Part shown: positions 1 to 64,000 of the stretch, piece after piece | Position numbering within the stretch: the first letter of the stretch is position 1 | Layout: the number at the start of each line of letters is the position of its first letter | Source: Hyalangium gracile | GTDB lineage: Bacteria; Myxococcota; Myxococcia; Myxococcales; Myxococcaceae | Reading direction: 5' to 3' | Assembly: GCF_020103725.1 (NCBI RefSeq) | Contig: NZ_JAHXBG010000011.1 | Span: 186,001 to 250,000, forward strand | DNA: 64,000 nucleotides | Program-made: the position numbers and the translations under genes | The notes under the pieces: model-generated | Told to the model about the DNA's origin: nothing | Databases searched by the model: none | Seen by the model: the letters and a program-made list of their open reading frames with translations, nothing else

Positions 1-281
1 TCAACGTGCTGGTGGGCGACATGAGCCTGGTGGGCCCGCGCCCCGAGCGCCCCGTCTTCATCGAGGAGTTCAAGCGGCAGATCCCTCGCTACCACCTGCG
101 CCACAAGGTGAAGGCCGGCATCACCGGCTGGGCGCAGATCAACGGCCTGCGCGGACAGACGTCCATCCAGAAGCGCATCGAGTACGATCTCTATTACATC
201 GAGAACTGGTCGCTCTTGATGGACCTGAAGATCCTGGTGCGCACCGCGCTCGGCGGCTTCCTCTCGAAGAACGCGTACTGA
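1..281 (+). CDS. Undecaprenyl-phosphate sugar phosphotransferase, C-terminal part (5' cut by window edge)
   Basis: Only the last ~93 codons are present; the reading frame is open to the left edge, so the true start lies outside. The visible part carries the hallmark blocks of the bacterial sugar transferase family (WcaJ/PglC/EpsZ type): [13 protein letters not shown], then [15 protein letters not shown], and the ending [17 protein letters not shown]. These enzymes are inner-membrane proteins that move a sugar-1-phosphate from a nucleotide sugar to undecaprenyl phosphate, the first step of exopolysaccharide or O-antigen repeat assembly. The substrate sugar cannot be read from this part. The next gene encodes a c-di-GMP-receptor-type domain, which may or may not be functionally linked. 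Confidence 0.9.
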
Positions 282-433
282 GCGGCCCTGTCATGCCTAC
301 ACGCGGTTACCTGCTCGGGGACGGACGGCGTGTGAAGTCCAGCCTCTCCGCAGGTTTCAGCTCGGGCTGAAGCGCTCAGGGCCCGAAGGAGTGCCGCGCA
401 TCGTCATGGAAGCCGTCTAGAATCGCGCTCCTC

Positions 434-3400
434 ATGGCGGAAAAGCTCGGTGCGATCCTGGTCCGGAAGGGCCTCATCAATGCCGGTCAGCTCGACGAGG
501 CCCTCAAGGCCCAGATGATCTATGGCGGTCGACTGGGGACCAACCTCGTCGAGATGGACTACCTGGACATCGAGACGCTGGGCAACGTGCTCTCGGAGCA
601 GTGCCGCAGCCCCCAGGCCACGATCGCGGAGTTCGAGGCCGTCACGGTGGCCACGCTCAGCGTCATCCCCGCGGCGCTGGCCGAGAAGCACTTCGTGTTC
701 CCGCTCGCGGTGGACGGCCGCAAGCTGAAGCTGGCGATGGCCAGCCCCTCGGACATGGCGGCGGTGGATGAGATCTCGTTCACCACGGGCCTGCGCGTCA
801 TCCCCTGCGTCGTCCCGGAGCTGCGGCTGTACCTGTACCTGGAGAAGCGCTACGGCATCGTCCGGCCCGAGCGGTACATCAAGCTGGATGGGGACGCTAC
901 CCGGACTGGAGCTGGAGCCCGGCTCCCAGGAGGAACTCCCGTCACGGCGTCCGCGGGGGCGGCGGCGCCTCCTCGTCCCGCGCCTCCTCCGGCGGCGGCC
1001 AAGCCCGGAGGCATGTTCGGCGGGCTCGAGCCCGGTCAGTTCCTGAGTGACGAGTCGGGGGGCAACGAGCTCGCCCTGGAGATGCCCTCGCTGGATCAGG
1101 TCCAGGTTCCCACTCCGACGGAGGCCGAGGCCTCCGAGCGGGACTCGCTGGGAGGGCTCGCGCCGGGGCAGTTCCTGAGCGGGGACGATGACGATGGGAG
1201 CATCGACGCGGGGAACATCTCCCTGGGCAGCTTCAAGCCCTCCGCGGCTCCTCCCGCGCCTCCGGCTCCCGCGGCTCCTCCGGTGGCGCCAGGGCGGCCA
1301 GGAGCTCCCGCGGCGCCTCAGGGGGCCGCGGCTCCGCCCGCAGCGGGGGCTGCCCGTCCCGCCGGGGCTCCGTTGCCTCCCGCTGCCTGGAACTCCATGG
1401 CGGGCTCGGGTGCTCCGCAGGGGGCTCCGGGTGCTCCGGCCCTGGATCCTCGGATGCAGGCGCCTCAGGGGCCGGCCACGCGGCCCGGGATTCCGCAGCA
1501 GCCGGGCACTCCGATCGGCACGCCCGTGATTCCGGCCGCGGCGCCTCCCGGGGGGGCACCCTGCGGCAGCGGCTCATCCTCCGGCGGCGGCTCATCCCGC
1601 CGGGCCTCCGCAGCCAGGCGCGCCGATGGCGGGTCCGGGCGCCGTTGCCCATGCGGCCCAGCAGGCCCAGCAGGGGCGTCCAGGGCCCGCGACGATGGCG
1701 GGAGTTCCGCCCGCGGCGCAGCCTGGGGCTCCCGGGGCTCCGCCTCAGCGTCCTCCCGCGCCGGCTATGCCTCAGCAGCCTCCCGCGGCGGCCATGCCTC
1801 AGCAGCCTCCCGCGGCGGCTCTCAGGCCGCCGACCCTTGCACCTACTCCGGGGCAGCCGTTGCCGGCAGGGGCCGTTCCGCCCGCGGCTCGGCCTTCCGT
1901 TCCGGGCCCTGCCACCCAGGTCCCGCTGCCCGCCCGTCCGACCCTGGCGGGAGTGCCGCCCGGTGCTCCACCGACACAGCATGGGGTGCCGCACGCGCAG
2001 GTGCCGGCTCCGCAGGGTGCCGCTGGAGCGCATCCCGCTTCCCCGGGCGCGCATCCGATGCCCACTGGAGCGCATCCCGCGTCCGGGCATCCGGGTGGAC
2101 AGCCCGTGCCGCCGGGCGCTCACCCCCCGCACGCGGCACCGGGGGGTGCTCCGCAGCTACAGCCGGTCCCTCATGCCGCGCAGGTTCCTCCGAGCATTCA
2201 GCACCTGCCGCCCGGCATGACCCATGCGCCGATGCCGCCGGGCGCGCAGCAGATGCCCGTGGCGGGAGGACAGGTTCCGCAGGTACCGCCGGGAGCTGCT
2301 CGACCACAGATTCTCGGGGCCGCGCCCGTGCCTCAGTCCGTTCCGACGGGAGCCGCTCCGGGGGCCGTTCCTGGAGCCCTGCCTCGGGCACCTCAGGTCG
2401 CCGCGCAGCCGAATGCGGGAATGCCGCAGAGGCCCGCGACGATTGCGCCGATGCCCCCGCAGCCCGCTGCCGCGCCGGTGCCTCCCGCACGGCAGACCTC
2501 CGCGGGCATTCCGGTGGTGCCTGCTCAGTCGGGGACGCCTGGAGCCCCTGGCGCGCCCGTCACGCAGGTCCCTCCAGGTGCGATGGCGAGGCCCACCGCG
2601 CCGGGAGTGGCGGGGCCCCCGGGTGCTCCCGCACCCCAGATGCCGGCCGGGGCCACCCGACCGCCGATCCCCGCCACGTTGCCAGGAGTGGCCGCCCCCG
2701 CTGGACAGGCTCCCGTGGGAGCTCACTCGCCGGGAGCGCCTCCGCCGGGCCTTGCCGCGCGTCAGTCACCCCAGAGCCGGAGCGGTCTGCCGGCCGTGGG
2801 CGCGCCGCCCGTGGCGCACCCGTCCGCGTCGCCCGTGCTGGCACCGCCTGGAGCGCCCACCCAGGCCCAGGCGGTTCCTCCCGCGATGCAGACTCGCCCC
2901 CCGGTTCCTGTACCCACGGGGCCGGCCGCGGGCCAGCGCCCGACCATGGCTCCGGTGCCGCAGGTTCCCGCGCAGCCTCCGGTTCCGGTTCCTCCTGGGA
3001 TGGCTCCGGTGGGAACTCCGGCGCAGCGTGCCGGTTCTCTGACGCCCGCGGCGATGCCTGCCATCCCGAGCGTTCCGGCGGTTGCGAGCATGGCGCCTCC
3101 GCAGATCGCTCCCGCAGCTGCGTCCGCGATGCCGCGAACCGCGCCTCCCATTCCTCCCGTCTCCGGGACGCCCGCTCCGATGGCCCAGCCCGCGCCTCCT
3201 GCCGCCCGGCCGTTCCCGGCGGCGGGCCCGGCTGGAGACATGGCGGCTCGCGCTGGAGCACAGGCGGGCCCACCCGCCGCGGCGAGGCCACCCGCGCGAG
3301 TTCCTCCCGCGCCGAGCAACCCCGTCCCCGTGGCGCTCTCCATGGACCAGTCCAGCCCGCTGGATGTGCTGACTCCGGCCAAGGCAGGGGCGGCGCTCGA

Positions 3401-5384
3401 CGTCGATGACGTGTTCGAGCCCGATGCGGAGCTCGAGGCGGTCGAGGAGTCTCAGTCCTCCGCACCGTCGCTCTCGGTGCCCTGGGACACGTCTCCGCCC
3501 GTACCCGAGAAGGCGGAGAAGCACGCGGCACCGAAGCCGGGCGTCGCGGCCTTGGAGAGCCCCAAGCCGCCATCGGTCAAGCCGGTGGAGGCTCCGGTCC
3601 TCGCGGCGGAAGAGCTGCCTGCCGAAGAGCTCACGCTCGAGTCGGGCGAAGAGCTGGCCGAGGAGCTGCCGGTCGATCTGTCTGAAGCGGCGCTTGCGAA
3701 GCCCGCGGTGAATCCGTTCGACGAGGTCGCCCCGGGGGCCCCGGAGCTGCCGGTCGAGGAAGTCTCCGCGGAAGAGGCCCCCGAGCTGTCGGCCGAGCCC
3801 GTGTCGGCGGAGGCCCCGGTGCTGTCCCCTGAGCCGGTGTCCGGGGAGGCCCCGCTGCTGACCGCCGAGCCGGTGTCCGGGGAGGCTCCGCTGCTGAGCG
3901 CCGAGCCGATGTCCGCGGAGCTCCCGGTGCTGACCTTGGAGCCAGCGCCTGCGGAGGCGCCGGTGTTGTCGGCCGAGCCGGTGTCCGGGGAGGCTCCGCT
4001 GCTGACCGCCGAGCCGGTGTCCGCGGAAGCTCCGCTGCTGACCGCCGAGCCGGTGTCCGCGGAGCTTCCTGCGGTGTCGCTCGAGGAAGTATCCGAGGAA
4101 GCCCCCGAGCTCTCCGCCGAAGCGGCGTCCGAGGAGGCCGCCCCGGAGCTGTCTGCCGAGCCGGTCTCGGTGGAGGCACCGGTGCTGACCGCCGAGCCAG
4201 TATCCGCGGAGGCTCCGCTGCTGACCGCCGAGCCGGTGTCCGCGGAGCTCCCTGCGGCGGTAATCGAAGAGGTGCCCGAGGAAGCACCGGAGCTGGGGGC
4301 CGAGGCGGAGCCCGCGGAAGCCGCCATCGCCTCGAGCGAGGAGGTCGTGGCGGAGGCGCAGGTCGCGAAGGTCGGAGAGCCGGTCCCCGAGGCCTCGAGG
4401 CCGGCGCTGGACCTGGCCGAGCTGCCGCCTGCTCCCGAGGAGCCGATGCAGCTGGCGGCGACCTGGGAGTTCATGGGGATGGCCGAGTCCCAGGCGAGCA
4501 CCCACGCGAGCACCCACGCGGCGAAGGTCGAGGAGCGAGGGCTGGAGCTGGATACCGCGGTTCCGCCGATGCCCGACTACACCGGCACGCCCCAGGACGA
4601 GGTGGCGCTGGCGCCGACCTGGGACTTCGTGCCGCAGTGGCAGCCTCCGGAGGAGGCTCCAAAGGCCGAGCCGACCGCTCCGGCCGAGCCTGCTCCCGAG
4701 CTCGCTGCCGAGGAGCCCGAGTCCGCCGCGATTCCGGCCGCCAGCGCGAGCGAGGACGTCACGGCCACGGGCAAGTACGGCATCTCCAGCGCGCAGCCCG
4801 CGATGACAGGCAAGTACGGCATCGCGACCGCGGAGCCCGAGCACGAGCCCGAGCCCGAGCCCGCCAGCGAGCTCGGGATCGAACGGGGCGACAGGACCGG
4901 CCTCTTCGGAGTGTTGAGCGAGGAGCCGGAGGAGCCACCCGCCGCCGAGGTGCAGCCAGCCGCGAGCCCGGCGATCACCACGACCAGCAAGTACGGGATC
5001 GGCACGGGTGAGCCCGCCAGGACGGGGAAGTACGGCACGGTGAGCGCTGACGTCGTGTCGACGGGCAAGTACGGCATCGGGCTCGCGGACCCGTCGGGCA
5101 CGGCGAAGCCCGGGAGTGGAGCGGCCGCCCCCGCCGCGCCTGTGGCCGCGCAGCCAGGCCCCTTCGACGATCAGAGCTGGGATCAGCTCATCGGCTCGGC
5201 GGAGCCGGAGCTCCCCGCGGAGCAGGCTCCCGCCGAGCCCCAGGAGGCGGATCCCTTCGCGGAGTTCGCGGCCGAGGCCGCCCGGGCCAAGGCCCCTCCA
5301 GCTCCGGCGCCCGCGCCAGCAGCTCCCGCGGCGCCCCGGCCTGCCCGGCCCCTGGGCCCGCAAGGCGGAGGCTCCAAGGAGTAG
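434..5384 (+). CDS. Giant MshEN-domain protein with disordered Pro/Ala- and Glu-rich tail (frame change at 1550-1556)
   Basis: Residues 1-150 are an MshEN/GspE-N domain. Two 24-residue motifs of the c-di-GMP-binding type are visible: residues 4-27 (KLGxxLVxxGLIxxxxLxxALxxQ) and 33-56 (RLGxxLVxxxYLDxxxLxxxLSEQ). There is no ATPase domain behind it. A long Pro/Ala/Gly tail follows, then Glu-rich repeats of the type AEPVSAEAPLLT (about 3770-4260), then at least five (T/S)GKYG(I/T) motifs (4768-5085) and a short acidic/Ala-Pro end. The motif GGLxPGQFLS occurs twice (1020, 1157). The frame starting at 434 stays open to 3409 but turns Ser/Arg/Cys-rich after 1556, while the next frame continues the Pro/Ala composition to a stop at 5384. 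The single product would be about 1,649 residues. Role inferred: c-di-GMP-responsive scaffold. Confidence 0.75.
1550..1556 (+). other. Frame-change site in a G7 run
   Basis: Seven consecutive G bases lie where the coding signal moves from the frame of the 434 start to the next frame. Six G would join both frames and give ..PPGGHPAAAAHPP.., matching the flanking composition. A TGA at 1527 in the second frame limits the switch to after 1529. This may be a sequencing or assembly indel, a phase-variable tract, or a true frameshift mutation. Confidence 0.75.
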
Positions 5385-5408
5385 TCCTCCGCCCGGCGCG
5401 CTCCGGGC

Positions 5409-5451
5409 CCTGAAACGACGAAGGGCCCCGGAGCCAGGCTCCGGAGCCCTC
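5409..5451 (-). terminator. Hairpin terminator for nrdJ (minus direction)
   Basis: Imperfect stem GGGCcCCGGAG / CTCCGGaGCCC at 5423-5450 lies between two convergent stop codons. Read on the minus strand the stem is followed by TCGTCGTTTCAGG (5421-5409), a short U-rich tail. Almost the same tail follows two other hairpins in this window (30451 and 53628). Confidence 0.6.
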
Positions 5452-5473
5452 GCGTCACCCGCTCACGGGTGGC

Positions 5474-8239
<2,766 letters not shown>

Positions 8240-8284
8240 GGACCGACCTCCGGTGCTGCTCGGGCGTTTCACTCAAAGTGTGGA

Positions 8285-8298
8285 TGCAAAATTTTGCA
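8285..8298. promoter_or_regulatory. Perfect 14-bp palindrome upstream of nrdJ
   Basis: TGCAAAATTTTGCA is a perfect inverted repeat and unusually AT-rich for this DNA. It lies 46 bases before the nrdJ ATG, where an operator or promoter element would be expected. It does not match the NrdR box that I know. Function is inferred from position only. Confidence 0.4.
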
Positions 8299-8793
8299 GA
8301 ACCCCTCAACCCCGCGAGATCCCTAGGGGACCTGCTGATCGGCCTCGGACAGCGCCGAGCGAACGGACAGGGGACTGCTGGACCGGGACAGCAGCTGCCA
8401 GGCGCTCGAACGGAAGCCAGTGAGGGGAGCCCACCCGGTACAGAAGCTGAACCCCATATCCTGTGTCCCTCACTGTCCTGCCCCCAATATGTAGGGGTGT
8501 TGCCTGGGCCGCTACCACCTGCTGCTCGCCGGGACCGCGACCGGCCAGGGCAGCTGGGGGGCGCGTTTCTAGTGCCGTTTCCCGGCCGAAATCAAGGTGC
8601 GTCGCGTGGAAAGTATTCATGTGGCAAGCCATGTATGGTCACACTGCGGAGCTGAGTCTGATCACAAGCGGATATTTGCTGTGAGTCTGCTCACGGATCC
8701 CACCTGTGCCTAGTCCCCCGCCGGCGAGCGGGGAGGGGGCAGGAGCGGGCGGTGGTCGCTTTCGGACAGGGTGTGCGTTAGGAGGAGAACGCC
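8299..8793. other. Long intergenic region between nrdJ and the ferredoxin gene
   Basis: About 500 bases between divergent genes. Short open frames occur, but none has a convincing ribosome-binding site or recognisable product. The contents I can support are the palindrome at 8285 and a spaced direct repeat at 8654-8694. No tRNA, riboswitch or IS end was recognised. Confidence 0.5.
8654..8694. repeat. Direct repeat GAGTCTG(A/C)TCAC, two copies
   Basis: Copies at 8654-8665 and 8683-8694 differ by one base and start 29 bases apart, close to three helical turns. They lie 100-140 bases upstream of the ferredoxin ATG. They could be tandem binding sites for a regulator; no known box is matched. Confidence 0.4.
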
Positions 8794-9177
8794 ATGCCTC
8801 CTCCATTCCAGCGCCATGTCTTCGTGTGTACGAACCGCCGCCCCGATGGGCACCCCAAGGGGTGCTGCGCCACCAAGGGCAGCGAGGAAATCCGAGCCGC
8901 CTTCAAGACGGAGCTGGAGAAGCGCGGCATCAAGGGGCAGATGCGCGCCAACGCGGCCGGCTGCCTGGACACGTGCGCCTTCGGCCCCTCCGTCGTCGTC
9001 TATCCGGAGGGTGTCTGGTACGGGAACGTGAAGCTGGAGGACGTGCCCACCATCGTCGAGGAGCACCTCATCGGCGGGCGTCCGGTGGAGCGGCTGCTGA
9101 TGAAGTTCCAGGCCTCGAAGAAGGAGCCGAAGCTGGTGGAGCTGCAGACGCCGGAAACGACGAAGGCGGGGAGCTGA
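8794..9177 (+). CDS. Thioredoxin-like [2Fe-2S] ferredoxin
   Basis: 127 residues, about the usual size for the thioredoxin-fold 2Fe-2S family. The pattern HVFVCTNRR...GCCATKGS near the N-terminus, followed by NAAGCLDTCAFGPSVVVYPEG, is that of the small (2Fe-2S) ferredoxin domain proteins related to the NuoE/HoxF cluster domains, with four or five Cys able to hold the cluster. Such proteins carry single electrons in the cytoplasm; the partner is unknown. The start is well set by TTAGGAGGAGA before the ATG. The gene stands alone and is followed by a hairpin at 9213. Confidence 0.85.
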   Translation: MPPPFQRHVFVCTNRRPDGHPKGCCATKGSEEIRAAFKTELEKRGIKGQMRANAAGCLDTCAFGPSVVVYPEGVWYGNVKLEDVPTIVEEHLIGGRPVERLLMKFQASKKEPKLVELQTPETTKAGS

Positions 9178-9212
9178 CGCCGAGCGCCAGTCTCCACCGC
9201 CTCCGGTACCGC

Positions 9213-9235
9213 GAGGGCTTCAGCCCTCTTCTTCC
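9213..9235 (+). terminator. Rho-independent terminator after the ferredoxin gene
   Basis: Perfect 6-bp stem GAGGGC / GCCCTC with a TTCA loop (9213-9228), followed by TTCTTCC. It lies between two convergent genes. Confidence 0.6.
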
Positions 9236-9241
9236 GTGAGA

Positions 9242-9952
9242 CTAGCGGCGGCGGCCGAACAGCCGCAGCAGCGCGAGGAAGAGGTTGATGAAGTCCAGGT
9301 ACAGCGTGAGCGCGCCCACGATGCTCAGCGAGGCGACGGAGCCGTAGCCGCTGGCGGCGTGCATCTGCCGCAGCTTCTGCGTGTCATAGGCCGTCAGGCC
9401 CGCGAAGACGACGACGCAGGCGCAGGAGGTGACGAAGGACATCATGTCGCTGCGCAGGAAGATGTTCACCACGCCGGCGACGATGACTCCCACCAGGCCC
9501 ATGAAGAGGAAGGCGCCCCAGCCGCTCAGGTCCTTCTTGGTCACCGTGCCGTAGATGCTCATCGCGCCGAAGACGCCACCCGTCAGCAGGAAGGCCTCGC
9601 CGATGGAGCCCGCGGTGTAGATGAGGAAGTAGATGGACAGTGTCATCCCGGTGAGCGCCGCGTAGCCGATGAACATCAGCCCGGCCACCGCGCCGGACAG
9701 TCGGGGCGCCAGGAACGAGAGCGCGAAGACCAGGCCCAGCTCCGCCAGCAGCAGCGGGATGCGCCAGGTGAGGGCCACGTTCAGCAGCGCCTCGTTGCTG
9801 ACGGTGACCACCGCCATCACGCCGGTGATCCACAGGCCGGCGAACATCCAGCCATACACGCGCGACATGAACGCGCGGCGAGACTCCTGAACGAGGACGG
9901 AGTTGGCCTCCTCCGAGGAGGTCGTCTGCCATCCATTGGTTTCCCACGCCAT
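9242..9952 (-). CDS. Bax inhibitor-1/YccA family integral membrane protein
   Basis: 236 residues with about seven hydrophobic segments. Typical of the BI-1/YccA/YbhL family: a short polar N-terminus, then SRVYGWMFAGLWITG as the first segment, and near the end the pair FAGLTAYDTQKLRQM and LYLDFINLFLALLRLFG, which are the most conserved parts of the family. Bacterial members sit in the inner membrane; some act as calcium-leak or stress proteins and YccA modulates FtsH, but no specific role can be assigned here. The ATG at 9952 is chosen because GGAAAGGA precedes it and the upstream in-frame extension lacks family similarity. Confidence 0.9.
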   Translation of the reverse strand: MAWETNGWQTTSSEEANSVLVQESRRAFMSRVYGWMFAGLWITGVMAVVTVSNEALLNVALTWRIPLLLAELGLVFALSFLAPRLSGAVAGLMFIGYAALTGMTLSIYFLIYTAGSIGEAFLLTGGVFGAMSIYGTVTKKDLSGWGAFLFMGLVGVIVAGVVNIFLRSDMMSFVTSCACVVVFAGLTAYDTQKLRQMHAASGYGSVASLSIVGALTLYLDFINLFLALLRLFGRRR

Positions 9953-10088
9953 GTGTGCTTCGTCCTTTCCGGCGCCGGGAAGGCCCCGGCGATGCCCCCC
10001 CCTTATAACGTGAAGCGGGGGGGCCGCGCGCCATCCACTGGCGCACGGGCGCCAGCCGGGCTGTCGCGCTGCTCGTGGATTCCGTGGC

Positions 10089-11561
10089 TCAGATGGCCTT
10101 CCAGGCCATGAGCAGCTTGTGGGCGACCTCGGTGGTGATGAGCGGCAGCACGCCGCCTCCGCCCATGATGTTGACGATCTCTCCCATGGAGCCCCGGCAC
10201 ACGCCGCCCCAGGCCGGCTGCTTGGAGAGCCCCACCGAGGCATACGCGGAGTAGTCCACGTAGAAGGACGTGGGCAGCGCGCCGGACTCGGTGCAGACGA
10301 AGTGGTCCTCGGGCGTCGTCTGGACGAGCTCCTGCACCACGAAGCCGCCGCCGGTGGTGTCCGTGGCGGCGCGCTCGCACAGCTCCGGCCACGTCAGCGG
10401 GCCGCCGTAGAGCGCCTGGGTGCGCTCGTTGTACGGGACGCTGCCCACGGAGCGTCCGAGGAAGACGGCCTTCCCGCCGTAGTCCCAGGCGCGCTTGAGG
10501 ACGAAGCGGCTCGGCTCGGCGGCCACGGCGGCCACCAGATCGTCCAGCGCCTCGCCTCCGGGACCCACGCCGGGGCCTCGGCGGAAGCGCCGTGTCCAGG
10601 GCACGCAGTCGCGGATGGCCGCCAGCTCCTCGGGGCTCAGGCCCGCGCCCTGCGCCAGCTCCGGATCAGCCGCGGCCTGCGAGAGCAGGGCGAACGTCGT
10701 CTTCACCTCCATGTGCGTCGAGGGCGGGTTGAGGAAGACGGCCTTCCTGCCCGGCACCGTCGCCAGGAAGTCCTCCAGCCAGGGCGAGGGCGTCTCCTCC
10801 AGCCGCCGCACGAAGAGGTGGCGGTAGACCAGATCGTACTTCTTGCCGTTCACGATGAAGGCGTCGTCTCCGGACACCTCGTCCGGGTGGACGACGTCCG
10901 CGTCCGCGCCGAACTCCCGGAAGCGCTCGGCCAGGTAGCGCAGCTCGGTGATCTGCGCGTCGTTGCGGCGGCAGAGCAGGGCGATGGTGTCCGGCAGCTT
11001 CCCGCGACGCTCAAGGGCGTACCCGTCCAGCAGCGCGCGGTAGAGGGCCAGGGCGTTGCTGCCGTTGAGCGTCAGCAGCGCGTGGATGGCCTTCTCGGGG
11101 TAGCCGAAGTGGCGGGCCACCACCTCGAGGAAGGTGCGCGCCGCGATGTCCGAGTAGCCCTGCATCGCGGGGATGGTGGTGTTGATCTCCAGCGCGCGGG
11201 GCTGGTTCGCCGTGTTGACGAAGAAGTCCACGCGCGTGTTGGGCAGCCGGGCGAGCTGCTTCCAGGTGCGCTCGGCGATGGAGCGCTCGAGCGGAGACAG
11301 CGCCCCGAGCAGCACCTCGCTGGAGGCGCCGTTGAGCACCGCGTCGCCCATCTTCAGGGTGGCCGAGCCCAGCCGGGCGGCCAGCTCGGAGCGGCGGCGG
11401 ATCTCCGCGGCGTCCAGGATGACGGGGGTGGCGGTGACGGGAATGGGGATCGTGGTCCCATCCTTCTGGGTCACTGCCAGGCCTCGCTGGTAGGCGGTTT
11501 TCGCCAGCTCGGCGCCGAACTTGGGAGCCTGGAACCGCAGCACTTCTAAAAGTTCATTCAC
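10089..11561 (-). CDS. ATP-grasp-like enzyme of unknown substrate
   Basis: 490 residues. The sequence FVLKRAWDYGGKAVFLG in the C-terminal third looks like the Lys plus Gly-rich ATP-binding strand of ATP-grasp ligases. EINTTIPAMQGYSDIA in the middle contains an E-x-N of the metal-binding type. The order suggests a circularly permuted ATP-grasp or glutathionylspermidine-synthase-like fold; this is inference from motifs, not firm. Such enzymes join a carboxylate to an amine. The start is GTG with GAGGA about 10 bases upstream. It is divergent from the isomerase gene at 11619 with 57 bases between, and no operon partner suggests a substrate. Confidence 0.6.
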   Translation of the reverse strand: MNELLEVLRFQAPKFGAELAKTAYQRGLAVTQKDGTTIPIPVTATPVILDAAEIRRRSELAARLGSATLKMGDAVLNGASSEVLLGALSPLERSIAERTWKQLARLPNTRVDFFVNTANQPRALEINTTIPAMQGYSDIAARTFLEVVARHFGYPEKAIHALLTLNGSNALALYRALLDGYALERRGKLPDTIALLCRRNDAQITELRYLAERFREFGADADVVHPDEVSGDDAFIVNGKKYDLVYRHLFVRRLEETPSPWLEDFLATVPGRKAVFLNPPSTHMEVKTTFALLSQAAADPELAQGAGLSPEELAAIRDCVPWTRRFRRGPGVGPGGEALDDLVAAVAAEPSRFVLKRAWDYGGKAVFLGRSVGSVPYNERTQALYGGPLTWPELCERAATDTTGGGFVVQELVQTTPEDHFVCTESGALPTSFYVDYSAYASVGLSKQPAWGGVCRGSMGEIVNIMGGGGVLPLITTEVAHKLLMAWKAI

Positions 11562-11618
11562 GGGGATAGATCCTCTTCACACCCCTGGACCCCACGAGGG
11601 CCAGAAGGAGCACGACAG

Positions 11619-12212
11619 ATGGCCAGGACGCTCGAGTTCTTCTTCGACTATGCCAGCCCCTATTCCTACCTGGCCTCCGCGCAGGTGGAGGCGCTGGCGA
11701 AGCGTACCGGAGCCGAGCTTCGCTGGCGCCCCTTTCTCCTGGGGGCCGTCTTCAAGGCCACCGGCAACGTGCCACCCATCAGCACCGCGAGCAAGGCCGC
11801 CTATCTGGCCAAGGATCTCCTGGACTGGACGCGCTACCTGGGCCTGCCGCCGTTCCAGATGCCGGGCACCTTCCCCATCAACTCGCTGAAGGCCAACCGC
11901 CTGGGGCTGGTGGCCGCCGAGCAGGGGCGCATCGCCGCGTTCTCCCACGCCGCCTACCGGGCCGCGTTCGTCGACGGCAAGGACCTGAACGAGCCGGGCG
12001 TGCTCGCGGAGCTGGCGCGCGCGGCGGAGCTGGAGCCGCAGCAGGCGCTGGCCAAGGCCGAGTCCCAGGACATCAAGGACGCGCTGCGCCGCAACACCGA
12101 CGAGGCCATCGCTCGCGGCGCCTTTGGAGCCCCGACGTTCTTCGTGGGGGAGGAGATGTTCTTCGGCAACGATCGGATGCAGTTCGTGGAGCGTGCGCTG
12201 GGCGGGGGGTGA
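11619..12212 (+). CDS. DsbA-fold 2-hydroxychromene-2-carboxylate isomerase family protein
   Basis: 197 residues, the normal length for the HCCA isomerase/kappa-class glutathione transferase branch of the DsbA family. The N-terminal block LEFFFDYASPYSYLAS contains the S-P-x-S-Y active-site pattern (Ser instead of the DsbA CxxC), and RWRPFLLGAVFKATGN, KANRLGL and GAFGAPTFFVGEEMFFGNDR are typical. Family members use glutathione to isomerise chromene carboxylates in naphthalene breakdown, but many homologues have unknown substrates. GAAGGAG precedes the ATG. No aromatic-degradation genes are near. Confidence 0.85.
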   Translation: MARTLEFFFDYASPYSYLASAQVEALAKRTGAELRWRPFLLGAVFKATGNVPPISTASKAAYLAKDLLDWTRYLGLPPFQMPGTFPINSLKANRLGLVAAEQGRIAAFSHAAYRAAFVDGKDLNEPGVLAELARAAELEPQQALAKAESQDIKDALRRNTDEAIARGAFGAPTFFVGEEMFFGNDRMQFVERALGGG

Positions 12213-12220
12213 GACGCACC

Positions 12221-12249
12221 TTGCACCGCGCTTGGACCTGGCTTACAAA
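12221..12249 (+). promoter_or_regulatory. Candidate sigma-70-type promoter
   Basis: TTGCAC (12221-12226), a 17-base spacer, and TACAAA (12244-12249). It points at the small His-rich membrane protein gene. Matches to consensus are 3/6 and 4/6, so support is modest. Confidence 0.35.
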
Positions 12250-12266
12250 CACAATCGCAGTTCATC

Positions 12267-12722
12267 TTGGAATTCGTGGACGTGAGCCTTTCTGCCCATC
12301 ATCCGGAGTGGAGCCCCCGGCGCAGGCGCGTGTTGGCGCTGCCGTTCGTGGTGCTCTGCGCCGTGGTGTACCTGGGCAGCGCGATGCACTTCGCCTTCGT
12401 CCAGCACTCCACGTGCTTGGAGCATGGCGAGTCCATCCACGTCGATGAAGACCAGGGGGCCGTGCAGCCTCGGCCGGTGGAGGTCTCCTTCGCCGACGAG
12501 CGCGTCACCCAGTCCAGCCAGAGCGTCGCGGCCTCCCACGGCGCCGACGCCCACTGCGCCCACACCTTCTTCCGCCGGGAAGGGCTGGCCCCCACGGCCA
12601 GCGTGCCGTTCGAGGCGGAGGTCGCGATCGAGCCTGGAAGGGCTCTCGCCCCGCGGCAGATCCACCCGGAGCCCGTCGCCCGGCTCCGTCTGGCGCCCAA
12701 GTCGTCTCCTCCGCTGTCCTGA
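12267..12722 (+). CDS. Small His-rich membrane protein
   Basis: Up to 151 residues; not a family I can name. After a polar, basic start there is one hydrophobic segment (LALPFVVLCAVVYLGSAM), then a His/Cys cluster (HFAFVQHSTCLEHGESIHVDED) and a second one further on (SHGADAHCAHTFF). The start is uncertain: TTG at 12267 or GTG at 12276, neither with a strong ribosome-binding site. Its layout (one membrane segment, then HxxxC-EH and a later H-xx-C) resembles the protein encoded at 23667-24089 at the head of the zinc-type uptake operon. A role in metal sensing or handling outside the membrane is inferred from this resemblance and from the His-rich neighbours. Confidence 0.6.
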   Translation: MEFVDVSLSAHHPEWSPRRRRVLALPFVVLCAVVYLGSAMHFAFVQHSTCLEHGESIHVDEDQGAVQPRPVEVSFADERVTQSSQSVAASHGADAHCAHTFFRREGLAPTASVPFEAEVAIEPGRALAPRQIHPEPVARLRLAPKSSPPLS

Positions 12723-13016
12723 GCCACTCGGAGCACGTCCGCCGTGCGGCACCCGTGTGCCGTACGGGGGGGATCCGGCCATCGCCGTCACACGTCCCTG
12801 GGCCCGCTCAGCGCGTGAGCCTCGCGGCGTGTGTCCCCCTCGGCTGACGTGAGGCTCCGCCGCGCGTGGGCTTCGTCCGCGCGCCAGCGCTCCGTCCCCA
12901 GCTCTCCATCTCCCCGCTGTCGCCCGTCGTGCGCCGATGCTCCTGCCCGAGCAACGCGGTGCGCGGGGGGCGTGCTGATGCCGTACCGCCGTACCAACCC
13001 GTGGAGTCACACACAC
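12723..13016. other. Intergenic region without supported gene
   Basis: About 290 bases between the small membrane protein gene and the first lipoprotein gene. Open frames here lack ribosome-binding sites and similarity. No terminator or strong promoter was recognised. Confidence 0.4.
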
Positions 13017-13502
13017 ATGAAGATGAAGCTTCTTTCCGCTGTCTTGCTGTCCGCCGCGCTGGTCGCCGGTTGCGGCGACGATGAGGAGAGCGTCGATGCC
13101 GACGCTTGCGAGCACCTCCAGGAGGGGCCCTCTTCCTCCCTCACGGCTTCCACCGACAACACCGGCGCGCCCGCGGTGAGCAACGATCATCGCCGCTATG
13201 ACATCGCGCTCATCGACGCGGTGAGCGGCAAGGGCGGGATCGTCTCGTTCGCCGTGTCGGAGGCCGCCGACTACACCGTGTACCTCAACGGCGCGGTGCC
13301 GGTGACCGTCAAGACCGCGAACGGTCAGACGATCGAGCCCGAGGTCAGCGGCACGGGCTCCTCCGAGTGCGACGAGATCAAGCGTCGCCACACGTTCGCG
13401 CTGCAGGTGGGCACGCACACCCTCAGCTTCGGTCCCACCACGGAGACCTCCGTCGGGCTGGTCATCGTCGAGGCGAACCATGAGCACGACCATGAGGACT
13501 GA
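13017..13502 (+). CDS. Lipoprotein with His/Asp-rich C-terminus
   Basis: 161 residues. The signal peptide ends in a clear lipobox (LVAG|C), so the product is an outer- or inner-membrane lipoprotein. The mature part has no family I recognise; it holds VSNDHRRYDIALID and ends HEHDHED, a likely divalent-metal-binding tail. The ATG at 13017 is preferred (GTGGAG 10 bases before it) over a second ATG at 13023; longer open reading upstream lacks a signal. Its stop overlaps the ribosome-binding region of the next lipoprotein gene, so the two are probably translated together. Confidence 0.75.
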   Translation: MKMKLLSAVLLSAALVAGCGDDEESVDADACEHLQEGPSSSLTASTDNTGAPAVSNDHRRYDIALIDAVSGKGGIVSFAVSEAADYTVYLNGAVPVTVKTANGQTIEPEVSGTGSSECDEIKRRHTFALQVGTHTLSFGPTTETSVGLVIVEANHEHDHED

Positions 13503-13506
13503 GCGC

Positions 13507-13965
13507 ATGAAGACGACGATCCTGCTGCTCGGGCTGCTGGGGCTGGTGGCCTGCGCGAAGTCTCCGTCCGCGGCCCACCCGGAGCTGGTCTCGGCCCACG
13601 AGAAGATGGAGGCCGAGCACCAGGCCATGGAGGCCGCCCACGAGAAGATGGAGGCGGACCACAAGGCCTGGAGCGACGAGCACGACAAGGCGAAGGGCTC
13701 CGCGGCGGACGCCGAGCACGACGCGCTCGAGGCGAAGCACCAGCAGCTCCTCGAGCGGCATGGCGCGGTGATGGAGAGCCACAAGCAGCTCGTCGAGCAG
13801 CACGGTCAGCTCGAGACCACGCACGGGGGTGACACCTCGGCGGCGTCGAGCGAGCACGAGCGCATGCAGACCGAGCACGAGCGGATGCGCGCGGAGCACG
13901 AGGCCATGGTCCGCGAGCACGAGCAGATGCGCGAGGACCACCAGCGGATGCTGGGCGGTCACTGA
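13507..13965 (+). CDS. His/Met-rich heptad-repeat lipoprotein
   Basis: 152 residues. A lipobox (GLVAC) follows a short signal sequence. Almost the whole mature part is a helical repeat in which His recurs about every seven residues with Met and Glu between, e.g. HEKMEAEHQAMEAAHEKM and EHERMQTEHERMRAEHEAM. This gives a coiled coil with a His/Met stripe, suited to binding copper, zinc or similar ions at the cell surface; that function is inference. The ATG at 13507 lies 5 bases after the previous stop and is preceded by GAGGA. It is the third His-rich product in a row. A hairpin follows at 13979. Confidence 0.75.
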   Translation: MKTTILLLGLLGLVACAKSPSAAHPELVSAHEKMEAEHQAMEAAHEKMEADHKAWSDEHDKAKGSAADAEHDALEAKHQQLLERHGAVMESHKQLVEQHGQLETTHGGDTSAASSEHERMQTEHERMRAEHEAMVREHEQMREDHQRMLGGH

Positions 13966-13978
13966 GACCTGGTTGTAG

Positions 13979-14009
13979 CCGGGGGGAGGTGCTCGCGCCT
14001 CCCTCCCGG
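13979..14009 (+). terminator. Candidate hairpin terminator
   Basis: CCGGGGGGAGG / CCTCCCTCCCGG arms with an 8-base loop and one bulge, 13 bases after the heptad lipoprotein stop. There is no T tract, so termination is uncertain. Confidence 0.35.
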
Positions 14010-14065
14010 ATTCCCGAGGCGGGCTCGTGCCTGCCTCTTCTCGCGGTTCTTCCTGGAGATGACGC

Positions 14066-14443
14066 ATGGGTAGCTTCCAGCAGTTCCTGAACGACAAGCA
14101 GATCGACACCAAGGTCCTCAAGCGCCTGTCGGCGCAGCTCGAGGCCCACTCCGAGGACGACGTCGCCCTGGAGCGCAAGCGCTGGGCGAAGCGGCACGAC
14201 AAGGACACCCAGGGCAAGTCCTACGCGGAGCTCGGCATCGCCAAGCCGAAGAGCGGGCGGGGCGTGAGCGAGCAGCAGCTCCGGGCCGCGATCGCGGATC
14301 AGCCGCTGCCTCCCCGGGTGCGCGGGAAGATCGTTCGCGCGGTGAACGCGCTGCTCACCAAGAAGGGCGGGGAGCAGGTGACGCACGCCGCCCTCTTCGG
14401 GGACACGAAGCCTCGCAAGGGCGTGAAGCCCAAGGCGAGCTGA
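14066..14443 (+). CDS. Conserved-type small basic protein, unknown function
   Basis: 125 residues, Lys/Arg-rich, no signal peptide and no membrane segment, so probably cytoplasmic. It looks helical (DTKVLKRLSAQLEAHSEDDV, LPPRVRGKIVRAVNALLTKKGG) and ends with a basic tail (KPRKGVKPKAS). I do not recognise the family. CTGGAG lies 8 bases before the ATG. It is followed 10 bases later by another unknown gene, so the two may be co-transcribed. Confidence 0.65.
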   Translation: MGSFQQFLNDKQIDTKVLKRLSAQLEAHSEDDVALERKRWAKRHDKDTQGKSYAELGIAKPKSGRGVSEQQLRAAIADQPLPPRVRGKIVRAVNALLTKKGGEQVTHAALFGDTKPRKGVKPKAS

Positions 14444-14453
14444 GGCTCCGGCG

Positions 14454-15098
14454 ATGACACCGACCCTGCCTCTCACGCTTCCCCTGGAGCTTCGCCGGGA
14501 TGGGGAGCGCCTGTTCGAGATCTCCATGTGGTGCCTCGGGCGGGATGTGAACCACCCGGAGGGCAACCTGCTGCTGCGGCGCGGGCTGTCGCGCGAGCGC
14601 CCGCCCGAAGGACAGAAGGGCGGCAGCGTGTACACCGGCTCGCTGCCGGGAGGCGGGGTCCTCAAGCTGTGGGCCTTCGGCGCGCTGTGCGGCGACAGCG
14701 ACGAGTCCATCTACATCCGGCGGGATGGCTTCACGCCGCTTCGGGTGGACAGGGCCCTCGTGAGGTGGCCCGTCTTCGAGGCGGAGGCGCTGGGCTCCGC
14801 GCAGGCTCCCAGCACGCCCGAAGAGCAGCGGCTGTGCCGCGCCGCCGTGGTGACGCTGTCGGAGTGGATGGGCGGGTATGAGGCGTGGGTGGCGCGGGAG
14901 GTGGGGCTGTCGTGGCGCTCCGCGTGCTTCGCGGAGCGTCGGAAGGCGCCCCCCGTGCAGGTGGGGGAGCTGGCCGATGCGTGGTGGCGGATCGCCGCGC
15001 GTGCCCGCTCCCTGGATTCCGTTGTGAACGACTTCACCGCCCCTGCCGTTGGGGGCATGAGAGGACCGCATGCTGGCGCGACTGCTGCGAACCGATGA
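14454..15098 (+). CDS. Unknown cytoplasmic protein
   Basis: 214 residues; no signal, no membrane segment and no motif I can name. The N-terminal half is beta-like (LPLELRRDGERLFEISMWCLGRD..., GGSVYTGSLPGGGVLKLWAFG) and the C-terminal half helical with many Trp. It starts 10 bases after the preceding gene and its end overlaps the TPR gene start by 29 bases, suggesting a three- or four-gene operon 14066-17216. Function unknown. Confidence 0.6.
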   Translation: MTPTLPLTLPLELRRDGERLFEISMWCLGRDVNHPEGNLLLRRGLSRERPPEGQKGGSVYTGSLPGGGVLKLWAFGALCGDSDESIYIRRDGFTPLRVDRALVRWPVFEAEALGSAQAPSTPEEQRLCRAAVVTLSEWMGGYEAWVAREVGLSWRSACFAERRKAPPVQVGELADAWWRIAARARSLDSVVNDFTAPAVGGMRGPHAGATAANR

Positions 15099-16791
15099 GT
15101 CTCCCTTGTTCTCCCGGGGTGCCTGGGACGAGCTCCCGGACGCCGAGCTGCCCACGCCGCCACTTCGCGAGGGGCTGGGGAGCGCCCACCTCCCGGTGAC
15201 GACGAAGGTCCCGCTGGCGCAGGCGTACTTCGATCAGGGGCTCCGCCTGCTGCACATGGGGTGGGGCGCCGAGGCGCGCCGGGCCTTCGCCGAGGCATCG
15301 CGGCAGGATCCGAGCCTCGCCATGGCGTGGTGGGGGCTGGCCCTCGCGCGTGGTGCCGGGGGACGGTTCGCCGCCGATCGCGCCGAGGCCATCCGCAAGG
15401 CGCTCGCGCTGTGCGAGGGCGCCACGGATCTGGAGCAGCGCTACATCGTCGCGGCGAGCCTGCTGGCCGACAAGGGGCCCTCCAACGGGCGCCATGCCTT
15501 CGTGCGGGAGATGGAGAGCCTCATCGACTGTCACCCGGAGGATCCGGAGGCGCGACTGCTCCTCGCGGGGTTCCTGATGGACGGGTACGAGGCGGATGGC
15601 CGGCCCTGCGCGGGGCAGCCTTACGCGCAGGTGCTCTTGAGGGAGCTGCTTCGCACGCATCCGCACCATGAAGGGGTCCACCTGGCCTGGGTCACCTCCA
15701 TGCTGGGCAGCCGACGTCCCAAGGAGGCCTTGGACAGCGCGCTGCGGCTGCTCTCGCTCGGCGCTCGGGTGAGCCCGTACCTGGTGGGGGCTGGCCGGCT
15801 GCTGATGCGGCTGGGGCACACGGAGCAGGCGCGCACGGCGCTCCAGCTGGCGATCGAGGCGGATGACGCGTGGGTGGCCGAGCAGTCGCTGCCCGTGAAT
15901 GCGGCGCCGCTCGCCGCGGAGGCGATGCGGCTCCTCGTCTCCGTCTGCGCCGAGGCCGGACAGTACCGGGAGGGGCAGATCTGGGCACGTCGTCTCCGCA
16001 ACCGGGTGGAGGTTGCGGGGGACAGCCAGGCGATGCTGCTGGCGACGTGCACCCTGGCCAGCCTGCACCTGCGCTTCGGCTTCTGGCGGGCCGCGGCGGA
16101 GCTGCACGCGGAGCCGTCCGCGGACGCTCCTCCCGCGGAGCGCGGGCTGCTCGAGGGGCTGCGCCGCTACACCCGCGGGCTGAGCGCCCTGGAGGCGGGT
16201 CGGCTCGTGGAGGCGGAGCGCGCGTGCGAGTCGCTCGATGCGATGCACGGGCCGCTGAACGAGGAGCGACGGGCGGAGAGTCACCTGCTCTGTCCTCGCG
16301 ATGTGGCGCGGCTGGTGGAGGTGGCGGCGGACGAGCTGCGCGGCGCCCTGGACGCCCGTCGAGGAGATCCCGCCCGAGCGGAGGCCACCCTCATCCGGGC
16401 CGTCCGTCTGGAGCGCCGCCTGCGAGCGGCCGGGCCCGCGCCGTTCTCCCGGCCCGCCAGGGAGACGCTGGCCCGGGTGCGCATGCGCTTCGGCCGGGAG
16501 GAGAAGGCGCTGGAGCTGGCCGAGGAGTTCGCGGCGGAGCGGCCGGGCAGTGGCCACGCGCGCTTCCTGGTCGCCGAGGCCCGGGTGGCGCTGGGGCGCT
16601 TGCCGGAGGCCGTCTCGGACTTCACCGCCTTCCTCGAGTGCTGGCGGGAGGCGGATCCGCACCTGCCCGAGCTGCAGCGGGCCCGGGCGTTCATGGCGGG
16701 GCGGGGGCGCCACCTGCGCGTCGTGAGCTCCGAGATGGCGGTGGATGAGGGGCCGATGCTGCTCCGCGCCCGAAAGCGGGTGTCCGGTTGA
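15070..16791 (+). CDS. TPR-repeat protein
   Basis: 573 residues of helical repeats without signal peptide. TPR units are clear at the N-terminus (YFDQGLRLLHMGWGAEARRAF followed by DPSLAMAWWGLALARG) and near the C-terminus (ALELAEEFAAERPGSGHARFLVAEARVALGRLPEAVSDF). TPR arrays hold protein partners; none is evident here. The ATG at 15070 has GAGAGGACC before it although it overlaps the previous gene. The stop overlaps the TTG start of the MerC-domain gene by four bases (TTGA). Confidence 0.75.
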   Translation: MLARLLRTDESPLFSRGAWDELPDAELPTPPLREGLGSAHLPVTTKVPLAQAYFDQGLRLLHMGWGAEARRAFAEASRQDPSLAMAWWGLALARGAGGRFAADRAEAIRKALALCEGATDLEQRYIVAASLLADKGPSNGRHAFVREMESLIDCHPEDPEARLLLAGFLMDGYEADGRPCAGQPYAQVLLRELLRTHPHHEGVHLAWVTSMLGSRRPKEALDSALRLLSLGARVSPYLVGAGRLLMRLGHTEQARTALQLAIEADDAWVAEQSLPVNAAPLAAEAMRLLVSVCAEAGQYREGQIWARRLRNRVEVAGDSQAMLLATCTLASLHLRFGFWRAAAELHAEPSADAPPAERGLLEGLRRYTRGLSALEAGRLVEAERACESLDAMHGPLNEERRAESHLLCPRDVARLVEVAADELRGALDARRGDPARAEATLIRAVRLERRLRAAGPAPFSRPARETLARVRMRFGREEKALELAEEFAAERPGSGHARFLVAEARVALGRLPEAVSDFTAFLECWREADPHLPELQRARAFMAGRGRHLRVVSSEMAVDEGPMLLRARKRVSG

Positions 16792-17216
16792 GCTCCGCGC
16801 GTTTCGCATGGGACTGGGACCGGGCGGGGCAGGCGCTCTCCGCGCTGTGCATCGTGCACTGCGTGGCGCTCCCGCTGGTGCTGGGCTTCCTGCCTTCCGC
16901 CGCCGCCGAGCTGCTGGAGGGGGAAGCGGTCCATCGCGGGCTGCTGGCGTTCGTCGCGGCAACCGCGCTCGCCGCCTTCGTGCCGGGAGTCCGCAGGCAC
17001 CGCCGCGGCTCCGTGCTGGTGCTCGCGGCGGTGGCGCTCGGGCTGCTGGCGAGCGCGGGCTTCCTGCTGCCCGAGGACGGGAGCGGGCTCACGGAGGTGC
17101 TCGAGACCGGCCTGACGCTGGGCGGGGGCGTGCTGCTGGCGTCGGCTCACTGGCGCAACCGGACCTTGTGCAGGGCCTGCTGTGAGCCCGCTGCGAGGCC
17201 CGCCCCCGCTGCCTGA
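16788..17216 (+). CDS. MerC-domain membrane protein
   Basis: 142 residues with four hydrophobic segments. The first segment holds ALCIVHCVALPLVLGF, the Cys-x-x-His-Cys pattern of the MerC mercury-transport domain, and another Cys pair is at the C-terminus (RTLCRACCEP). MerC proteins carry Hg2+ or related soft metals across the inner membrane, but MerC-like proteins outside mer operons have uncertain substrates; no merA or merR is nearby. The TTG start overlaps the TPR stop, so expression is probably coupled. Confidence 0.75.
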   Translation: MSSARFAWDWDRAGQALSALCIVHCVALPLVLGFLPSAAAELLEGEAVHRGLLAFVAATALAAFVPGVRRHRRGSVLVLAAVALGLLASAGFLLPEDGSGLTEVLETGLTLGGGVLLASAHWRNRTLCRACCEPAARPAPAA

Positions 17217-17219
17217 GGC

Positions 17220-18725
17220 TCAGCGCTGGGGGCGCTCGGGCGGGGTGGGGACGCCCGAGGAGGGCGGCAGCTCGTGGCCTTCCAGGGCCGTGGCGGGCAG
17301 CGCCGGGGAGAGCGCGCCCACGTAGAGCAGCCCGTGGTAGCCCTCGTCGGTGGGCTGGGAGAAGAGCGTGACGTACGGCGTCTGCCCGGGAGGCGCGGCC
17401 ACGCGCTCGGTCGGCGCGGCGGCCACCACGGTGCACACCAGCTTCGCAGCCCGGTTCAGATCGCAGCCCCAGCGCTTGCCTCGGGCATAGCTCAGGTCCA
17501 GCACCAGCAGGTTCGGCTCGCTGCTCACCAGCCGCTTCGCCATGGGGACGAAGTCGCGGTCCCACGGAGTGCCCTGGACCACGCGCGTGTGCGTGTTGCC
17601 CGCCAGGACGATGAAGAGCTCGTCCGGATGCGCCTTGCGGCGTGCGGCCCACAGCTCGGCCAGCCTCGCGTCACGCTCGGTGCCGGTGGCCTCCTCCGTG
17701 TCGTAGGCCACCACGGTGACGAACAGGCCATAGGTGCGCAGCGAGCGCATGCGGTCGATGAGATCCATGATGGCGCGGCTGCTGCGTCCATCCTGGTAGG
17801 GCCGGCGCCAGAACAGGCCGCGCAGCAGCTCGTCCTGGTCGGACGGAGAGCCGGGGCTGGCCAGGTAGCGGTTGATGCGCCCCTGCTCGGTGCGGGGGAT
17901 GGACAGGCCCAGGACCACGGACAGGCCGGTGCTGGCGGACTGGCACGCCACGTCACCCACGACGGCGGGCGCCTCCCGGCTGCCGAGCTGCTCGCCGATC
18001 AGGATCGTCCGCCCGGGCTGGAGGAGCTGCGTCAGGCCACGCACCTGCTGGGGGCAGGGTGACACCTCCGTGTTCCGCGGCTCCCCCTCGGTCCTCCAGC
18101 GGTCGAGGTAGAAGTCCATGGAGCGGAGCTGGGCACGGTCGGGCTCGGGCGTCACGTCGCGAGCAACCACCTCGATGCCGGCGCTGGCCTCCAGGCGCGC
18201 GGTCAGCTCCTTCTCGATGACCAGGTCGCGCGTGCCCATCATCGTGCCCCGGTCCTGGTTCTGCTTCTCGATCGGGTTGCGCTCCTGGGACGCGAAGTCG
18301 GTGTGCTGGTACTGCATGAACTTGTAGAGCTGGGGCCGCTGCTCGCTGTTGTTGCTGATGTTCGTCCGGATCATCTTGAAGACGCGGACCACGGACTGCC
18401 GGGGACCGACCTGGAGCCCGTTCACCATGTAGCGGTACTGGATGTCGTTGCCCCACTGATTGCTCGCGAGCCTCGGCGCCGACCAGGTGGTGAGCAGCAT
18501 GTGCGGATCCTCGGTCTGCTCGAAGGAGTAGCCCTTCTCCGCCAGCAGCTTGCGCGTCTCTTCCAGGGCCTCGCCCACCGGCTTGAGGAAGACGTGCTCG
18601 TACTTGGGTGCCGCGGGCCCCGACACCGAGTCGGGCACGGTGTTCCGAGCACAGGCGACCGTGAGCGCAAGGATGCAGGTCAGCAGGACTCGCTGCGGCA
18701 AGATCGCTCCAGGGGATGGGGGCAT
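17220..18725 (-). CDS. Lipoprotein with TIKI/ChaN/EreA-like domain
   Basis: About 501 residues. The signal peptide ends at a lipobox (TVAC), so the product is a lipoprotein. The N-terminal ~200 residues are unrecognised. The C-terminal half begins ILIGEQLGSREAPAVVGDVAC and later has YGLFVTVVAYD, FIVLAGNTHTRVV and LLVLDLSYARG. The GE-x-x-G-xx-E-x-P start and the GN-x-H motif fit the ChaN/TIKI/EreA superfamily of metal-dependent hydrolases and haem-binding proteins; this is inferred from motifs. ATG at 18725 (AGGGG before it) is preferred to one 30 bases upstream. It follows the ZnuB-like gene by 72 bases on the same strand and may be the last gene of the zinc operon. Confidence 0.6.
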   Translation of the reverse strand: MPPSPGAILPQRVLLTCILALTVACARNTVPDSVSGPAAPKYEHVFLKPVGEALEETRKLLAEKGYSFEQTEDPHMLLTTWSAPRLASNQWGNDIQYRYMVNGLQVGPRQSVVRVFKMIRTNISNNSEQRPQLYKFMQYQHTDFASQERNPIEKQNQDRGTMMGTRDLVIEKELTARLEASAGIEVVARDVTPEPDRAQLRSMDFYLDRWRTEGEPRNTEVSPCPQQVRGLTQLLQPGRTILIGEQLGSREAPAVVGDVACQSASTGLSVVLGLSIPRTEQGRINRYLASPGSPSDQDELLRGLFWRRPYQDGRSSRAIMDLIDRMRSLRTYGLFVTVVAYDTEEATGTERDARLAELWAARRKAHPDELFIVLAGNTHTRVVQGTPWDRDFVPMAKRLVSSEPNLLVLDLSYARGKRWGCDLNRAAKLVCTVVAAAPTERVAAPPGQTPYVTLFSQPTDEGYHGLLYVGALSPALPATALEGHELPPSSGVPTPPERPQR

Positions 18726-18797
18726 ACCCCTGGAACGCTCCGTGAGCGGGCGCATATCGGCTCACTCGGGAGGCCGCCAGCGAAACGGCCGTGGGGC

Positions 18798-19658
18798 TCA
18801 GAGCCTGGGACTGACGAGGACGCGCAGGCCGCGGATGCTCACGGTGAGGAGCACCAGGGCGCTCGAGAGCACCGTCTGGGAGCCGCCGACGGGGAAGTCA
18901 TAGAAGAAAGCGAAGAGATAGCCCCCCACGCCCGCGATGATGCCGCCGAGCGTGGCCAGCAGGAACGTCCACCCCAGCTTCAGGTCCAGCACCAGCGCGG
19001 CGATGGCCGACAGCGTGGAGAAGGCAAACACGGGCAGCGCGCCGAGCGCCCGGGCCGACACGCCCACCATGACGCCGATGGAGACCATCACCACCGCGTC
19101 CAGCAGCCGCACCGGCAGGCCCTGCACGCTGGCGCCAATCCGGTCGAAGCTGGCGAAGGTGATGCCGCGGAACCACCACAGGTGGATGACGAGCACGAGG
19201 ACGCCCACCACCGACACGCCGGTGAGCTGCTCCGGCGTCACCAGCACCGCGGTGCCGAAGAGGATGCCCTGGATGTCATGGGCCTCCTGGGCGATGCGGT
19301 CTCCCACGAGCACGGCCGCGCCGCCGGCGAACGCGAAGGCCAGGCCGAGCAGGCTCTCGCGGGTGAGCTTCAGCTTCGCGGGCTCCATCATCAGGAGCAG
19401 CGTCGCCAGCAGGGACAGCCCGGTGGCCCCCAGCGTCGGGTTGATGGAGATGCCCAGGTGGATCTCCGCGAAGAAGGCGAGCGCCACGCCCAGGCCCGCC
19501 GCGTGGGTGGTGGCGGCGCTGACGAACACCATGCGCCGCAGCACCACGTAGACGCTCAGGAAGCCGAGCACGCCTCCGGCGATCAGGGCGCAGAGGATGG
19601 GGTCGCGGAACAGCTCGAAGCTGGCCTGGAACTGCTCCCACTTCGAGGGCTCAACCAT
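18798..19658 (-). CDS. Zinc/manganese-type ABC transporter permease
   Basis: 286 residues, eight or so hydrophobic segments, of the ABC-3 (ZnuB/TroC/MntB) family: FRDPILCALIAGGVLGFLSVYVVLRRMVF and AATTHAAGLGVALAFF near the start are the family's best-conserved blocks, and FAFSTLSAIAALVLDL follows later. It forms the inner-membrane channel for metal released from the binding protein encoded at 21286. The ATG at 19658 overlaps the ATPase gene stop by eight bases, showing translational coupling. Confidence 0.9.
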   Translation of the reverse strand: MVEPSKWEQFQASFELFRDPILCALIAGGVLGFLSVYVVLRRMVFVSAATTHAAGLGVALAFFAEIHLGISINPTLGATGLSLLATLLLMMEPAKLKLTRESLLGLAFAFAGGAAVLVGDRIAQEAHDIQGILFGTAVLVTPEQLTGVSVVGVLVLVIHLWWFRGITFASFDRIGASVQGLPVRLLDAVVMVSIGVMVGVSARALGALPVFAFSTLSAIAALVLDLKLGWTFLLATLGGIIAGVGGYLFAFFYDFPVGGSQTVLSSALVLLTVSIRGLRVLVSPRL

Positions 19659-20451
19659 GGACGTGTCCAAGGTGGCCTCCCGTGGTGGCGCGAGTGCAGT
19701 ACTCGTCACCGTACTGGTGACGGAAGGCGGGGTGGCAGAAGACCGTCTTCGCGTCGCCGGCGATGACGGCGGGAGTCTCCCGATCCAGGAAGACCATGGT
19801 GTTCGCGTGCTCGGCGGCCAGGGTGAGATCATGGCTGACCACCACCACGGCCATGTTCCGCTCGCGCGCCATCCAGACCAGGCGCTTCATGGTCTCCTTC
19901 TCGGCCACGGCGTCCATGGCGGCGGTGGGCTCGTCCAGCAGGACGAGGTCCGCCTCGCTGGCGATCACCCGGGCGAGCAGTGAGCGCTGCTTCTGCCCCT
20001 CGGACAGATCGCGGTAGGGGCGGTTGGCGAACTCGCGCGCGCCGGCGGTGTCGAGCGCGGCCTCCGCGAGCTTGCGGTCCTGCCGCGAGGCGAAGGGGTT
20101 GAGGAAGTTCCAGCCCGTCAGCCGGCCCCAGAGGACCATCTCCCGGGGGCGCATGGGCAGCACGGAGTCGATGCCCACCGTCTGCGGCATGTAGGAGCAC
20201 TTCAGCAGAGGCTTGTTCTTCACGACGCGGCCCGAGACGGGCGGCAGCATGCCCAGCAGCGTCTTGAACCAGGTGCTCTTGCCCGAGCCGTTGCGGCCCA
20301 CCACGGAGATGAAGCTGCCGCGCCGGATCTGCAGGTTGAACGGGGGCAGCAGGGGCGTCTCTCCGAAGCCGACCGCCAGCTCCTCGCACGACAGCAGCAG
20401 CTCGGAGCTCGGAGCCGGGGCGGCCGGCTTGGAGGGATCATCGGCCTTCAC
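19651..20451 (-). CDS. Zinc/manganese-type ABC transporter ATP-binding protein
   Basis: 266 residues. All ABC ATPase motifs are present: Walker A GRNGSGKST near residue 53, signature DLSEGQKQR, Walker B ADLVLLDEPT, and the H-loop SHD. The C-terminus is His-rich (HLGHVHG), which could sense or bind zinc. Energises uptake together with the permease (18798) and the binding protein (21286). Its start overlaps the upstream lipoprotein gene by 14 bases. Confidence 0.92.
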   Translation of the reverse strand: MKADDPSKPAAPAPSSELLLSCEELAVGFGETPLLPPFNLQIRRGSFISVVGRNGSGKSTWFKTLLGMLPPVSGRVVKNKPLLKCSYMPQTVGIDSVLPMRPREMVLWGRLTGWNFLNPFASRQDRKLAEAALDTAGAREFANRPYRDLSEGQKQRSLLARVIASEADLVLLDEPTAAMDAVAEKETMKRLVWMARERNMAVVVVSHDLTLAAEHANTMVFLDRETPAVIAGDAKTVFCHPAFRHQYGDEYCTRATTGGHLGHVHG

Positions 20452-21283
20452 GCTCTACCTCCACCTTGGGGGCCAGCTCCGAGAAGCTCTCGAGGAGCCG
20501 GGTACGCGTCGCGGCATTCTCCGAAGCGTTCAGGTCCACCGTGCCGTTCGGGCCTGGCGTGGCCGCCGCCCAGTTCACGGGATCGAAGACGGTGGGCGTC
20601 AGCTCGAGCCCCAGCGCCATGACGACTCGCGGGGCGTTCGCTCGGTCCGAGGGAACGTCGAGCTCCGCCGTGAGCACCGCGACCGGCTCGGCGGAGGGGT
20701 TGGCCTGGGTGAGCTCGAGCCGGAAGGGGCGCTCGCCCTCGAAGCGGGGCGGGGCGCGCCCATCGCGCACGGTGCCCTCGAGCCGCAGCGCCGTGAGCGT
20801 CCACCGGCCGCTGGACACGGTGATGCGGGGCAGCTCGCAGTCTGGCTGGCACTCCAGCTCGCGCGTCTCCGGGGCCAGCAGATCCAGCTCGCCCACGGGC
20901 AGGGTGGCGACCGTCGTGGCCGCGGCGCCTCCTCCGGCCAGCTCGGCGGCGACCTGGTCATAGGGAATGAGCGCGCCGTCCTCCCGGTCGCAGTGCCCGT
21001 TGTGGCAGATGGTGTAGCCCGGCGGAGGGTTGGACGGATCGAAGGTGGTGGGGCCGCTGGCGCCAGCGTTGCCGAGCAGCTCGATGCGCTCCAGCCGCAT
21101 CCGCGCGGTCATCACGCGCACCTGGAAGTCGGAGCTGAGGCGCTGGTAGCCGTCTCCGGCGTCGCGGCCGGCGATCGGTGTGTACGCGGCGCGCAGGGAG
21201 GGCTGGAGCACGGCGAAGCCCTCTCCGGCCTCCCAGGCACAGGCGGTGGACAGCAGCAGCGGCAGGAGGAGATGGGCGCGCAC
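20438..21283 (-). CDS. Lipoprotein inside the zinc-type uptake operon, unknown function
   Basis: 281 residues with signal peptide and lipobox (LSTAC). The mature part looks beta-rich and has a Cys/His cluster (GYTICHNGHCDREDGALIPYDQ) and a Cys pair (LECQPDCELP) that could bind metal. No named family. Its position between the binding protein and the ATPase, with 2-base and overlapping junctions, strongly suggests a role in the same metal uptake path, perhaps as a periplasmic carrier. That role is inferred from context only. Confidence 0.75.
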   Translation of the reverse strand: MRAHLLLPLLLSTACAWEAGEGFAVLQPSLRAAYTPIAGRDAGDGYQRLSSDFQVRVMTARMRLERIELLGNAGASGPTTFDPSNPPPGYTICHNGHCDREDGALIPYDQVAAELAGGGAAATTVATLPVGELDLLAPETRELECQPDCELPRITVSSGRWTLTALRLEGTVRDGRAPPRFEGERPFRLELTQANPSAEPVAVLTAELDVPSDRANAPRVVMALGLELTPTVFDPVNWAAATPGPNGTVDLNASENAATRTRLLESFSELAPKVEVEREGR

Positions 21284-21285
21284 GC

Positions 21286-22206
21286 TCAGCCCCCCTTCGG
21301 CGCGAGGGCCTGCTCGATGGACTTCACCAGCCGCTCCATGCGCTGGACGTACGTCTCGCCCTCGCGGAAGTTCGAGCCGCTGGGGAGGGTGGCGAGGCCG
21401 GCGGGGATCTTCGCGGCCAGGAGCTTGGAGGTGGCATCCGGGTAGTACTCCTCCTGGACGATGAGCCGCGCCTTCTGCTGGCGGCCCTGGGCGAGCACCC
21501 TGGCCACGTGGCCGGGATTGGGCGGGATGCCGGGCTTGGGCTCCAGGTACGCGACGGTGGTGAACCCCAGCCAGGAGCTCAGGTAGGCCGTCGTGGGGTG
21601 GTACGCGATGACTGGCATGCCGCGCAGCGCGCTCAGGCGCTTCTCCCAGCCGGCCCGGGCCGCATCCACCTCGGCGATCAACTTGTCCAGGTTCGCCTTG
21701 TAGAGGGCGGCGTTCCCCGGATCGAGCCGCGCCATCTGCGCCTGGATGCCGCGCGCCACCGCCACGGCCGAGCGGGGATCATGGAGGTAATGAGGGTTGC
21801 CGCCTGGGTGGATGTCGCCCTGGCTGCGGTCGACGCGGACGGTGGGCACCTCGAGCAGCTGCACGAACTGGGAGGCATCCAGGAAGCCCGGGTTGCCCGT
21901 GAGGATCTTCGGGTTGCGCGCGCCGAGCTGGAGCGTGGGCAGCCAACCGATCTCCAGATCCAGGCCCACGGTGATGAGGAGGTCGGCCTTGTTGAGCGCC
22001 AGGGCGAGGCTGGGCCTGGCGTCGACGAAGTGGGGATCCTGCGAGGGCAGGACCAGCGCCGTCACCGTGGCCTTGTCGCCACCCACGGCCTTGGTCAGGG
22101 CGGCCAGGTCCGGCACGGTGGTGACGATGTTGAGGTCCGCGCGAGCGGGCAGGGCGAGGAGGCAGACGAGGGCGGCGCACAGGGCCGAGAGACGCAAGGA
22201 GTTCAT
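21286..22206 (-). CDS. znuA: Metal ABC transporter substrate-binding protein, ZnuA family
   Basis: 306 residues with a cleavable signal (LLALPARA|D) and no lipobox, so periplasmic. Cluster A-1 (TroA/ZnuA) landmarks: IVTTVPDLAALTKAVGGD, the first ligand in PSQDPHFVDARPS, the second in GGNPHYLHDPRS, the third in VIAYHPTTAYLSSWLG and a final acidic ligand in IVQEEYYPD. It lacks the His-rich loop of many ZnuA proteins. It captures Zn2+ (or Mn2+) for the ZnuBC pair; zinc is favoured by the linked porin and His-rich proteins, but the metal is inferred. Confidence 0.88.
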   Translation of the reverse strand: MNSLRLSALCAALVCLLALPARADLNIVTTVPDLAALTKAVGGDKATVTALVLPSQDPHFVDARPSLALALNKADLLITVGLDLEIGWLPTLQLGARNPKILTGNPGFLDASQFVQLLEVPTVRVDRSQGDIHPGGNPHYLHDPRSAVAVARGIQAQMARLDPGNAALYKANLDKLIAEVDAARAGWEKRLSALRGMPVIAYHPTTAYLSSWLGFTTVAYLEPKPGIPPNPGHVARVLAQGRQQKARLIVQEEYYPDATSKLLAAKIPAGLATLPSGSNFREGETYVQRMERLVKSIEQALAPKGG

Positions 22207-22230
22207 CGGAAGGTCTCCAATGGAAGGGGA

Positions 22231-23598
22231 TCAGAAGGTGTGAGCGCCATGCGCGCCCACGACGGCTTCGAGGGTGAGGAAGACGGAGTAGTCCGGCCCG
22301 TCCCGCCAGCCGGCGCGATCGGTGGCCGCCTGCAGCCGCAGCCGGGAGAACTCGGTGGGCCAGAAGGTGAGGTTGGCGGAGAGGCGGTGGCGGTTGGACA
22401 GCCAGTCCGGATCGAGTGGATCGTTGGAGAGGGCGCCGTCCTGGCCGCGCGCGGGCGAGCCGAACTCGTAGCGCGCGGCGGTGGCCCAGCGCTGGGTGAA
22501 GCGCCAGAGGACCTGGGCGTAGCCGTTGACGTCGCCGAGCACGTCGTTGGGAACCTGCCGGCGGCGGTAGAGCAGCTCCGCCTGCAGGGAGACGACGGTG
22601 TTGCTGGCCACGGTGGTGGGCCGGTACTTGAGGTAGAGGTCCGTGCCGAAGACGTTGGTGTAGTTGCGATAGCCCGTGGCGTTGGGGCCCGCCGCGGAGG
22701 ACAGCCCCCACAGCAGCGACAGATCGTCCGAGAGCTCGAAGAACTGCTTCACCGCTCCGGTGAACGCGAAGTCCAGGGGCGACACGACGCGGCCGCCACC
22801 ACCGCCCAGGAAGCTGCGCGCGGTGGCCTCGCCGCTGGCGTCCGTGGCCGAGCCCACCAGCTCCACGTACCAGGGCAGCGGCGTGAGCCAGGACACTTCC
22901 AGGCCCAGGCCCGCGCCGCCCTCGGCGCCGAAGACGCGCCCGATGGCGAAGGGCTGATCGGCGAAGTCCCACGAGTGGGGGTGCGTGGGGTTGATGCGGC
23001 CGAAGCGCGTGAGGAACTGGCCGGCGCGCACCTGCAGGTTGGCGGGCAGATCCAGCGTGGTGACGTACACCTCCTCGATCTCCACGCCCGCCGGAGCGAA
23101 GACGATGTTGCTGTCGAAGCGGAAGTAGGGGTCCACCACGCTGCGCACGCTCAGCTCGAGCTGCTGGAAGTTGAACCCGTTGGTGTTCGGGTCATGCCCG
23201 CCCTGCTGCAGGGGCTCCTCGGCGGTGAAGGCCGCCAGCGCCATGTCCACGATGAAGCTCAGGTCGAGCCACTGGTTGTTGGTCCCCACCCGGACCGAGC
23301 CAGGCGAGACCTGCACGCCGGAGGTCGCGGGGGCCGGCGTCGGGGTGGCGGCGGCGGCATCCCCCTTGTCCTTGCCCAGGGCGGCCTCGATCTCGGCCAT
23401 CTCCTCCGCGCTCAGCTCCTCGCCGGTGGAGGTGCCCTCGGCGGCGGGCGGGCTCGCGTCGGCTGGAGGAGGGGACGCAGCCGGAGGAGGACTCGCGGCG
23501 GGAGGCGCCTGCTGGGCCGTGGCGGGCAGGGCACACAGCCAGAGCAGACAGGGAGCGATGCGGATGAAGCCGGAGGTCCGGCGTGAAGCGGATGGCAC
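22231..23598 (-). CDS. Outer-membrane porin-like beta-barrel protein of the zinc operon
   Basis: 455 residues; signal peptide (LCALPATAQ) followed by a Pro/Ala spacer and an acidic helix, then alternating beta strands ending in aromatic residues (VGAHGAHTF), as in phosphate-selective/maltoporin-like 16-strand porins. The motif AGQFLTRFGRINPTHPHSWDFAD is typical of porins of this kind in uptake clusters. It probably lets the metal, or a metal complex, cross the outer membrane. No TonB box or plug domain is visible. The start is GTG with GAGGAG 8 bases upstream. It lies 24 bases upstream of znuA. Confidence 0.75.
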   Translation of the reverse strand: MPSASRRTSGFIRIAPCLLWLCALPATAQQAPPAASPPPAASPPPADASPPAAEGTSTGEELSAEEMAEIEAALGKDKGDAAAATPTPAPATSGVQVSPGSVRVGTNNQWLDLSFIVDMALAAFTAEEPLQQGGHDPNTNGFNFQQLELSVRSVVDPYFRFDSNIVFAPAGVEIEEVYVTTLDLPANLQVRAGQFLTRFGRINPTHPHSWDFADQPFAIGRVFGAEGGAGLGLEVSWLTPLPWYVELVGSATDASGEATARSFLGGGGGRVVSPLDFAFTGAVKQFFELSDDLSLLWGLSSAAGPNATGYRNYTNVFGTDLYLKYRPTTVASNTVVSLQAELLYRRRQVPNDVLGDVNGYAQVLWRFTQRWATAARYEFGSPARGQDGALSNDPLDPDWLSNRHRLSANLTFWPTEFSRLRLQAATDRAGWRDGPDYSVFLTLEAVVGAHGAHTF

Positions 23599-23666
23599 TC
23601 TGAGACTCCTCGAAACCGGACGCTCGTGACACGAGCGTCAACCCAGAACTGGCGCGCTACGGGACG

Positions 23667-24089
23667 CTAGGCGCGCGCCGGCGGCGACAGCTTGGGAGCG
23701 GTGGCGAGGATGGGGACGGAGGAGAGGGACCTGGGCGGCGCGGTGGCCAGAACGCTCGTGCCCACGCACGCCGCAAGCACCAGCATCGTCTCGGGGGCCT
23801 GGGCATCACTGCGCGTGCTGGCCGTCTGCAGCGGGCACGTGTCGTGCGTGGAGCGCAGCGAGTCGACGTCCGCCTCGGCGCGAAGGGCGGAGAGCACCGG
23901 CGCGCTGCTCGAGCCGTGAGTCTGCCACTGCCCCGAGCCGCGCGCCGTCTCCTCGAAGGTCTGGTGCTCCGGGCAGAAGCGGTGCGCGTGCTCCCGGGAG
24001 TGGAGGACCGTCACCAGCGGCTGCACGATCCACAGCGCGACGAGCATCGTCGCGAGGAGGCTTCGGGGTGCAGGGGTGGGAGCGATCAT
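23667..24089 (-). CDS. Small membrane protein with His/Cys motif, first gene of zinc-type operon
   Basis: 140 residues. One membrane segment (LLATMLVALWIVQPLVTVL) is followed directly by HSREHAHRFCPEHQTFEE and later HDTCPLQ, a likely external metal site. The C-terminal part is a second hydrophobic stretch. Family unknown; the arrangement resembles the product of 12267-12722. The gene lies 68 bases upstream of the porin gene on the same strand. A role in metal sensing or periplasmic metal handling is inferred. Confidence 0.65.
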   Translation of the reverse strand: MIAPTPAPRSLLATMLVALWIVQPLVTVLHSREHAHRFCPEHQTFEETARGSGQWQTHGSSSAPVLSALRAEADVDSLRSTHDTCPLQTASTRSDAQAPETMLVLAACVGTSVLATAPPRSLSSVPILATAPKLSPPARA

Positions 24090-24238
24090 CGAGGATGATG
24101 AGGTAGCTTGACTGCTCTACTGACGGACTCCAGAGGTGTCAAGGCAGGGACGGGCAGGGGCCAGCCCCCATTCAACCAGCCTCCCATCGTGTTTCTCGAT
24201 GGGATGGTCATCGCGGACCCGGTGTTGGAGATCCACTC
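24090..24238. promoter_or_regulatory. Divergent promoter region of the zinc-type and Rieske-folE operons
   Basis: On the minus strand TTGACA (24142-24137) is followed after 17 bases by TAGAGC (24119-24114), a candidate promoter for the uptake operon with a good -35 and a poor -10. On the other side lies a perfect inverted repeat CCCATCG-N7-CGATGGG at 24184-24204, ahead of the Rieske gene. I see no classical Zur box here. Confidence 0.4.
24184..24204. repeat. Inverted repeat upstream of the Rieske-folE operon
   Basis: Perfect 7-bp arms CCCATCG / CGATGGG around TGTTTCT, 35 bases before the GTG start of the Rieske gene. It can be an operator or an mRNA hairpin in the leader. Confidence 0.4.
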
Positions 24239-24583
24239 GTGGAGAGACAACCTTCGCAGCAATACATTCCGGTGGCCCGGCTCGCGGAGCTCGACTCGCG
24301 GGGCCGGACCGTGGTGCAGGTGGAGGGGGCTCGGGTGGCCATCGTCCGTGTGGAGGGCGAGCTGTTCGCCTTCCAGGATGCCTGCCCCCACCGGGAGGGC
24401 TCGCTCTCCGAGGGAGACCTCGAGGGGTACGTGATGCACTGCCCCCTGCACGCCTGGCCCTTCGATGTGCGGACGGGCCTGTGTCCGATCATCCGAGGCG
24501 CCCGGATCCGCACCTATCCGCTGCGCGTGGTGGGTGAGGAGATTCAGGTCGCGCCGTTCTCGGGTAGCGTGTCGCCCCCCTGA
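24239..24583 (+). CDS. Rieske [2Fe-2S] ferredoxin-like protein
   Basis: 114 residues, single Rieske domain. The ligands are in the two boxes CPHREGSLSEG and CPLHAWPFDVRTG, as in NirD-like and dioxygenase ferredoxins. No signal or anchor, so cytoplasmic. It would deliver electrons to an oxygenase or reductase; no such partner is next to it. GTG start with TTGGAG 9 bases before. Its stop overlaps the folE start (TGATG), so both are co-translated. Confidence 0.85.
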   Translation: MERQPSQQYIPVARLAELDSRGRTVVQVEGARVAIVRVEGELFAFQDACPHREGSLSEGDLEGYVMHCPLHAWPFDVRTGLCPIIRGARIRTYPLRVVGEEIQVAPFSGSVSPP

Positions 24584-25239
24584 TGCCGTCACCGAACGAA
24601 GGAGCACCATCCGTGGCCAACTCCCGAGCCTCTCGCCGCCAGCCGCGAGCCACTCCGTCCGCCGCCCCCGACGTGGCCGCCATGGCCACCGCGGTGAGGG
24701 ACTTCCTGCTCGCCGCGGGCCTGTCGCTCGCGGACGAGAACCTCGCTGGAACGCCGGAGCGGGTGGCCGAGGCGTGGGCGAAGGAGTTCCTCGACGGCTA
24801 CGCGCGCACGCCCGAGCAGGCGCTCGGGGAGACCTTTCCGGGCCCCGAGGACTCCTCGGGCGAGCTGGTGGTGGTGACGAACCTGCGCTTCCGCTCCATG
24901 TGTCCGCACCACCTGCTGCCCTTCGAGGGCCGGGCGCACGTGGCGTATGTCCCCGGCAAGCAGGTGGTGGGCTTCGGGCGGCTCGCCGCGCTGGTGGACT
25001 GCTATGCCCACCGCCTCATCCTCCAGGAGGAGCTCGCCCGGCAGGTGGCTGGCTCGCTCGCCCGGGTGCTGGGCAGCCCCGCCACCGCGTGCATCATCGA
25101 GGCGAAGCAGGCCTGCCTGCGCCTCCGAGGCGACCAGCAGTCGGACGCCATCACGCACGCGGAGGCCTACGAGGGGCGCCTGCGCAAGGATGGAGCCCTG
25201 CGCCGCGAGCTCTGGACGCGGCTGGGGATGCCGCGATGA
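24583..25239 (+). CDS. folE: GTP cyclohydrolase I
   Basis: 218 residues. Converts GTP to 7,8-dihydroneopterin triphosphate, the entry to folate and pterins. The zinc site is visible: Cys and His in SMCPHHLLPFEG and the distant Cys in EAKQACLRLRGDQ (where most homologues have EHxCM). GFGRLAALVDCYAHRLILQEEL is the conserved active-site helix region. The first ~30 residues are a non-conserved extension. The start overlaps the Rieske stop, and the stop overlaps the next start (ATGA). The enzyme needs zinc and lies divergent from a zinc-type uptake operon, so shared control is possible but not shown. Confidence 0.92.
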   Translation: MPSPNEGAPSVANSRASRRQPRATPSAAPDVAAMATAVRDFLLAAGLSLADENLAGTPERVAEAWAKEFLDGYARTPEQALGETFPGPEDSSGELVVVTNLRFRSMCPHHLLPFEGRAHVAYVPGKQVVGFGRLAALVDCYAHRLILQEELARQVAGSLARVLGSPATACIIEAKQACLRLRGDQQSDAITHAEAYEGRLRKDGALRRELWTRLGMPR

Positions 25240-26666
25240 GCATGCCCTCCGAGAAGACCTTCCCGCGCGTGGAGCTCGAGCGGCTCGAGCGAGCGTGGAC
25301 GGCGCTCCTCGAGGTGCTCTCCCCCGCGCAGGTGCGCCGCGACGACGACACCCGCGCGCAATACTCCCGCGACGAGTCCGACAGCGGCGTCTACCCGCCG
25401 GACATCGTCGTCTTCCCCGAGAGCGCGGCGCAGGTCTCGGCGGTCTTCAAGACGTGCCAGGCGCTGGGCGTGCCCTTCACCCCTTGCGGCGCGCGCAGCG
25501 GCAAGAGCGGAGGCTCGCTGCCCCTGCGAGGCGGCGTGTCGGTGAGCCTGGAGCGCATGAACCGCATCCGCTCCGTCTCCGTGGAGGATCTCACCGCCGT
25601 GGTGGAGCCCGGTGTCCTCACGGGCGACCTCATGAAGGCGGTGGAGGAGGCAGGGCTCTTCTACCCGCCCGATCCGAACTCGTGGGAGTTCTGCACGATG
25701 GGCGGCAACGTCGCGGAGAACGCGGGCGGCCCCCGAGCGCTCAAGTACGGCGTCACGCGCGACTACGTCGTCGGCCTGGAGTGGGTGCTCCCCAGCGGCG
25801 ACATTGTCCAGGTGGGCCGGCGCACCATCAAGGGCGTGGCCGGCTACGATCTCGTGGGCCTCTTCGTGGGCTCCGAGGGCACGCTCGGCGTGGCCACCGA
25901 GATCACCCTCCAGCTCATCCCCAAGCCCCGGCACGTGATGACGGCGCTCGTCATCTTCGACTCGGTGCTCACCGCGGCGCGTGCCGTGACGGCGGTGCTC
26001 GCCGCGGGCATCCTGCCGCGCACGCTGGAGCTCATCGACGACGTGGCCCTGAAGGCCGTGGACGGCCGGGGCTTCCACTTCCCGCCGGGCGCCGGCTCCG
26101 CCGTCATCCTCGAGGTGGACGGCAACGTGGAGGAGGGCCTGCTGGCCGAGCTGGCCCAGGCCGGAGAGCTCTGCGAGCGCCTGGGCGCCACGCAGACGCT
26201 CGTGGCCCAGAACGAGGAGCAGCGCGAGAAGCTCTGGGCTGCCCGACGGAGCGTGTCCAGGGCCCTGCGCGCGCTCAAGCCTCACAAGATCTCGGAGGAC
26301 ATCGCGGTTCCGCGCTCCCGTATTCCCGAAATCATCGAGAAACTCAAAGCCATGGGTGCCGAGCTCGGCCTCATGGTCGCCACCTACGGGCACGCTGGAG
26401 ATGGCAATCTTCACGCCAACATCCTCTACGAGGGGCCCCACCAGCGCCCACTCGTAGAGACGGCTATCCGACGCATGCTCGAAATGACGGTGCAGCTAGG
26501 TGGCACGATCACCGGCGAGCATGGGGTAGGACACGCCAAGCGGGAGTACCTGGCCCTGGAACAGCCCCCGGCCGTGCTCGAGCTCCAGCGTCGGCTCAAG
26601 GCCTTCTTCGACCCATCAGGCCTGCTCAATCCCGAGAAAATGTTTCCCGATCCCAAGCGTTTCTAG
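25236..26666 (+). CDS. FAD-linked oxidase, glycolate oxidase GlcD / D-lactate dehydrogenase family
   Basis: 476 residues, the usual length for GlcD-type flavoproteins. The FAD-binding PCMH domain has PCGARSGKSGGSLPLRGG, FCTMGGNVAENAGGPRALKYGVTRDYV and GYDLVGLFVGSEGTLGVATEI. The C-terminal FAD-oxidase domain has MVATYGHAGDGNLHAN and GTITGEHGVGHAKREYL. These enzymes oxidise a 2-hydroxy acid (glycolate, D-lactate, D-2-hydroxyglutarate) to the 2-oxo acid. No glcE/glcF subunits are near. The ATG overlaps the folE stop; more upstream in-frame sequence belongs to folE in another frame. Confidence 0.88.
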   Translation: MSMPSEKTFPRVELERLERAWTALLEVLSPAQVRRDDDTRAQYSRDESDSGVYPPDIVVFPESAAQVSAVFKTCQALGVPFTPCGARSGKSGGSLPLRGGVSVSLERMNRIRSVSVEDLTAVVEPGVLTGDLMKAVEEAGLFYPPDPNSWEFCTMGGNVAENAGGPRALKYGVTRDYVVGLEWVLPSGDIVQVGRRTIKGVAGYDLVGLFVGSEGTLGVATEITLQLIPKPRHVMTALVIFDSVLTAARAVTAVLAAGILPRTLELIDDVALKAVDGRGFHFPPGAGSAVILEVDGNVEEGLLAELAQAGELCERLGATQTLVAQNEEQREKLWAARRSVSRALRALKPHKISEDIAVPRSRIPEIIEKLKAMGAELGLMVATYGHAGDGNLHANILYEGPHQRPLVETAIRRMLEMTVQLGGTITGEHGVGHAKREYLALEQPPAVLELQRRLKAFFDPSGLLNPEKMFPDPKRF

Positions 26667-26890
26667 AGACGCGGCAGCACTGGAAACGCGCGCCGGGCCC
26701 CCCACGTCTCAGGTGTCCCCAGGTCCCATGGAACACCCAAACGTGACGGCCCTGTCACACCCGCTAACAGGCGAAAAAATTCCCGCACTGGAATGAGAAA
26801 CCCTTTCGCTCGTTGCGCGTCTTAGTAGCAAGTCGGCGCGTTCGGGAGTGACAGCGCGTCGAGAGCATCTCGGAACGGAGGTCGGGAATC
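26667..26890. promoter_or_regulatory. Upstream region of the sigma factor gene, with an inverted repeat
   Basis: 224 bases. At 26779-26794 the sequence reads ATTCC-N6-GGAAT, a perfect inverted repeat in a locally AT-rich stretch. GTGAC...GTCAC arms occur at 26743-26758. No clear -35/-10 pair was found. These may be control sites of the sigma factor gene. Confidence 0.3.
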
Positions 26891-27643
26891 ATGGCCAACA
26901 CGACAAAGTATGCGGCAGAGGGCCTGTCGCACTATCTGCGTCACCTCGGTGGGCACCAGCAGCTCACCCGTGAGCAGGAATACGAACTGGCGAGAAGGGC
27001 GCGCAAAGGTGAGGAGTCGGCTCGGCAGACCCTGGCGACCTCCAACCTGGCGTTCGTGGTCGCCGTCGCCAAGAAGTTCGCCAACCGAGGCGCCCGGCTG
27101 GATGACCTCATCCAGGAGGGCAATGTCGGTCTGATGAAGGCGATCGAGCACTTCGATCCCAAGAAGAACGTGCGCTTCGCCACCTACGCGGTGTGGTGGA
27201 TTCGCGCCTACATCACCCGCTACCTGAAGGACAACCGCAGCCAGGTACGCGGAGGTGAGTCCGAGCGCGGCAGCATGGTGGACTTCTCCCTGGACGCCTC
27301 GATCGACGAGGAGGGAGAGACGACGTTCCTGGACCGGCTGGAGGACGCCGGCCCGTCGCCGCAGGACGTGTTCCTGTCGCGCGAGCAGAACGTGGAGGTG
27401 CAGGAGGCCCTGGCCAAGGTGCGCAAGCGCATTGGCGATCTGGGGTGGGACATCCTCCAGGAGCGGCTCACCCAGGACAAGCCGCTGACGCTGGAGGAGC
27501 TGGGTCAGCGCTGGGGCGTGTCGCGTGAGCGCGTGCGCCAGGTGGAGCTGAAGACGAAGAGCTTCCTCGAGCGCTACCTCTCCGCCTTCAACCAGGACGA
27601 GGAGAACGAGGACGCCGAGAATCTGGCCGCCGACGCGGCCTGA
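26891..27643 (+). CDS. RNA polymerase sigma-70 family factor (RpoH-like, group 3)
   Basis: 250 residues. Region 2 is complete: LATSNLAFVVAVAKKFANRG, LDDLIQEGNVGLMKAIEHFDPKKNVRFATYAVWWIRAYI. Region 4 has the helix-turn-helix LTLEELGQRWGVSRERVRQVE. Region 1.1 is absent and the length suits heat-shock or developmental sigma factors of the RpoH kind; the typical RpoH box (QRKLFFNLR) is not conserved. It directs RNA polymerase to an alternative promoter class. The tail is acidic (EENEDAENL). The ATG has GGAGGTCGGGAATC upstream. A strong terminator follows. Confidence 0.9.
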   Translation: MANTTKYAAEGLSHYLRHLGGHQQLTREQEYELARRARKGEESARQTLATSNLAFVVAVAKKFANRGARLDDLIQEGNVGLMKAIEHFDPKKNVRFATYAVWWIRAYITRYLKDNRSQVRGGESERGSMVDFSLDASIDEEGETTFLDRLEDAGPSPQDVFLSREQNVEVQEALAKVRKRIGDLGWDILQERLTQDKPLTLEELGQRWGVSRERVRQVELKTKSFLERYLSAFNQDEENEDAENLAADAA

Positions 27644-27672
27644 GTTCCTTCCCTCCCCCTCCTTCCGCGAGC

Positions 27673-27720
27673 AGGGCGGTTCCCCGGACATGGCTTCCGG
27701 GGGCCGCCCTTCTTGTTTTT
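27673..27720 (+). terminator. Rho-independent terminator of the sigma factor gene
   Basis: Long GC stem GGGCGGttCCCCGGA / TCCGGGGGCCGCCC with a CATGGCT-type loop, followed by TTCTTGTTTTT. One of the few hairpins here with a real T tract. Confidence 0.85.
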
Positions 27721-27803
27721 CTGGGCTTCCCTCTTCTCCGACGCGACCCGACATGGCAGGTCGGGTTGCTGGCGGACGAGAGCGCGTGTTAACACCGCCG
27801 CCC

Positions 27804-28541
27804 ATGCGCTTGATTTTCCTTGCCCTTTCCCTGCTCGTGGCCGTCCCGGCCCACGCGGCGGCTCCCGAGCTGCTGGCCAGCCTGGACGCGCTGCTCGTGA
27901 AGCGGGGGGAGCCGGCCGCCCTCAAGGAGCTGGAGGAGTCGCTCAAGAAGGAGCTGCAGGCGGCTCCCGAGGACTACGAGCTGCTGTGGCGCTCGGCGCG
28001 CCTGCTGGTGTGGCAGGCGGATGGGGCGGGCGAGAAGCTGAAGAAGGTGCTCGGCAAGCAGGCGTGGGACGCCTGCGAGAAGGGCGTGAAGCTGGCCCCC
28101 CAGCGTGTGGAGTGCCAGTACTACGCGGCCGCGGGCATCGGCGTGTACTCGCAGGCGGTGGGCATCATGCGGGCGCTCAAGGACGGCCTGGAGGGCAAGT
28201 TCAACGAGCGGCTCGACGCGGCCATCCAGATCGATCCCGGCTTCGAGAGCGGCGGGCCCTGGCTGGCGAAGGGTCGCTACCACTACGAGCTGCCCTGGCC
28301 GAAGCGGGACCTGGCTGAGTCCGCGAAGTTGTACGAGAAGGTGATCGCGAAGTATCCGGGCAACCTGCGCGCCTATTATTACCTGGCCGAGACGCTGCTG
28401 GCGGACGACAAGGCGCAGAAGGCCCAGGAGGCGATCCAGAAGGTGAAGCAGGGCAGTATTGCGTACGACCCGCCGGAGGGCCGGCGGGTTCAAGAGTGGG
28501 CCAAGTCGGTGGAAGCGAAGATCGCGAAGGAGCTGGAATGA
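27804..28541 (+). CDS. TatT-like (TRAP-associated) TPR protein, secreted
   Basis: 245 residues with a signal peptide (LLVAVPAHAA). The helical repeat region resembles the TatT family of TRAP-transporter-associated TPR proteins: CQYYAAAGIGVYSQAVG, FNERLDAAIQIDPGFESGGP and LRAYYYLAETLLAD. Those proteins sit in the periplasm and bind lipophilic ligands in some bacteria; no TRAP transporter genes are here. It overlaps the acyl-CoA ligase start (ATGA), so a link with fatty acid handling is plausible but inferred. Confidence 0.65.
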   Translation: MRLIFLALSLLVAVPAHAAAPELLASLDALLVKRGEPAALKELEESLKKELQAAPEDYELLWRSARLLVWQADGAGEKLKKVLGKQAWDACEKGVKLAPQRVECQYYAAAGIGVYSQAVGIMRALKDGLEGKFNERLDAAIQIDPGFESGGPWLAKGRYHYELPWPKRDLAESAKLYEKVIAKYPGNLRAYYYLAETLLADDKAQKAQEAIQKVKQGSIAYDPPEGRRVQEWAKSVEAKIAKELE

Positions 28542-30403
28542 GAGCGGAGAGTCATATGCCGATGTCAGCCCCTGCCACTGGGGCTGCGGCGAAGAACCTG
28601 GTCGAGCTGCTGATCCAGCGTGCCCAGGAGTCCTCGAAGGTTTCCGTCACCCACAAGAAGGACGGGAAGTGGCAGGACACCTCCTGGGGAGAGGTGCTCC
28701 AGCAGGTGAAGACGCTGTCGGAGGGCCTGCTGGCGCACGGCGTGAAGCCCGGCGACCGGGTGGCCATCTTCGCCGGCACCTCGCTGCAGTGGCTGGTGTG
28801 CGATCTGGCCGTCTCCGCCGCGCAGGCCGTCACCGTGCCCATCTACTCGTCCAACACTCCGGACGAGTGCAAGTACATCCTCAACCACTCGGAGGCCACG
28901 CTGCTCTTCGTGGACAGCGACGAGAAGGACGCCAAGCAGGCCGGGCGACTTTCGCGCATCCGCCAGCGGCTGGCGGACTGTCCCACGGTGAAGAGCGTCG
29001 TCGTCTTCGAGGGCGATGTCTCCGGCGACCGGGAGATGAAGCTCTCGGAGCTGATGGCCAAGGGCCAGGAGGCGCTGAAGGCGCGTCCGGGGGCCTTCGA
29101 GGAGCGCGCCCAGGCGGTGAAGCAGGATGACGTGTGGGGCTTCGTGTACACCTCGGGCACCACGGGCGATCCGAAGGGTGTGATCCTCACGCACGGCAAC
29201 TGGGCCTACCACGCCGAGGCGGCGCGGAAGATCGGCCTGATGGAGCCGAATGACTCGGTGATGCTGTTCCTGCCGCTGGCGCACGTGTTCGCGCAGGTGG
29301 TGAAGGCGGCGTGGCTGGGCATGGCCTACCGGCTGGTGATCGCCGAGTCGGTGGACAAGCTGCTGGCCAACCTGGCCGAGACGCGGCCGTCGGTGCTGCC
29401 GGCGGTGCCGCGCGTCTTCGAGAAGGTCTACAACAACGTGGTGGCCAACGGCTCGGCGGCGCCGGGCCTGAAGGGCAAGCTGTTCCGCTGGGCCTTCTCG
29501 CTCTTCGACGAGTACGCCGAGGCGCGCATGCAGGGCCGCGAGTACAGCTCGCTGGGCTTCTCGCTGGCCAAGGCGCTGGTGTTCAACAAGGTGCGCGCCA
29601 CGCTGGACGAGAAGCTGGGCGGCAACATGCGCCTGTTCGTCTCGGGCGGCGCGCCGCTGTCGCGCAAGATCGCCTACTTCTTCGATCTGCTCGGCTTCAA
29701 GGTGCTCGAGGGCTACGGCCTCACCGAGACGTCCGCGCCCTGCAACTGCAACCGGCCGGAGAAGATCAAGATCGGCACGGTGGGGCCGGCGCTGCCCGGC
29801 ACCGAGATCAAGATCGCCTCGGACGGGGAGATCCTCGTGCGCGGCCCATGCGTGATGAAGGGCTACTACAAGAACCCCACCGCCACCGCCGAGGTGATGG
29901 AGCCGGACGGCTGGTTCCACACCGGCGACATCGGCGAGCTGGACGCGGATGGCTGCCTGCGCATCACCGACCGCAAGAAGGACATCATCGTCACCGCGGG
30001 CGGCAAGAACGTGGCGCCGCAGAACCTGGAGAACACGCTCAAGACGTTCCCGCTCATCAGTCAGGCCATGGTCTACGGCGACCAGCGCCCGTTCCTGGTG
30101 GTGCTCATCACCGTGGCGGAGGATCCGGCGCGCAAGCTGCTCAAGGACAAGGGCATCGAGCCGGGCGCCTACGCGGACCTGGGCAAGCGGCCGGAAGTCC
30201 GCGCCGCCGTGCAGGAGATCATCGCCAAGGTCAACGAGGAGCAGCCGCCCTACAGCACCCTCAAGAAGTTCGAGATCATGGACAGCGACTTCACCCAGGA
30301 GAGCGGTGAGCTGACGCCGACGCTCAAGGTGAAGCGGAAGTTCTGCAGCCAGAAGTACGCGGCCACCATCTCCAAGCTGTACGAGGGCAAGAGCGCCGAC
30401 TGA
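28538..30403 (+). CDS. Long-chain fatty acid-CoA ligase
   Basis: 621 residues, the normal size for long-chain acyl-CoA synthetases of the FAA1/AAL type. The AMP-binding P-loop is VYTSGTTGDPKGVILTHGN, followed by EGYGLTETSAPCNCNRP, the adenylate block GDIGELDADGCLRITDRKKDIIVTAGGKNVAPQNLEN and a C-terminal LKVKRKF lysine region. It activates free fatty acids to acyl-CoA at the membrane. The ATG at 28538 overlaps the TatT-like stop and has AAGGAG 5 bases before it; an ATG at 28556 is the alternative. Confidence 0.92.
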   Translation: MRAESHMPMSAPATGAAAKNLVELLIQRAQESSKVSVTHKKDGKWQDTSWGEVLQQVKTLSEGLLAHGVKPGDRVAIFAGTSLQWLVCDLAVSAAQAVTVPIYSSNTPDECKYILNHSEATLLFVDSDEKDAKQAGRLSRIRQRLADCPTVKSVVVFEGDVSGDREMKLSELMAKGQEALKARPGAFEERAQAVKQDDVWGFVYTSGTTGDPKGVILTHGNWAYHAEAARKIGLMEPNDSVMLFLPLAHVFAQVVKAAWLGMAYRLVIAESVDKLLANLAETRPSVLPAVPRVFEKVYNNVVANGSAAPGLKGKLFRWAFSLFDEYAEARMQGREYSSLGFSLAKALVFNKVRATLDEKLGGNMRLFVSGGAPLSRKIAYFFDLLGFKVLEGYGLTETSAPCNCNRPEKIKIGTVGPALPGTEIKIASDGEILVRGPCVMKGYYKNPTATAEVMEPDGWFHTGDIGELDADGCLRITDRKKDIIVTAGGKNVAPQNLENTLKTFPLISQAMVYGDQRPFLVVLITVAEDPARKLLKDKGIEPGAYADLGKRPEVRAAVQEIIAKVNEEQPPYSTLKKFEIMDSDFTQESGELTPTLKVKRKFCSQKYAATISKLYEGKSAD

Positions 30404-30450
30404 GCCGCTCCGGGCCCGGGGAGCTCCCCCGGGCCCACGGCCTGCCGCTT

Positions 30451-30501
30451 CCTGAAACGACGACGCCCGGCCTCACCTCGGAGTACGAGGTGGGTCGGGC
30501 G
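30451..30501 (-). terminator. Hairpin terminator for tatA (minus direction)
   Basis: Stem CGCCCGgCCtCACCTC / GAGGTGgGtCGGGCG at 30464-30500 with one bulge. On the minus strand it is followed by TCGTCGTTTCAGG (30463-30451), identical to the tail at 5421-5409. Confidence 0.6.
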
Positions 30502-30528
30502 TTCACGCCTGCGGCGAGGGTGGGAAGC

Positions 30529-30771
30529 TCAGCTCTGCGGGGTGGCCGACTTGGCCTGAGCGCTCTGGTCCACCGTGGTGGCGCTGGCGAGCGTCCCATT
30601 CTGGGGCTTCTTCTCCTCGGGAGGCGGATCGTTGTCGCTGCTGAAGCCGCGCTTGAAGTTCTTGATCGCGCTGCCCAGCGAAGCGCCCAGCTGCGGCAGC
30701 TTCGTGCCGCCGAACAGCAGCAGCAGCACCGCGAAGATGATCAACAGCTCTGGCATCCTGAGACCGCCCAT
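30529..30771 (-). CDS. tatA: Twin-arginine translocase subunit TatA/E
   Basis: 80 residues. N-terminal membrane helix PELLIIFAVLLLLFGGTKLPQLG with the conserved FGxxKLP hinge, then the amphipathic helix SLGSAIKNFKRGFSSDND and a polar tail. TatA oligomers form the pore that exports folded proteins. The ATG at 30771 has AGGAG 8 bases before it; another ATG lies at 30756. No tatB or tatC is next to it. Confidence 0.92.
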   Translation of the reverse strand: MGGLRMPELLIIFAVLLLLFGGTKLPQLGASLGSAIKNFKRGFSSDNDPPPEEKKPQNGTLASATTVDQSAQAKSATPQS

Positions 30772-30845
30772 TCGACCGCTCCTGGAAGTAAGCCCGACCA
30801 GCATACCGGTCAGAGGGGCGGCTCGCCAGTGACTCGGAAGGGGAT

Positions 30846-31859
30846 TCAGGGCTGGGCGGCTGCTGGAGGGGCAAGTTCCCGGGAAACCCCGCCCGGGAGC
30901 GTCAGGAAGAGGGTGGTCCCCGTCGCATCCGTCTCCACTCCGACACTTCCCCCGTGCACCTCCACCTCCTGGCGGGCCAGGTGCAGGCGCAGCGGGTCCT
31001 CCAGCTTCTTCTCCCGGAAGGCGCGCTCCTCGTGCTGGAACACCAGCGCGGAGTCCTCCTCGGACAGGGGCAGGCCCTCGCGCCGCACCTCGATGCGGAT
31101 CCCCGTGGCCTCCGGCACGGCGCGCACATGGATGTACTCGTCGGGCTGGGCGCGGCTCAGCTGGTGCAGCACGAACGCCTCCACCGCGTGCTGGATGCGG
31201 CCCCCGTCGATGTCCACCAGCGGCAGGGGCGCGTGTCCGTCCAGCACCACCGCCACCCCCGCCGTCTTCGCCGCCGTCTGGTGGCGCTCCACCGAAGCGG
31301 CGAGCAGGGGCTCGAGCGGCTGCCGCTCCCGCTCGAAGGACAGCGAGCCAAGCTCCGCGCGGCTGGAGTCGAAGAAGTCCTGCGAGAAGGAGAGCGCCCT
31401 GTCCGCGTTGCGCAGGATGGTCTCCAGCCCGCGCTGCGCCTTGGGCTCCAGCGGAATGCGGCCGCTGAGGAGCATGGCGGCATACGAGCGGATGTTGGCC
31501 AGCGCGCCCCGCAGATCATGCGAGGCCAGGCCCAGGTAGCGCACCCGGTGCTTCGTGGACTCCTCGGTCTGCTCACTCAGTGTCCAGGTCCACAGCAGCC
31601 GCGCGCCATCCTCCAGGGGCACCTCGCCCACGCGCAGGGCCGTGCCGCCGCGCTCCCAGACGTCATCCGTGCCGGCCCGGGGACGGAACCCGGCCAGCTC
31701 CAGCAGATCCCCCGCCGACTCGATGAAGGGCGGGAACGCCTCGAGCCCCAGGTGCTCGAGCAGCCAGGGGCTGAGCAGGCGAGGGGGCCCCTGCCTTGGC
31801 AGCAGGACGAGCCCGGGAGCTTCCATGGTACCGCCTGCTCCTCGCTCCCTCTGGCCCAT
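30846..31859 (-). CDS. Sensor histidine kinase-like protein with degenerate ATPase domain
   Basis: 337 residues, soluble, no membrane segment. After a ~100-residue unrecognised sensor part comes a HisKA-like dimerisation helix with the phospho-acceptor context YLGLASHDLRGALANIRSYA. The C-terminal part follows the HATPase layout (EVHGGSVGVETDATGTTLFLTLP is its end) but the N-box Asn, the DxGxG G1 box (REGLP here) and the GLGL G2 box are missing, so it probably cannot bind ATP normally. The ATG at 31859 is preceded by GGAGGGTGGCGAG. It is divergent from the response regulator at 32056. Confidence 0.7.
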   Translation of the reverse strand: MGQRERGAGGTMEAPGLVLLPRQGPPRLLSPWLLEHLGLEAFPPFIESAGDLLELAGFRPRAGTDDVWERGGTALRVGEVPLEDGARLLWTWTLSEQTEESTKHRVRYLGLASHDLRGALANIRSYAAMLLSGRIPLEPKAQRGLETILRNADRALSFSQDFFDSSRAELGSLSFERERQPLEPLLAASVERHQTAAKTAGVAVVLDGHAPLPLVDIDGGRIQHAVEAFVLHQLSRAQPDEYIHVRAVPEATGIRIEVRREGLPLSEEDSALVFQHEERAFREKKLEDPLRLHLARQEVEVHGGSVGVETDATGTTLFLTLPGGVSRELAPPAAAQP

Positions 31860-32055
31860 CTCGCCACCCTCCAGGTTCCGACGGATCACGGGAAAGGGTG
31901 GGGCGGGACTGTCGGTTTTGCAACGGGCCCCCGCTCGCGGGGGAGCGCCACCACTTTCTTGCGCCGCAGGTGGCTGAAATCATGGAGAATCCTCCGTCGC
32001 ATTCTCGGGAGAAGACTTTCTGGCTCCGTCCAACACACAGCCCAGTGGTTCGACC

Positions 32056-32454
32056 GTGATCCTGGTCGTCGACGATGATCCGGACATCCTGGAGGCCCTC
32101 TCGGAGATTCTGGAAGCCGAGGGCTTCGAGATCCGCCGCGCTCGCAACGGGAAGGAGGCGCTGGAGCGGCTCGAGCCGGATCCTCCGCAGCTCATCCTCC
32201 TGGACCTGATGATGCCGGTGATGGATGGCTGGGAGTTCGCCCAGCGCATGCGCCAGAAGCCGCCCGCCATCTCCAGCATCCCGCTCATCGTCCTGAGCGC
32301 GGACCGCAACGTGGGCAGCAAGGCGCTGGACATCGGCGCGGTGGGCCACCTGGCCAAGCCCTTCGAGCTCAATGATCTGCTCGAGATGGTGCGCCGCGCG
32401 CTCAAGGGCTCGCCGTCCACGCCCCAGGCCACGAAGGAACCGCCACGGGCTTGA
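32056..32454 (+). CDS. Single-domain response regulator (receiver only)
   Basis: 132 residues, one REC domain and no output domain. Conserved residues are visible: the acidic pair in VVDDDPD, phospho-acceptor Asp in LILLDLMMPVMDGWE, Ser in IVLSAD and Lys in LAKPFEL. It acts by protein contact, as CheY/DivK-like proteins do. GTG start without a strong ribosome-binding site. The divergent degenerate kinase gene is the likely partner. Its stop overlaps a candidate promoter of the SCP2 gene. Confidence 0.88.
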   Translation: MILVVDDDPDILEALSEILEAEGFEIRRARNGKEALERLEPDPPQLILLDLMMPVMDGWEFAQRMRQKPPAISSIPLIVLSADRNVGSKALDIGAVGHLAKPFELNDLLEMVRRALKGSPSTPQATKEPPRA

Positions 32455-32479
32455 CCTGCCAGGGCACGGACACTACGGT
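32451..32479 (+). promoter_or_regulatory. Candidate sigma-70 promoter of the SCP2 gene
   Basis: TTGACC (32451-32456), 17-base spacer, TACGGT (32474-32479). The expected start of transcription, near 32486, falls just before the palindrome at 32490, a typical repressor arrangement. Confidence 0.45.
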
Positions 32480-32489
32480 CCGCCCGTCG

Positions 32490-32505
32490 TTGATTCGTCA
32501 ATCAA
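32490..32505. promoter_or_regulatory. Palindromic operator TTGATT-CGTC-AATCAA
   Basis: Perfect 6-bp arms, 15 bases before the SCP2 ATG. A closely similar site lies before the acyl-CoA dehydrogenase gene (41706-41721). The size and symmetry suit a TetR-family lipid regulator; this is inference. Confidence 0.55.
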
Positions 32506-32520
32506 AACCAGGAGGGACCC

Positions 32521-32847
32521 ATGACGGCGAAGGACATTCTCGAGACTGAGATTCCCGGCGTGCTCAAGCAGAAGCCGGAGCTGGCCAAGGACATCAACGC
32601 GATCATCCACTTCAACATCACCGGGGACACCGGTGGTACCTGGACGCTGGACCTGACCAAGGACTCCGACTGGGTCTCCACCGGCGCCAACGGCACCGCG
32701 AAGATGGCCATCACCTGCAGCGGCGAGGACTTCGTGAAGATCCGCCAGAAGCAGCTCAACCCGCAGATGGCGGCCATGCAGGGCAAGCTCAAGTTCAAGC
32801 CCATGGACATGGGCCTGGCGATGAAGCTGGCCAAGCTGCTGTCGTAG
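32521..32847 (+). CDS. SCP2 sterol-carrier domain protein
   Basis: 108 residues, one SCP2 domain: AIIHFNITGDTGGTWTLDL, then DCxxT-like AKMAITCSGEDFVKIRQKQLNPQMA and GKLKFKPMDMGLAMKLAKLL. These small soluble proteins bind fatty acyl chains or sterols in a hydrophobic tunnel and shuttle them. CAGGAGGGACCC precedes the ATG. Control by a promoter and palindrome just upstream is suggested. Confidence 0.9.
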   Translation: MTAKDILETEIPGVLKQKPELAKDINAIIHFNITGDTGGTWTLDLTKDSDWVSTGANGTAKMAITCSGEDFVKIRQKQLNPQMAAMQGKLKFKPMDMGLAMKLAKLLS

Positions 32848-32946
32848 TCCCCGCTCCTGTTCGCGGCACCCCAGCGGGTGCCTTCACCGCGGCGCGACCT
32901 CCCACCGGGGGCCGCGCCGCTGTCGTGTGGACCCCCCCCTGTCACC

Positions 32947-34119
32947 ATGAACTCGCTCCCTCTGTCCGGCCTCAAGGTGCTGGATCTCTCCCGGCTGCTG
33001 CCCGGGCCGTACGCCACGCTCGTCCTCGCGGACCTGGGCGCCACCGTGGACAAGGTGGAGGACCCCGACGGCGGCGACTACATCCGCCAGATGCCCCCCC
33101 TGCGCGACGACGAGAGCGCGCTCTTCTACGGGCTCAACCGCAACAAGCGCTCGCTGACGCTCAACCTCAAGACGCCCCAGGGCCGCGACGCGCTCAAGCG
33201 CCTGGTGCGCGGCTATGACGTGCTGGTGGAGAGCTTCCGGCCCGGCGTCATGGACAAGCTCGGGCTGGGCGAGGCCGCCCTGCGCGCGGAGAACCCGCGC
33301 CTCATCTACTGCGCCATCTCCGGGTACGGGCAGACGGGGCCGGACCGGCTCAAGGCGGGGCATGACATCAACTACGTCGCCCGCGCCGGGGTGCTCGGGT
33401 ACGGCGGCGCGGCGGGCGGCGCACCGGCCTTCCCGGGCGTGCAGATCGGCGACATCGGCGGCGGCAGCCTCTTCGCGCTGGTGGGCATCCTCGCGGCGCT
33501 GCACGAGCGCGAGCGCACCGGCCAGGGCCGCTTCGTGGACGTGTCCATGACGGAGGGCTCCATGGCCTTCCTGCACATGCACCTGGCCGCGCGGCTCGTC
33601 ATGGGCGAGCAGGGCCAGCCGCTCCAGCGAGGGCGCGAGGGGCTCAACGGCGGCTACGCCTGCTACGGCCTCTACCGCACGAAGGATGACCGGTGGCTGG
33701 CCGTGGGCTCGCTGGAGCCCAAGTTCTTCGCCGGCCTGTGTGAGCGGCTGGGGCGCATGGATCTGCTCGAGTCCGGCTACGAGCTGGGGCAGGGCGCGGA
33801 GCGGGCCAAGGCCGAGCTGGCGCGCCTCTTCGCCGAGCACCCCCTGGCCCACTGGCAGCAGCTGCTGGCCGGCACCGACCTGTGCATCGAGCCCGTGCTG
33901 GAAGGCGACGAGGTGCTCGCCGATCCCCAGCACCGCGCCCGAGGCCTCTTCGTCGAGGCGGAGGATCCGCAGCGGGGGCGCAAGGTGACCCACCTGCTCA
34001 CACCTCTGCGCATGGGCGACACGCCGCTGCGCCCACCCCCGGCCCTGGGACAGCACTCGCGGGAAATCCTCTCCCAGGCCGGCTTTACCGCCGAAGAGCT
34101 GGCCCAGCTGGGACTCTGA
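32947..34119 (+). CDS. CaiB/BaiF family CoA-transferase
   Basis: 390 residues, class III CoA-transferase. Family blocks: LKVLDLSRLLPGPYATLVLADLGA with VDKVEDPDGGDY, then NRNKRSLTLNLKTPQG, catalytic-Asp region INYVARAGVLGYGG and FVDVSMTEGSMAFL. Moves CoA between an acyl-CoA and a carboxylic acid (racemase homologues such as alpha-methylacyl-CoA racemase share the fold). The substrate is unknown; the SCP2 and ACP-linked neighbours suggest fatty or branched acyl groups. Confidence 0.88.
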   Translation: MNSLPLSGLKVLDLSRLLPGPYATLVLADLGATVDKVEDPDGGDYIRQMPPLRDDESALFYGLNRNKRSLTLNLKTPQGRDALKRLVRGYDVLVESFRPGVMDKLGLGEAALRAENPRLIYCAISGYGQTGPDRLKAGHDINYVARAGVLGYGGAAGGAPAFPGVQIGDIGGGSLFALVGILAALHERERTGQGRFVDVSMTEGSMAFLHMHLAARLVMGEQGQPLQRGREGLNGGYACYGLYRTKDDRWLAVGSLEPKFFAGLCERLGRMDLLESGYELGQGAERAKAELARLFAEHPLAHWQQLLAGTDLCIEPVLEGDEVLADPQHRARGLFVEAEDPQRGRKVTHLLTPLRMGDTPLRPPPALGQHSREILSQAGFTAEELAQLGL

Positions 34120-34224
34120 GTTCGGCCAGGGGTGGCATTTCCCCACTGACGTGTCGGGGCGGGCATCCACCGGTGAACCCATCAGGTGGGGAGTTTCTTG
34201 GCATTCTTCTCAAACTATTGGAAA

Positions 34225-34238
34225 CTACATGCATGTAG
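34225..34238. promoter_or_regulatory. Perfect 14-bp palindrome upstream of the ACP-desaturase cluster
   Basis: CTACATGCATGTAG ends 22 bases before the first ACP ATG, just before GGAGG. The surrounding stretch 34190-34240 is AT-rich compared with the region. A likely operator or promoter-proximal site for the whole pathway; the regulator is unknown. Confidence 0.45.
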
Positions 34239-34260
34239 CTGACGTTTCCGGGAGGAAGCC

Positions 34261-34551
34261 ATGGCTGAGATCGACGAGCTGAAGAACTTCATTTGCCGGA
34301 AGTTCTCTGAAAACGTGGGTTTGGAGCCTGAGGAACTCTTCGGGCGGGATCTGTCCCTGGCGGAGGTGATCACCCGCTCGGAGCGGCTGAAGAACAGCGT
34401 GGACCTGATGGAGGTGTTCGCGAAGTGTTCGAACACCCTGCGCAAGCAGTACGGCATCCGGGTCCGGCTGCCGGCGCTCTCGCTGGACACGCCCATCTCC
34501 CGCGTCGTCGAGCTGTTCGTGCAGGAGTGTCAGCACGGGAGGGCTGCGTGA
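34261..34551 (+). CDS. Dedicated acyl carrier protein 1
   Basis: 96 residues, size and helix pattern of an ACP. The phosphopantetheine serine is probably Ser46 in KNSVDLMEVF, a variant of the usual DSLDxVE motif. Helix 4 region is LSLDTPISRVVELFVQE. It differs from a fatty-acid-synthesis AcpP in its sequence and context, so it is probably a pathway-specific carrier. CGGGAGGAAGCC precedes the ATG. Its stop overlaps the desaturase start (TGATG). Strongly similar to the second ACP (35774). Confidence 0.82.
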   Translation: MAEIDELKNFICRKFSENVGLEPEELFGRDLSLAEVITRSERLKNSVDLMEVFAKCSNTLRKQYGIRVRLPALSLDTPISRVVELFVQECQHGRAA

Positions 34552-35543
34552 TGGGTACCGCCTTCCTGCACCAGGTGTCCAACGTCGGCGCGCACGAGCG
34601 GCGCCTCTTCGAATTGAGCGGGCTGTCCGAGGGGCGCTCCGGCTCGAGCCGCAGGCCGGTGGTGATCGCGGAGCTGTACCGCGCCTTCCGGGAGGAGGGC
34701 CGCACGCTGGTGGAGATCCTGTGGGAGCAGCACCGCTTCCACGAGGCGCGCCGGTGGAACGCCGTGGAGCTGGTGGAGTCGGTGCGCCCCGAGCACCTCA
34801 CCGAGCTGGATCGGCTCGTCGTCTGGAGCGCGGGGCAGGCGGAGATGACGGCCAAGCCCAGCGCGGATCGGATGACGCGCCTGGCGGACGCGGAGTGCCG
34901 GCGCTGGCAGGGCAAGGACGACGCGCTGGCCTCCGTCATCCAGGCGCTCGGCTCGTGGAGCCGCTACTGGAACGAGGAGGAGTCCCACCACGAGATGGGC
35001 TTCACGCAGCTGTCGCTCCAGCTGGGCTTCCCTCCGCCCAGCGACGCCACCGTCATCGACTATCGCAAAATCTTCCCGGATGACGATCTGCTGCGGACGG
35101 TGGCGATGCTCTCCTTCTCCGAGGGCATCGCCGCGGTGAACTACGGCCAGTACGCGCGGCATGTGAGGGAGCCGGCCCTCAAGGCCCTGCTCAAGAACGT
35201 GGGCGCCGACGAGGTGCAGCACATGCAGTACTTCATCTCGTTCTCCAAGGCGCTCGTCGACAGCGGGGCGTATCCCGCCAAGGAGGCCTTCGCCGTGGCC
35301 CACCTCTTCCTGCGGGAGGGGGGAGAGCTCTACGGCAGCGCCCGCGAGCATGTGGAGTCACGAAATACCCATACCAACTGGTGGGACCACCTCGGGGACG
35401 GGGCCGGCGAGGCGGCGGTGACTCCCGAGGCGCTCGAGCGCAAGCGGTCCCTCATCCTGCACGCGCTCAAGCGCATCACCGGGATCTCCTGCGCCACACC
35501 CCAGGAGGTTGAGGATCTCTGGATGGACCTGGTGGGAGAGTGA
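34551..35543 (+). CDS. Soluble ferritin-like diiron acyl-ACP desaturase/oxygenase 1
   Basis: 330 residues. The iron ligands expected for the stearoyl-ACP desaturase family are visible: Glu in QAEMTAKPSADRM, Glu and His in WSRYWNEEESHHE, Glu in LSFSEGIAAVNYGQYAR, and Glu and His in VGADEVQHMQYF. The spacing matches the E/ExxH + E/ExxH pattern. No membrane helix, so it acts on an acyl chain held by a carrier protein in the cytoplasm. The product could be a double bond, hydroxyl or similar; the position on the chain cannot be read. Coupled with ACP 1, which overlaps its start. Confidence 0.82.
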   Translation: MGTAFLHQVSNVGAHERRLFELSGLSEGRSGSSRRPVVIAELYRAFREEGRTLVEILWEQHRFHEARRWNAVELVESVRPEHLTELDRLVVWSAGQAEMTAKPSADRMTRLADAECRRWQGKDDALASVIQALGSWSRYWNEEESHHEMGFTQLSLQLGFPPPSDATVIDYRKIFPDDDLLRTVAMLSFSEGIAAVNYGQYARHVREPALKALLKNVGADEVQHMQYFISFSKALVDSGAYPAKEAFAVAHLFLREGGELYGSAREHVESRNTHTNWWDHLGDGAGEAAVTPEALERKRSLILHALKRITGISCATPQEVEDLWMDLVGE

Positions 35544-35773
35544 TCTTTGGTGCAGACCTGTATTGAAATGGCGCGTCATTGATTGTTAGCTGCCGAGCGA
35601 GCAGGGGGAAGGGTTGGGTACACGCTGTCCTGGTCGCGCCTGGCTGGCGGCCGGACAGTCACGCCTCTCCTCTCGTCACGTGGGGAGACTCCCTTCTCTG
35701 TGATGGATGAAAGCCCGTGCCGGTGGGGAGGACCCGACTCCACCGGCCTGGGCTCGATCAACGCGAGGAGCCG
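35544..35773. other. Gap between the two ACP-desaturase units
   Basis: 230 bases with a locally AT-rich part (35556-35590, TATTGAAATGG..CATTGATTG) that may hold a promoter, but no convincing -35/-10 pair. No gene is supported here. The second unit begins with its own ribosome-binding site GAGGAG. Confidence 0.4.
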
Positions 35774-36070
35774 ATGGCTGACACCGGTGAGCTGAAGGCG
35801 TACATCCAGAAGAAGTTCTGTGAGAATGTGGGACTGCCCGCGGAGGAGGTCTTCGGACCCGATCTGACGCTGGCGGCGATCATCTCCCGCTCCGAGCGGA
35901 TGACCAACAGCGTGGACCTGATGGAGTCGTTCGCGCGCACGGCCAATGCCCTGCGCAAGGATCACGGCATCCGGATCCGCCTGCCGGCGCTCGCGCTGGA
36001 CACGCCCATCTCCAAGGTGCTCGAGGTGTTCCTGCAGGAAGTCGAGCGCAGCCAGGGGAGGGCGGCATGA
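35774..36070 (+). CDS. Dedicated acyl carrier protein 2
   Basis: 98 residues, clearly a paralogue of ACP 1: the blocks SRSERMTNSVDLMESF and IRLPALALDTPISKVLEVF match almost residue by residue, including the putative pantetheine Ser in TNSVDLME. GAGGAGCC lies before the ATG. The stop overlaps the start of the second desaturase (ATGA). Together with ACP 1 it shows that the ACP-desaturase pair was duplicated as a unit. Confidence 0.82.
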   Translation: MADTGELKAYIQKKFCENVGLPAEEVFGPDLTLAAIISRSERMTNSVDLMESFARTANALRKDHGIRIRLPALALDTPISKVLEVFLQEVERSQGRAA

Positions 36071-37077
36071 AGACGCCCACCGTGATCATCGACGGGAGCA
36101 GCGAAGGGGCGCTGCAGCAGCCGCCGCTGCCCGTGGCGCGGCAGCAGCTGGAGATGTCGGGGCTGGCGGACGAGGGCCTGCGCGAGGAAGGCAAGCCGGT
36201 GATCGTCGCGGACCTCTACCGGGCCTTCAAGGAGGAGAAGCGCACGCTCGTGGACATCGCCTGGGAGCAGCAGCGCCTGCACGAGTCTCGGCGCTGGAGC
36301 GTCATGGAGATGCTGGCGGCGATCGACGTGGAGCGGGTGAGCCAGTCGGATCGGCTGCTGGTGTGGAACGCGGGCCGGGCGGAGCTGACCACCAAGCCGG
36401 GCGCGGATCGGCTCGCGCGGCTGTCGGACACCGAGTGCCGAAGGTGGCAGGAGAAGAACCCCGTCGTCGCCTCCATCATGCAGGCGTGCGGCACGTGGAG
36501 CCGCTACTGGAACGAGGAGGAGGCGCACCACGAGACCAGCTTCAACCGGCTGGCCACCCTGTTCGCGATGGATCGCGTCACCGACGAGACGTTCATCGAG
36601 TTCCGCAAGGTGTTCCCGGATGACGACATGCTGCGGACGCTGACGCTGCTGGCGATCTCGGAGATCGTCGCCGCGGTCAACTACGCGAACTGCGCGCGCG
36701 TCATCCAGGAGCCCGGCCTCAAGGCGCTGTTCAAGCAGGTGGGCGCCGACGAGATCCAGCACATGAACTACTTCATCGCCTTCGCCAAGGGGCTGGTGGA
36801 CAGCGCCGAGTACGCGCCCAAGGAGGCGTTCTCGGTGGCCCACTTCTTCCTGCGCGACGGCGGCGAGGTGTACGGCAGCAAGCGCCAGCACGTGGAGCAG
36901 CGCGGCACGCACGTCAACTGGTGGGATCACCTCGAGTACCGCGAGGGGATGTACTCGCCGGACGCCATCGACAAGAAGGAGACGCTCATCTTCAACGCGC
37001 TCAAGCGCATCACCGGCATCACCGTCTCCTCGGCCGAAGAGGTCGAGGACAAGTGGATGGAGCTGGTGGGGTGCTGA
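36067..37077 (+). CDS. Soluble ferritin-like diiron acyl-ACP desaturase/oxygenase 2
   Basis: 336 residues, paralogue of the enzyme at 34551. All diiron ligands are kept: RAELTTKPGADR, WSRYWNEEEAHHE, LAISEIVAAVNYANCAR and VGADEIQHMNYF. The N-terminal ~40 residues differ from paralogue 1, which may set carrier or substrate choice. The two enzymes may act in turn on the same chain (two oxidations) or on different chain lengths. The stop overlaps the GTG start of the phosphopantetheinyl transferase by seven bases. Confidence 0.82.
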   Translation: MKTPTVIIDGSSEGALQQPPLPVARQQLEMSGLADEGLREEGKPVIVADLYRAFKEEKRTLVDIAWEQQRLHESRRWSVMEMLAAIDVERVSQSDRLLVWNAGRAELTTKPGADRLARLSDTECRRWQEKNPVVASIMQACGTWSRYWNEEEAHHETSFNRLATLFAMDRVTDETFIEFRKVFPDDDMLRTLTLLAISEIVAAVNYANCARVIQEPGLKALFKQVGADEIQHMNYFIAFAKGLVDSAEYAPKEAFSVAHFFLRDGGEVYGSKRQHVEQRGTHVNWWDHLEYREGMYSPDAIDKKETLIFNALKRITGITVSSAEEVEDKWMELVGC

Positions 37078-37442
37078 TCGGCCTCGGCCACGATCTGCAG
37101 GTCCTCCATGAGCTGAAGGCGCTGGAGGGCCTGTGGGAGCCCGGGGTGTTCTTCACCGAGGCGGAGACGGACCGCTTTCGCGCCAGCCCCTCGCCGGTGG
37201 AGAGCCTGGCGGCGGGCTTCTCGATGAAGGAGGCCCTGTTCAAGGCGCTGCCTCGGGTGGAGGGCTGGTTCTGGACCGACGCCGAGGTCCACCATGACGA
37301 GCGGCACGCGCCGCGCTTCCGCTTCCACGGGGCGCTGCGCGAGCACATGGAGCGCCACGGCTGGGAGACCCTGCTCTCCATCTCACACAGTGGTGGGTTC
37401 GTCTCGACGGTGGTCATCGTCGCGGCCGCGGCCCGCCCTTGA
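37071..37442 (+). CDS. AcpS-type 4'-phosphopantetheinyl transferase
   Basis: 123 residues, the size of holo-ACP synthases. Magnesium-binding Asp in LIGLGHDLQVL (GIDIVEI in AcpS), the Glu-Lys block LAAGFSMKEALFKALPRV, and the end SISHSGGFVSTVVIVAA match the family. It converts apo-ACP to holo-ACP with CoA. Its position directly after two unusual ACPs suggests it serves them, not the housekeeping ACP. GTG start with GGAG 9 bases upstream, overlapping the desaturase stop. Confidence 0.82.
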   Translation: MLIGLGHDLQVLHELKALEGLWEPGVFFTEAETDRFRASPSPVESLAAGFSMKEALFKALPRVEGWFWTDAEVHHDERHAPRFRFHGALREHMERHGWETLLSISHSGGFVSTVVIVAAAARP

Positions 37443-37897
37443 ACCTTCCTCGCCTGGAGTCCCCTGCCTTGCGCTTCGAAGAATCGTCGCTCACGCTGCG
37501 CGTGCGGCCCAATGATCTGGACAGCCTGGGCCACGTGAACAACGCCACGGCCCTGGAGTACCTGGAGGCGGGTCGCTGGGCGTGGATGGAGCACAACGCC
37601 CTGCGCCGCGGCGGAGGCGTCATCGCCGTCACCATGCGCATCGAGGTGGACTACCGCAAGGAGATCGCCCCGCAGGAGGTGGTGGTCCGCACGCTCCTGC
37701 AGGAGCCCTCGTGGGAGGACCTGCGGGACGAGGATGCGGTCCACTACCGGGTGCGGTTCCACCAGCAGATCCTCGTGGACTCCGGGCGCGTCGTCGCGGT
37801 GGATGCGCTGGTGCAGGCGGCCTTCGTCAGCGCGGCCGATCGCTCGCTGTGCTCGGTGCAGGACTTCCTCGCGTTCGCGCGCCAACCGACTTCCTGA
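37439..37897 (+). CDS. Hotdog-fold acyl thioesterase (4HBT/FatA-like)
   Basis: 152 residues. The block RPNDLDSLGHVNNATALEYLEAGR is the catalytic-loop helix of the 4-hydroxybenzoyl-CoA thioesterase family, with VTMRIEVDYRKEIAPQE as the next strand. It probably hydrolyses the finished acyl chain from ACP or CoA. TTG start overlapping the previous stop (TTGA), so it is expressed with the pathway. Confidence 0.85.
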   Translation: MNLPRLESPALRFEESSLTLRVRPNDLDSLGHVNNATALEYLEAGRWAWMEHNALRRGGGVIAVTMRIEVDYRKEIAPQEVVVRTLLQEPSWEDLRDEDAVHYRVRFHQQILVDSGRVVAVDALVQAAFVSAADRSLCSVQDFLAFARQPTS

Positions 37898-37911
37898 ACA
37901 GAGGTCTCGAC

Positions 37912-38850
37912 ATGATGTCCCAAGCCACTACCGACAGTGCTGCTCCCTCCACGTCCCTGGTTCGGGAGGAGTGGTGGGTCCCCACCAGCGGAGGCCACCA
38001 GCTCCGCGTCCTGCAGGTGCGCACCGAGGCCACGGGCGCCGGAGCACCGGGCGTCCTGTGCCTGCACGGGCTGTTCTCCGACGGGCGCTTCTTCCTGGGC
38101 TCGAATGGAGAGGGGCCGGCGCGCTACTTCATCGATCAAGGGTGCACGGTCTACATCGCGGAGCTGCGGGGGCACGGCGGGAGCCGGTGGCCCGAGAAGC
38201 GGGCGTGGGACTGGAGCTTCGACACGTATGCGCAGCATGACATCCCGGACCTGGTGCGGGCCGTGCGTGCGCGGCACACGGGGCCGCTCTTCCTGCTGGC
38301 CCACAGCATGGCGGGCTACGCGGCGCTCGCGGGGCTGGGGCTCCAGCCGGATGCCCAGCGGATGCTGAGCGGGGTGTGCACGCTGTCCTCGGCGGTGAAC
38401 GACTACAGCGACGGAGGGCTGAAGAAGGCGGTGATGGTGCGCTTCTCCAGCGTGCTGGCCGGGCTGCTCGGCCGGTTCCCCGCCAAGGCGCTCAAGCAGG
38501 GCCCGGCGGACGAGCCCGCCGCGCTCATGAAGCAGTTCGCCGAGTGGGCTGCCACGGGCGCGTTCCGCAGCGTGGACGGGACGACGGACTACTGGCAGGC
38601 GCTGGGGAAGGTGACGGTCCCGGTGTTCGCCGGGGTAGGGGAGGGTGATGTCTTCCATGCCTCTCCGCGTCGGGCCGAGAAGCTGGTGGGGAAGCTGGGC
38701 AGCGGGGACAAGACGTTCGTCATCTGCGGGCGCTCGCACGGGTTTGGGAGCGACTTCGGCCACTTCGACATCCTCCGCGGGAGCCGGGCCCAGAAGGAGG
38801 TCCTCCCGCGGGTCCATGAGTGGATGCGCGCCCACGCGGCGACGGCTTGA
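37912..38850 (+). CDS. Alpha/beta-hydrolase fold protein
   Basis: 312 residues. Oxyanion strand VLCLHGLFSDGRFF, nucleophile elbow LLAHSMAGYAAL (Ser in H-S-M-A-G), acidic residue region AGVGEGDVFHASP and the catalytic His probably in SDFGHFDIL. No signal peptide. Could be a lipase, esterase or a type II thioesterase that edits or releases acyl chains; the operon supports an acyl substrate. AGAGGT precedes the ATG at 37912, 14 bases after the thioesterase. Confidence 0.82.
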   Translation: MMSQATTDSAAPSTSLVREEWWVPTSGGHQLRVLQVRTEATGAGAPGVLCLHGLFSDGRFFLGSNGEGPARYFIDQGCTVYIAELRGHGGSRWPEKRAWDWSFDTYAQHDIPDLVRAVRARHTGPLFLLAHSMAGYAALAGLGLQPDAQRMLSGVCTLSSAVNDYSDGGLKKAVMVRFSSVLAGLLGRFPAKALKQGPADEPAALMKQFAEWAATGAFRSVDGTTDYWQALGKVTVPVFAGVGEGDVFHASPRRAEKLVGKLGSGDKTFVICGRSHGFGSDFGHFDILRGSRAQKEVLPRVHEWMRAHAATA

Positions 38851-38861
38851 GGAGGACGACG

Positions 38862-40580
38862 ATGCTCGACGTCATCCAGCGGTTGGGGGAGATGGAGGGC
38901 CAGCGCGGCCTGAACCTGGTGGAGGACTTCCTCAGCCCGCCCACGCTGCTGCCCTATGCCGAGTTCCCGGCGCGGGTGGCGGCGTACGCGGAGCACTTCC
39001 GGGCGCAAGGCATCCAGCGCGGCGAGCACGTCATCCTCCCGTTCGAGACCGCGGAGGGGGCGTTCTTCTCCCTCTTCGGGCTGATGGAGGTGGGGGCGAT
39101 CCCGCTCTCGGTGAAGCCCTACATCTTCAGCACGCCCCGGCAGAGCTACCGCGAGTTCCTGGGGCGGATCTCCGAGCGGTACCAGGCGCACCGGGTGGTG
39201 GACGTTCCGAGCCTGAGCGGGCTGGAGCTGCCGCTGCGCCGGGTGCCGTTGCCGCCGGCCGGGGCGAAGCGGGAGGGTGTGCGCCTGCGGGAGGTGGGCC
39301 CGGAGGAGCTGGCCTTCGTGCAGTTCTCGTCGGGCTCGACGTCGTTCCCCAAGGGGGTGCCGATCACCCAGCGCAACCTGAGCGCGAACCTGAGGATGAT
39401 CACCCAGCACGACGGCCGGAAGCCCGAGGACTGCGGGGCGATGTGGCTGCCGCTCTACCATGACATGGGGCTGATCGGCCTGCTGACCTGCCTGTACACG
39501 GGTGTGGATGTCTACGTGACGCAGCCAGCCACCTTCCTCATGGATCCGCTGGGCTTCCTGGAGTTCATGTCCGAGCGTCGGGCCACCCTCTCCGTCATCC
39601 CCAACTTCGCGATCGACTACGCGCTGAAGACGATGCGCGAGCTGGAGCCCGAGGATCTCGAGCGGCTGGACCTGTCGGCGCTGCGGACCATCTATCTGGG
39701 CAGCGAGCCCATCAACATCCCGAACCTGGAGCGCTTCACCGAGCTGCTCGTGCCTCGGGGGCTGAAGCGCACGGTCATCAAGCCCTGCTACGGCATGGCC
39801 GAGGCGGTGCTGATGGTCTCCTGCGTGGGGCAGGAAGAGGCGTGGCGTGTCGTCACCGCGCCCAGCGGACAGCCGGCGATCTCGGTGGGACGGCCCCTGC
39901 GGGAGTTCGAGGTGCGGCTGCGAACCGAGGACGGCCGTCTCTGTGGGGAGCGGGAGCTGGGGGAGATCGAGATCCGAGGGGGCAGCCTCGCGGCGTCGTA
40001 CTACCAGGATGAGCGCCCGCTGCGGAACGCGGAGGGCTACTACCCCTCGGGCGATCTGGGCTTCATGCAGGACGGCGAGCTGTTCATCACCGGCCGCATC
40101 AACGATCGCATCAAGATCAACGGGCAGAGCTACTTCTCCAGTGACTTCGAGCAGGCCGTCGAGCGGCTCCCCTTCGTCCGCCCCGGCAGGTCCGTGGTCA
40201 TCCAGGCCGAGGGGCGGGTGGTGGTGCTGGCCGAGGTCAGCCACGCGGGCGTGCTGGAGCAGCGGGCTCAGAGCCAGCGTCAGGTGTGCGAGAAGATCCT
40301 GGAGGCCGTGGGCGTCACGGTGGCGCAGGAGGACGTGCTCTTCATCCGCTACGGGCAGATCCAGAAGACGAGCAGCGGGAAGCTCCAGCGCCGCGCCATC
40401 ACCGAGGCGTACCAGCAGGGACGCGTCCGCATCGCCACTCCGATGGAGCTGCGCGCGGACCTGCTGCGGATGCGCGCCCAGCGGCTCTTCTACGGCTCAC
40501 TGTTCGAGGCTCGGAAGCGCGGCGGCCGGTGGATCCAGTCGGGCCGCGAGGTGCTGCGGCGGTTCTCGGCACGGTCCTGA
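38862..40580 (+). CDS. Fatty acyl-AMP ligase (FAAL)-like AMP-dependent synthetase
   Basis: 572 residues. The P-loop FVQFSSGSTSFPKGVPITQRN, the block WLPLYHDMGLIGLL (typical of FAALs that feed PKS or ACP) and CYGMAEAVLMVS, with GRINDRIKINGQSYFSSDFE as the hinge, place it in the FAAL/acyl-ACP synthetase group rather than acyl-CoA ligases. It would activate a free fatty acid as adenylate and load it on one of the two ACPs, giving the first step of the pathway even though it is the last gene. GGAGG precedes the ATG. The stop abuts the stop of the convergent gene (TGA|TCA). Confidence 0.87.
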   Translation: MLDVIQRLGEMEGQRGLNLVEDFLSPPTLLPYAEFPARVAAYAEHFRAQGIQRGEHVILPFETAEGAFFSLFGLMEVGAIPLSVKPYIFSTPRQSYREFLGRISERYQAHRVVDVPSLSGLELPLRRVPLPPAGAKREGVRLREVGPEELAFVQFSSGSTSFPKGVPITQRNLSANLRMITQHDGRKPEDCGAMWLPLYHDMGLIGLLTCLYTGVDVYVTQPATFLMDPLGFLEFMSERRATLSVIPNFAIDYALKTMRELEPEDLERLDLSALRTIYLGSEPINIPNLERFTELLVPRGLKRTVIKPCYGMAEAVLMVSCVGQEEAWRVVTAPSGQPAISVGRPLREFEVRLRTEDGRLCGERELGEIEIRGGSLAASYYQDERPLRNAEGYYPSGDLGFMQDGELFITGRINDRIKINGQSYFSSDFEQAVERLPFVRPGRSVVIQAEGRVVVLAEVSHAGVLEQRAQSQRQVCEKILEAVGVTVAQEDVLFIRYGQIQKTSSGKLQRRAITEAYQQGRVRIATPMELRADLLRMRAQRLFYGSLFEARKRGGRWIQSGREVLRRFSARS

Positions 40581-41660
40581 TCACCTCCACTCCGCCAGCC
40601 CGTGCGCCGCATGGCACGCGTCGCCGATGAGGTCCAGGTAGAGCTGGGGGTGCTGTTTCGCGAGCGTCTCCGTGTCTCGGAAGGCTCCGGCCTCGCCCAG
40701 CCGGCGGACCGTGGCCTCGAGCAGCTGGTGGGCCCGCGTCACGGCCTGCTGCTGTCTCACCGTGGGACTCCAGCCGCTCTCTCTCCGGTACCTCCCCAGA
40801 GTCTCCAGGAAGTGGCCGTAGAACTTCAGGGACTGGGAGAGCAGCGACATTCGGTAGCGCGGTGCGTCCATGAGCGCTGCCTCATACTGGCGCGCCTCCG
40901 AGCCCAGCCGATAGATGAGCACGTCCACCTGGACGCCCAGTCGCTCGCCCCAGGCCTTGCGCACCGCCGGGTGCCGCGCCCAGCCCGCCACCGCCTGGAA
41001 GAAGTGGAGCCCTCCACAGGGGTGCGCGTAGATGCCCTGCTTCTGCTTGGGCACCTGGGGCAGTCCGGCCTTCATGCCCGCGGACAGGTCCGCGTGCGCA
41101 CGCTCCAGCGTCCCCAGCGCCTCCTCCATCACCGCATCGAAGCGCACCTGCTCGCCCGCGCCGTTGCGGAAGGTCGCCCCGGGCTCGAGCACCTGGCTGA
41201 GTGCATCCAGCGCCCAGGCCCCCTCCGGCGAGCGGGCCAGCTCCGGGCGGAAGTCTCGCTGGAGCTCCTCCACGAGCGCTCCCAGCGTCACTGTCCCCCA
41301 GGCGGTCTGGAACTTCCGGCTCCGCGGAAAGCCCGCAAGCACCAGCGTCTTCACCTGCAGCGCCGGATGCGGCTCCACGGGCGTGCCGTCCGCCGTGAAG
41401 GGCTCGAAGTACAGCCCACGTCCCGTGGGGCCTTCCTCCCGCCGCAGGAAGTCCGAGACGATCACCTCCGCCGCCAGCCGCCCGTCTCGTGCTCGGAAGC
41501 CTCGGCCCTCCAGCGTCACGCCATGAGCCAGCGCCCAGGGATTGCGGGGGTTGGCTCCCTGGGTGCGGCACAGCGCGCGGAGCTGCTCGGCAGTGGCGGA
41601 CGGCGCCGCCGGCGTGGCGGTGGCCAGGCCGAGCAGCAGGAGAGAGGCTGGAAGGAGCAT
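40581..41660 (-). CDS. Secreted protein of unknown function
   Basis: 359 residues with a signal peptide ([14 protein letters not shown]). No family recognised. The mature part is mostly helical with conserved-looking stretches ([57 protein letters not shown]). His and Cys in HPCGGLHF might bind a metal or haem; this is speculation. It ends directly against the FAAL stop and is divergent from the acyl-CoA dehydrogenase gene. Confidence 0.65.
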
Positions 41661-41705
41661 GGCGGGGCGGGGAAGGATGCTTGTTCACTCGCGACTCGCC
41701 TGCTA

Positions 41706-41721
41706 TTGACTGGCGAATCAA
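41706..41721. promoter_or_regulatory. Palindromic operator TTGACT-GGCG-AATCAA
   Basis: Near-perfect inverted repeat (one mismatch; outer bases A/T extend it) 19 bases before the acyl-CoA dehydrogenase ATG. It overlaps a weak promoter TTGTTC-N17-TATTGA (41681-41709). Similar in size and sequence to the site at 32490. Confidence 0.5.
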
Positions 41722-41740
41722 TCTTTTTCCAGGAGCGACC

Positions 41741-42880
41741 ATGGTCAACCCCTTCACCGAGGAGCATGAGGCCTTTCGCAAGACGGTGCGAGCCTGGGTC
41801 GAGAAGGAACTGACGCCCCATGCCCTGGAGTGGGATCGGGCAGGCATCTTCCCCCGCGAGGTCTTCAAGCAGGCGGGCGATCTCGGCTTCCTGGGCATCA
41901 ACCACGATCCGAAGTTCGGCGGCAGCGGCCTGGACTACTGGTTCGTCACCGCGTTCTGCGAGGAGCTGACCTACACCCGCAACGCCGGCGTCAACATGGC
42001 CCTCATGGTCCAGAGCCAGATGGCCACCCCCATCATCAACGAGATCGGCACGGACGAGCAGAAGCGCGAGTTCCTCGAGCCCGCGCTCAAGGGCGAGAAG
42101 ATCGCCGCCCTCGGCATCAGCGAGCCTGGGGTCGGCTCGGACGTGGCCAACATGAAGACGACGGCGCGCATCGACGGCGACGACTACGTCATCAACGGCT
42201 CGAAGATGTGGATCACCAACGGCACCCGCGCCGACTTCATTACCCTGGGTGTGCGCACGGGCGAGGCCGGCTACGGCGGCATCTCGCTGGTGACGTTCCC
42301 CACCGACGTGAAGGGCTTCTCGGTGTCCAAGAAGCTCGACAAGGTGGGCAACCTGTCCTCCGACACCGCCATCCTCTACTTCGAGGACTGCCGCATCCCT
42401 CGGCGCTACGTGCTGGGCGAGGAGAACGAGGGCTTCTACAGCATCATGACCAACTTCCAGGGCGAGCGCCTGGTGGGGGCCATCAGCACGGTGGCCGGCA
42501 TGGAGCGCATGGTCGAGGACTCGCTGCGCTACGGCACCGAGCGCGAGGCCTTCGGCAGGCCCCTCATCAAGTTCCAGGTGTGGCGCCACAAGTTCGTCGA
42601 GCACCTCACCGCCATCGAGGCCGCCAAGCGCCTGACGTACCACGCGGTGGCGCTCTTCGATCAGAAGGAGAACCCCGTGAAGGAGATCTCCATGGCGAAG
42701 CTGTTCGCCGGAGATCTCGCCCAGAAGGTGGCCTACGACTGCCAGCAGTTCTTCGGCGGCATGGGCTACATCGAGGAGACGCACATCGCCCGGGCCTGGC
42801 GCGACGTGCGGCTCATCACCATCGGCGGTGGCACCTCGGAGATCATGAAGGAGATCATCTCCAAGCTGTACGGCTTCTGA
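41741..42880 (+). CDS. Acyl-CoA dehydrogenase
   Basis: 379 residues, normal for soluble FAD acyl-CoA dehydrogenases. Blocks: [22 protein letters not shown]-binding [25 protein letters not shown], then the catalytic-base region [23 protein letters not shown] and the end [13 protein letters not shown]. Oxidises acyl-CoA to trans-2-enoyl-CoA, passing electrons to ETF. CCAGGAG precedes the ATG. A palindrome shared with the SCP2 gene sits just upstream, suggesting repression that is lifted by fatty acids. Confidence 0.93.
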
Positions 42881-42893
42881 GCTGCTCCCGCTC

Positions 42894-45395
42894 CTACGGG
42901 AACGAAGGTGTCGCGGGGGCGGGAGAGTTGCCCGACGTCCCATCCCCGATCTGGCTTCGCCGGTTGTCACCCCACGCTCGGGGAGTGCCGTCACTCCTCA
43001 CCGCCAGCGAGTGGGTGCCGCCCGCGGAGATGGCCGTCACCCCGCTCAGCTCGGGCACCTGGATGGGGCTGAGGCGCGAGGTGAGCGTCCCGTCACCCAG
43101 CTGCGCATCGGAGTTGCTCCCCCATGCCCACAGGGTGCCATCGTTGCGCAGCGCCAGCGAGTAGCCCTGGCCCGCGGAGATGGCCGTCACCCCGCTCAGT
43201 CCGGGCACCTGGATGGGACTCAGGCGCTGGGTCCGCGTCCCATCGCCGAGCTGGCCGCCGCTATTGGTTCCCCAGGCCCAGACGGTGCCGTCGCTGCGCA
43301 ACGCCAGGGAGTGAAAGAGTCCGGCGGAGGTGGCGATCACCCCGGTCAGCTCAGGCACCTGGATCGGCTCGAGGCGGTCCTGCGTCGTCCCATCGCCGAG
43401 CTGCCCCCGTCGGTTGTCGCCCCAGGCCCAGACAGTGCCGTCGTTGCGCACCGCCAGCGAATGGTTGGCGCCCGCGGCGATGGCCGTCACTCCCGTGAGC
43501 GCTGACACCTGGACAGGCGTGGCACGGTGAACGGTGGTTCCATCGCCGAGCTGGCCCCGGCTGTTGCTGCCCCAGGCCCAGACAGAGCCATCGCCGCGCA
43601 ACGCCAGGGAGTGAAAGGACGTCGCGGCGAGAGCGGTGACACTCGTCAGCCCGGACACCTGGACCGGTGTTGGCTGGTTGAGGCCCGTTCCATCTCCGAG
43701 CGCGCCGAGCCCATTGCCGCCCCAGGCCCAGACAGTGCCGTCGCCGCGCAACGCCAGGGAGTGGCTGTTGCCCGCCGCGAGAGCCGTGACGCCGCTCAGC
43801 GCGGACACCTGGACCGGCGTGGAACGCTCGGAGTCCGTCCCATCACCGAGCTGGCCCAGGCCGTTCTCGCCCCATGCGCGGACCGTGCCGTCCTTGCGCA
43901 GCGCCAACGAGTGGAAGGAGCCCGCCGCGACGGAGGCCACGTCGGTCAGCCAGGACACCACGGTCGGCGTGGGGTGCTTGCTCGACGTCCCATCTCCCAG
44001 CTGTCCATGGCTGTTGCTCCCCCAGGTGCGAAGCGTGCCGTCCACGCGCAAGGCCAGGGAGTTGTCGAAGTTGGCCGCGATGCGGACCACGCCCGTCAGC
44101 GGCGGCACCTGGGACGGAGTGGCGCGCTGGAGGCCCGCGGTGTCTCCCAGCTGCGCCTCGGAATTGTAGCCCCAGGCCCAGACGGTGTTGTCGTTGCGCA
44201 GCGCCAGCGCATGGCTCGCGCCCGCCGTCAGCCCGGTGATGCCCCCGGGCGTGCTCGCCCGGACCGGCGTGTGACGAGACGTCGTCGTCCCATCGCCGAG
44301 CTGTCCTGCCGCGTTGCCGCCCCAGGCCCAGACGCTGCCGTCCTTTCGCAGCGCCAGGGAGAAGTCACTTCCCGCCGCGATGGCGCTGATGTCGGTCAGC
44401 CCTGGCACCTGCGAGGGGAGGGGACGAGCGGTGGTCGTCCCATCTCCGAGCTGGCCCTCGGAGTTGTTGCCCCAGGCCCAGACGGTGCCGTCCCCGCGCA
44501 GGGCCAGGGTGTGCGCCCGGCCCGCGGCCAGGGCGGTGATGCCGCTCAGCCCGGACACCTGCACGGGAGTGGGGCGGTCGGTGGTCGTTCCATCGCCCAG
44601 CTGACCCGAGGCGTTGTCTCCCCACGCCCAGACCGTGCCATCCCCGCGCAGCGCCAGGCCGCTGTCGGACAGACCGGCGGCGATGGCGGTGATGCCGCTC
44701 AGCCCGGACACCTGCGCCGGGGCGGCTCGGTCGATGAGCTGCCCGTCTCCGAGCTGGCCCTTGAAGTTGGCACCCCACGCCCAGACGGTGCCGTCCTCGA
44801 GCAGCGCCAGCGAGTGGGCGGGCCCCGCGGCGATGGCGGTGACACCCCTCAGGCCCGGCACCTCCCCAGGCGTGGACCGGAAGGGCGAGGGCTCCGTGCC
44901 GAGCTGCCCCCCCGCGTTGCTCCCCCAGGCCCAGACCGTGTGGTCCACGAGCAGCGCCAGCGTGTGCTGGCCGCCGCTGGCTCCGGCCAGGACCGAGCAG
45001 TGCTGGAGCGCGAGGGTGAAGGACCGGGACGCGGTGCTGCCGGGCTCGTCGGAGACGGTGACCTTGACCGAGGCCTCGTCCATGGTGCGAGCCGAGCAGG
45101 GCGGCGCCGTCCACGTCACCTCGCTGGTGGTGCCCGTCTCGCTCGGAGGCCCCAGGGAGCCCTGGCTGGCCTCCCAGGAGAACCGGAGCGAGGGGCTCTC
45201 GGCATCCCGCGCCACCACGCGCAGGGTGACGGTGCCCAGGGGCTGGAGCCGCGCGGCGGACTGGCTGGCCTCTTCGATGGTCGGCGGCGTGTTGCGTGGC
45301 GCGTCCTTTCCACAGCCAGCCACGGCGGTGAGCAGCAGCAGCAGCCCCGCTCCCATGAGCCCCTTCCAAGATCTCGATCGTCTCGTCTGGTTCAT
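42894..45395 (-). CDS. RCC1-repeat lipoprotein, 14 repeats
   Basis: 833 residues. Signal peptide with lipobox (TAVAGC), then a ~100-residue Ig/PKD-like domain (TVTLRVVARDAESPSLRFSW), then 14 tandem RCC1 units of ~50 residues with the pattern HSLALRxDGTVWAWGxNxxGQLGDGT. Fourteen units fit two seven-bladed propellers. The protein would be exposed on the cell surface; the role of bacterial RCC1 proteins is mostly unknown (adhesion or ligand binding is possible). ATG at 45395 is chosen over a GTG six bases earlier because GAGAGG lies before it. Confidence 0.88.
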   Translation of the reverse strand: MNQTRRSRSWKGLMGAGLLLLLTAVAGCGKDAPRNTPPTIEEASQSAARLQPLGTVTLRVVARDAESPSLRFSWEASQGSLGPPSETGTTSEVTWTAPPCSARTMDEASVKVTVSDEPGSTASRSFTLALQHCSVLAGASGGQHTLALLVDHTVWAWGSNAGGQLGTEPSPFRSTPGEVPGLRGVTAIAAGPAHSLALLEDGTVWAWGANFKGQLGDGQLIDRAAPAQVSGLSGITAIAAGLSDSGLALRGDGTVWAWGDNASGQLGDGTTTDRPTPVQVSGLSGITALAAGRAHTLALRGDGTVWAWGNNSEGQLGDGTTTARPLPSQVPGLTDISAIAAGSDFSLALRKDGSVWAWGGNAAGQLGDGTTTSRHTPVRASTPGGITGLTAGASHALALRNDNTVWAWGYNSEAQLGDTAGLQRATPSQVPPLTGVVRIAANFDNSLALRVDGTLRTWGSNSHGQLGDGTSSKHPTPTVVSWLTDVASVAAGSFHSLALRKDGTVRAWGENGLGQLGDGTDSERSTPVQVSALSGVTALAAGNSHSLALRGDGTVWAWGGNGLGALGDGTGLNQPTPVQVSGLTSVTALAATSFHSLALRGDGSVWAWGSNSRGQLGDGTTVHRATPVQVSALTGVTAIAAGANHSLAVRNDGTVWAWGDNRRGQLGDGTTQDRLEPIQVPELTGVIATSAGLFHSLALRSDGTVWAWGTNSGGQLGDGTRTQRLSPIQVPGLSGVTAISAGQGYSLALRNDGTLWAWGSNSDAQLGDGTLTSRLSPIQVPELSGVTAISAGGTHSLAVRSDGTPRAWGDNRRSQIGDGTSGNSPAPATPSFP

Positions 45396-45485
45396 GCGCA
45401 CCTCTCGCCTGTCGAGTGTGCGACGAACCTTATGCTCTCCAGGGAGGGGACCGCAGCCGTGCTCCCGGCGAGCGTCCGCCGTCCT

Positions 45486-45773
45486 TCACTTCTTGCGGAA
45501 CAGCGCCTCCGCCGCCGAGAGCAGCTGATCCTTGCTCTCCTTGGCGTGCAGGCCGCCCTCGCCAATCTGGAAGAACTCGCAGAAGTTCGCCGAGTCCTTG
45601 TCGCCCGGCACGTCCGCGAAGGGCTCCTTGCACTCCTTGGCCACGGTGGGATCGAAGTGGCGGCAGTTGCGGCACGAGTGCACCTCCTCGCCGCAGTGCG
45701 GACACGTGTCGCGCCGTCCCACCTGGTTTCCAATCACCTCGAGCGGCTTTCCGCAGTGCGCGCAGCCGGGCAT
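45486..45773 (-). CDS. Small zinc-ribbon protein
   Basis: 95 residues. Three CxxC knuckles (CAHC, CPHC, CRNC) and more Cys in KECKEPFADV and NFCEFFQIG suggest one or two structural zinc sites. No enzyme motif. Probably a cytoplasmic zinc-binding protein of unknown role. ATG at 45773 has CGGAGGAGCC in front; a longer frame upstream has no ribosome-binding site. Confidence 0.75.
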   Translation of the reverse strand: MPGCAHCGKPLEVIGNQVGRRDTCPHCGEEVHSCRNCRHFDPTVAKECKEPFADVPGDKDSANFCEFFQIGEGGLHAKESKDQLLSAAEALFRKK

Positions 45774-45831
45774 GGCTCCTCCGAGACAGAGGGCGCCATC
45801 TTGCCAGCGCTTCACGAGCAGCGGCGAGCGC

Positions 45832-46254
45832 TCAGCGGTTCGGCGTCGCCACCAGCCCCGACGCGCTCTCCGAGGAGGCGGACGCAGGAGCCGACGTCAG
45901 CTCGGGCGGGGCCTCGGCGGCCGCGTCGTCCAGCTGCGAGTCCAGCCGCCTCAGCAGGTACAGCATGTACGCCACCAGCGCGGCGATTGCTCCGCCCATC
46001 AGCCCGAGCATCTGCCCGCGCTGCCACACGTGGGCGCGCTCCATCACCGTGCGTCGCGAGGCGAACGTCTTGAGCTGCGCGTCCGCCACCGCGTTGTCCA
46101 GCCGCTCGGCGTACTCGATGGCCTGGGCGTTGCCGCGCTCCATCAGCCAGCGGGCCTCCGAGTCCAGGGAAGCCTTGCGCGTGTAGCAGAACCCGGCACT
46201 TCCCACGCACAGGAGGGAGACGCAGACGGCTGCTACTACGCTACGGGAACCCAT
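45832..46254 (-). CDS. Small membrane protein with two hydrophobic segments
   Basis: 140 residues. N-terminal hydrophobic helix or signal (VVAAVCVSLLCVGSAGFCY), a ~60-residue helical part, a second membrane helix (LGLMGGAIAALVAYMLYLL) and an Ala/Ser/Glu tail. No family recognised. TTGGAGGGTCC precedes the ATG. Divergent from rlmE. Confidence 0.65.
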   Translation of the reverse strand: MGSRSVVAAVCVSLLCVGSAGFCYTRKASLDSEARWLMERGNAQAIEYAERLDNAVADAQLKTFASRRTVMERAHVWQRGQMLGLMGGAIAALVAYMLYLLRRLDSQLDDAAAEAPPELTSAPASASSESASGLVATPNR

Positions 46255-46330
46255 GGACCCTCCAATGCGCCCAAAGCGCGGGATATCCTACACCCGCGGC
46301 CGCCCGACACTTCCCCGAGGACAGTGCGGA

Positions 46331-46960
46331 ATGGTAGGGACGCCCGGAGTTATGGGCAAGCCCTACCGTCCGAAAGACCACTATTTCCAGAAAGCCAAGC
46401 AAGAAGGGCTCCGGGCGCGCTCCGCCTTCAAGGTGGATGAGATCCTCAAGCGCCATCCCATTGTGAGGAAAGGTGGGGTGGTGCTGGACCTGGGCGCGGC
46501 GCCGGGAGGCTTCCTGCAGATCCTCGCGGACACGGTGGGGCCGACGGGGAAGGTGGTGGGCGTGGACATCGTGGCCATCCGCCCGTTCACGCAGAAGCAC
46601 GTGACGACGGCGGTGCTGGACGTGCTGGCGGACGACTTCGACGCGAAGCTGCTGGCGCTGCACGAGGGGCCGTTCGACGCGGTCATCTCGGACATGGCGC
46701 CGAAGACGAGCGGCATCAAGGCCACGGACGAGGCGCGCAGCCTGCGGCTGGCGGGCAAGGCGCTGGAGGTGGCGGTGACGCGGGGCCGGCCGGGCTCGAG
46801 CTTCGTGGCCAAGCTCTTCATGGGCGGAGACTTCGAGGAGTTCCGCGCGCAGGTGCGCTCGAATTATGAGGATGTGAAGGTGGTGCGCCCCGAGGCCACC
46901 CGAGGCGCGAGCATGGAGGTGTACCTGGTGGGGCTGCGCCTGAAGGCCGCCGCGCCCTGA
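46331..46960 (+). CDS. rlmE: 23S rRNA 2'-O-methyltransferase (FtsJ/RlmE family)
   Basis: About 209 residues, typical length. The start of the domain reads GKPYRPKDHYFQKAKQEGLRARSAFK, SAM-binding loop VLDLGAAPGGFLQ, and the catalytic K-D-K-E tetrad is visible as Lys in the N-terminal helix, Asp in VISDMAPKTSG, Lys in SSFVAKLF and Glu in SMEVYLVGL. Methylates the ribose of a uridine in the 23S rRNA A-loop. The ATG at 46331 has GAGGA 9 bases upstream; the ATG at 46352 is the alternative. Confidence 0.9.
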   Translation: MVGTPGVMGKPYRPKDHYFQKAKQEGLRARSAFKVDEILKRHPIVRKGGVVLDLGAAPGGFLQILADTVGPTGKVVGVDIVAIRPFTQKHVTTAVLDVLADDFDAKLLALHEGPFDAVISDMAPKTSGIKATDEARSLRLAGKALEVAVTRGRPGSSFVAKLFMGGDFEEFRAQVRSNYEDVKVVRPEATRGASMEVYLVGLRLKAAAP

Positions 46961-47035
46961 GGTGCCGCCCTTTCTTGTGCCTTCGTGAAGGAAGAGTCTC
47001 GTGAGCCGTACCGGCCGCTTGCGTAGAGTGGCCGC

Positions 47036-50000
47036 ATGGCAACGCTCTACCGGCTGCTGGCTGTCTTCCCGCTCCTGCTGATCGCTTCCCTGGCCGTTCC
47101 TGGCTCCGCCCACGCACAGGCCAAGACGCCGCCCTCGTGGAAGGAGATCGACCAGCTCGTCGAGCAGCAGAAGCTCGAGGCCGCCATTCAAGGCATCGAC
47201 GCGCGGCTCGCGCAGGCGCAGGCGAAGGCGGACGAGAACGAGTGGGCCAAGGCCCTCATCCGCACGGTGCAGCTGCGCACGGGGCTCCACGGCTACGAGA
47301 CCACGGTGCGCTTCCTGCGCGACCAGCCGTGGCCCAAGGGGCTGCTGCCGCGCACGGCGGTGCAGCTCTACTACGCCCGCTCCCTCGTCAACTACACGCG
47401 CGCCTACCACTGGGAGGTGAGCCGGCGCGAGCGCGTGGTCTCGTCCGGCCCGGTGGATCTCAAGACGTGGACGATGGAGCAGATCCTCACCGAGGCCCAT
47501 CGCACCTACGCGGAGGTGTGGAAGGAGCGCGAGCGGCTGGGGGCGACCTCCGTCCAGTCGTTCTCCGAGTTCCTCACGCCGAACACCTATCCGCAGGGCA
47601 TCCGGAGCACGCTGCGCGACGCGGTGACGTACCTGTGGGTGGAGATGCTGGCGGACACCGCGACGTGGAGCCCGGAGCAGTCGCAGATGCTGTACCAGCT
47701 CGATCTCGCCGTGCTGCTCGGCGGGAAGCCCTCGGTGGAGCTCACGGAGCCGGCCGTCCACCCGCTGATGAAGATCGCCGCGCTCCTGGGAGACCTGGAG
47801 GCCTGGCATCGCGGAGCGGGCCGGCGTGAGGCGGAGCTGGAGGCCCGGCTCGCGCGCTACGAGACGCTCTACACGGCCTACTCGCAGCCGGACGATCTCG
47901 CGCGCATCCGGAAGCACCTCGCCGCGCACCTGGAGGCCTTCCGGAGCGTGCCCTGGTGGGCGATGGGACAGGGGCTGCTGGCGGAGCTGGAGGAGCGGGC
48001 GGAGCACCGGGTGCGCGCGCATCAGCTCGCGAAGGCGGGCGCCGCGGCCTACCCGACGAGCCTGGGCGGACAGCGCTGTGCCGCGGTGGTGAGCCGGCTG
48101 GAGGCTCCGGCCTACTCCCTCGAGAGCATGAGCTCGGACGGTCCTCAGCGGCGCTCGATCCAGGTGACGCACCGCAACCAGCCCGTCCTCTACTTCCGCG
48201 CGTATGCCTACGATCTCGAGAAGCGGCTGGGCAAGGCGGACGACTATGACGTGCGGCCCGACGACCGGGAGCTGCGCCAGCTGATCGAGCAGCAGAAGCC
48301 GGTCGCCTCCTGGACCTTGGAGCCGCCGGCGACGCCCGACCTCCAGGACCACCGCACCTTCGTCACGCCGCCCCTGAAGGAGCGAGGCACCTACGTCATC
48401 GTTGCCTCCGCGCGGCAGGACTTCAAGCTGGAGGACAACGACGTGCGCGGGGTGCTCCTCACGGTGACGCCCTATGTCCTCATCACCCGCGCCAACGAGG
48501 GCCGTCGGATCGAGGCCCAGGTGGTGGATGGCCAGACGGGCCAGCCCGTGGCCGGCGTGGAGGTGCGCCTCTTCCTCATGGACTACGAGCGTGGCCACCG
48601 CGAGGTGCAGCGCGCCTCCACGGACGCGAAGGGAGAGGCGTCGTTCCTCCGTCAGCAGGGCCAGCGCTACGAGAACTTCCTCGTCATGGCGGGGCGGGGG
48701 AAGGAGCTCCTGCTCCAGTACAACCAGCTGAGCTACTTCGAGTCCTATCGGGAGGCCGAGCACCCGCAGACGCTCATCTTCACCGACCGGAGCGTCTACC
48801 GGCCGCTGCAGAAGCTGCTGTGGAAGGTGGTGGCCTACCAGGGCAGTGGCGCGCAGGCGCGCTACAAGACGCGGCAGAACACGCAGGTCACCGTCTCGCT
48901 GCGCGATCCCAACGGTGAGGTCGTCGAGAAGCGCGTGGTGCGCACCAACACGTTCGGCTCGGCGGCGGGCGAGTTCTCCATCCCCGCGGGCCGGGTGCTC
49001 GGACACTGGTACCTCTCGACCGATCCCGCGGGCTCGGCGCACGTGCGGGTGGAGGAGTACAAGCGCCCGACGTTCGAGGTGGCGCTCAAGGATCCCGACG
49101 CGCCGCTGCGGCTCAACCGGCCGGCCACGTTCCGGGGCGAGGCGCGCTACTACTTCGGGCTGCCGGTGGTGAATGGCTCGGTGCGCTGGCGCGCCTATCG
49201 CGAGCCCGTGTTCCCCGAGTGGTGGTGGGGATACGGCGGCCGCGGCACGGGCTTCATCCCGAGGGAGCGCCAGCTCGTGGCCACGGGGACCTCACCGCTG
49301 AAGGAGGATGGCTCCTTCCAGGTCTCCTTCACGCCCCAGGCCGACGAGCGCGACACGTCCTCCGCGCTCACCTGGCGCTACCGCGTGGAGGCGGACGCCA
49401 CGGACGAGGGCGGGGAGACGCGCTCGGCGAGCCGGGCCTTCCGGCTGGGCTTCGTCGCGGTGGAGGCGCGCGTGGACAGCGACGAGGGCTTCTTCCAAGA
49501 GGGCAGGCCCGCGGAGCTGCGGCTGACGCGCTCCAACCTGGATGGGGTGCCGCAGCCCGGGAAGGGGAGCTGGCGGCTCGTGACGCTTCAGCAGCCCGTC
49601 CAGCCGATGCTGCCCGCGGAGGAGCCGATCGAGCCACCTCCGGGCCCGCCTCCGGCAGGGGCGGAGCCGCGCACCGTCACGCCCGGAGACGCGCTGCGGC
49701 CCCGGTGGAGCGAGGAGTACGCGCCCGAGCGGACCCTGCGTCGCTGGGCGGCGGGGGCCGAGCAGGCCCGAGGCATTGCGGAGCATGACGCGCAGGGGCT
49801 GGCGCGCGTGAAGCTGCCGGTGCTGAAGCCGGGGGCCTATCGCCTCGAGTACGAGACGGTGGACGCCTTCGGACAGAAGTTCACCACCACGCACGAGTTC
49901 CTCGTCGCGGGCGCGAGCGCTCCCATCTCACTGCCGGCGATGCTGCTGCTCGAGCGGGACACGGTGAAGGTGGGGGAGCCGGCGCGCGTGCTGGCGTTCT

Positions 50001-53000
50001 CCGGCTTCGAGGTGCAGCCACTGTTCCTGGACGTGTACCAGGGAGAGAAGCGGCTCCAGCGGCGCCACCTCACGCGCGGGAAGGATCCGGCGGTCATCGA
50101 GCTGCCCGTGACGGAGGAGCTGCGCGGGGGCTTCACCGTGACGCTGGTGGGCGTGCGGGACTACCAGCTCCTGCGCTTCACGCAGCAGGTGTTCGTCCCG
50201 TTCGATGACAAGGAGCTGAGCCTCGAGTTCACGTCCTTCCGGGATCGGATGCGCCCGGGAGCGAAGGAGACCTGGCGCGTCACCGTGCGAGGTCCGAAGG
50301 GAGCCCCGGTGGAGGCTGGGGCCGCCGAGCTGCTCGCGTACATGTATGACCAGTCGCTGGATCTCTTCGCGCCGCACAGTCCGCCCTCGGTGACCGCGCT
50401 CTACCCGGTGCGCACCGCGGAGATCCTGCTGCACTCCTCGCTCGGCTCCGAGCAGAGCCACTGGATCGCCTACCGAGAAGAGGAGGCCAGGGGGACCCGG
50501 TGGGTGCCCCCCGAGGCGGACGCGCTGCTCTTCATCGACAACTACTCGATGGGGGGAATGGGAGGGGAGCGCAGGCTCTCGATGAAGCGCAGGGAAGTGA
50601 TCCAGATCGTGCGTGGCAGCTCCGCGCTGGCTCAGAGCGCCGCCCCGGAGGCCTCGGCGGATGCGCCGCCGCCGCCGCCGCCCGCTCCTCCCGGGGAGGC
50701 GGCCAGGAAGTCGCAACCGAGCTTCGGGAGCACCGTCAGCGGCTCGGCCAGTACCATCCTGGGAGGCGTGGTGGAGGCTCCCCAGGAGCCGCCGCGCTCG
50801 AACTTCGCGGAGACGGCCTTCTGGATTCCGCAGCTCCTGACGGGGGCGGATGGCTCGGCGACGCTGGAGTTCACGGTGCCGGACTCGGTGACGGCGTGGA
50901 GCGCGTGGGTGCACGCGCTGACGCGGGACTTGAAGGGAGGCTCGGTCCAGCGCACGACGCGCAGCGTGAAGGAGCTGATGGTGCGCCCCTACGTCCCGCG
51001 CTTCCTGCGCGAGGGGGACAAGGCCGTGCTGGAGGTGGCCATCAACAACGCCAGCGAGCAGAAGCAGCAGGGCACGCTGACGCTCGACATCCTGGACACC
51101 GAGACGGAGAAGAGCGTGCTGTCCCGCTTCGGCGTCACGAGCGCCAGCCAGCCCTTCACCGTGGAGCCGGGCAAGGGCACCTCGCTGCGCTTCACGCTCA
51201 CGACGCCGCCCAAGCCCGGCCCGGTGGCCTTCAAGGTCACCGCGCGGGCGGGCAACCTGGGGGATGGAGAGCTGCGCCCGCTGCCCGTGCTCCCCGGACG
51301 CATGCACCTGGCACAGTCGCGCTTCGTCACGCTGCGCGGCAAGGATCGCAAGGAGCTGACGTTCGAGGATCTGCGGCGCAATGACGACCCGAGCCGCATC
51401 AACGAGCAGCTCGTCGTCACGGTGGACGCGCAGCTGTTCTACTCGGCGCTGCAGGCGCTGCCGTACCTGGTGGACTACCCGTACGAGTGCACCGAGCAGA
51501 CGCTCAACCGCTTCGTGTCCACGGGCATCGTCTCGAGCCTCTACGGGAAGTACCCGGCGGTGGCGAGGATGGCGAAGACGCTGAGCGCGCGCCCCACGCG
51601 CTTCGAGACGTGGGACACGGTGGATCCGAACCGGAAGATGGCGCTGGAGGAGACGCCCTGGCTGCAGGAGGCCAGGGGCGGGCCGGAGGTGGAGCACGGA
51701 CTGGTGAAGGTGCTGGATCCGGCGATCGCGAAGGCCGAGCGCGCGGCGTCACTGGCGAAGCTGCAGAAGGCGCAGACTTCGAGCGGCGGCTTCCCCTGGT
51801 GGCCGGGAGGCCCGCCGTCTCCATACATGACGCTCTACATCGCCCACGGCCTGGCGCGGGCCGCGGAGTACAACGTGGAGTTCCCCCGGGAGATGACCCA
51901 GCGCGGGTGGAACTACCTGACGCGGCACTTCCGCGAGGAGTACGCGAGCAAGCTGATGAAGGAGGATCGGGGCTGGGAGTTCCTCACCTTCCTCAACTAC
52001 GTGGCCTCCAGCTACCCGGATGTCAGCTACATGGGCAACGCGCTGACGGCGGAGGAGCGCAAGCGCATCCTCGACTTCAGCTTCAAGCACTGGAAGCAGC
52101 ACTCGCCCTACCTGAAGGCGTACCTGGCGCTGACGCTGAAGCGAGCGGGGCGGGCGAAGGACGCGGAGCTGGTGTGGGCGAGCGTGATGGACTCGGCGAA
52201 GACGAGCCCGGAGCTGGGGACGTACTGGGCGCCCGAGGACCGCAGCTGGCTCTGGTACAACGACACGACGGAGACGCAGGCCTTCGCGCTGCGCACGCTC
52301 ACCGAGCTGAACCCGAAGGACGCGCGGCGGGACGGGCTGGTGCAGTGGCTGCTGCTGGACAAGAAGCTCAACCACTGGAAGTCCACGCGGGCCACGGCGG
52401 AGGCCCTCTACGCGCTGGTGAAGTACCTGGAGCAGGAGGGGGCGCTGGGCATCCGCGAGGACGCCAAGGTGACGGTGGGGGACAAGACGGTGGAGTTCGT
52501 CTTCCAGCCGGACCAGTACACGGGGAGGAAGAACCAGGTGGTGGTGCCGGGGCCGGAGGTGGATCCGGTGAAGAGCAGCACGGTGGTGGTGGAGAAGACG
52601 GCGAAGGGCTTCGCGTTCGCGTCGGCCACGTGGCACTTCTCGACGGAGAAGCTGCCGACGGAGGAGCGCGGGGACTTCTTCCAGGTGTCGCGCCGCTACT
52701 TCCTGCGAGTGGCGCAGGGCCGGGAGACGACGCTCCGGCCGCTGGCGGAGGGCGCGAAGCTGGCGCCGGGAGACGAGGTGGAGGTGCAGCTGTCGCTGCG
52801 CGCGAAGCACGCGGCCGAGTACGTGCACTTGAGGGATCCGCGGGCGGCGGGGCTGGAGCCGGAGAACGCGGTGTCCCGCCACAAGTGGGACCTGGGGATC
52901 GTCTGGTACGAGGAGACGCGGGACTCGGGGACGAACTTCTTCTTCGAGTGGCTGCCGGCGGGCGAGTACACCTTCAAGTACCGGCTGCGAGCGAACATGG

Positions 53001-53107
53001 CGGGCACGTTCCGGGTGGGCCCCGCGACGGTGCAGTCCATGTACGCGCCCGAGTTCACGGCCTACTCCACGGGCGCGGTGCTCACCGTGGGCAGCGCCCG
53101 GCCCTGA
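47036..53107 (+). CDS. Bacterial alpha-2-macroglobulin family protein with thioester motif
   Basis: 2,023 residues. Signal peptide (AVPGSAHAQ) without lipobox, so periplasmic or secreted rather than lipid-anchored. Order: ~370-residue helical N-terminus, macroglobulin (MG) beta-domains (e.g. LIFTDRSVYRPLQKLLWKVV, the MG2/MG3 hallmark), a Pro-rich bait-like stretch near residues 1200-1225, the block FWIPQLLTGADGSATLEFTVPDSVTAW, and the thioester CTEQ at Cys1485 inside YPYECTEQTLNRF, followed by a terpenoid-cyclase-like helical domain and a receptor-like beta end. Such proteins trap proteases. No penicillin-binding protein 1C gene is adjacent, unlike in many bacteria. Confidence 0.92.
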   Translation: MATLYRLLAVFPLLLIASLAVPGSAHAQAKTPPSWKEIDQLVEQQKLEAAIQGIDARLAQAQAKADENEWAKALIRTVQLRTGLHGYETTVRFLRDQPWPKGLLPRTAVQLYYARSLVNYTRAYHWEVSRRERVVSSGPVDLKTWTMEQILTEAHRTYAEVWKERERLGATSVQSFSEFLTPNTYPQGIRSTLRDAVTYLWVEMLADTATWSPEQSQMLYQLDLAVLLGGKPSVELTEPAVHPLMKIAALLGDLEAWHRGAGRREAELEARLARYETLYTAYSQPDDLARIRKHLAAHLEAFRSVPWWAMGQGLLAELEERAEHRVRAHQLAKAGAAAYPTSLGGQRCAAVVSRLEAPAYSLESMSSDGPQRRSIQVTHRNQPVLYFRAYAYDLEKRLGKADDYDVRPDDRELRQLIEQQKPVASWTLEPPATPDLQDHRTFVTPPLKERGTYVIVASARQDFKLEDNDVRGVLLTVTPYVLITRANEGRRIEAQVVDGQTGQPVAGVEVRLFLMDYERGHREVQRASTDAKGEASFLRQQGQRYENFLVMAGRGKELLLQYNQLSYFESYREAEHPQTLIFTDRSVYRPLQKLLWKVVAYQGSGAQARYKTRQNTQVTVSLRDPNGEVVEKRVVRTNTFGSAAGEFSIPAGRVLGHWYLSTDPAGSAHVRVEEYKRPTFEVALKDPDAPLRLNRPATFRGEARYYFGLPVVNGSVRWRAYREPVFPEWWWGYGGRGTGFIPRERQLVATGTSPLKEDGSFQVSFTPQADERDTSSALTWRYRVEADATDEGGETRSASRAFRLGFVAVEARVDSDEGFFQEGRPAELRLTRSNLDGVPQPGKGSWRLVTLQQPVQPMLPAEEPIEPPPGPPPAGAEPRTVTPGDALRPRWSEEYAPERTLRRWAAGAEQARGIAEHDAQGLARVKLPVLKPGAYRLEYETVDAFGQKFTTTHEFLVAGASAPISLPAMLLLERDTVKVGEPARVLAFSGFEVQPLFLDVYQGEKRLQRRHLTRGKDPAVIELPVTEELRGGFTVTLVGVRDYQLLRFTQQVFVPFDDKELSLEFTSFRDRMRPGAKETWRVTVRGPKGAPVEAGAAELLAYMYDQSLDLFAPHSPPSVTALYPVRTAEILLHSSLGSEQSHWIAYREEEARGTRWVPPEADALLFIDNYSMGGMGGERRLSMKRREVIQIVRGSSALAQSAAPEASADAPPPPPPAPPGEAARKSQPSFGSTVSGSASTILGGVVEAPQEPPRSNFAETAFWIPQLLTGADGSATLEFTVPDSVTAWSAWVHALTRDLKGGSVQRTTRSVKELMVRPYVPRFLREGDKAVLEVAINNASEQKQQGTLTLDILDTETEKSVLSRFGVTSASQPFTVEPGKGTSLRFTLTTPPKPGPVAFKVTARAGNLGDGELRPLPVLPGRMHLAQSRFVTLRGKDRKELTFEDLRRNDDPSRINEQLVVTVDAQLFYSALQALPYLVDYPYECTEQTLNRFVSTGIVSSLYGKYPAVARMAKTLSARPTRFETWDTVDPNRKMALEETPWLQEARGGPEVEHGLVKVLDPAIAKAERAASLAKLQKAQTSSGGFPWWPGGPPSPYMTLYIAHGLARAAEYNVEFPREMTQRGWNYLTRHFREEYASKLMKEDRGWEFLTFLNYVASSYPDVSYMGNALTAEERKRILDFSFKHWKQHSPYLKAYLALTLKRAGRAKDAELVWASVMDSAKTSPELGTYWAPEDRSWLWYNDTTETQAFALRTLTELNPKDARRDGLVQWLLLDKKLNHWKSTRATAEALYALVKYLEQEGALGIREDAKVTVGDKTVEFVFQPDQYTGRKNQVVVPGPEVDPVKSSTVVVEKTAKGFAFASATWHFSTEKLPTEERGDFFQVSRRYFLRVAQGRETTLRPLAEGAKLAPGDEVEVQLSLRAKHAAEYVHLRDPRAAGLEPENAVSRHKWDLGIVWYEETRDSGTNFFFEWLPAGEYTFKYRLRANMAGTFRVGPATVQSMYAPEFTAYSTGAVLTVGSARP

Positions 53108-53280
53108 CCGGAGAGTCTCCGCTGCCGGGCGAGCGGAGAATGTCCTCGGGTGCCTCCCTGCTGCCAGGGCTCTCGCGCCGAGCCCTGGTTGCCTCCCCTG
53201 GGTGGATCCTCGGCCCTTGTCCGAAGGTCCGAGCCACCCAAGGTTTGTGCTGGGACGCATCAACCTGGGGATGTAGGACC

Positions 53281-53610
53281 ATGTTCAAGCGGATGATGGT
53301 GGTGAGCGCGGTCGCTTCCGCGCTGGTGCTCGCGGGCTGTCGGGATCAGGCTGGCAGCCAGTACGGCGGTCAGGCGGATCAGACTCAGGGCACCGGCGGC
53401 GCGGGATCGACGGACCAGACGCAGGGCACGGGCGGCGCGGGCCAGGGCACCGGTGACACCGGCTCGAGCGGAAGCGTGGGCAGCGGCTCGGAGACCGGCG
53501 CGACGCAGGGCGCGGGGGGAGGCTCGTCGGGCAACCAGGGCGGCCTGGGGAACTCCGACTCGACGGACATCCAGAATGACGTCGGCGGCCAGGACAACAC
53601 CCAGCGCTAG
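53281..53610 (+). CDS. Gly/Gln/Thr-rich lipoprotein
   Basis: 109 residues. Signal with lipobox (LVLAGC), then a low-complexity tail with repeats of the type DQTQGTGGAGSTDQTQGTGG and an Asn/Asp-rich end. Probably a short surface or cell-wall lipoprotein; no function can be inferred. TAGGACC precedes the ATG. It lies 170 bases after the macroglobulin gene and before a strong hairpin. Confidence 0.7.
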   Translation: MFKRMMVVSAVASALVLAGCRDQAGSQYGGQADQTQGTGGAGSTDQTQGTGGAGQGTGDTGSSGSVGSGSETGATQGAGGGSSGNQGGLGNSDSTDIQNDVGGQDNTQR

Positions 53611-53627
53611 CCGGGCGAGCGAAAGCT

Positions 53628-53669
53628 CCTGACACGACAGAGCCCGAGGCCAGCAAGCGCCTCGGGCTC
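53628..53669 (-). terminator. Bidirectional hairpin terminator
   Basis: Perfect 11-bp stem GAGCCCGAGGC / GCCTCGGGCTC (53640-53650 and 53659-53669) with an 8-base loop, between convergent genes. On the minus strand the stem is followed by TGTCGTGTCAGG, a variant of the tail seen at 5409 and 30451. Confidence 0.75.
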
Positions 53670-53707
53670 CAGGCAGCGGCGAGCAGGCTCACCCGCTCGC
53701 ATGTGGC

Positions 53708-54703
53708 TCAGATCTCGTAGGCCTGCTGCTCGAAGACGATGACCTTGTGCGACTGCGGGAACAGGATGATGAACAGGCTGTCCCAGTGGTCCCCGTTCGG
53801 GCCCGTCTGGTAGGTCCGGTAGTAGCGCCTCACCTGCACGTTCTCCGTGCCGTTGCCGTACGTCGAGAGCAGGGTGGCGGGCAGCGGGTGGTAGACGGAG
53901 TACACGGCCGACGAGAAGTCCGCGTACGTGAGCGCCGTCAAGGTGCCGTAGTACTCGTAGCGCCACCACTCACCCACCATCTCCAGCGCCTCATGGCTCG
54001 CCTGCTCGAGCGTCGTCTCCCCCGCGTACGGCCAGCCGAAGTCATAGCGGTGCAGGATCGCGTGGACGCCGTCCCGCTGGTTGCCCGTGTTCACTTGCGC
54101 CTGCAACTGCGCGCTGATGGGCTCCTCCACCAGCACGATCTGATAGCCGCCCGGCGCCGGAGGAGGCGGCTGCGGCACGCACGCGAAGCCCATGCAGTCC
54201 ACCTGGAGCCGGAACTGCTTGCCCGCGCCGTTGGCCGAGCTCACCACCGCGAGGTACTCGCCGCTCTGCGCCAGCGTCACCAGGGTGATCCGGCTCAGCG
54301 TGCCGTAGCCTGCATCGTCGTCCACCTTCACCGGCGTGGTGCCGTAGCTCCCGTTGGCGTCCTTCGGGCCGTACAGGAACAGGCTCGTGTCCAGGTACAT
54401 GGAGCTGCCCAGGTGCGTGACGTCCAGCTTGAGCTGCGAGTTCGCCGGCACCTGCACGGTGAAGGAGTAGTACTGCGGGTTGGACGTGAAGGACGCCTGC
54501 GCCGCGCCCCCTACCGCCACCGGGCCCACGTACGTCGTGCTGTCCAGGATGTTCCCGCTGGCCGGCGTCGGCGGCGGGGCCAGCACGGCCTGCGAGCGCT
54601 CGCCGACCTTCTCCGCCGGCTCGTTCTCGGCCACTCCGCCGCAGGCGCCCAGCAGGCCCAGCGACAGCATCCACAGCAACGCGTTCTTCCACGTCTGGCG
54701 CAT
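53708..54703 (-). CDS. Lipoprotein with PPC (pre-peptidase C-terminal) domain
   Basis: 331 residues. Lipobox LLGAC after the signal sequence. Residues ~55-170 look like a PPC beta-sandwich: QYYSFTVQVPANSQLKLDVTH, LDTSLFLYGPKDANGSYG, DDDAGYGTLSRITL and SGEYLAVVSSANGAGKQFRLQVDC. PPC domains are usually found behind secreted peptidases, but no peptidase domain is present here; the C-terminal half is unrecognised and rich in Tyr/Trp. GAGAGGACG precedes the ATG. Confidence 0.75.
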   Translation of the reverse strand: MRQTWKNALLWMLSLGLLGACGGVAENEPAEKVGERSQAVLAPPPTPASGNILDSTTYVGPVAVGGAAQASFTSNPQYYSFTVQVPANSQLKLDVTHLGSSMYLDTSLFLYGPKDANGSYGTTPVKVDDDAGYGTLSRITLVTLAQSGEYLAVVSSANGAGKQFRLQVDCMGFACVPQPPPPAPGGYQIVLVEEPISAQLQAQVNTGNQRDGVHAILHRYDFGWPYAGETTLEQASHEALEMVGEWWRYEYYGTLTALTYADFSSAVYSVYHPLPATLLSTYGNGTENVQVRRYYRTYQTGPNGDHWDSLFIILFPQSHKVIVFEQQAYEI

Positions 54704-54839
54704 CGTCTCGTCCTCTCGTCAGGGGACGGAGCCCAGGCCTCATCGCCCAGGGCCTCCGTCCGGAAAACGGCACGCCCTGTAGCGTTGTAACTCTAGCAAT
54801 TCAAGTAAAGATGGTGTTTCAGCCCGAGCGGATCCGAAG

Positions 54840-55877
54840 CTACTCCGCGCAGGTGGGGCGATCGTTCGTGGGGTAGAAGGTGGCGATGCCGTAGGTGCCG
54901 TTGCGGGTGCCGCAGTGGATCTGCCACGCGGTGCCACCCAGGTCCGGCGCGGAGTACACGCCGCCCTCCTTCTTCGCGCCGTCCCGCGCGCAGCAGCGTA
55001 CGAAGGCCCGTGTCGCCAGGGCCGCGACGCTCACCGCATCCTGCGAGCGAGAGAACCCGCCGATCTTCTTCACCCCGCAGGACCACGGGGCCACGCCGTG
55101 GAAGGAGATGAGGTACTGGTCGCCGCTCACCGCGCTGTTGCCGCGGGCCGGGCCGTCGTAGCAGAGCTTCCCCTCGGCCTCGAGCTGCGCGTACCGCGCC
55201 TGGTAGTGCAGGCCACCGATGGGGCCACGCAGCCAGTCGTCGCCGCAGAAGACGTGGGTGAAGGCGTTGCGCGGGCCCGTGCTCACCCAGAGGCTCGTGA
55301 GCCACTCGAGGTTGGCCTGCTTCGCGCCCGCTCTCGTCCGCGAGCGCCCGGCCGCCGCCAGCGCCTTCTGGATGCGCGGGTCGTCATAGTGGTTGGAGAA
55401 GAAGCGCTGCACGTCCCCGGCACTCACGGACACATCCGGCCGAGCGGGGCACAGCGCGAGGATCTCCCGGTCCACGGCGGACAGGGCAGGGGGCTTGGAG
55501 AACAGGGGCGGGTTGCCACACGTCGTCGCGCACCCCGAGGCCAGCTTCGCCACCGCGGGGATCACCTCGGCCTGCTGCTGCCTGTCCGCCTTCACGAGCT
55601 CCGTCGCGCTCGGCGCGGCCTGGACCGCCGTCTCCGCGGCGCCGTCACACAGCACCCAGCCCTCGGCCTTGGGGCCCTGCAGCTTGCACCACTTGCGCCC
55701 GGGCCCTCCCTTCTTGAGGAGCGGGTAGGAGGTGTCGGGCTCGACGACGAAGACGACCTTCTTCGACTCGGGCTGATCCACCGCCTCCACGCGGGTGTCG
55801 GAGACGAAGGCCCCGGAGCCCGCCAGCGAGCTCAGAGGAAGGAGCAGGGTCAACAGGAGGGGAAGCAGACGAGACAT
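54840..55877 (-). CDS. Secreted EndoU-like endoribonuclease
   Basis: 345 residues with a signal peptide (LLLPLSSLAG). An SH3-like stretch (residues ~30-75, RKWCKLQGPKAEGWVLCDG) precedes a linker and a C-terminal EndoU-like domain: FTHVFCGDDW (first His), IGGLHYQARY (second His), SFHGVAPWSCGVKKIGGF (Lys) and the end NGTYGIATFYPT. The His-His-Lys order matches XendoU/EndoU nucleases, which cut RNA leaving 2',3'-cyclic ends. Several Cys suggest disulfides outside the cell. A role as toxin or RNA scavenger is inferred. No immunity gene is obvious beside it. Confidence 0.72.
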   Translation of the reverse strand: MSRLLPLLLTLLLPLSSLAGSGAFVSDTRVEAVDQPESKKVVFVVEPDTSYPLLKKGGPGRKWCKLQGPKAEGWVLCDGAAETAVQAAPSATELVKADRQQQAEVIPAVAKLASGCATTCGNPPLFSKPPALSAVDREILALCPARPDVSVSAGDVQRFFSNHYDDPRIQKALAAAGRSRTRAGAKQANLEWLTSLWVSTGPRNAFTHVFCGDDWLRGPIGGLHYQARYAQLEAEGKLCYDGPARGNSAVSGDQYLISFHGVAPWSCGVKKIGGFSRSQDAVSVAALATRAFVRCCARDGAKKEGGVYSAPDLGGTAWQIHCGTRNGTYGIATFYPTNDRPTCAE

Positions 55878-55975
55878 GGCGCCCGGAGCATACCGTGAGA
55901 GGTCTGGAGCCCCCACGACAGCGAGGGCTCGCAGGCTTGGACCCTCCGCCGGGCGCGCTTATTCACCGGTGCCCG

Positions 55976-57238
55976 CTACGCCAGCTTCACCTTCGCGGCC
56001 TTCAGCTTGCCCACCTGCACCAGGTACTCGCCGGCGGGCAGCTCGTGCTTCGGATCGGTGATCTTCTCCCCGTTCACGCGCACGCCGCCCTGGGCCATCA
56101 GCTTGCGCGCCTCCGTCGCGGAGGCCACCAGCTTCGTCTCGGGCAGCACCTTCGTCAGCGGCAGCTTCGGCGCCCCCGCCAGCGACACCTCGGTCAGCGG
56201 CAGGCTCTCGGTGTCCAGCTCCTTCTTCGCGAAGCGCGCCTCGAAGTCCGCCGCCGCCTTCTTCGCGGCCTCCTCGCCCTGGAAGCGCGCCGCGATCTCC
56301 TGCGCGAACGCCACCTTCGCCGCCTTCGGGTGCGTCTGCCCCGACTGCACCGACTCGCGCAGCGCCTGCACTTCCTTCATCGGCTTGGACGAGAGCAGCT
56401 CGTAGTAGCGCCACATCAGATCGTCCGTGATGCTCATCAGCTTGCCGAAGATCTGCTCGGCCCGCTCGTCCACGCCCACGTAGTTGTCCAGGCTCTTGGA
56501 CATCTTGTCGCCGACGATCTTCCCCTCGATCAGCTTCGCGTCCAGGCCCTCCAGGATGGGGCCCGTCATGATCACCTGCGGCTCCAGCCCCTGCTCCTTC
56601 ATGAGCTGCCGGCCCACCAGCAGGTTGAAGAGCTGATCGGTGGCGCCCAGCTCCACGTCCGCCTTCAGCGCCACCGAGTCGTAGCCCTGCAGCAGCGGGT
56701 ACAGGAACTCGTGGATGGAGATGGAGCGATTCTCCCGGAAGCGCTTCTTGAAGTCGTCGCGCTCCAGCATGCGCTGCACCGAGTAGCGCGACGCCACCCG
56801 GATCATCCCCTCCGTGCCCAGCGCGTCGAGCCACTCGGAGTTGAAGCGCACCTGCGTCTTCTCGGCGTCCAGCACCTTGAAGACCTGCTTCTTGTACGTC
56901 TCCGCGTTGGCCTTCACCTCGTCGCGCGAGAGGGGAGGCCGCGTCGTGTTCTTCCCCGACGGGTCGCCGATGAGCGCCGTGAAGTCACCGATCAGGAACA
57001 CCACCGTGTGGCCGAACTCCTGGAAGCGCCGCATGCGCGTCAGCAGCAGCGAGTGCCCCAGGTGCAGATCCGGTCGCGTCGGGTCGAACCCCGCCTTGAT
57101 GAGGAGCGGCTTGCCCTCCTTGTAGGAGCGCTCGAGCTTCTTCTTGAGCTCCTCGGCCACCTGGAGGTCCACGGTGCCTCGGGTCACTTCCTCGAACTGC
57201 TCTTCCGGAGTCGCCTTGCGCAGCAGATCCTGGCTCAT
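55976..57238 (-). CDS. tyrS: Tyrosyl-tRNA synthetase
   Basis: 420 residues. Class I signature HLGH in [15 protein letters not shown] near residue 58 and KMSKS in [12 protein letters not shown] near residue 245; [13 protein letters not shown] and [15 protein letters not shown] are typical of TyrRS. A C-terminal S4 RNA-binding domain ends the protein ([28 protein letters not shown]). Charges tRNA-Tyr. The ATG at 57238 starts the conserved protein; in-frame sequence upstream has no similarity and overlaps the next gene. Confidence 0.95.
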
Positions 57239-57374
57239 AGCGCGGGGCACGTTATCCGAAAGTGCCCTCGGCGCGAGGCTCTTCTCTTCGTGCGTCAGGT
57301 AGCCGGCGCCAAGGAAGGAGCGGACGCACGGCCAGGAGCCCTGGCCGGTCCACTCCCTCCCATGAAGAGGTGCT

Positions 57375-57998
57375 TCAAGTGTCCAGGAAGTCCCAGTCGC
57401 GGTACAGGCCGCGCAGCGACTCGGACTCGGTGACGACCAGGTCCATGTCCACGTCGTCCCCGTTCGTCGGCATGCCCGGGACGATCTGGTCGCTGAACGC
57501 CAGGCCCACCCGCCGGCTGCGTGCCGAGGCCGCGCGCAAGGTGGCGTCGTAGTAGCCACCGCCGCGCCCCAGGCGCTTGCCGTCCCGGGTGAAGCCCAGC
57601 CCCGGCACCACGAACAGGTCGATCTGGTCCACCGGGATCAGATCCGAGGAGTTGGAGGGCTCACGCACCCCCAACCGCCCCGGCTCCAGCTCCGCCTCGG
57701 ACTTGATCGCCCTGAAGGACAGGATGCGCCCGTGCACATGGGACAGCGGGTAGCAGACGATCTTCTCGTCCTGCAGCGCCGCGATCAAAATGTCCCTTGT
57801 GGGCACTTCCCCCCGGATGGGGGCATACAGCGCCACCGTCCTCGCCTTCTGATAGTAGGGCGAAGCCAGGAATCGAGACTGCACCTTCAACCCACGCCCA
57901 TCGATGAGGTCTGGCGTCATCGCCTTGCGCCGTGCCGTCAACTCCTCGCGCAAGGACTGCTTCCGCGCCGCCTCGTCTGCCGCCACCGTCTCGCTCAC
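57375..57998 (-). CDS. 5-formyltetrahydrofolate cyclo-ligase
   Basis: 207 residues. The nucleotide-binding block [26 protein letters not shown] and the substrate region [16 protein letters not shown] are diagnostic for the 5-FCL (YgfA/MTHFS) family. Converts 5-formyl-THF to 5,10-methenyl-THF with ATP. GTG start with GGAG 8 bases upstream. In many proteobacteria this gene lies directly after the 6S RNA gene, and a matching RNA candidate lies upstream here. Confidence 0.93.
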
Positions 57999-58039
57999 CG
58001 CCGCCGCTCCACAGAAAAAGTCCCCCGCCGCATGGCCGT

Positions 58040-58276
58040 GTGCCTAGCGTCCATTGAACCCTAAAAAGCCAGGTGGGGACCAAAGTCATGGCTCCGTAGG
58101 CTTCCCTCTGCTCCGCGAGGAGGAGGGCTTGCGCATGGCGCCCGAAACGGACCCCGTGATGGACGTATCGGTTCGAATTTCTGCTGGGCATCACGCGCCC
58201 CGCAGGGGACAGCCCTTGAACACCTGAAATCGGTCTCTAAGTCCTCAAAGTTGCTGAAGAAACTGCGGAATATCCG
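58040..58276 (-). ncRNA. Probable 6S RNA (ends approximate)
   Basis: Upstream of the 5-formyl-THF cyclo-ligase gene on the same strand, the classic place of 6S RNA. A strong promoter (58311-58283) points into it. On the minus strand, GTGTTCAAGGGCTGTCCCCTG (58223-58203) resembles the conserved 5' central-bubble strand of 6S RNA (TGTTCGCAAGCGGGCCAGTCCCCTG in E. coli), and GAAGCCT (58105-58099) fits the start of its 3' strand. CAGGTG (58226-58221) can pair with CACCTG (58075-58070), and CGTGATG with CATCACG inside, giving a long hairpin with a bubble. 6S RNA binds sigma-70 RNA polymerase in stationary phase. Confidence 0.55.
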
Positions 58277-58282
58277 GATGAA

Positions 58283-58311
58283 ATGATAAGGACGGCCCCC
58301 GGTCGGGTCAA
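58283..58311 (-). promoter_or_regulatory. Strong sigma-70-type promoter
   Basis: On the minus strand TTGACC (58311-58306), spacer of exactly 17 bases, TATCAT (58288-58283); 5/6 match in each hexamer. This is the best promoter in the window and drives the probable 6S RNA and perhaps the cyclo-ligase gene, with a start near 58276. Confidence 0.75.
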
Positions 58312-58375
58312 GGTGTCCCGCACGCGTTTACAACGTTGCCGCCGGCCCCCTATGATGCGCCGGCCCTAGCTCCCG

Positions 58376-59296
58376 ATGGCGCCCGTGCATCTGACAACAG
58401 GCCTCGCGCTGGCCCTTTTCCTGCTTCCTGGCTTGGCCGCGGCGGATCGTCCGGTCCTGTCGGGCAGGTTCCAGGCGGAGGCCTATGCCACGCTGGAGCT
58501 GAAGACCGAGGGCGATCACGTCACCGGTCATGTCGTCCATGGCGGCGACTGCCGCTTCGACGCCCAGCGCGAGGTGCTGGTGGGCTCGTTCGAGGGCTCG
58601 GTGCTGGTGGCGCGGCTGACGCTCTGCCAGAAGGGCGACCTGTGCCCGCCGGATCAGACCTACACCGTGCTGGGTTTCTATAACGAGGAGGACAGCTCGG
58701 TGGTGGCGCACGTGCGCCTGAGCCCGGGGTGTACCTCGCAGGCGGTGCAGAAGTCCGGGCGCTTCGTCCTCACGCCCGTGGGCAAGGAGGGCTCCCGAGG
58801 GCCCGGCGGCGAGCACTGGCCCGATCCTGGAGGCATGAACATCCAGGAGGCGGCGAAGGAGGCCAGCAAGCTCGGCCAGCAGTTCTACAAGCAGAGCAAG
58901 TGGGGCGAGGCCGCCGCCCAGTTCCGGCAGAGCATCGAGATCGATCCGGGAGACGAGAACTGGCCCGCGTACCTGGGCCTGGGCTCCAGCCTGCTCAAGC
59001 AGAACAAGACGGTCCAGGCCATCAAGGAGCTGGACAAGGCGCACCGGGCCCGGCCGCAGAACAGCTTCATCCTCTACATGCTCGGCTCCGCGCACGCGCA
59101 GAAGCGCGACAAGCCCAAGGCCATGGACTACCTGCGCAGCGCGGTGAAGATGGGGTTCGATCTCAGCAGCTATGTCGAGACCGACCCGGACCTGACGCGC
59201 GTGATGAACCTCGATCCCCAGTTCAAGGAACTGCTGAAGAGCTCCCGCGAGAAGAACGCTCGCGGCCCGGCAGCCAGCGGAACCCCGAACCCGTGA
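58376..59296 (+). CDS. Secreted TPR protein
   Basis: 306 residues. Signal peptide (LFLLPGLAAAD), a ~125-residue beta-rich N-terminal domain with Cys (GDCRFDAQREVLVGSF, CQKGDLCPPDQTY), then three TPR-like units (FYKQSKWGEAAAQFRQSIEIDPGDENW, NKTVQAIKELDKAHRARPQN, KPKAMDYLRSAVKMG). The N-terminal domain is unrecognised. Its stop overlaps the kinase start (GTGA), so the TPR protein and kinase are co-expressed although they would lie on opposite sides of the membrane. Confidence 0.75.
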   Translation: MAPVHLTTGLALALFLLPGLAAADRPVLSGRFQAEAYATLELKTEGDHVTGHVVHGGDCRFDAQREVLVGSFEGSVLVARLTLCQKGDLCPPDQTYTVLGFYNEEDSSVVAHVRLSPGCTSQAVQKSGRFVLTPVGKEGSRGPGGEHWPDPGGMNIQEAAKEASKLGQQFYKQSKWGEAAAQFRQSIEIDPGDENWPAYLGLGSSLLKQNKTVQAIKELDKAHRARPQNSFILYMLGSAHAQKRDKPKAMDYLRSAVKMGFDLSSYVETDPDLTRVMNLDPQFKELLKSSREKNARGPAASGTPNP

Positions 59297-60228
59297 GCAC
59301 CCCTGTGACGCCGCGGCCGACCCGGGTCTTCGGCAACTATGAACTCCAGGCCCCGCTGGGCAAGGGGGGCATGGCCGAGGTGTTCCGGGCGCGCGTGCTG
59401 TCCGGGCGCTACGAGGGCTGGAACGTGGCCGTCAAAAGGCTGCTGCCCTCGCTCACCGGCGATCCGTCCTCCGTGGAGAGCTTCATCCGCGAGGCGGACC
59501 TGTCCACCCAGCTGGACCACCCCAACATCGTGAAGGTGTTGGACGTGGGCATCGCCGAGGGCACCTACTACATCGTCATGGAGCTGGTGGACGGCAGGGA
59601 CCTGGCCCAGATCCTCCGCCGCTGCAAGCAGCGCGGCATTCCCCTGCCGCTCGACTTCGCGGTGTACCTGGGCAAGGTGCTGCTCGAGGCGCTCGCCTAC
59701 GCGCACACGGCCACCGACTCGCGCGGCGCGCCGCTGGGCATCGTCCACTGCGATGTGTCCCCCTCCAACCTGTTCATCTCCCGGCTGGGGGAGATCAAGC
59801 TGGGCGACTTCGGCGTGGCGCGCGTGTTCGTGGACGGCTCGCGCGAGGGCGGCGAGGTGCTGGGCAAGCCCTACTACCTGAGCCCCGAGTCGTTGCGCGG
59901 CATCGTCACGCCGGAGGCGGACCTGTGGGCCGCCACGGTGGTGCTCTACGAGCTGCTGACGCTGGAGCGCCCCTTCACGGGCAACACGCCGGAGGAGGTC
60001 TTCTTCAACATCCGGCACCGGCGGTATCGGCCCATCCACGCGTTCCGCCCGGACGTCCCCGAGCTGCTCGAGGAGCTCATCTCCCGGGGCTTCGCCGCGC
60101 GCATCCAGGATCGCTTCCCCACGGCGGAGGCCTACGCCCAGGCGCTCACGCCGCACTACGACGAGCTGGTGGGCACGCCGCTGGCCATCGCCGCGGTGGT
60201 GCGCGGCCTCTTCGGCACCAGCGACTGA
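59293..60228 (+). CDS. Soluble Ser/Thr protein kinase (Hanks type)
   Basis: 311 residues, kinase domain only, no membrane helix. Gly-rich loop PLGKGGMAEVF, catalytic Lys in NVAVKRLL, Glu in FIREADLSTQL, catalytic loop IVHCDVSPSNLF (Cys in place of the usual Arg of HRD), DFG in LGDFGVARV and the activation end GKPYYLSPESLRG. Asp and Asn of the loop are kept, so activity is likely; the missing Arg suggests it does not need activation-loop phosphorylation. GTG start overlaps the TPR gene stop. Confidence 0.9.
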   Translation: MSTPVTPRPTRVFGNYELQAPLGKGGMAEVFRARVLSGRYEGWNVAVKRLLPSLTGDPSSVESFIREADLSTQLDHPNIVKVLDVGIAEGTYYIVMELVDGRDLAQILRRCKQRGIPLPLDFAVYLGKVLLEALAYAHTATDSRGAPLGIVHCDVSPSNLFISRLGEIKLGDFGVARVFVDGSREGGEVLGKPYYLSPESLRGIVTPEADLWAATVVLYELLTLERPFTGNTPEEVFFNIRHRRYRPIHAFRPDVPELLEELISRGFAARIQDRFPTAEAYAQALTPHYDELVGTPLAIAAVVRGLFGTSD

Positions 60229-60369
60229 GGCCGTCAGCTCGCTCACCCGGCGGCGCGGGAAGGCCTCGCTGACTCGCACGGGCCGCCGCCCGGCGCGGAG
60301 GGCTCCGAGCCTGTCCCGTGTCGGGTGTCGAGCTTTCCTCCAGTTCGTCCACCGCGAGAGGAGGATGTG

Positions 60370-60543
60370 ATGGCCATCCAGGAGAAGGAGCGCAGGGAGC
60401 AGGAGAAGCCACGTGAGGCCGGCGCGGGCCAGGAGCCGGCGGAGAAGAAGTCGGACAACGCGGACCAGGCCAAGGAGGGGATGCCCGGCTACGGCCAGCC
60501 TCCCGATGAGAGCCGCAAGAAGCTGCCCGAGCAGGACTGGTAG
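60370..60543 (+). CDS. Small charged protein, unknown function
   Basis: 57 residues, very rich in Glu, Lys, Arg and Gln (IQEKERREQEKPREAGAGQE), probably disordered, with a GMPGYGQPP turn near the end. GAGAGGAGG precedes the ATG at a good distance, which is the main reason to accept it. It stands alone between the kinase gene and the convergent desulfurase gene. Confidence 0.55.
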   Translation: MAIQEKERREQEKPREAGAGQEPAEKKSDNADQAKEGMPGYGQPPDESRKKLPEQDW

Positions 60544-60576
60544 CAGGGCAGGGGAGGGGGACAGGCTGGCGTCGCG

Positions 60577-61734
60577 CTACGCCAGGTCCTGCGCCGCCAG
60601 GGCCCGCGCGCGAGGCACGTGCGTCTGGAGCGCCGCCACGACGCGCTCCACCTCCGCCTCGGTGGTGCCAGGGCCGAGCGAGAAGCGCAGCGAGCCGTGT
60701 GCCTGCGCGGGCGTGAGCCCCATGGCCAGCAGCACGTGCGAGGGGTTGAGGGTGCCCGAGGCGCACGCCGCTCCCGAGGAGACGCAGATGCCCTCCAGGT
60801 CCAGCGCGATGAGCAGCGCCTCGCCGTCCGCGCCGTGGAAGTGGAGGTTGCTGGTGTTGGGCACCCGCGGAGCCCCTCCGCCGTTGACGGTGACGTCCGG
60901 GATGCGCGCGTGCACCTCGCGCTCGAAGGTGTCCCGGAGCGTGCCCAGCCGTGCGGCGGTGGCCTCCTGCTCCGCCTGGGCCAGCTCCAGCGCCAGGGCG
61001 AACGCCTCCGCATAGGGAACGTTCTGCGTCCCTCCGCGCAGCCCCGCCTCCTGGTGCCCCGGCGTGAGCGCCTGCACGGCCACGCCCTTGCGCACCACCA
61101 GCACGCCCGCCCCCGCGGGGCCGCCGAACTTGTGGGCCGAGAGCGCCAGCAGATCCGCGTCCACCTCGCGCAGGCTCAGCGGCGCCTTCCCCGCCACCTG
61201 CACCGCGTCCGTGTGGAAGAGGATGCCACGCTGGCGACACGCGCGAGCCACCTCCGCCGCCGGCTGCACCACCCCCGTCTCGTTGTTGGCCCACTGCAGC
61301 GAGCAGAGCGCCGTGGCCGGCGTGAGCGCGTCCAGCACCGCCTCGGCTCGCACGCGGCCGTCCGCGCCGGGCTTCAGCCGCACCACCTCCGCGCCCTGCT
61401 TCTCCAGCTGCGTCAGCGCCGTCAGCACCGCCGGGTGCTCGAGGGCGGAGGTGACGATGCGGCGGCGGTTCGGATCCGGGCGCGCGAGGAAGGCGCCCTT
61501 GATGGCCAGCGCGTCCGCCTCGGAGCCGGAGCCGGTGAAGCACACCTCCTTCGGCTCGCAGCCCAGCACCCGCGCCACGCGCGAGCGCGCCGAGTCCAGC
61601 CGCCCCCGCGCCTCTCGCCCGGCCTGATGCACGCTCGAGGCATTGCCGAAGCCGCCCTGCGTGAAGGCGCGCGCCAGCCCCCGCGCCACCTCCGGCCGCA
61701 GCGGCGCGGCCGCGTTGTAGTCCCAGTAGATCAC
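60577..61734 (-). CDS. Cysteine desulfurase (NifS/IscS family)
   Basis: 385 residues. PLP-binding Lys in LLALSAHKFGGPAG near residue 200, FTGSGSEADALAIKG and LEHPAVL (His) earlier, and catalytic Cys in SSGAACASGTLNPSHVL near residue 323, in the short-loop NifS/IscS form. Removes sulfur from Cys for Fe-S clusters or tRNA thiolation. No iscU or mnmA is beside it. GTG start overlaps the DHH phosphoesterase stop, so it belongs to the operon 63693-60577. Confidence 0.92.
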   Translation of the reverse strand: MIYWDYNAAAPLRPEVARGLARAFTQGGFGNASSVHQAGREARGRLDSARSRVARVLGCEPKEVCFTGSGSEADALAIKGAFLARPDPNRRRIVTSALEHPAVLTALTQLEKQGAEVVRLKPGADGRVRAEAVLDALTPATALCSLQWANNETGVVQPAAEVARACRQRGILFHTDAVQVAGKAPLSLREVDADLLALSAHKFGGPAGAGVLVVRKGVAVQALTPGHQEAGLRGGTQNVPYAEAFALALELAQAEQEATAARLGTLRDTFEREVHARIPDVTVNGGGAPRVPNTSNLHFHGADGEALLIALDLEGICVSSGAACASGTLNPSHVLLAMGLTPAQAHGSLRFSLGPGTTEAEVERVVAALQTHVPRARALAAQDLA

Positions 61735-62846
61735 GCGTCCTGCGCGGACAGCAGGGACACGGGCCGCTCGTCCGCCACGCCGAACGCCGCCAGGAAGCGC
61801 CCCACCAGCTCACGCTTGAGCGTCCGGCGCTGGTTGGCGCGCCCCGACAGCGGCATCCGCGCCCCCGCCATGCTGCCGTGCCCTCCCGAGGAGCCGCCGT
61901 AGTCCGCGCAGATCTCCCGGATCAACCGGCCCGCGTTCATCCGGCGATCCTTCACTCGCAGGGACACGTAGAGCTGGTTGCGGTACGTGCCGTACGCCAG
62001 CGACCACTTCATCCCCTCGAGGAACATCATCCGCTCGGCCACCTCCGCCACCATGTCCGGGGAGTACACCTCCTCCAGGTCCGTGACGATCGCGGTGCCG
62101 TACACCTTCGCCTTCTCGATGGCCGTGTGGTGGAGCTGGAAGTAGCGCGCCGGCAGCTCCGGGTGCTCGATCTGCCCCAGCAGGTGCTTGTCACAGCGCG
62201 GGAAGAGCCACAGGTAGCTGTCCACGTCCGTCTGGGTCGTCTCGCGGCCCAGATCCCGCGTGTCCGCCTTGATGCCGTAGAACAGCCCCGTGGCCACCTC
62301 CACGGAGGGCTCCAGCCGCGCCGCGCGCAGGTACTCCACCAGCATCGTCGAGGTGGCGCCGAAGTCCCCGCCCACGTCCGCGAACGGCGCCTGCAGGCTC
62401 TCCTCGCGCACCGGGTGGTGATCGATCACGATGTCCGCCCGCAGCCGCGCCGGCAGCGAGTGGTTGCCCACCGGCGGCTGCGTGTCCACCAGCCCGAAGA
62501 GATCGTACGTGTCGAAGTCGATCTGCGACACGTGCGACACCGGCAGCCGCAGCACCCGCACGAAGGCGATGTTCTCCGCTCGCCCGATGATGCCACCGTA
62601 GCCCACGCGGGCTTCCATTCCCGTACGGCGCTCCAGGATGTGCGCCAAGGTGACTGCGGCAGCCAGGGAGTCGGGATCCGGGTTGTCGTGGGTGAGGATG
62701 AGCGCCTTCTTCCTCCCTCGGGCCACACGCAGCAGTCGCTCCAGCTTGTCCCGAGCAGGGAGCTGGGCAATCCGCGGTGACGGGGGCTCCGCACCCTCCC
62801 CGGTGGAGGGGGAGCGGCGCGTGTTGGCGGACGGTGTGCCAGGCAT
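61731..62846 (-). CDS. DHH/DHHA1-family phosphoesterase
   Basis: 371 residues. DHH motifs: ALILTHDNPDPDSLAAAVTL (motif I), YDLFGLVDTQPP (motif II) and DIVIDHHPV (the DHH itself); the C-terminal DHHA1 domain has YGGSSGGHGSMAGARM. Family members cut nano-RNA, pAp or cyclic dinucleotides (NrnA, GdpP-like) or act as RecJ-type nucleases; the length fits NrnA-like enzymes, so a role in breakdown of short RNA or linear dinucleotides is possible. Start 13 bases after the endonuclease IV stop, at ATG 62846. Confidence 0.88.
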   Translation of the reverse strand: MPGTPSANTRRSPSTGEGAEPPSPRIAQLPARDKLERLLRVARGRKKALILTHDNPDPDSLAAAVTLAHILERRTGMEARVGYGGIIGRAENIAFVRVLRLPVSHVSQIDFDTYDLFGLVDTQPPVGNHSLPARLRADIVIDHHPVREESLQAPFADVGGDFGATSTMLVEYLRAARLEPSVEVATGLFYGIKADTRDLGRETTQTDVDSYLWLFPRCDKHLLGQIEHPELPARYFQLHHTAIEKAKVYGTAIVTDLEEVYSPDMVAEVAERMMFLEGMKWSLAYGTYRNQLYVSLRVKDRRMNAGRLIREICADYGGSSGGHGSMAGARMPLSGRANQRRTLKRELVGRFLAAFGVADERPVSLLSAQDA

Positions 62847-62859
62847 GAGTTCTCTTCTT

Positions 62860-63693
62860 CTACCGTCCCCGGCGGAGGGATTCGAGGAGCCGGATGGCTT
62901 CGGCATAACGCTCGGGGAACGGAGTCTCCAGTACTCCAATGGTGTTGACGAACCGCGGATCATTCACGAGGCAGCGGAAGGCCACTCGCCCGATTGCACC
63001 CTTGCCCACCTCTTCGTGCCGGTCCACCCGACAGCCGAGCGGCTTCTTGCAGTCGTTCAGGTGGAAGCAGCCTACCCGCTTCAGGCCCACCGTGGCGTCG
63101 CATTCAGCCATCACCGCCTCGTAGCCCTTCTCGGTGGACAGATCGTACCCGGCGGCGAACAGGTGGCAGGTGTCCAGACACACCCCGAGCCTGTCCTCGC
63201 GCGCCACCTGGGAGAGGATCTCCGCCAGGTGCCAGAAGCGCCACCCCAGGCAGTGGCCCTGGCCGGCGGTGCTCTCCAGGCACAGGCGCGCCCGGAAGCG
63301 CGGCGTGCGGCGGTGCACCTCGTCGATCGCCTCCGCGATCAGCCTCAGCCCGCGCCGCTCGTCCGGGTGGGCGCCCGGGTGGATGACGAGCAAGGAGATC
63401 CCCAGCCGCTCGCACCGCGTGAGCTCCTCCGTCACGCACGCCAGCGAGCGCTCGCGCAGCGCCGGATCCTCCGAGCCCAGGTTCACCAGGTAGCTGCCAT
63501 GCGCGATGGAGGGCAGGCCCGTGCGACGGGCCTCGGCGCGGAAGGCGCGGCGCTCGGTGTCGGTGAGCGAAGGCGCGCTCCAGCCGCGCGCGTTCTTCGT
63601 GAAGATCTGCAGGGAGCGGGCGCCGTGCTCCTCGGCGCGGGCGAAGGCCTGGCTCACGCCTCCAGCAATGGACTCGTGAGCCCCGATCAGCAC
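62860..63693 (-). CDS. nfo: Deoxyribonuclease IV (AP endonuclease)
   Basis: 277 residues, usual length. Begins LIGAHESIAGGVSQAFARAEEHGARSLQIF and carries the metal ligands of the family in LPSIAHGSYLVNLGS, LLVIHPGAH, LCLESTAGQG, GVCLDTCHLFAAGYD, FHLNDCKKPLGCRVDRHEEVGKG and GVLETPF. Cuts DNA 5' to abasic sites in base excision repair. GTG start without a clear ribosome-binding site. First gene of a three-gene operon with the DHH phosphoesterase and cysteine desulfurase. Confidence 0.93.
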   Translation of the reverse strand: MLIGAHESIAGGVSQAFARAEEHGARSLQIFTKNARGWSAPSLTDTERRAFRAEARRTGLPSIAHGSYLVNLGSEDPALRERSLACVTEELTRCERLGISLLVIHPGAHPDERRGLRLIAEAIDEVHRRTPRFRARLCLESTAGQGHCLGWRFWHLAEILSQVAREDRLGVCLDTCHLFAAGYDLSTEKGYEAVMAECDATVGLKRVGCFHLNDCKKPLGCRVDRHEEVGKGAIGRVAFRCLVNDPRFVNTIGVLETPFPERYAEAIRLLESLRRGR

Positions 63694-63700
63694 GGCGACG

Positions 63701-64000
63701 CTAGTTGATGGCCTTGTAGCGCCGGTTCAGGTCCTTGAAGTACTTCACGCCGTTGTCGAGCGAGTTCTCGATGGCGTCCATCAGCAGCGTGCGGAAGCCC
63801 GACACGGGGCCGCGGAAGGACTCGTAGTACTTCTGCCGATCGATCGAGTGGATGATCGCCGGCATGTAGCCGTTGCGCAGCAGGATGAGGTTGGTGCACA
63901 TCCGGCCCACCTTCCCGCTGTGCTCGGTGAAGGGGAAGATCTGCAGGAACATGTGCTGCACCGTCGCCGCCTGCTTGATCGGGTGGAACTCGCGGAACTC
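63701..64000 (-). CDS. Fic-domain-like protein, C-terminal part (5' cut by window edge), active-site motif altered
   Basis: The last 99 codons; the frame is open to the right edge. Reading EFHPIKQAATVQHMFLQIFPFTEHSGKVGRM, it matches the Fic core in layout (usually HPFxxGNGRxxR) but has FPF instead of HPF and HSGKVGR instead of GNGRxxR, so the catalytic His and the anion-binding Asn are missing. The next stretch, NLILLRNGYMPAIIHSIDRQKYYESFRG, is typical of Fic proteins. AMP transfer is therefore unlikely or uses other residues. The gene ends 8 bases before nfo starts, on the same strand. Confidence 0.7.
   Translation of the reverse strand, partial: EFREFHPIKQAATVQHMFLQIFPFTEHSGKVGRMCTNLILLRNGYMPAIIHSIDRQKYYESFRGPVSGFRTLLMDAIENSLDNGVKYFKDLNRRYKAIN

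Follow-up and report, generated by a model that had tools for sequence, protein, structure and literature searches.

The cassette consists of eight genes, all on the plus strand, in the order ACP1-DES1-ACP2-DES2-AcpS-TE-ABH-FAAL at positions 34261–40580 of the window, the whole 64,000-nucleotide stretch of Hyalangium gracile DNA that was analysed. Recounted starts, stops and junctions place ACP1, a putative carrier protein of 96 amino acids, at 34261–34551, where it overlaps by 1 nt with DES1 (34551–35543), a presumed ferritin-like diiron-type protein of 330 amino acids. A gap of 230 nt separates DES1 from the second carrier protein, ACP2 (35774–36070, 98 amino acids), which overlaps by 4 nt with DES2 (36067–37077, 336 amino acids), again presumed to be ferritin-like and of diiron type. 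The gene for an AcpS-type phosphopantetheinyl transferase (37071–37442, GTG start) overlaps DES2 by 7 nt and the hotdog thioesterase gene TE (37439–37897, TTG start) by 4 nt. An accessory alpha/beta hydrolase, ABH (37912–38850), follows after 14 nt, and a FAAL-type AMP ligase (38862–40580) after a further 11 nt. The last four are identified by Pfam: AcpS scores 33.2 bits (cut-off 25), TE matches 4HBT_2 with 54.2 bits, ABH matches Hydrolase_4 with 50.2 bits, and the AMP ligase scores 156.3 bits. Six of the seven junctions thus overlap or leave at most 14 bases between genes. The initial annotation had described eight closely spaced plus-strand genes with these identities and no PKS or NRPS among them, and all of this is confirmed. 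The extent that it gave, 34225–40580, needs one correction: what starts at 34225 is a palindrome and no gene, and ACP1 begins at 34261.

The palindrome (34225–34238) is perfect and belongs to a nested inverted repeat 5' of ACP1 (34220–34249, no strand assigned), with arms at 34220–34225 and 34244–34249. Similar palindromes occupy the same place in loci L003 (H. versicolor) and L042 (G099). The repeat is a possible operator. With its two ACPs and two DES proteins, the window version of the cassette appears to combine two cassette types by fusion, which, like the spread across phyla and plasmids described below, the initial annotation did not and could not recognise.

The carrier proteins may form a family of their own. 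None of 19 members matches any Pfam family, including PP-binding, at E<=1, and neither ACP1 nor ACP2 has a match. The site NS[VI]DL[ML][ED] (NSVDLME in ACP1) is invariant in all 46 carrier rows, duplicates left out. The putative phosphopantetheine serine lies at the start of helix II; in ACP2 this is Ser46, where the helix begins in the predicted model. A fold search with the carrier model returned many ACPs at Z scores of 6–7.6, in a range that is common for helical models and that also includes a designed scaffold (6.3). The identification of ACP1 and ACP2 as probable carrier proteins is therefore based on the invariant site and the predicted helix at Ser46.

The presumed metal ligands of the DES proteins, in DES2 E106, E152, H155, E199, E229 and H232, are conserved. 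The first four are invariant in 46/46 rows, and E229 and H232 are kept in 45/46. These correspond to an EExxH motif in all 46 rows and a DExxH motif in 45, and the same two motifs occur in all seven canonical soluble acyl-ACP desaturases compared. The 46 rows are those left after dropping five duplicates (L043 twice, L051, L068 and L069) and a partial canonical row; they leave out L028–L036, and only part of the 24 Myxococcota genomes with the cassette entered the counts. E106 is presumed to be the first ligand by elimination, as the sole invariant acidic residue noticed in the right stretch. In the alignment, the seven canonical proteins have gaps or Gly at this position and no Glu. Two other candidates were rejected: E67 gives way to Val in five Streptomyces rows, to Asp in two rows and to Met in another, and E123 is Leu in the same five Streptomyces rows. 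DES1 and DES2 are soluble, ferritin-like and presumably diiron proteins that would bind metal, in agreement with the initial annotation, which had called them soluble and diiron-type. It had named a lack of the diiron ligands in relatives as a refuting outcome, and its reading passes this check, as relatives retain the presumed ligands.

With Pfam, DES1 and DES2 score 16.2 and 17.4 bits against PF03405, under the cut-off of 22.7, which three of four actinobacterial DES relatives pass. Neither matches PF00487 at E<=1, and both lean to PF03405. Among solved proteins, the closest in sequence is the acyl-ACP desaturase DesA2. Three residues beyond E199, at position 202, all 46 DES rows carry Ala and all seven canonical desaturases carry Thr, while DesA2 has Gly; we take this to be the position of T199 in the castor desaturase. 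Fold comparison matches DES to the desaturase 4v0j_A (Z 15.7, rmsd 3.9, 231 aligned residues) in a tie with R2-like oxidases (17.0), ribonucleotide reductase R2, VlmB and an aldehyde-deformylating oxidase. An attempt to fix the reaction by fold search fails for this reason, as many diiron folds tie.

The best solved relatives of the cassette ligase are FAALs. In the available part of the literature, the bulky residues W224, M231 and F279 of EcFAAL are reported as rejecting CoA, and the corresponding W195, M202 and F249 are kept in all 36 distinct ligase rows (37 with the window protein, which appears twice; candidates under 400 bits, among them Xenorhabdus L054 and the L063–L067 group, were excluded). 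The FAAL-specific insertion region is 33–34 residues long in each of these 36 rows, compared with about 52 in the solved FAAL 3pbk, and most of the EcFAAL region is absent. Because the CoA-rejecting residues are kept but the insertion region is short, service to an ACP rather than to CoA is likely, short of proof.

Relatives with the order ACP-DES-(AcpS)-TE-(ABH)-FAAL are found in other Myxococcota, where the initial annotation had suggested looking for them, and also among actinobacteria, Streptomyces and Frankia included. Plasmids carry them as well, two from Nostoc and one from Xenorhabdus. Among 25 loci in named records, ACP and DES are present in all 25, TE in 24, FAAL in 23, AcpS in 20 and ABH in 18. 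This count is a lower bound, since the scan required exact peptide patterns; the open reading frames of some loci came from a crude caller, and neighbouring gene families were judged from one representative each. The repetition of the same neighbours in 25 loci argues that the neighbourhood is not due to chance. The smallest version, ACP-DES-TE-FAAL only, occurs at L037, L038, L039 and L041, in four genomes of the same genus as the window. Presence is patchy: 24 of 195 Myxococcota genomes have the cassette, as do 8 of 392 in a sample from a single actinobacterial genus, and the plasmids. In 7 of 58 family genomes the genes that flank the cassette adjoin directly. The cassette therefore looks like a transferable unit that spreads whole, in a direction that can only be presumed, although the cassette-free sites could reflect loss instead of gain. 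A search for a phage reservoir gave no match at E<=1e-3. A sulfenicin-like pathway was considered for Streptomyces neighbours with a ThiS-like gene, but the literature search on it turned up one unrelated paper and the idea was dropped.

The minimal four-gene sets contain exactly the parts needed to load, oxidise and release a fatty acid, and we read the cassette as a self-contained cycle acting on free fatty acids. AcpS, where present, would prime the dedicated ACP. The FAAL would adenylate a free fatty acid and then transfer it to this ACP. Using O2, and electrons that the cassette itself does not supply, the soluble diiron-type enzyme would then dehydrogenate the ACP-bound chain, most likely to give a carbon-carbon double bond, and the hotdog thioesterase would release the modified acid. 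As two ACP/DES pairs share one FAAL, one AcpS and one thioesterase, two oxidations are likely in the window version. The gene order across phyla and plasmids, the presumed ligands with EExxH and DExxH, the kinship to DesA2, the PF03405 scores of three of the four actinobacterial relatives, the invariant serine, the solved FAAL relatives of the ligase and its CoA-rejecting residues all count for this cycle. The PF03405 scores under the cut-off, Ala in place of Thr, the fold ties, the choice of E106 by elimination, the lack of an electron-transfer protein within the cassette, the short ligase insertion and the possible losses at cassette-free sites count against it. On balance, we give the cycle with dehydrogenation about an even chance of being correct.

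Ala202 and the ties in fold to R2-like oxidases, VlmB and an aldehyde-deformylating oxidase would suit an enzyme that instead oxygenates the chain within the same cycle, by hydroxylation, cleavage or in some other way, yielding a hydroxy, shortened or rearranged acid and no alkene. This is a real but doubtful possibility, as the motifs of DES are those of desaturases and DesA2, the solved protein closest to it in sequence, acts as an acyl-ACP desaturase. In another alternative, the ACP would pass the modified chain on to a partner pathway that uses it as a starter, and TE and ABH would only remove chains that are wrong or stalled. Actinobacterial loci L015, L017, L018, L020 and L021 do have further ligase genes and genes of metabolite clusters beside them, and five more distant Streptomyces relatives carry ACP-DES-AcpS-FAAL style sets inside larger clusters. 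However, the thioesterase is missing from just one of the named loci, and neither a PKS nor an NRPS is annotated within about 20 kb of the Nostoc plasmid loci, which makes such a handover improbable.

A role in lipid housekeeping, with salvaged fatty acids desaturated for the cell's own membranes, would fit the finding that no canonical PF03405 protein was detected in the H. gracile genome or in four other family genomes, so that this family does not supply the function there. The patchy distribution speaks against it, and we consider it distinctly unlikely. The CylA-CylB-CylC trio likewise combines a FAAL, an ACP and a ferritin-like diiron enzyme (PMC12101540, PMC8406957, from the portions available), and DES might by analogy be a halogenase whose product is a chlorinated fatty acid. 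The motifs given for CylC-type dimetal halogenases in the accessible text of PMC12101540 are QExxH and HxxDExxH; in DES, Glu replaces the Gln in 46/46 rows, and Val or Ile replaces the first His in all 45 covering rows. A CylC identity was rejected on these motifs, and a chlorinated product is accordingly very improbable.

If the load-oxidise-release cycle is correct, a cell could select a free fatty acid, attach it to a dedicated carrier for oxidation and then give it back, apart from fatty acid synthesis and with need for neither PKS nor NRPS. It would also offer a small, soluble and easily rebuilt system for an oxidase subfamily with an altered second shell. It would, further, be a kind of metabolite cluster that goes unnoticed in a search built around PF00487 desaturases, such as that of the polyyne survey (PMC8406139). 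The plasmid copies and the natural cassette-free sites lend themselves to simple gain and loss experiments. More speculatively, these loci may represent a class of fatty-acid-editing cassettes that has not been described before, one that stands alone, moves by horizontal transfer and has its own carrier family and diiron oxidase subfamily. Such cassettes would supply myxobacteria, actinomycetes, cyanobacteria and Xenorhabdus with one and the same diffusible small lipid, which might act as a signal between species; we hold this broad view only tentatively.

Among the open-licence papers listed by literature searches, none described the cassette itself, and a description may still be in print. 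DesA2 of Mycobacterium tuberculosis and the canonical PF03405 desaturases share EExxH and DExxH with DES, but the DES scores lie below or near the family cut-off and the residue at E199+3 differs. Acyl-ACP-desaturase-like proteins also occur in specialised metabolism as BolL (bolagladin) and AfcN/AfcD (AFC-BC11), and AFC clusters include a FAAL, as does the cassette; these proteins lie within larger lipopeptide clusters (PMC7756342, PMC12186527). The CylA-CylB-CylC and NocO-type trios share a FAAL, an ACP and a ferritin-like diiron enzyme working on ACP-bound chains (PMC12101540, PMC8406957, in part), whereas the cassette set includes a thioesterase, often an AcpS, and no PKS inside its eight genes, in addition to the differing motifs. 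The alkyne and polyyne cassettes (JamABC; protegencin, caryoynencin) likewise have a FAAL, an ACP, desaturases and a thioesterase and are described as widely transmissible (PMC8406139). They use desaturases of the IPR005804 (PF00487) type, accompanied in polyyne clusters by a rubredoxin (same source), whereas the cassette oxidase is soluble and ferritin-like and no rubredoxin is found among the eight proteins (Pfam, E<=1). The contrast with membrane-type JamABC desaturases drawn in the initial annotation is thus borne out, while of the products it suggested, a desaturated or hydroxylated fatty acid or a signal lipid would each be conceivable, and an alkynyl one is unsupported, because alkyne cassettes use a different desaturase family (PMC8406139). 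The best reading of the comparison is the logic of a polyyne cassette carried out with a different, soluble oxidase.

The cassette consists of eight genes, all on the plus strand, between 34261 and 40580 in a genome of 11.7 Mb. Their order is ACP1, DES1, ACP2, DES2, AcpS, TE (hotdog thioesterase), ABH (alpha/beta hydrolase) and FAAL (fatty acyl-AMP ligase). The mostly overlapping or close junctions described in the initial annotation hold for six of seven (overlapping or at most 14 bases apart), the exception being the 230 bases between DES1 and ACP2. Pfam and NCBIfam both assign AcpS, the thioesterase, the hydrolase and the AMP ligase; neither assigns a family to ACP1 or ACP2, and in Pfam DES1 and DES2 do not reach the threshold of PF03405, the family of soluble acyl-ACP desaturases. 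A nested palindrome 5' of ACP1 (34220-34249) is a possible operator. In Hyalangium versicolor (L003) it differs by eye in one outer-arm pair, both sides being altered, and another locus (L042) has a similar one.

An exact-peptide scan of one genome per species (84,980 species) found 25 loci, a lower bound since exact patterns were needed. The closest named match is H. versicolor (85% for DES2). ACP and DES occur in all 25 loci, TE in 24, FAAL in 23, AcpS in 20 and ABH in 18. FAAL is missing from L016, which stops at a contig edge, and from L005, which has none. Gene order agrees in 22 of the 23 FAAL-bearing loci; in L026, from a MAG, FAAL comes first. The cassette is real and conserved. Besides MAGs, the hosts with names belong to Hyalangium, Citreicoccus, Corallococcus, Streptomyces, Saccharothrix, Frankia and Catellatospora. 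At L005:7508-12225 an ACP-DES2 pair lacks TE and FAAL; nearby are a gene for a membrane-type fatty acid desaturase (PF00487) and one for an MFS transporter.

Neither ACP1 and ACP2 nor 17 relatives matched any Pfam family at E<=1, and the carrier-protein profile matched no solved structure at E<=5. All 46 rows contain the site NS[VI]DL[ML][ED]. In the AlphaFold model of ACP2 (pLDDT 84.9) a long helix begins at the site serine, residue 46, as in acyl carrier proteins, many of which match the model (e.g. 4zjb_G, Z 7.6, rmsd 2.8, 76 aligned). The fold alone is indecisive, because two chains of FtsHi motor complexes (chain identity absent from the table) rank above the ACPs and a designed scaffold also scores 6.3. 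Based on the site motif, the helix at Ser46 and the adjoining AcpS and FAAL, ACP1 and ACP2 are taken as carrier proteins.

The nearest solved proteins to the ligase are FAALs (3pbk, E 2.3e-57). Three residues are described as blocking CoA in FAALs (PMC8460268, in part). They map to W195, M202 and F249; all 36 distinct rows keep these three, and K507 as well. The stretch holding the FAAL-specific insertion has 33-34 residues in these rows versus 52 in 3pbk (our count). By sequence, the ligase is therefore a FAAL with a reduced insertion.

DES1 and DES2 are 54% identical, and a profile search ranks DesA2 of M. tuberculosis (1za0, E 2.1e-5) first among solved relatives. Across 41 family rows and five more distant Streptomyces rows, E106, E152, H155 and E199 (DES2 numbering) are invariant, and E229 and H232 are absent only in L026. 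The presumed diiron ligands are kept in relatives with this one exception. The L026 copy (9902-10759) has an in-frame gap of about 20 residues that would cover both positions, either a natural loss or an assembly error. E106 would be the first metal ligand by elimination, as canonical rows align no Glu there. DES has the same EExxH and DExxH motifs as the seven PF03405 proteins taken from four genomes of actinobacteria, and is a borderline relative of that family.

The smallest gene set would suffice for a cycle in which FAAL would put a free acid on the carrier, DES would oxidise the loaded acid and TE would release it, with electrons supplied from outside the cassette. This is probably how the cassette works. 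For the DES reaction, desaturation would be our first choice because of the motifs and the nearest relative. The main rival, that DES hydroxylates or cleaves the chain instead, draws on two observations. Position E199+3 is Ala in 46 of 46 DES rows versus Thr in seven of seven canonical rows, and Gly in DesA2 (read from the profile alignment); the canonical Thr corresponds to castor T199, which matters in oxygen activation. The DES2 model (pLDDT 81) has a helical diiron-type fold, and its matches are effectively tied, with Z of 17.0 for R2-like oxidases, 16.4 for aldehyde-deformylating oxidase, 16.1 for VlmB and 15.7 for castor desaturase. Five loci (L015, L017, L018, L020 and L021) have a second FAAL-like gene on the opposite strand, left of the cassette. 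These divergent groups, whose families were read on representatives, include MFS-type genes in all five and ThiS-like and acyl-CoA-dehydrogenase-like genes in four each, an arrangement that would suit a second activation of the released acid. An enoyl-CoA-hydratase-like gene lies 3' of FAAL in L020 and L025.

When whole genomes were searched, DES turned up in 24 of 195 Myxococcota, confined to one family (4 of 90 genera), in 1 of 396 Actinomycetota, namely the search centre itself, and in 8 of 392 genomes of the genus to which that centre belongs; identity is 35-39% in five of these 8. The cassette is therefore rare and patchily distributed. In five Streptomyces genomes (L063-L067), DES relatives at 35-39% identity belong to a larger cluster, its gene families being read on L063 only. 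The cluster has ACP, AcpS-like and FAAL-like genes and further encodes an aminotransferase, a protein resembling FMN-dependent hydroxyacid dehydrogenases, a carrier protein and a second phosphopantetheinyl transferase; the best NCBIfam match of its ligase is diazotase AvaA6, below cut-off. Among 72,556 plasmid records, DES is present in three. Two are Nostoc plasmids, typed conjugative and annotated with small protein-DES-AcpS-TE-ligase; the third, from Xenorhabdus, is typed non-mobilizable and has small protein-DES-TE-ABH-ligase. The small proteins bear the ACP site. Phage records gave no match at E<=1e-3.

Much of the window's family has the cassette between a family III CoA-transferase gene (PF02515) and a convergent gene with no Pfam match. 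Both flanks were searched for in 58 family genomes, and in 7 of these they are separated by 16-39 bases, measured between match edges. Three of these sites, read through (L048-L050), contain no cassette gene between the flanks. One of these three genomes (G101) has a set on a different contig (L044). Alone, such sites fit either gain or loss. The site contains just ACP-DES-TE-FAAL in four genomes from the same genus as the window (L037, L038, L039, L041), and one of them, G096, has a DES1-type set there (L039) and a DES2-type set elsewhere (L040). Among other family genomes, six from a single genus (G061-G066) have 27-28 kb between the homologues of 32878-34119 and 40581-41660, and four from a second genus (G091-G094) have 30-36 kb there; DES was matched in none of these ten. 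This junction is a possible hot spot for insertions.

The eight-gene form is common to the window and H. versicolor (L003, L043). In the tree of 46 DES rows, DES1 of the window falls in the group of DES1-type sets (7 rows, 100/100). DES2 joins H. versicolor and the second set of G096 (3 rows, 99/100). The branches of Xenorhabdus and L026 are long and their placement is unsure. The window FAAL shares 82% identity with the FAAL of L040, and 67-69% with the FAALs of five DES1-type sets. The eight-gene form is therefore best read as a fusion in which a DES2-type set would have taken the place of the rear part of a DES1-type set, of which ACP1-DES1 would remain at the front.

No description of the cassette was found in the open-licence literature. 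DES rows lack the characteristic motifs reported for CylC halogenases (PMC12101540, in part), and by sequence the cassette is not a CylC-type system. Alkyne and polyyne cassettes follow a load-oxidise-release logic (PMC8406139, in part). The proposed logic here is the same, but the oxidase is different and no rubredoxin is among the eight proteins. By these comparisons, the cassette is not of the JamABC/polyyne type, yet would work like it, and is a variant on the known alkyne/polyyne logic.
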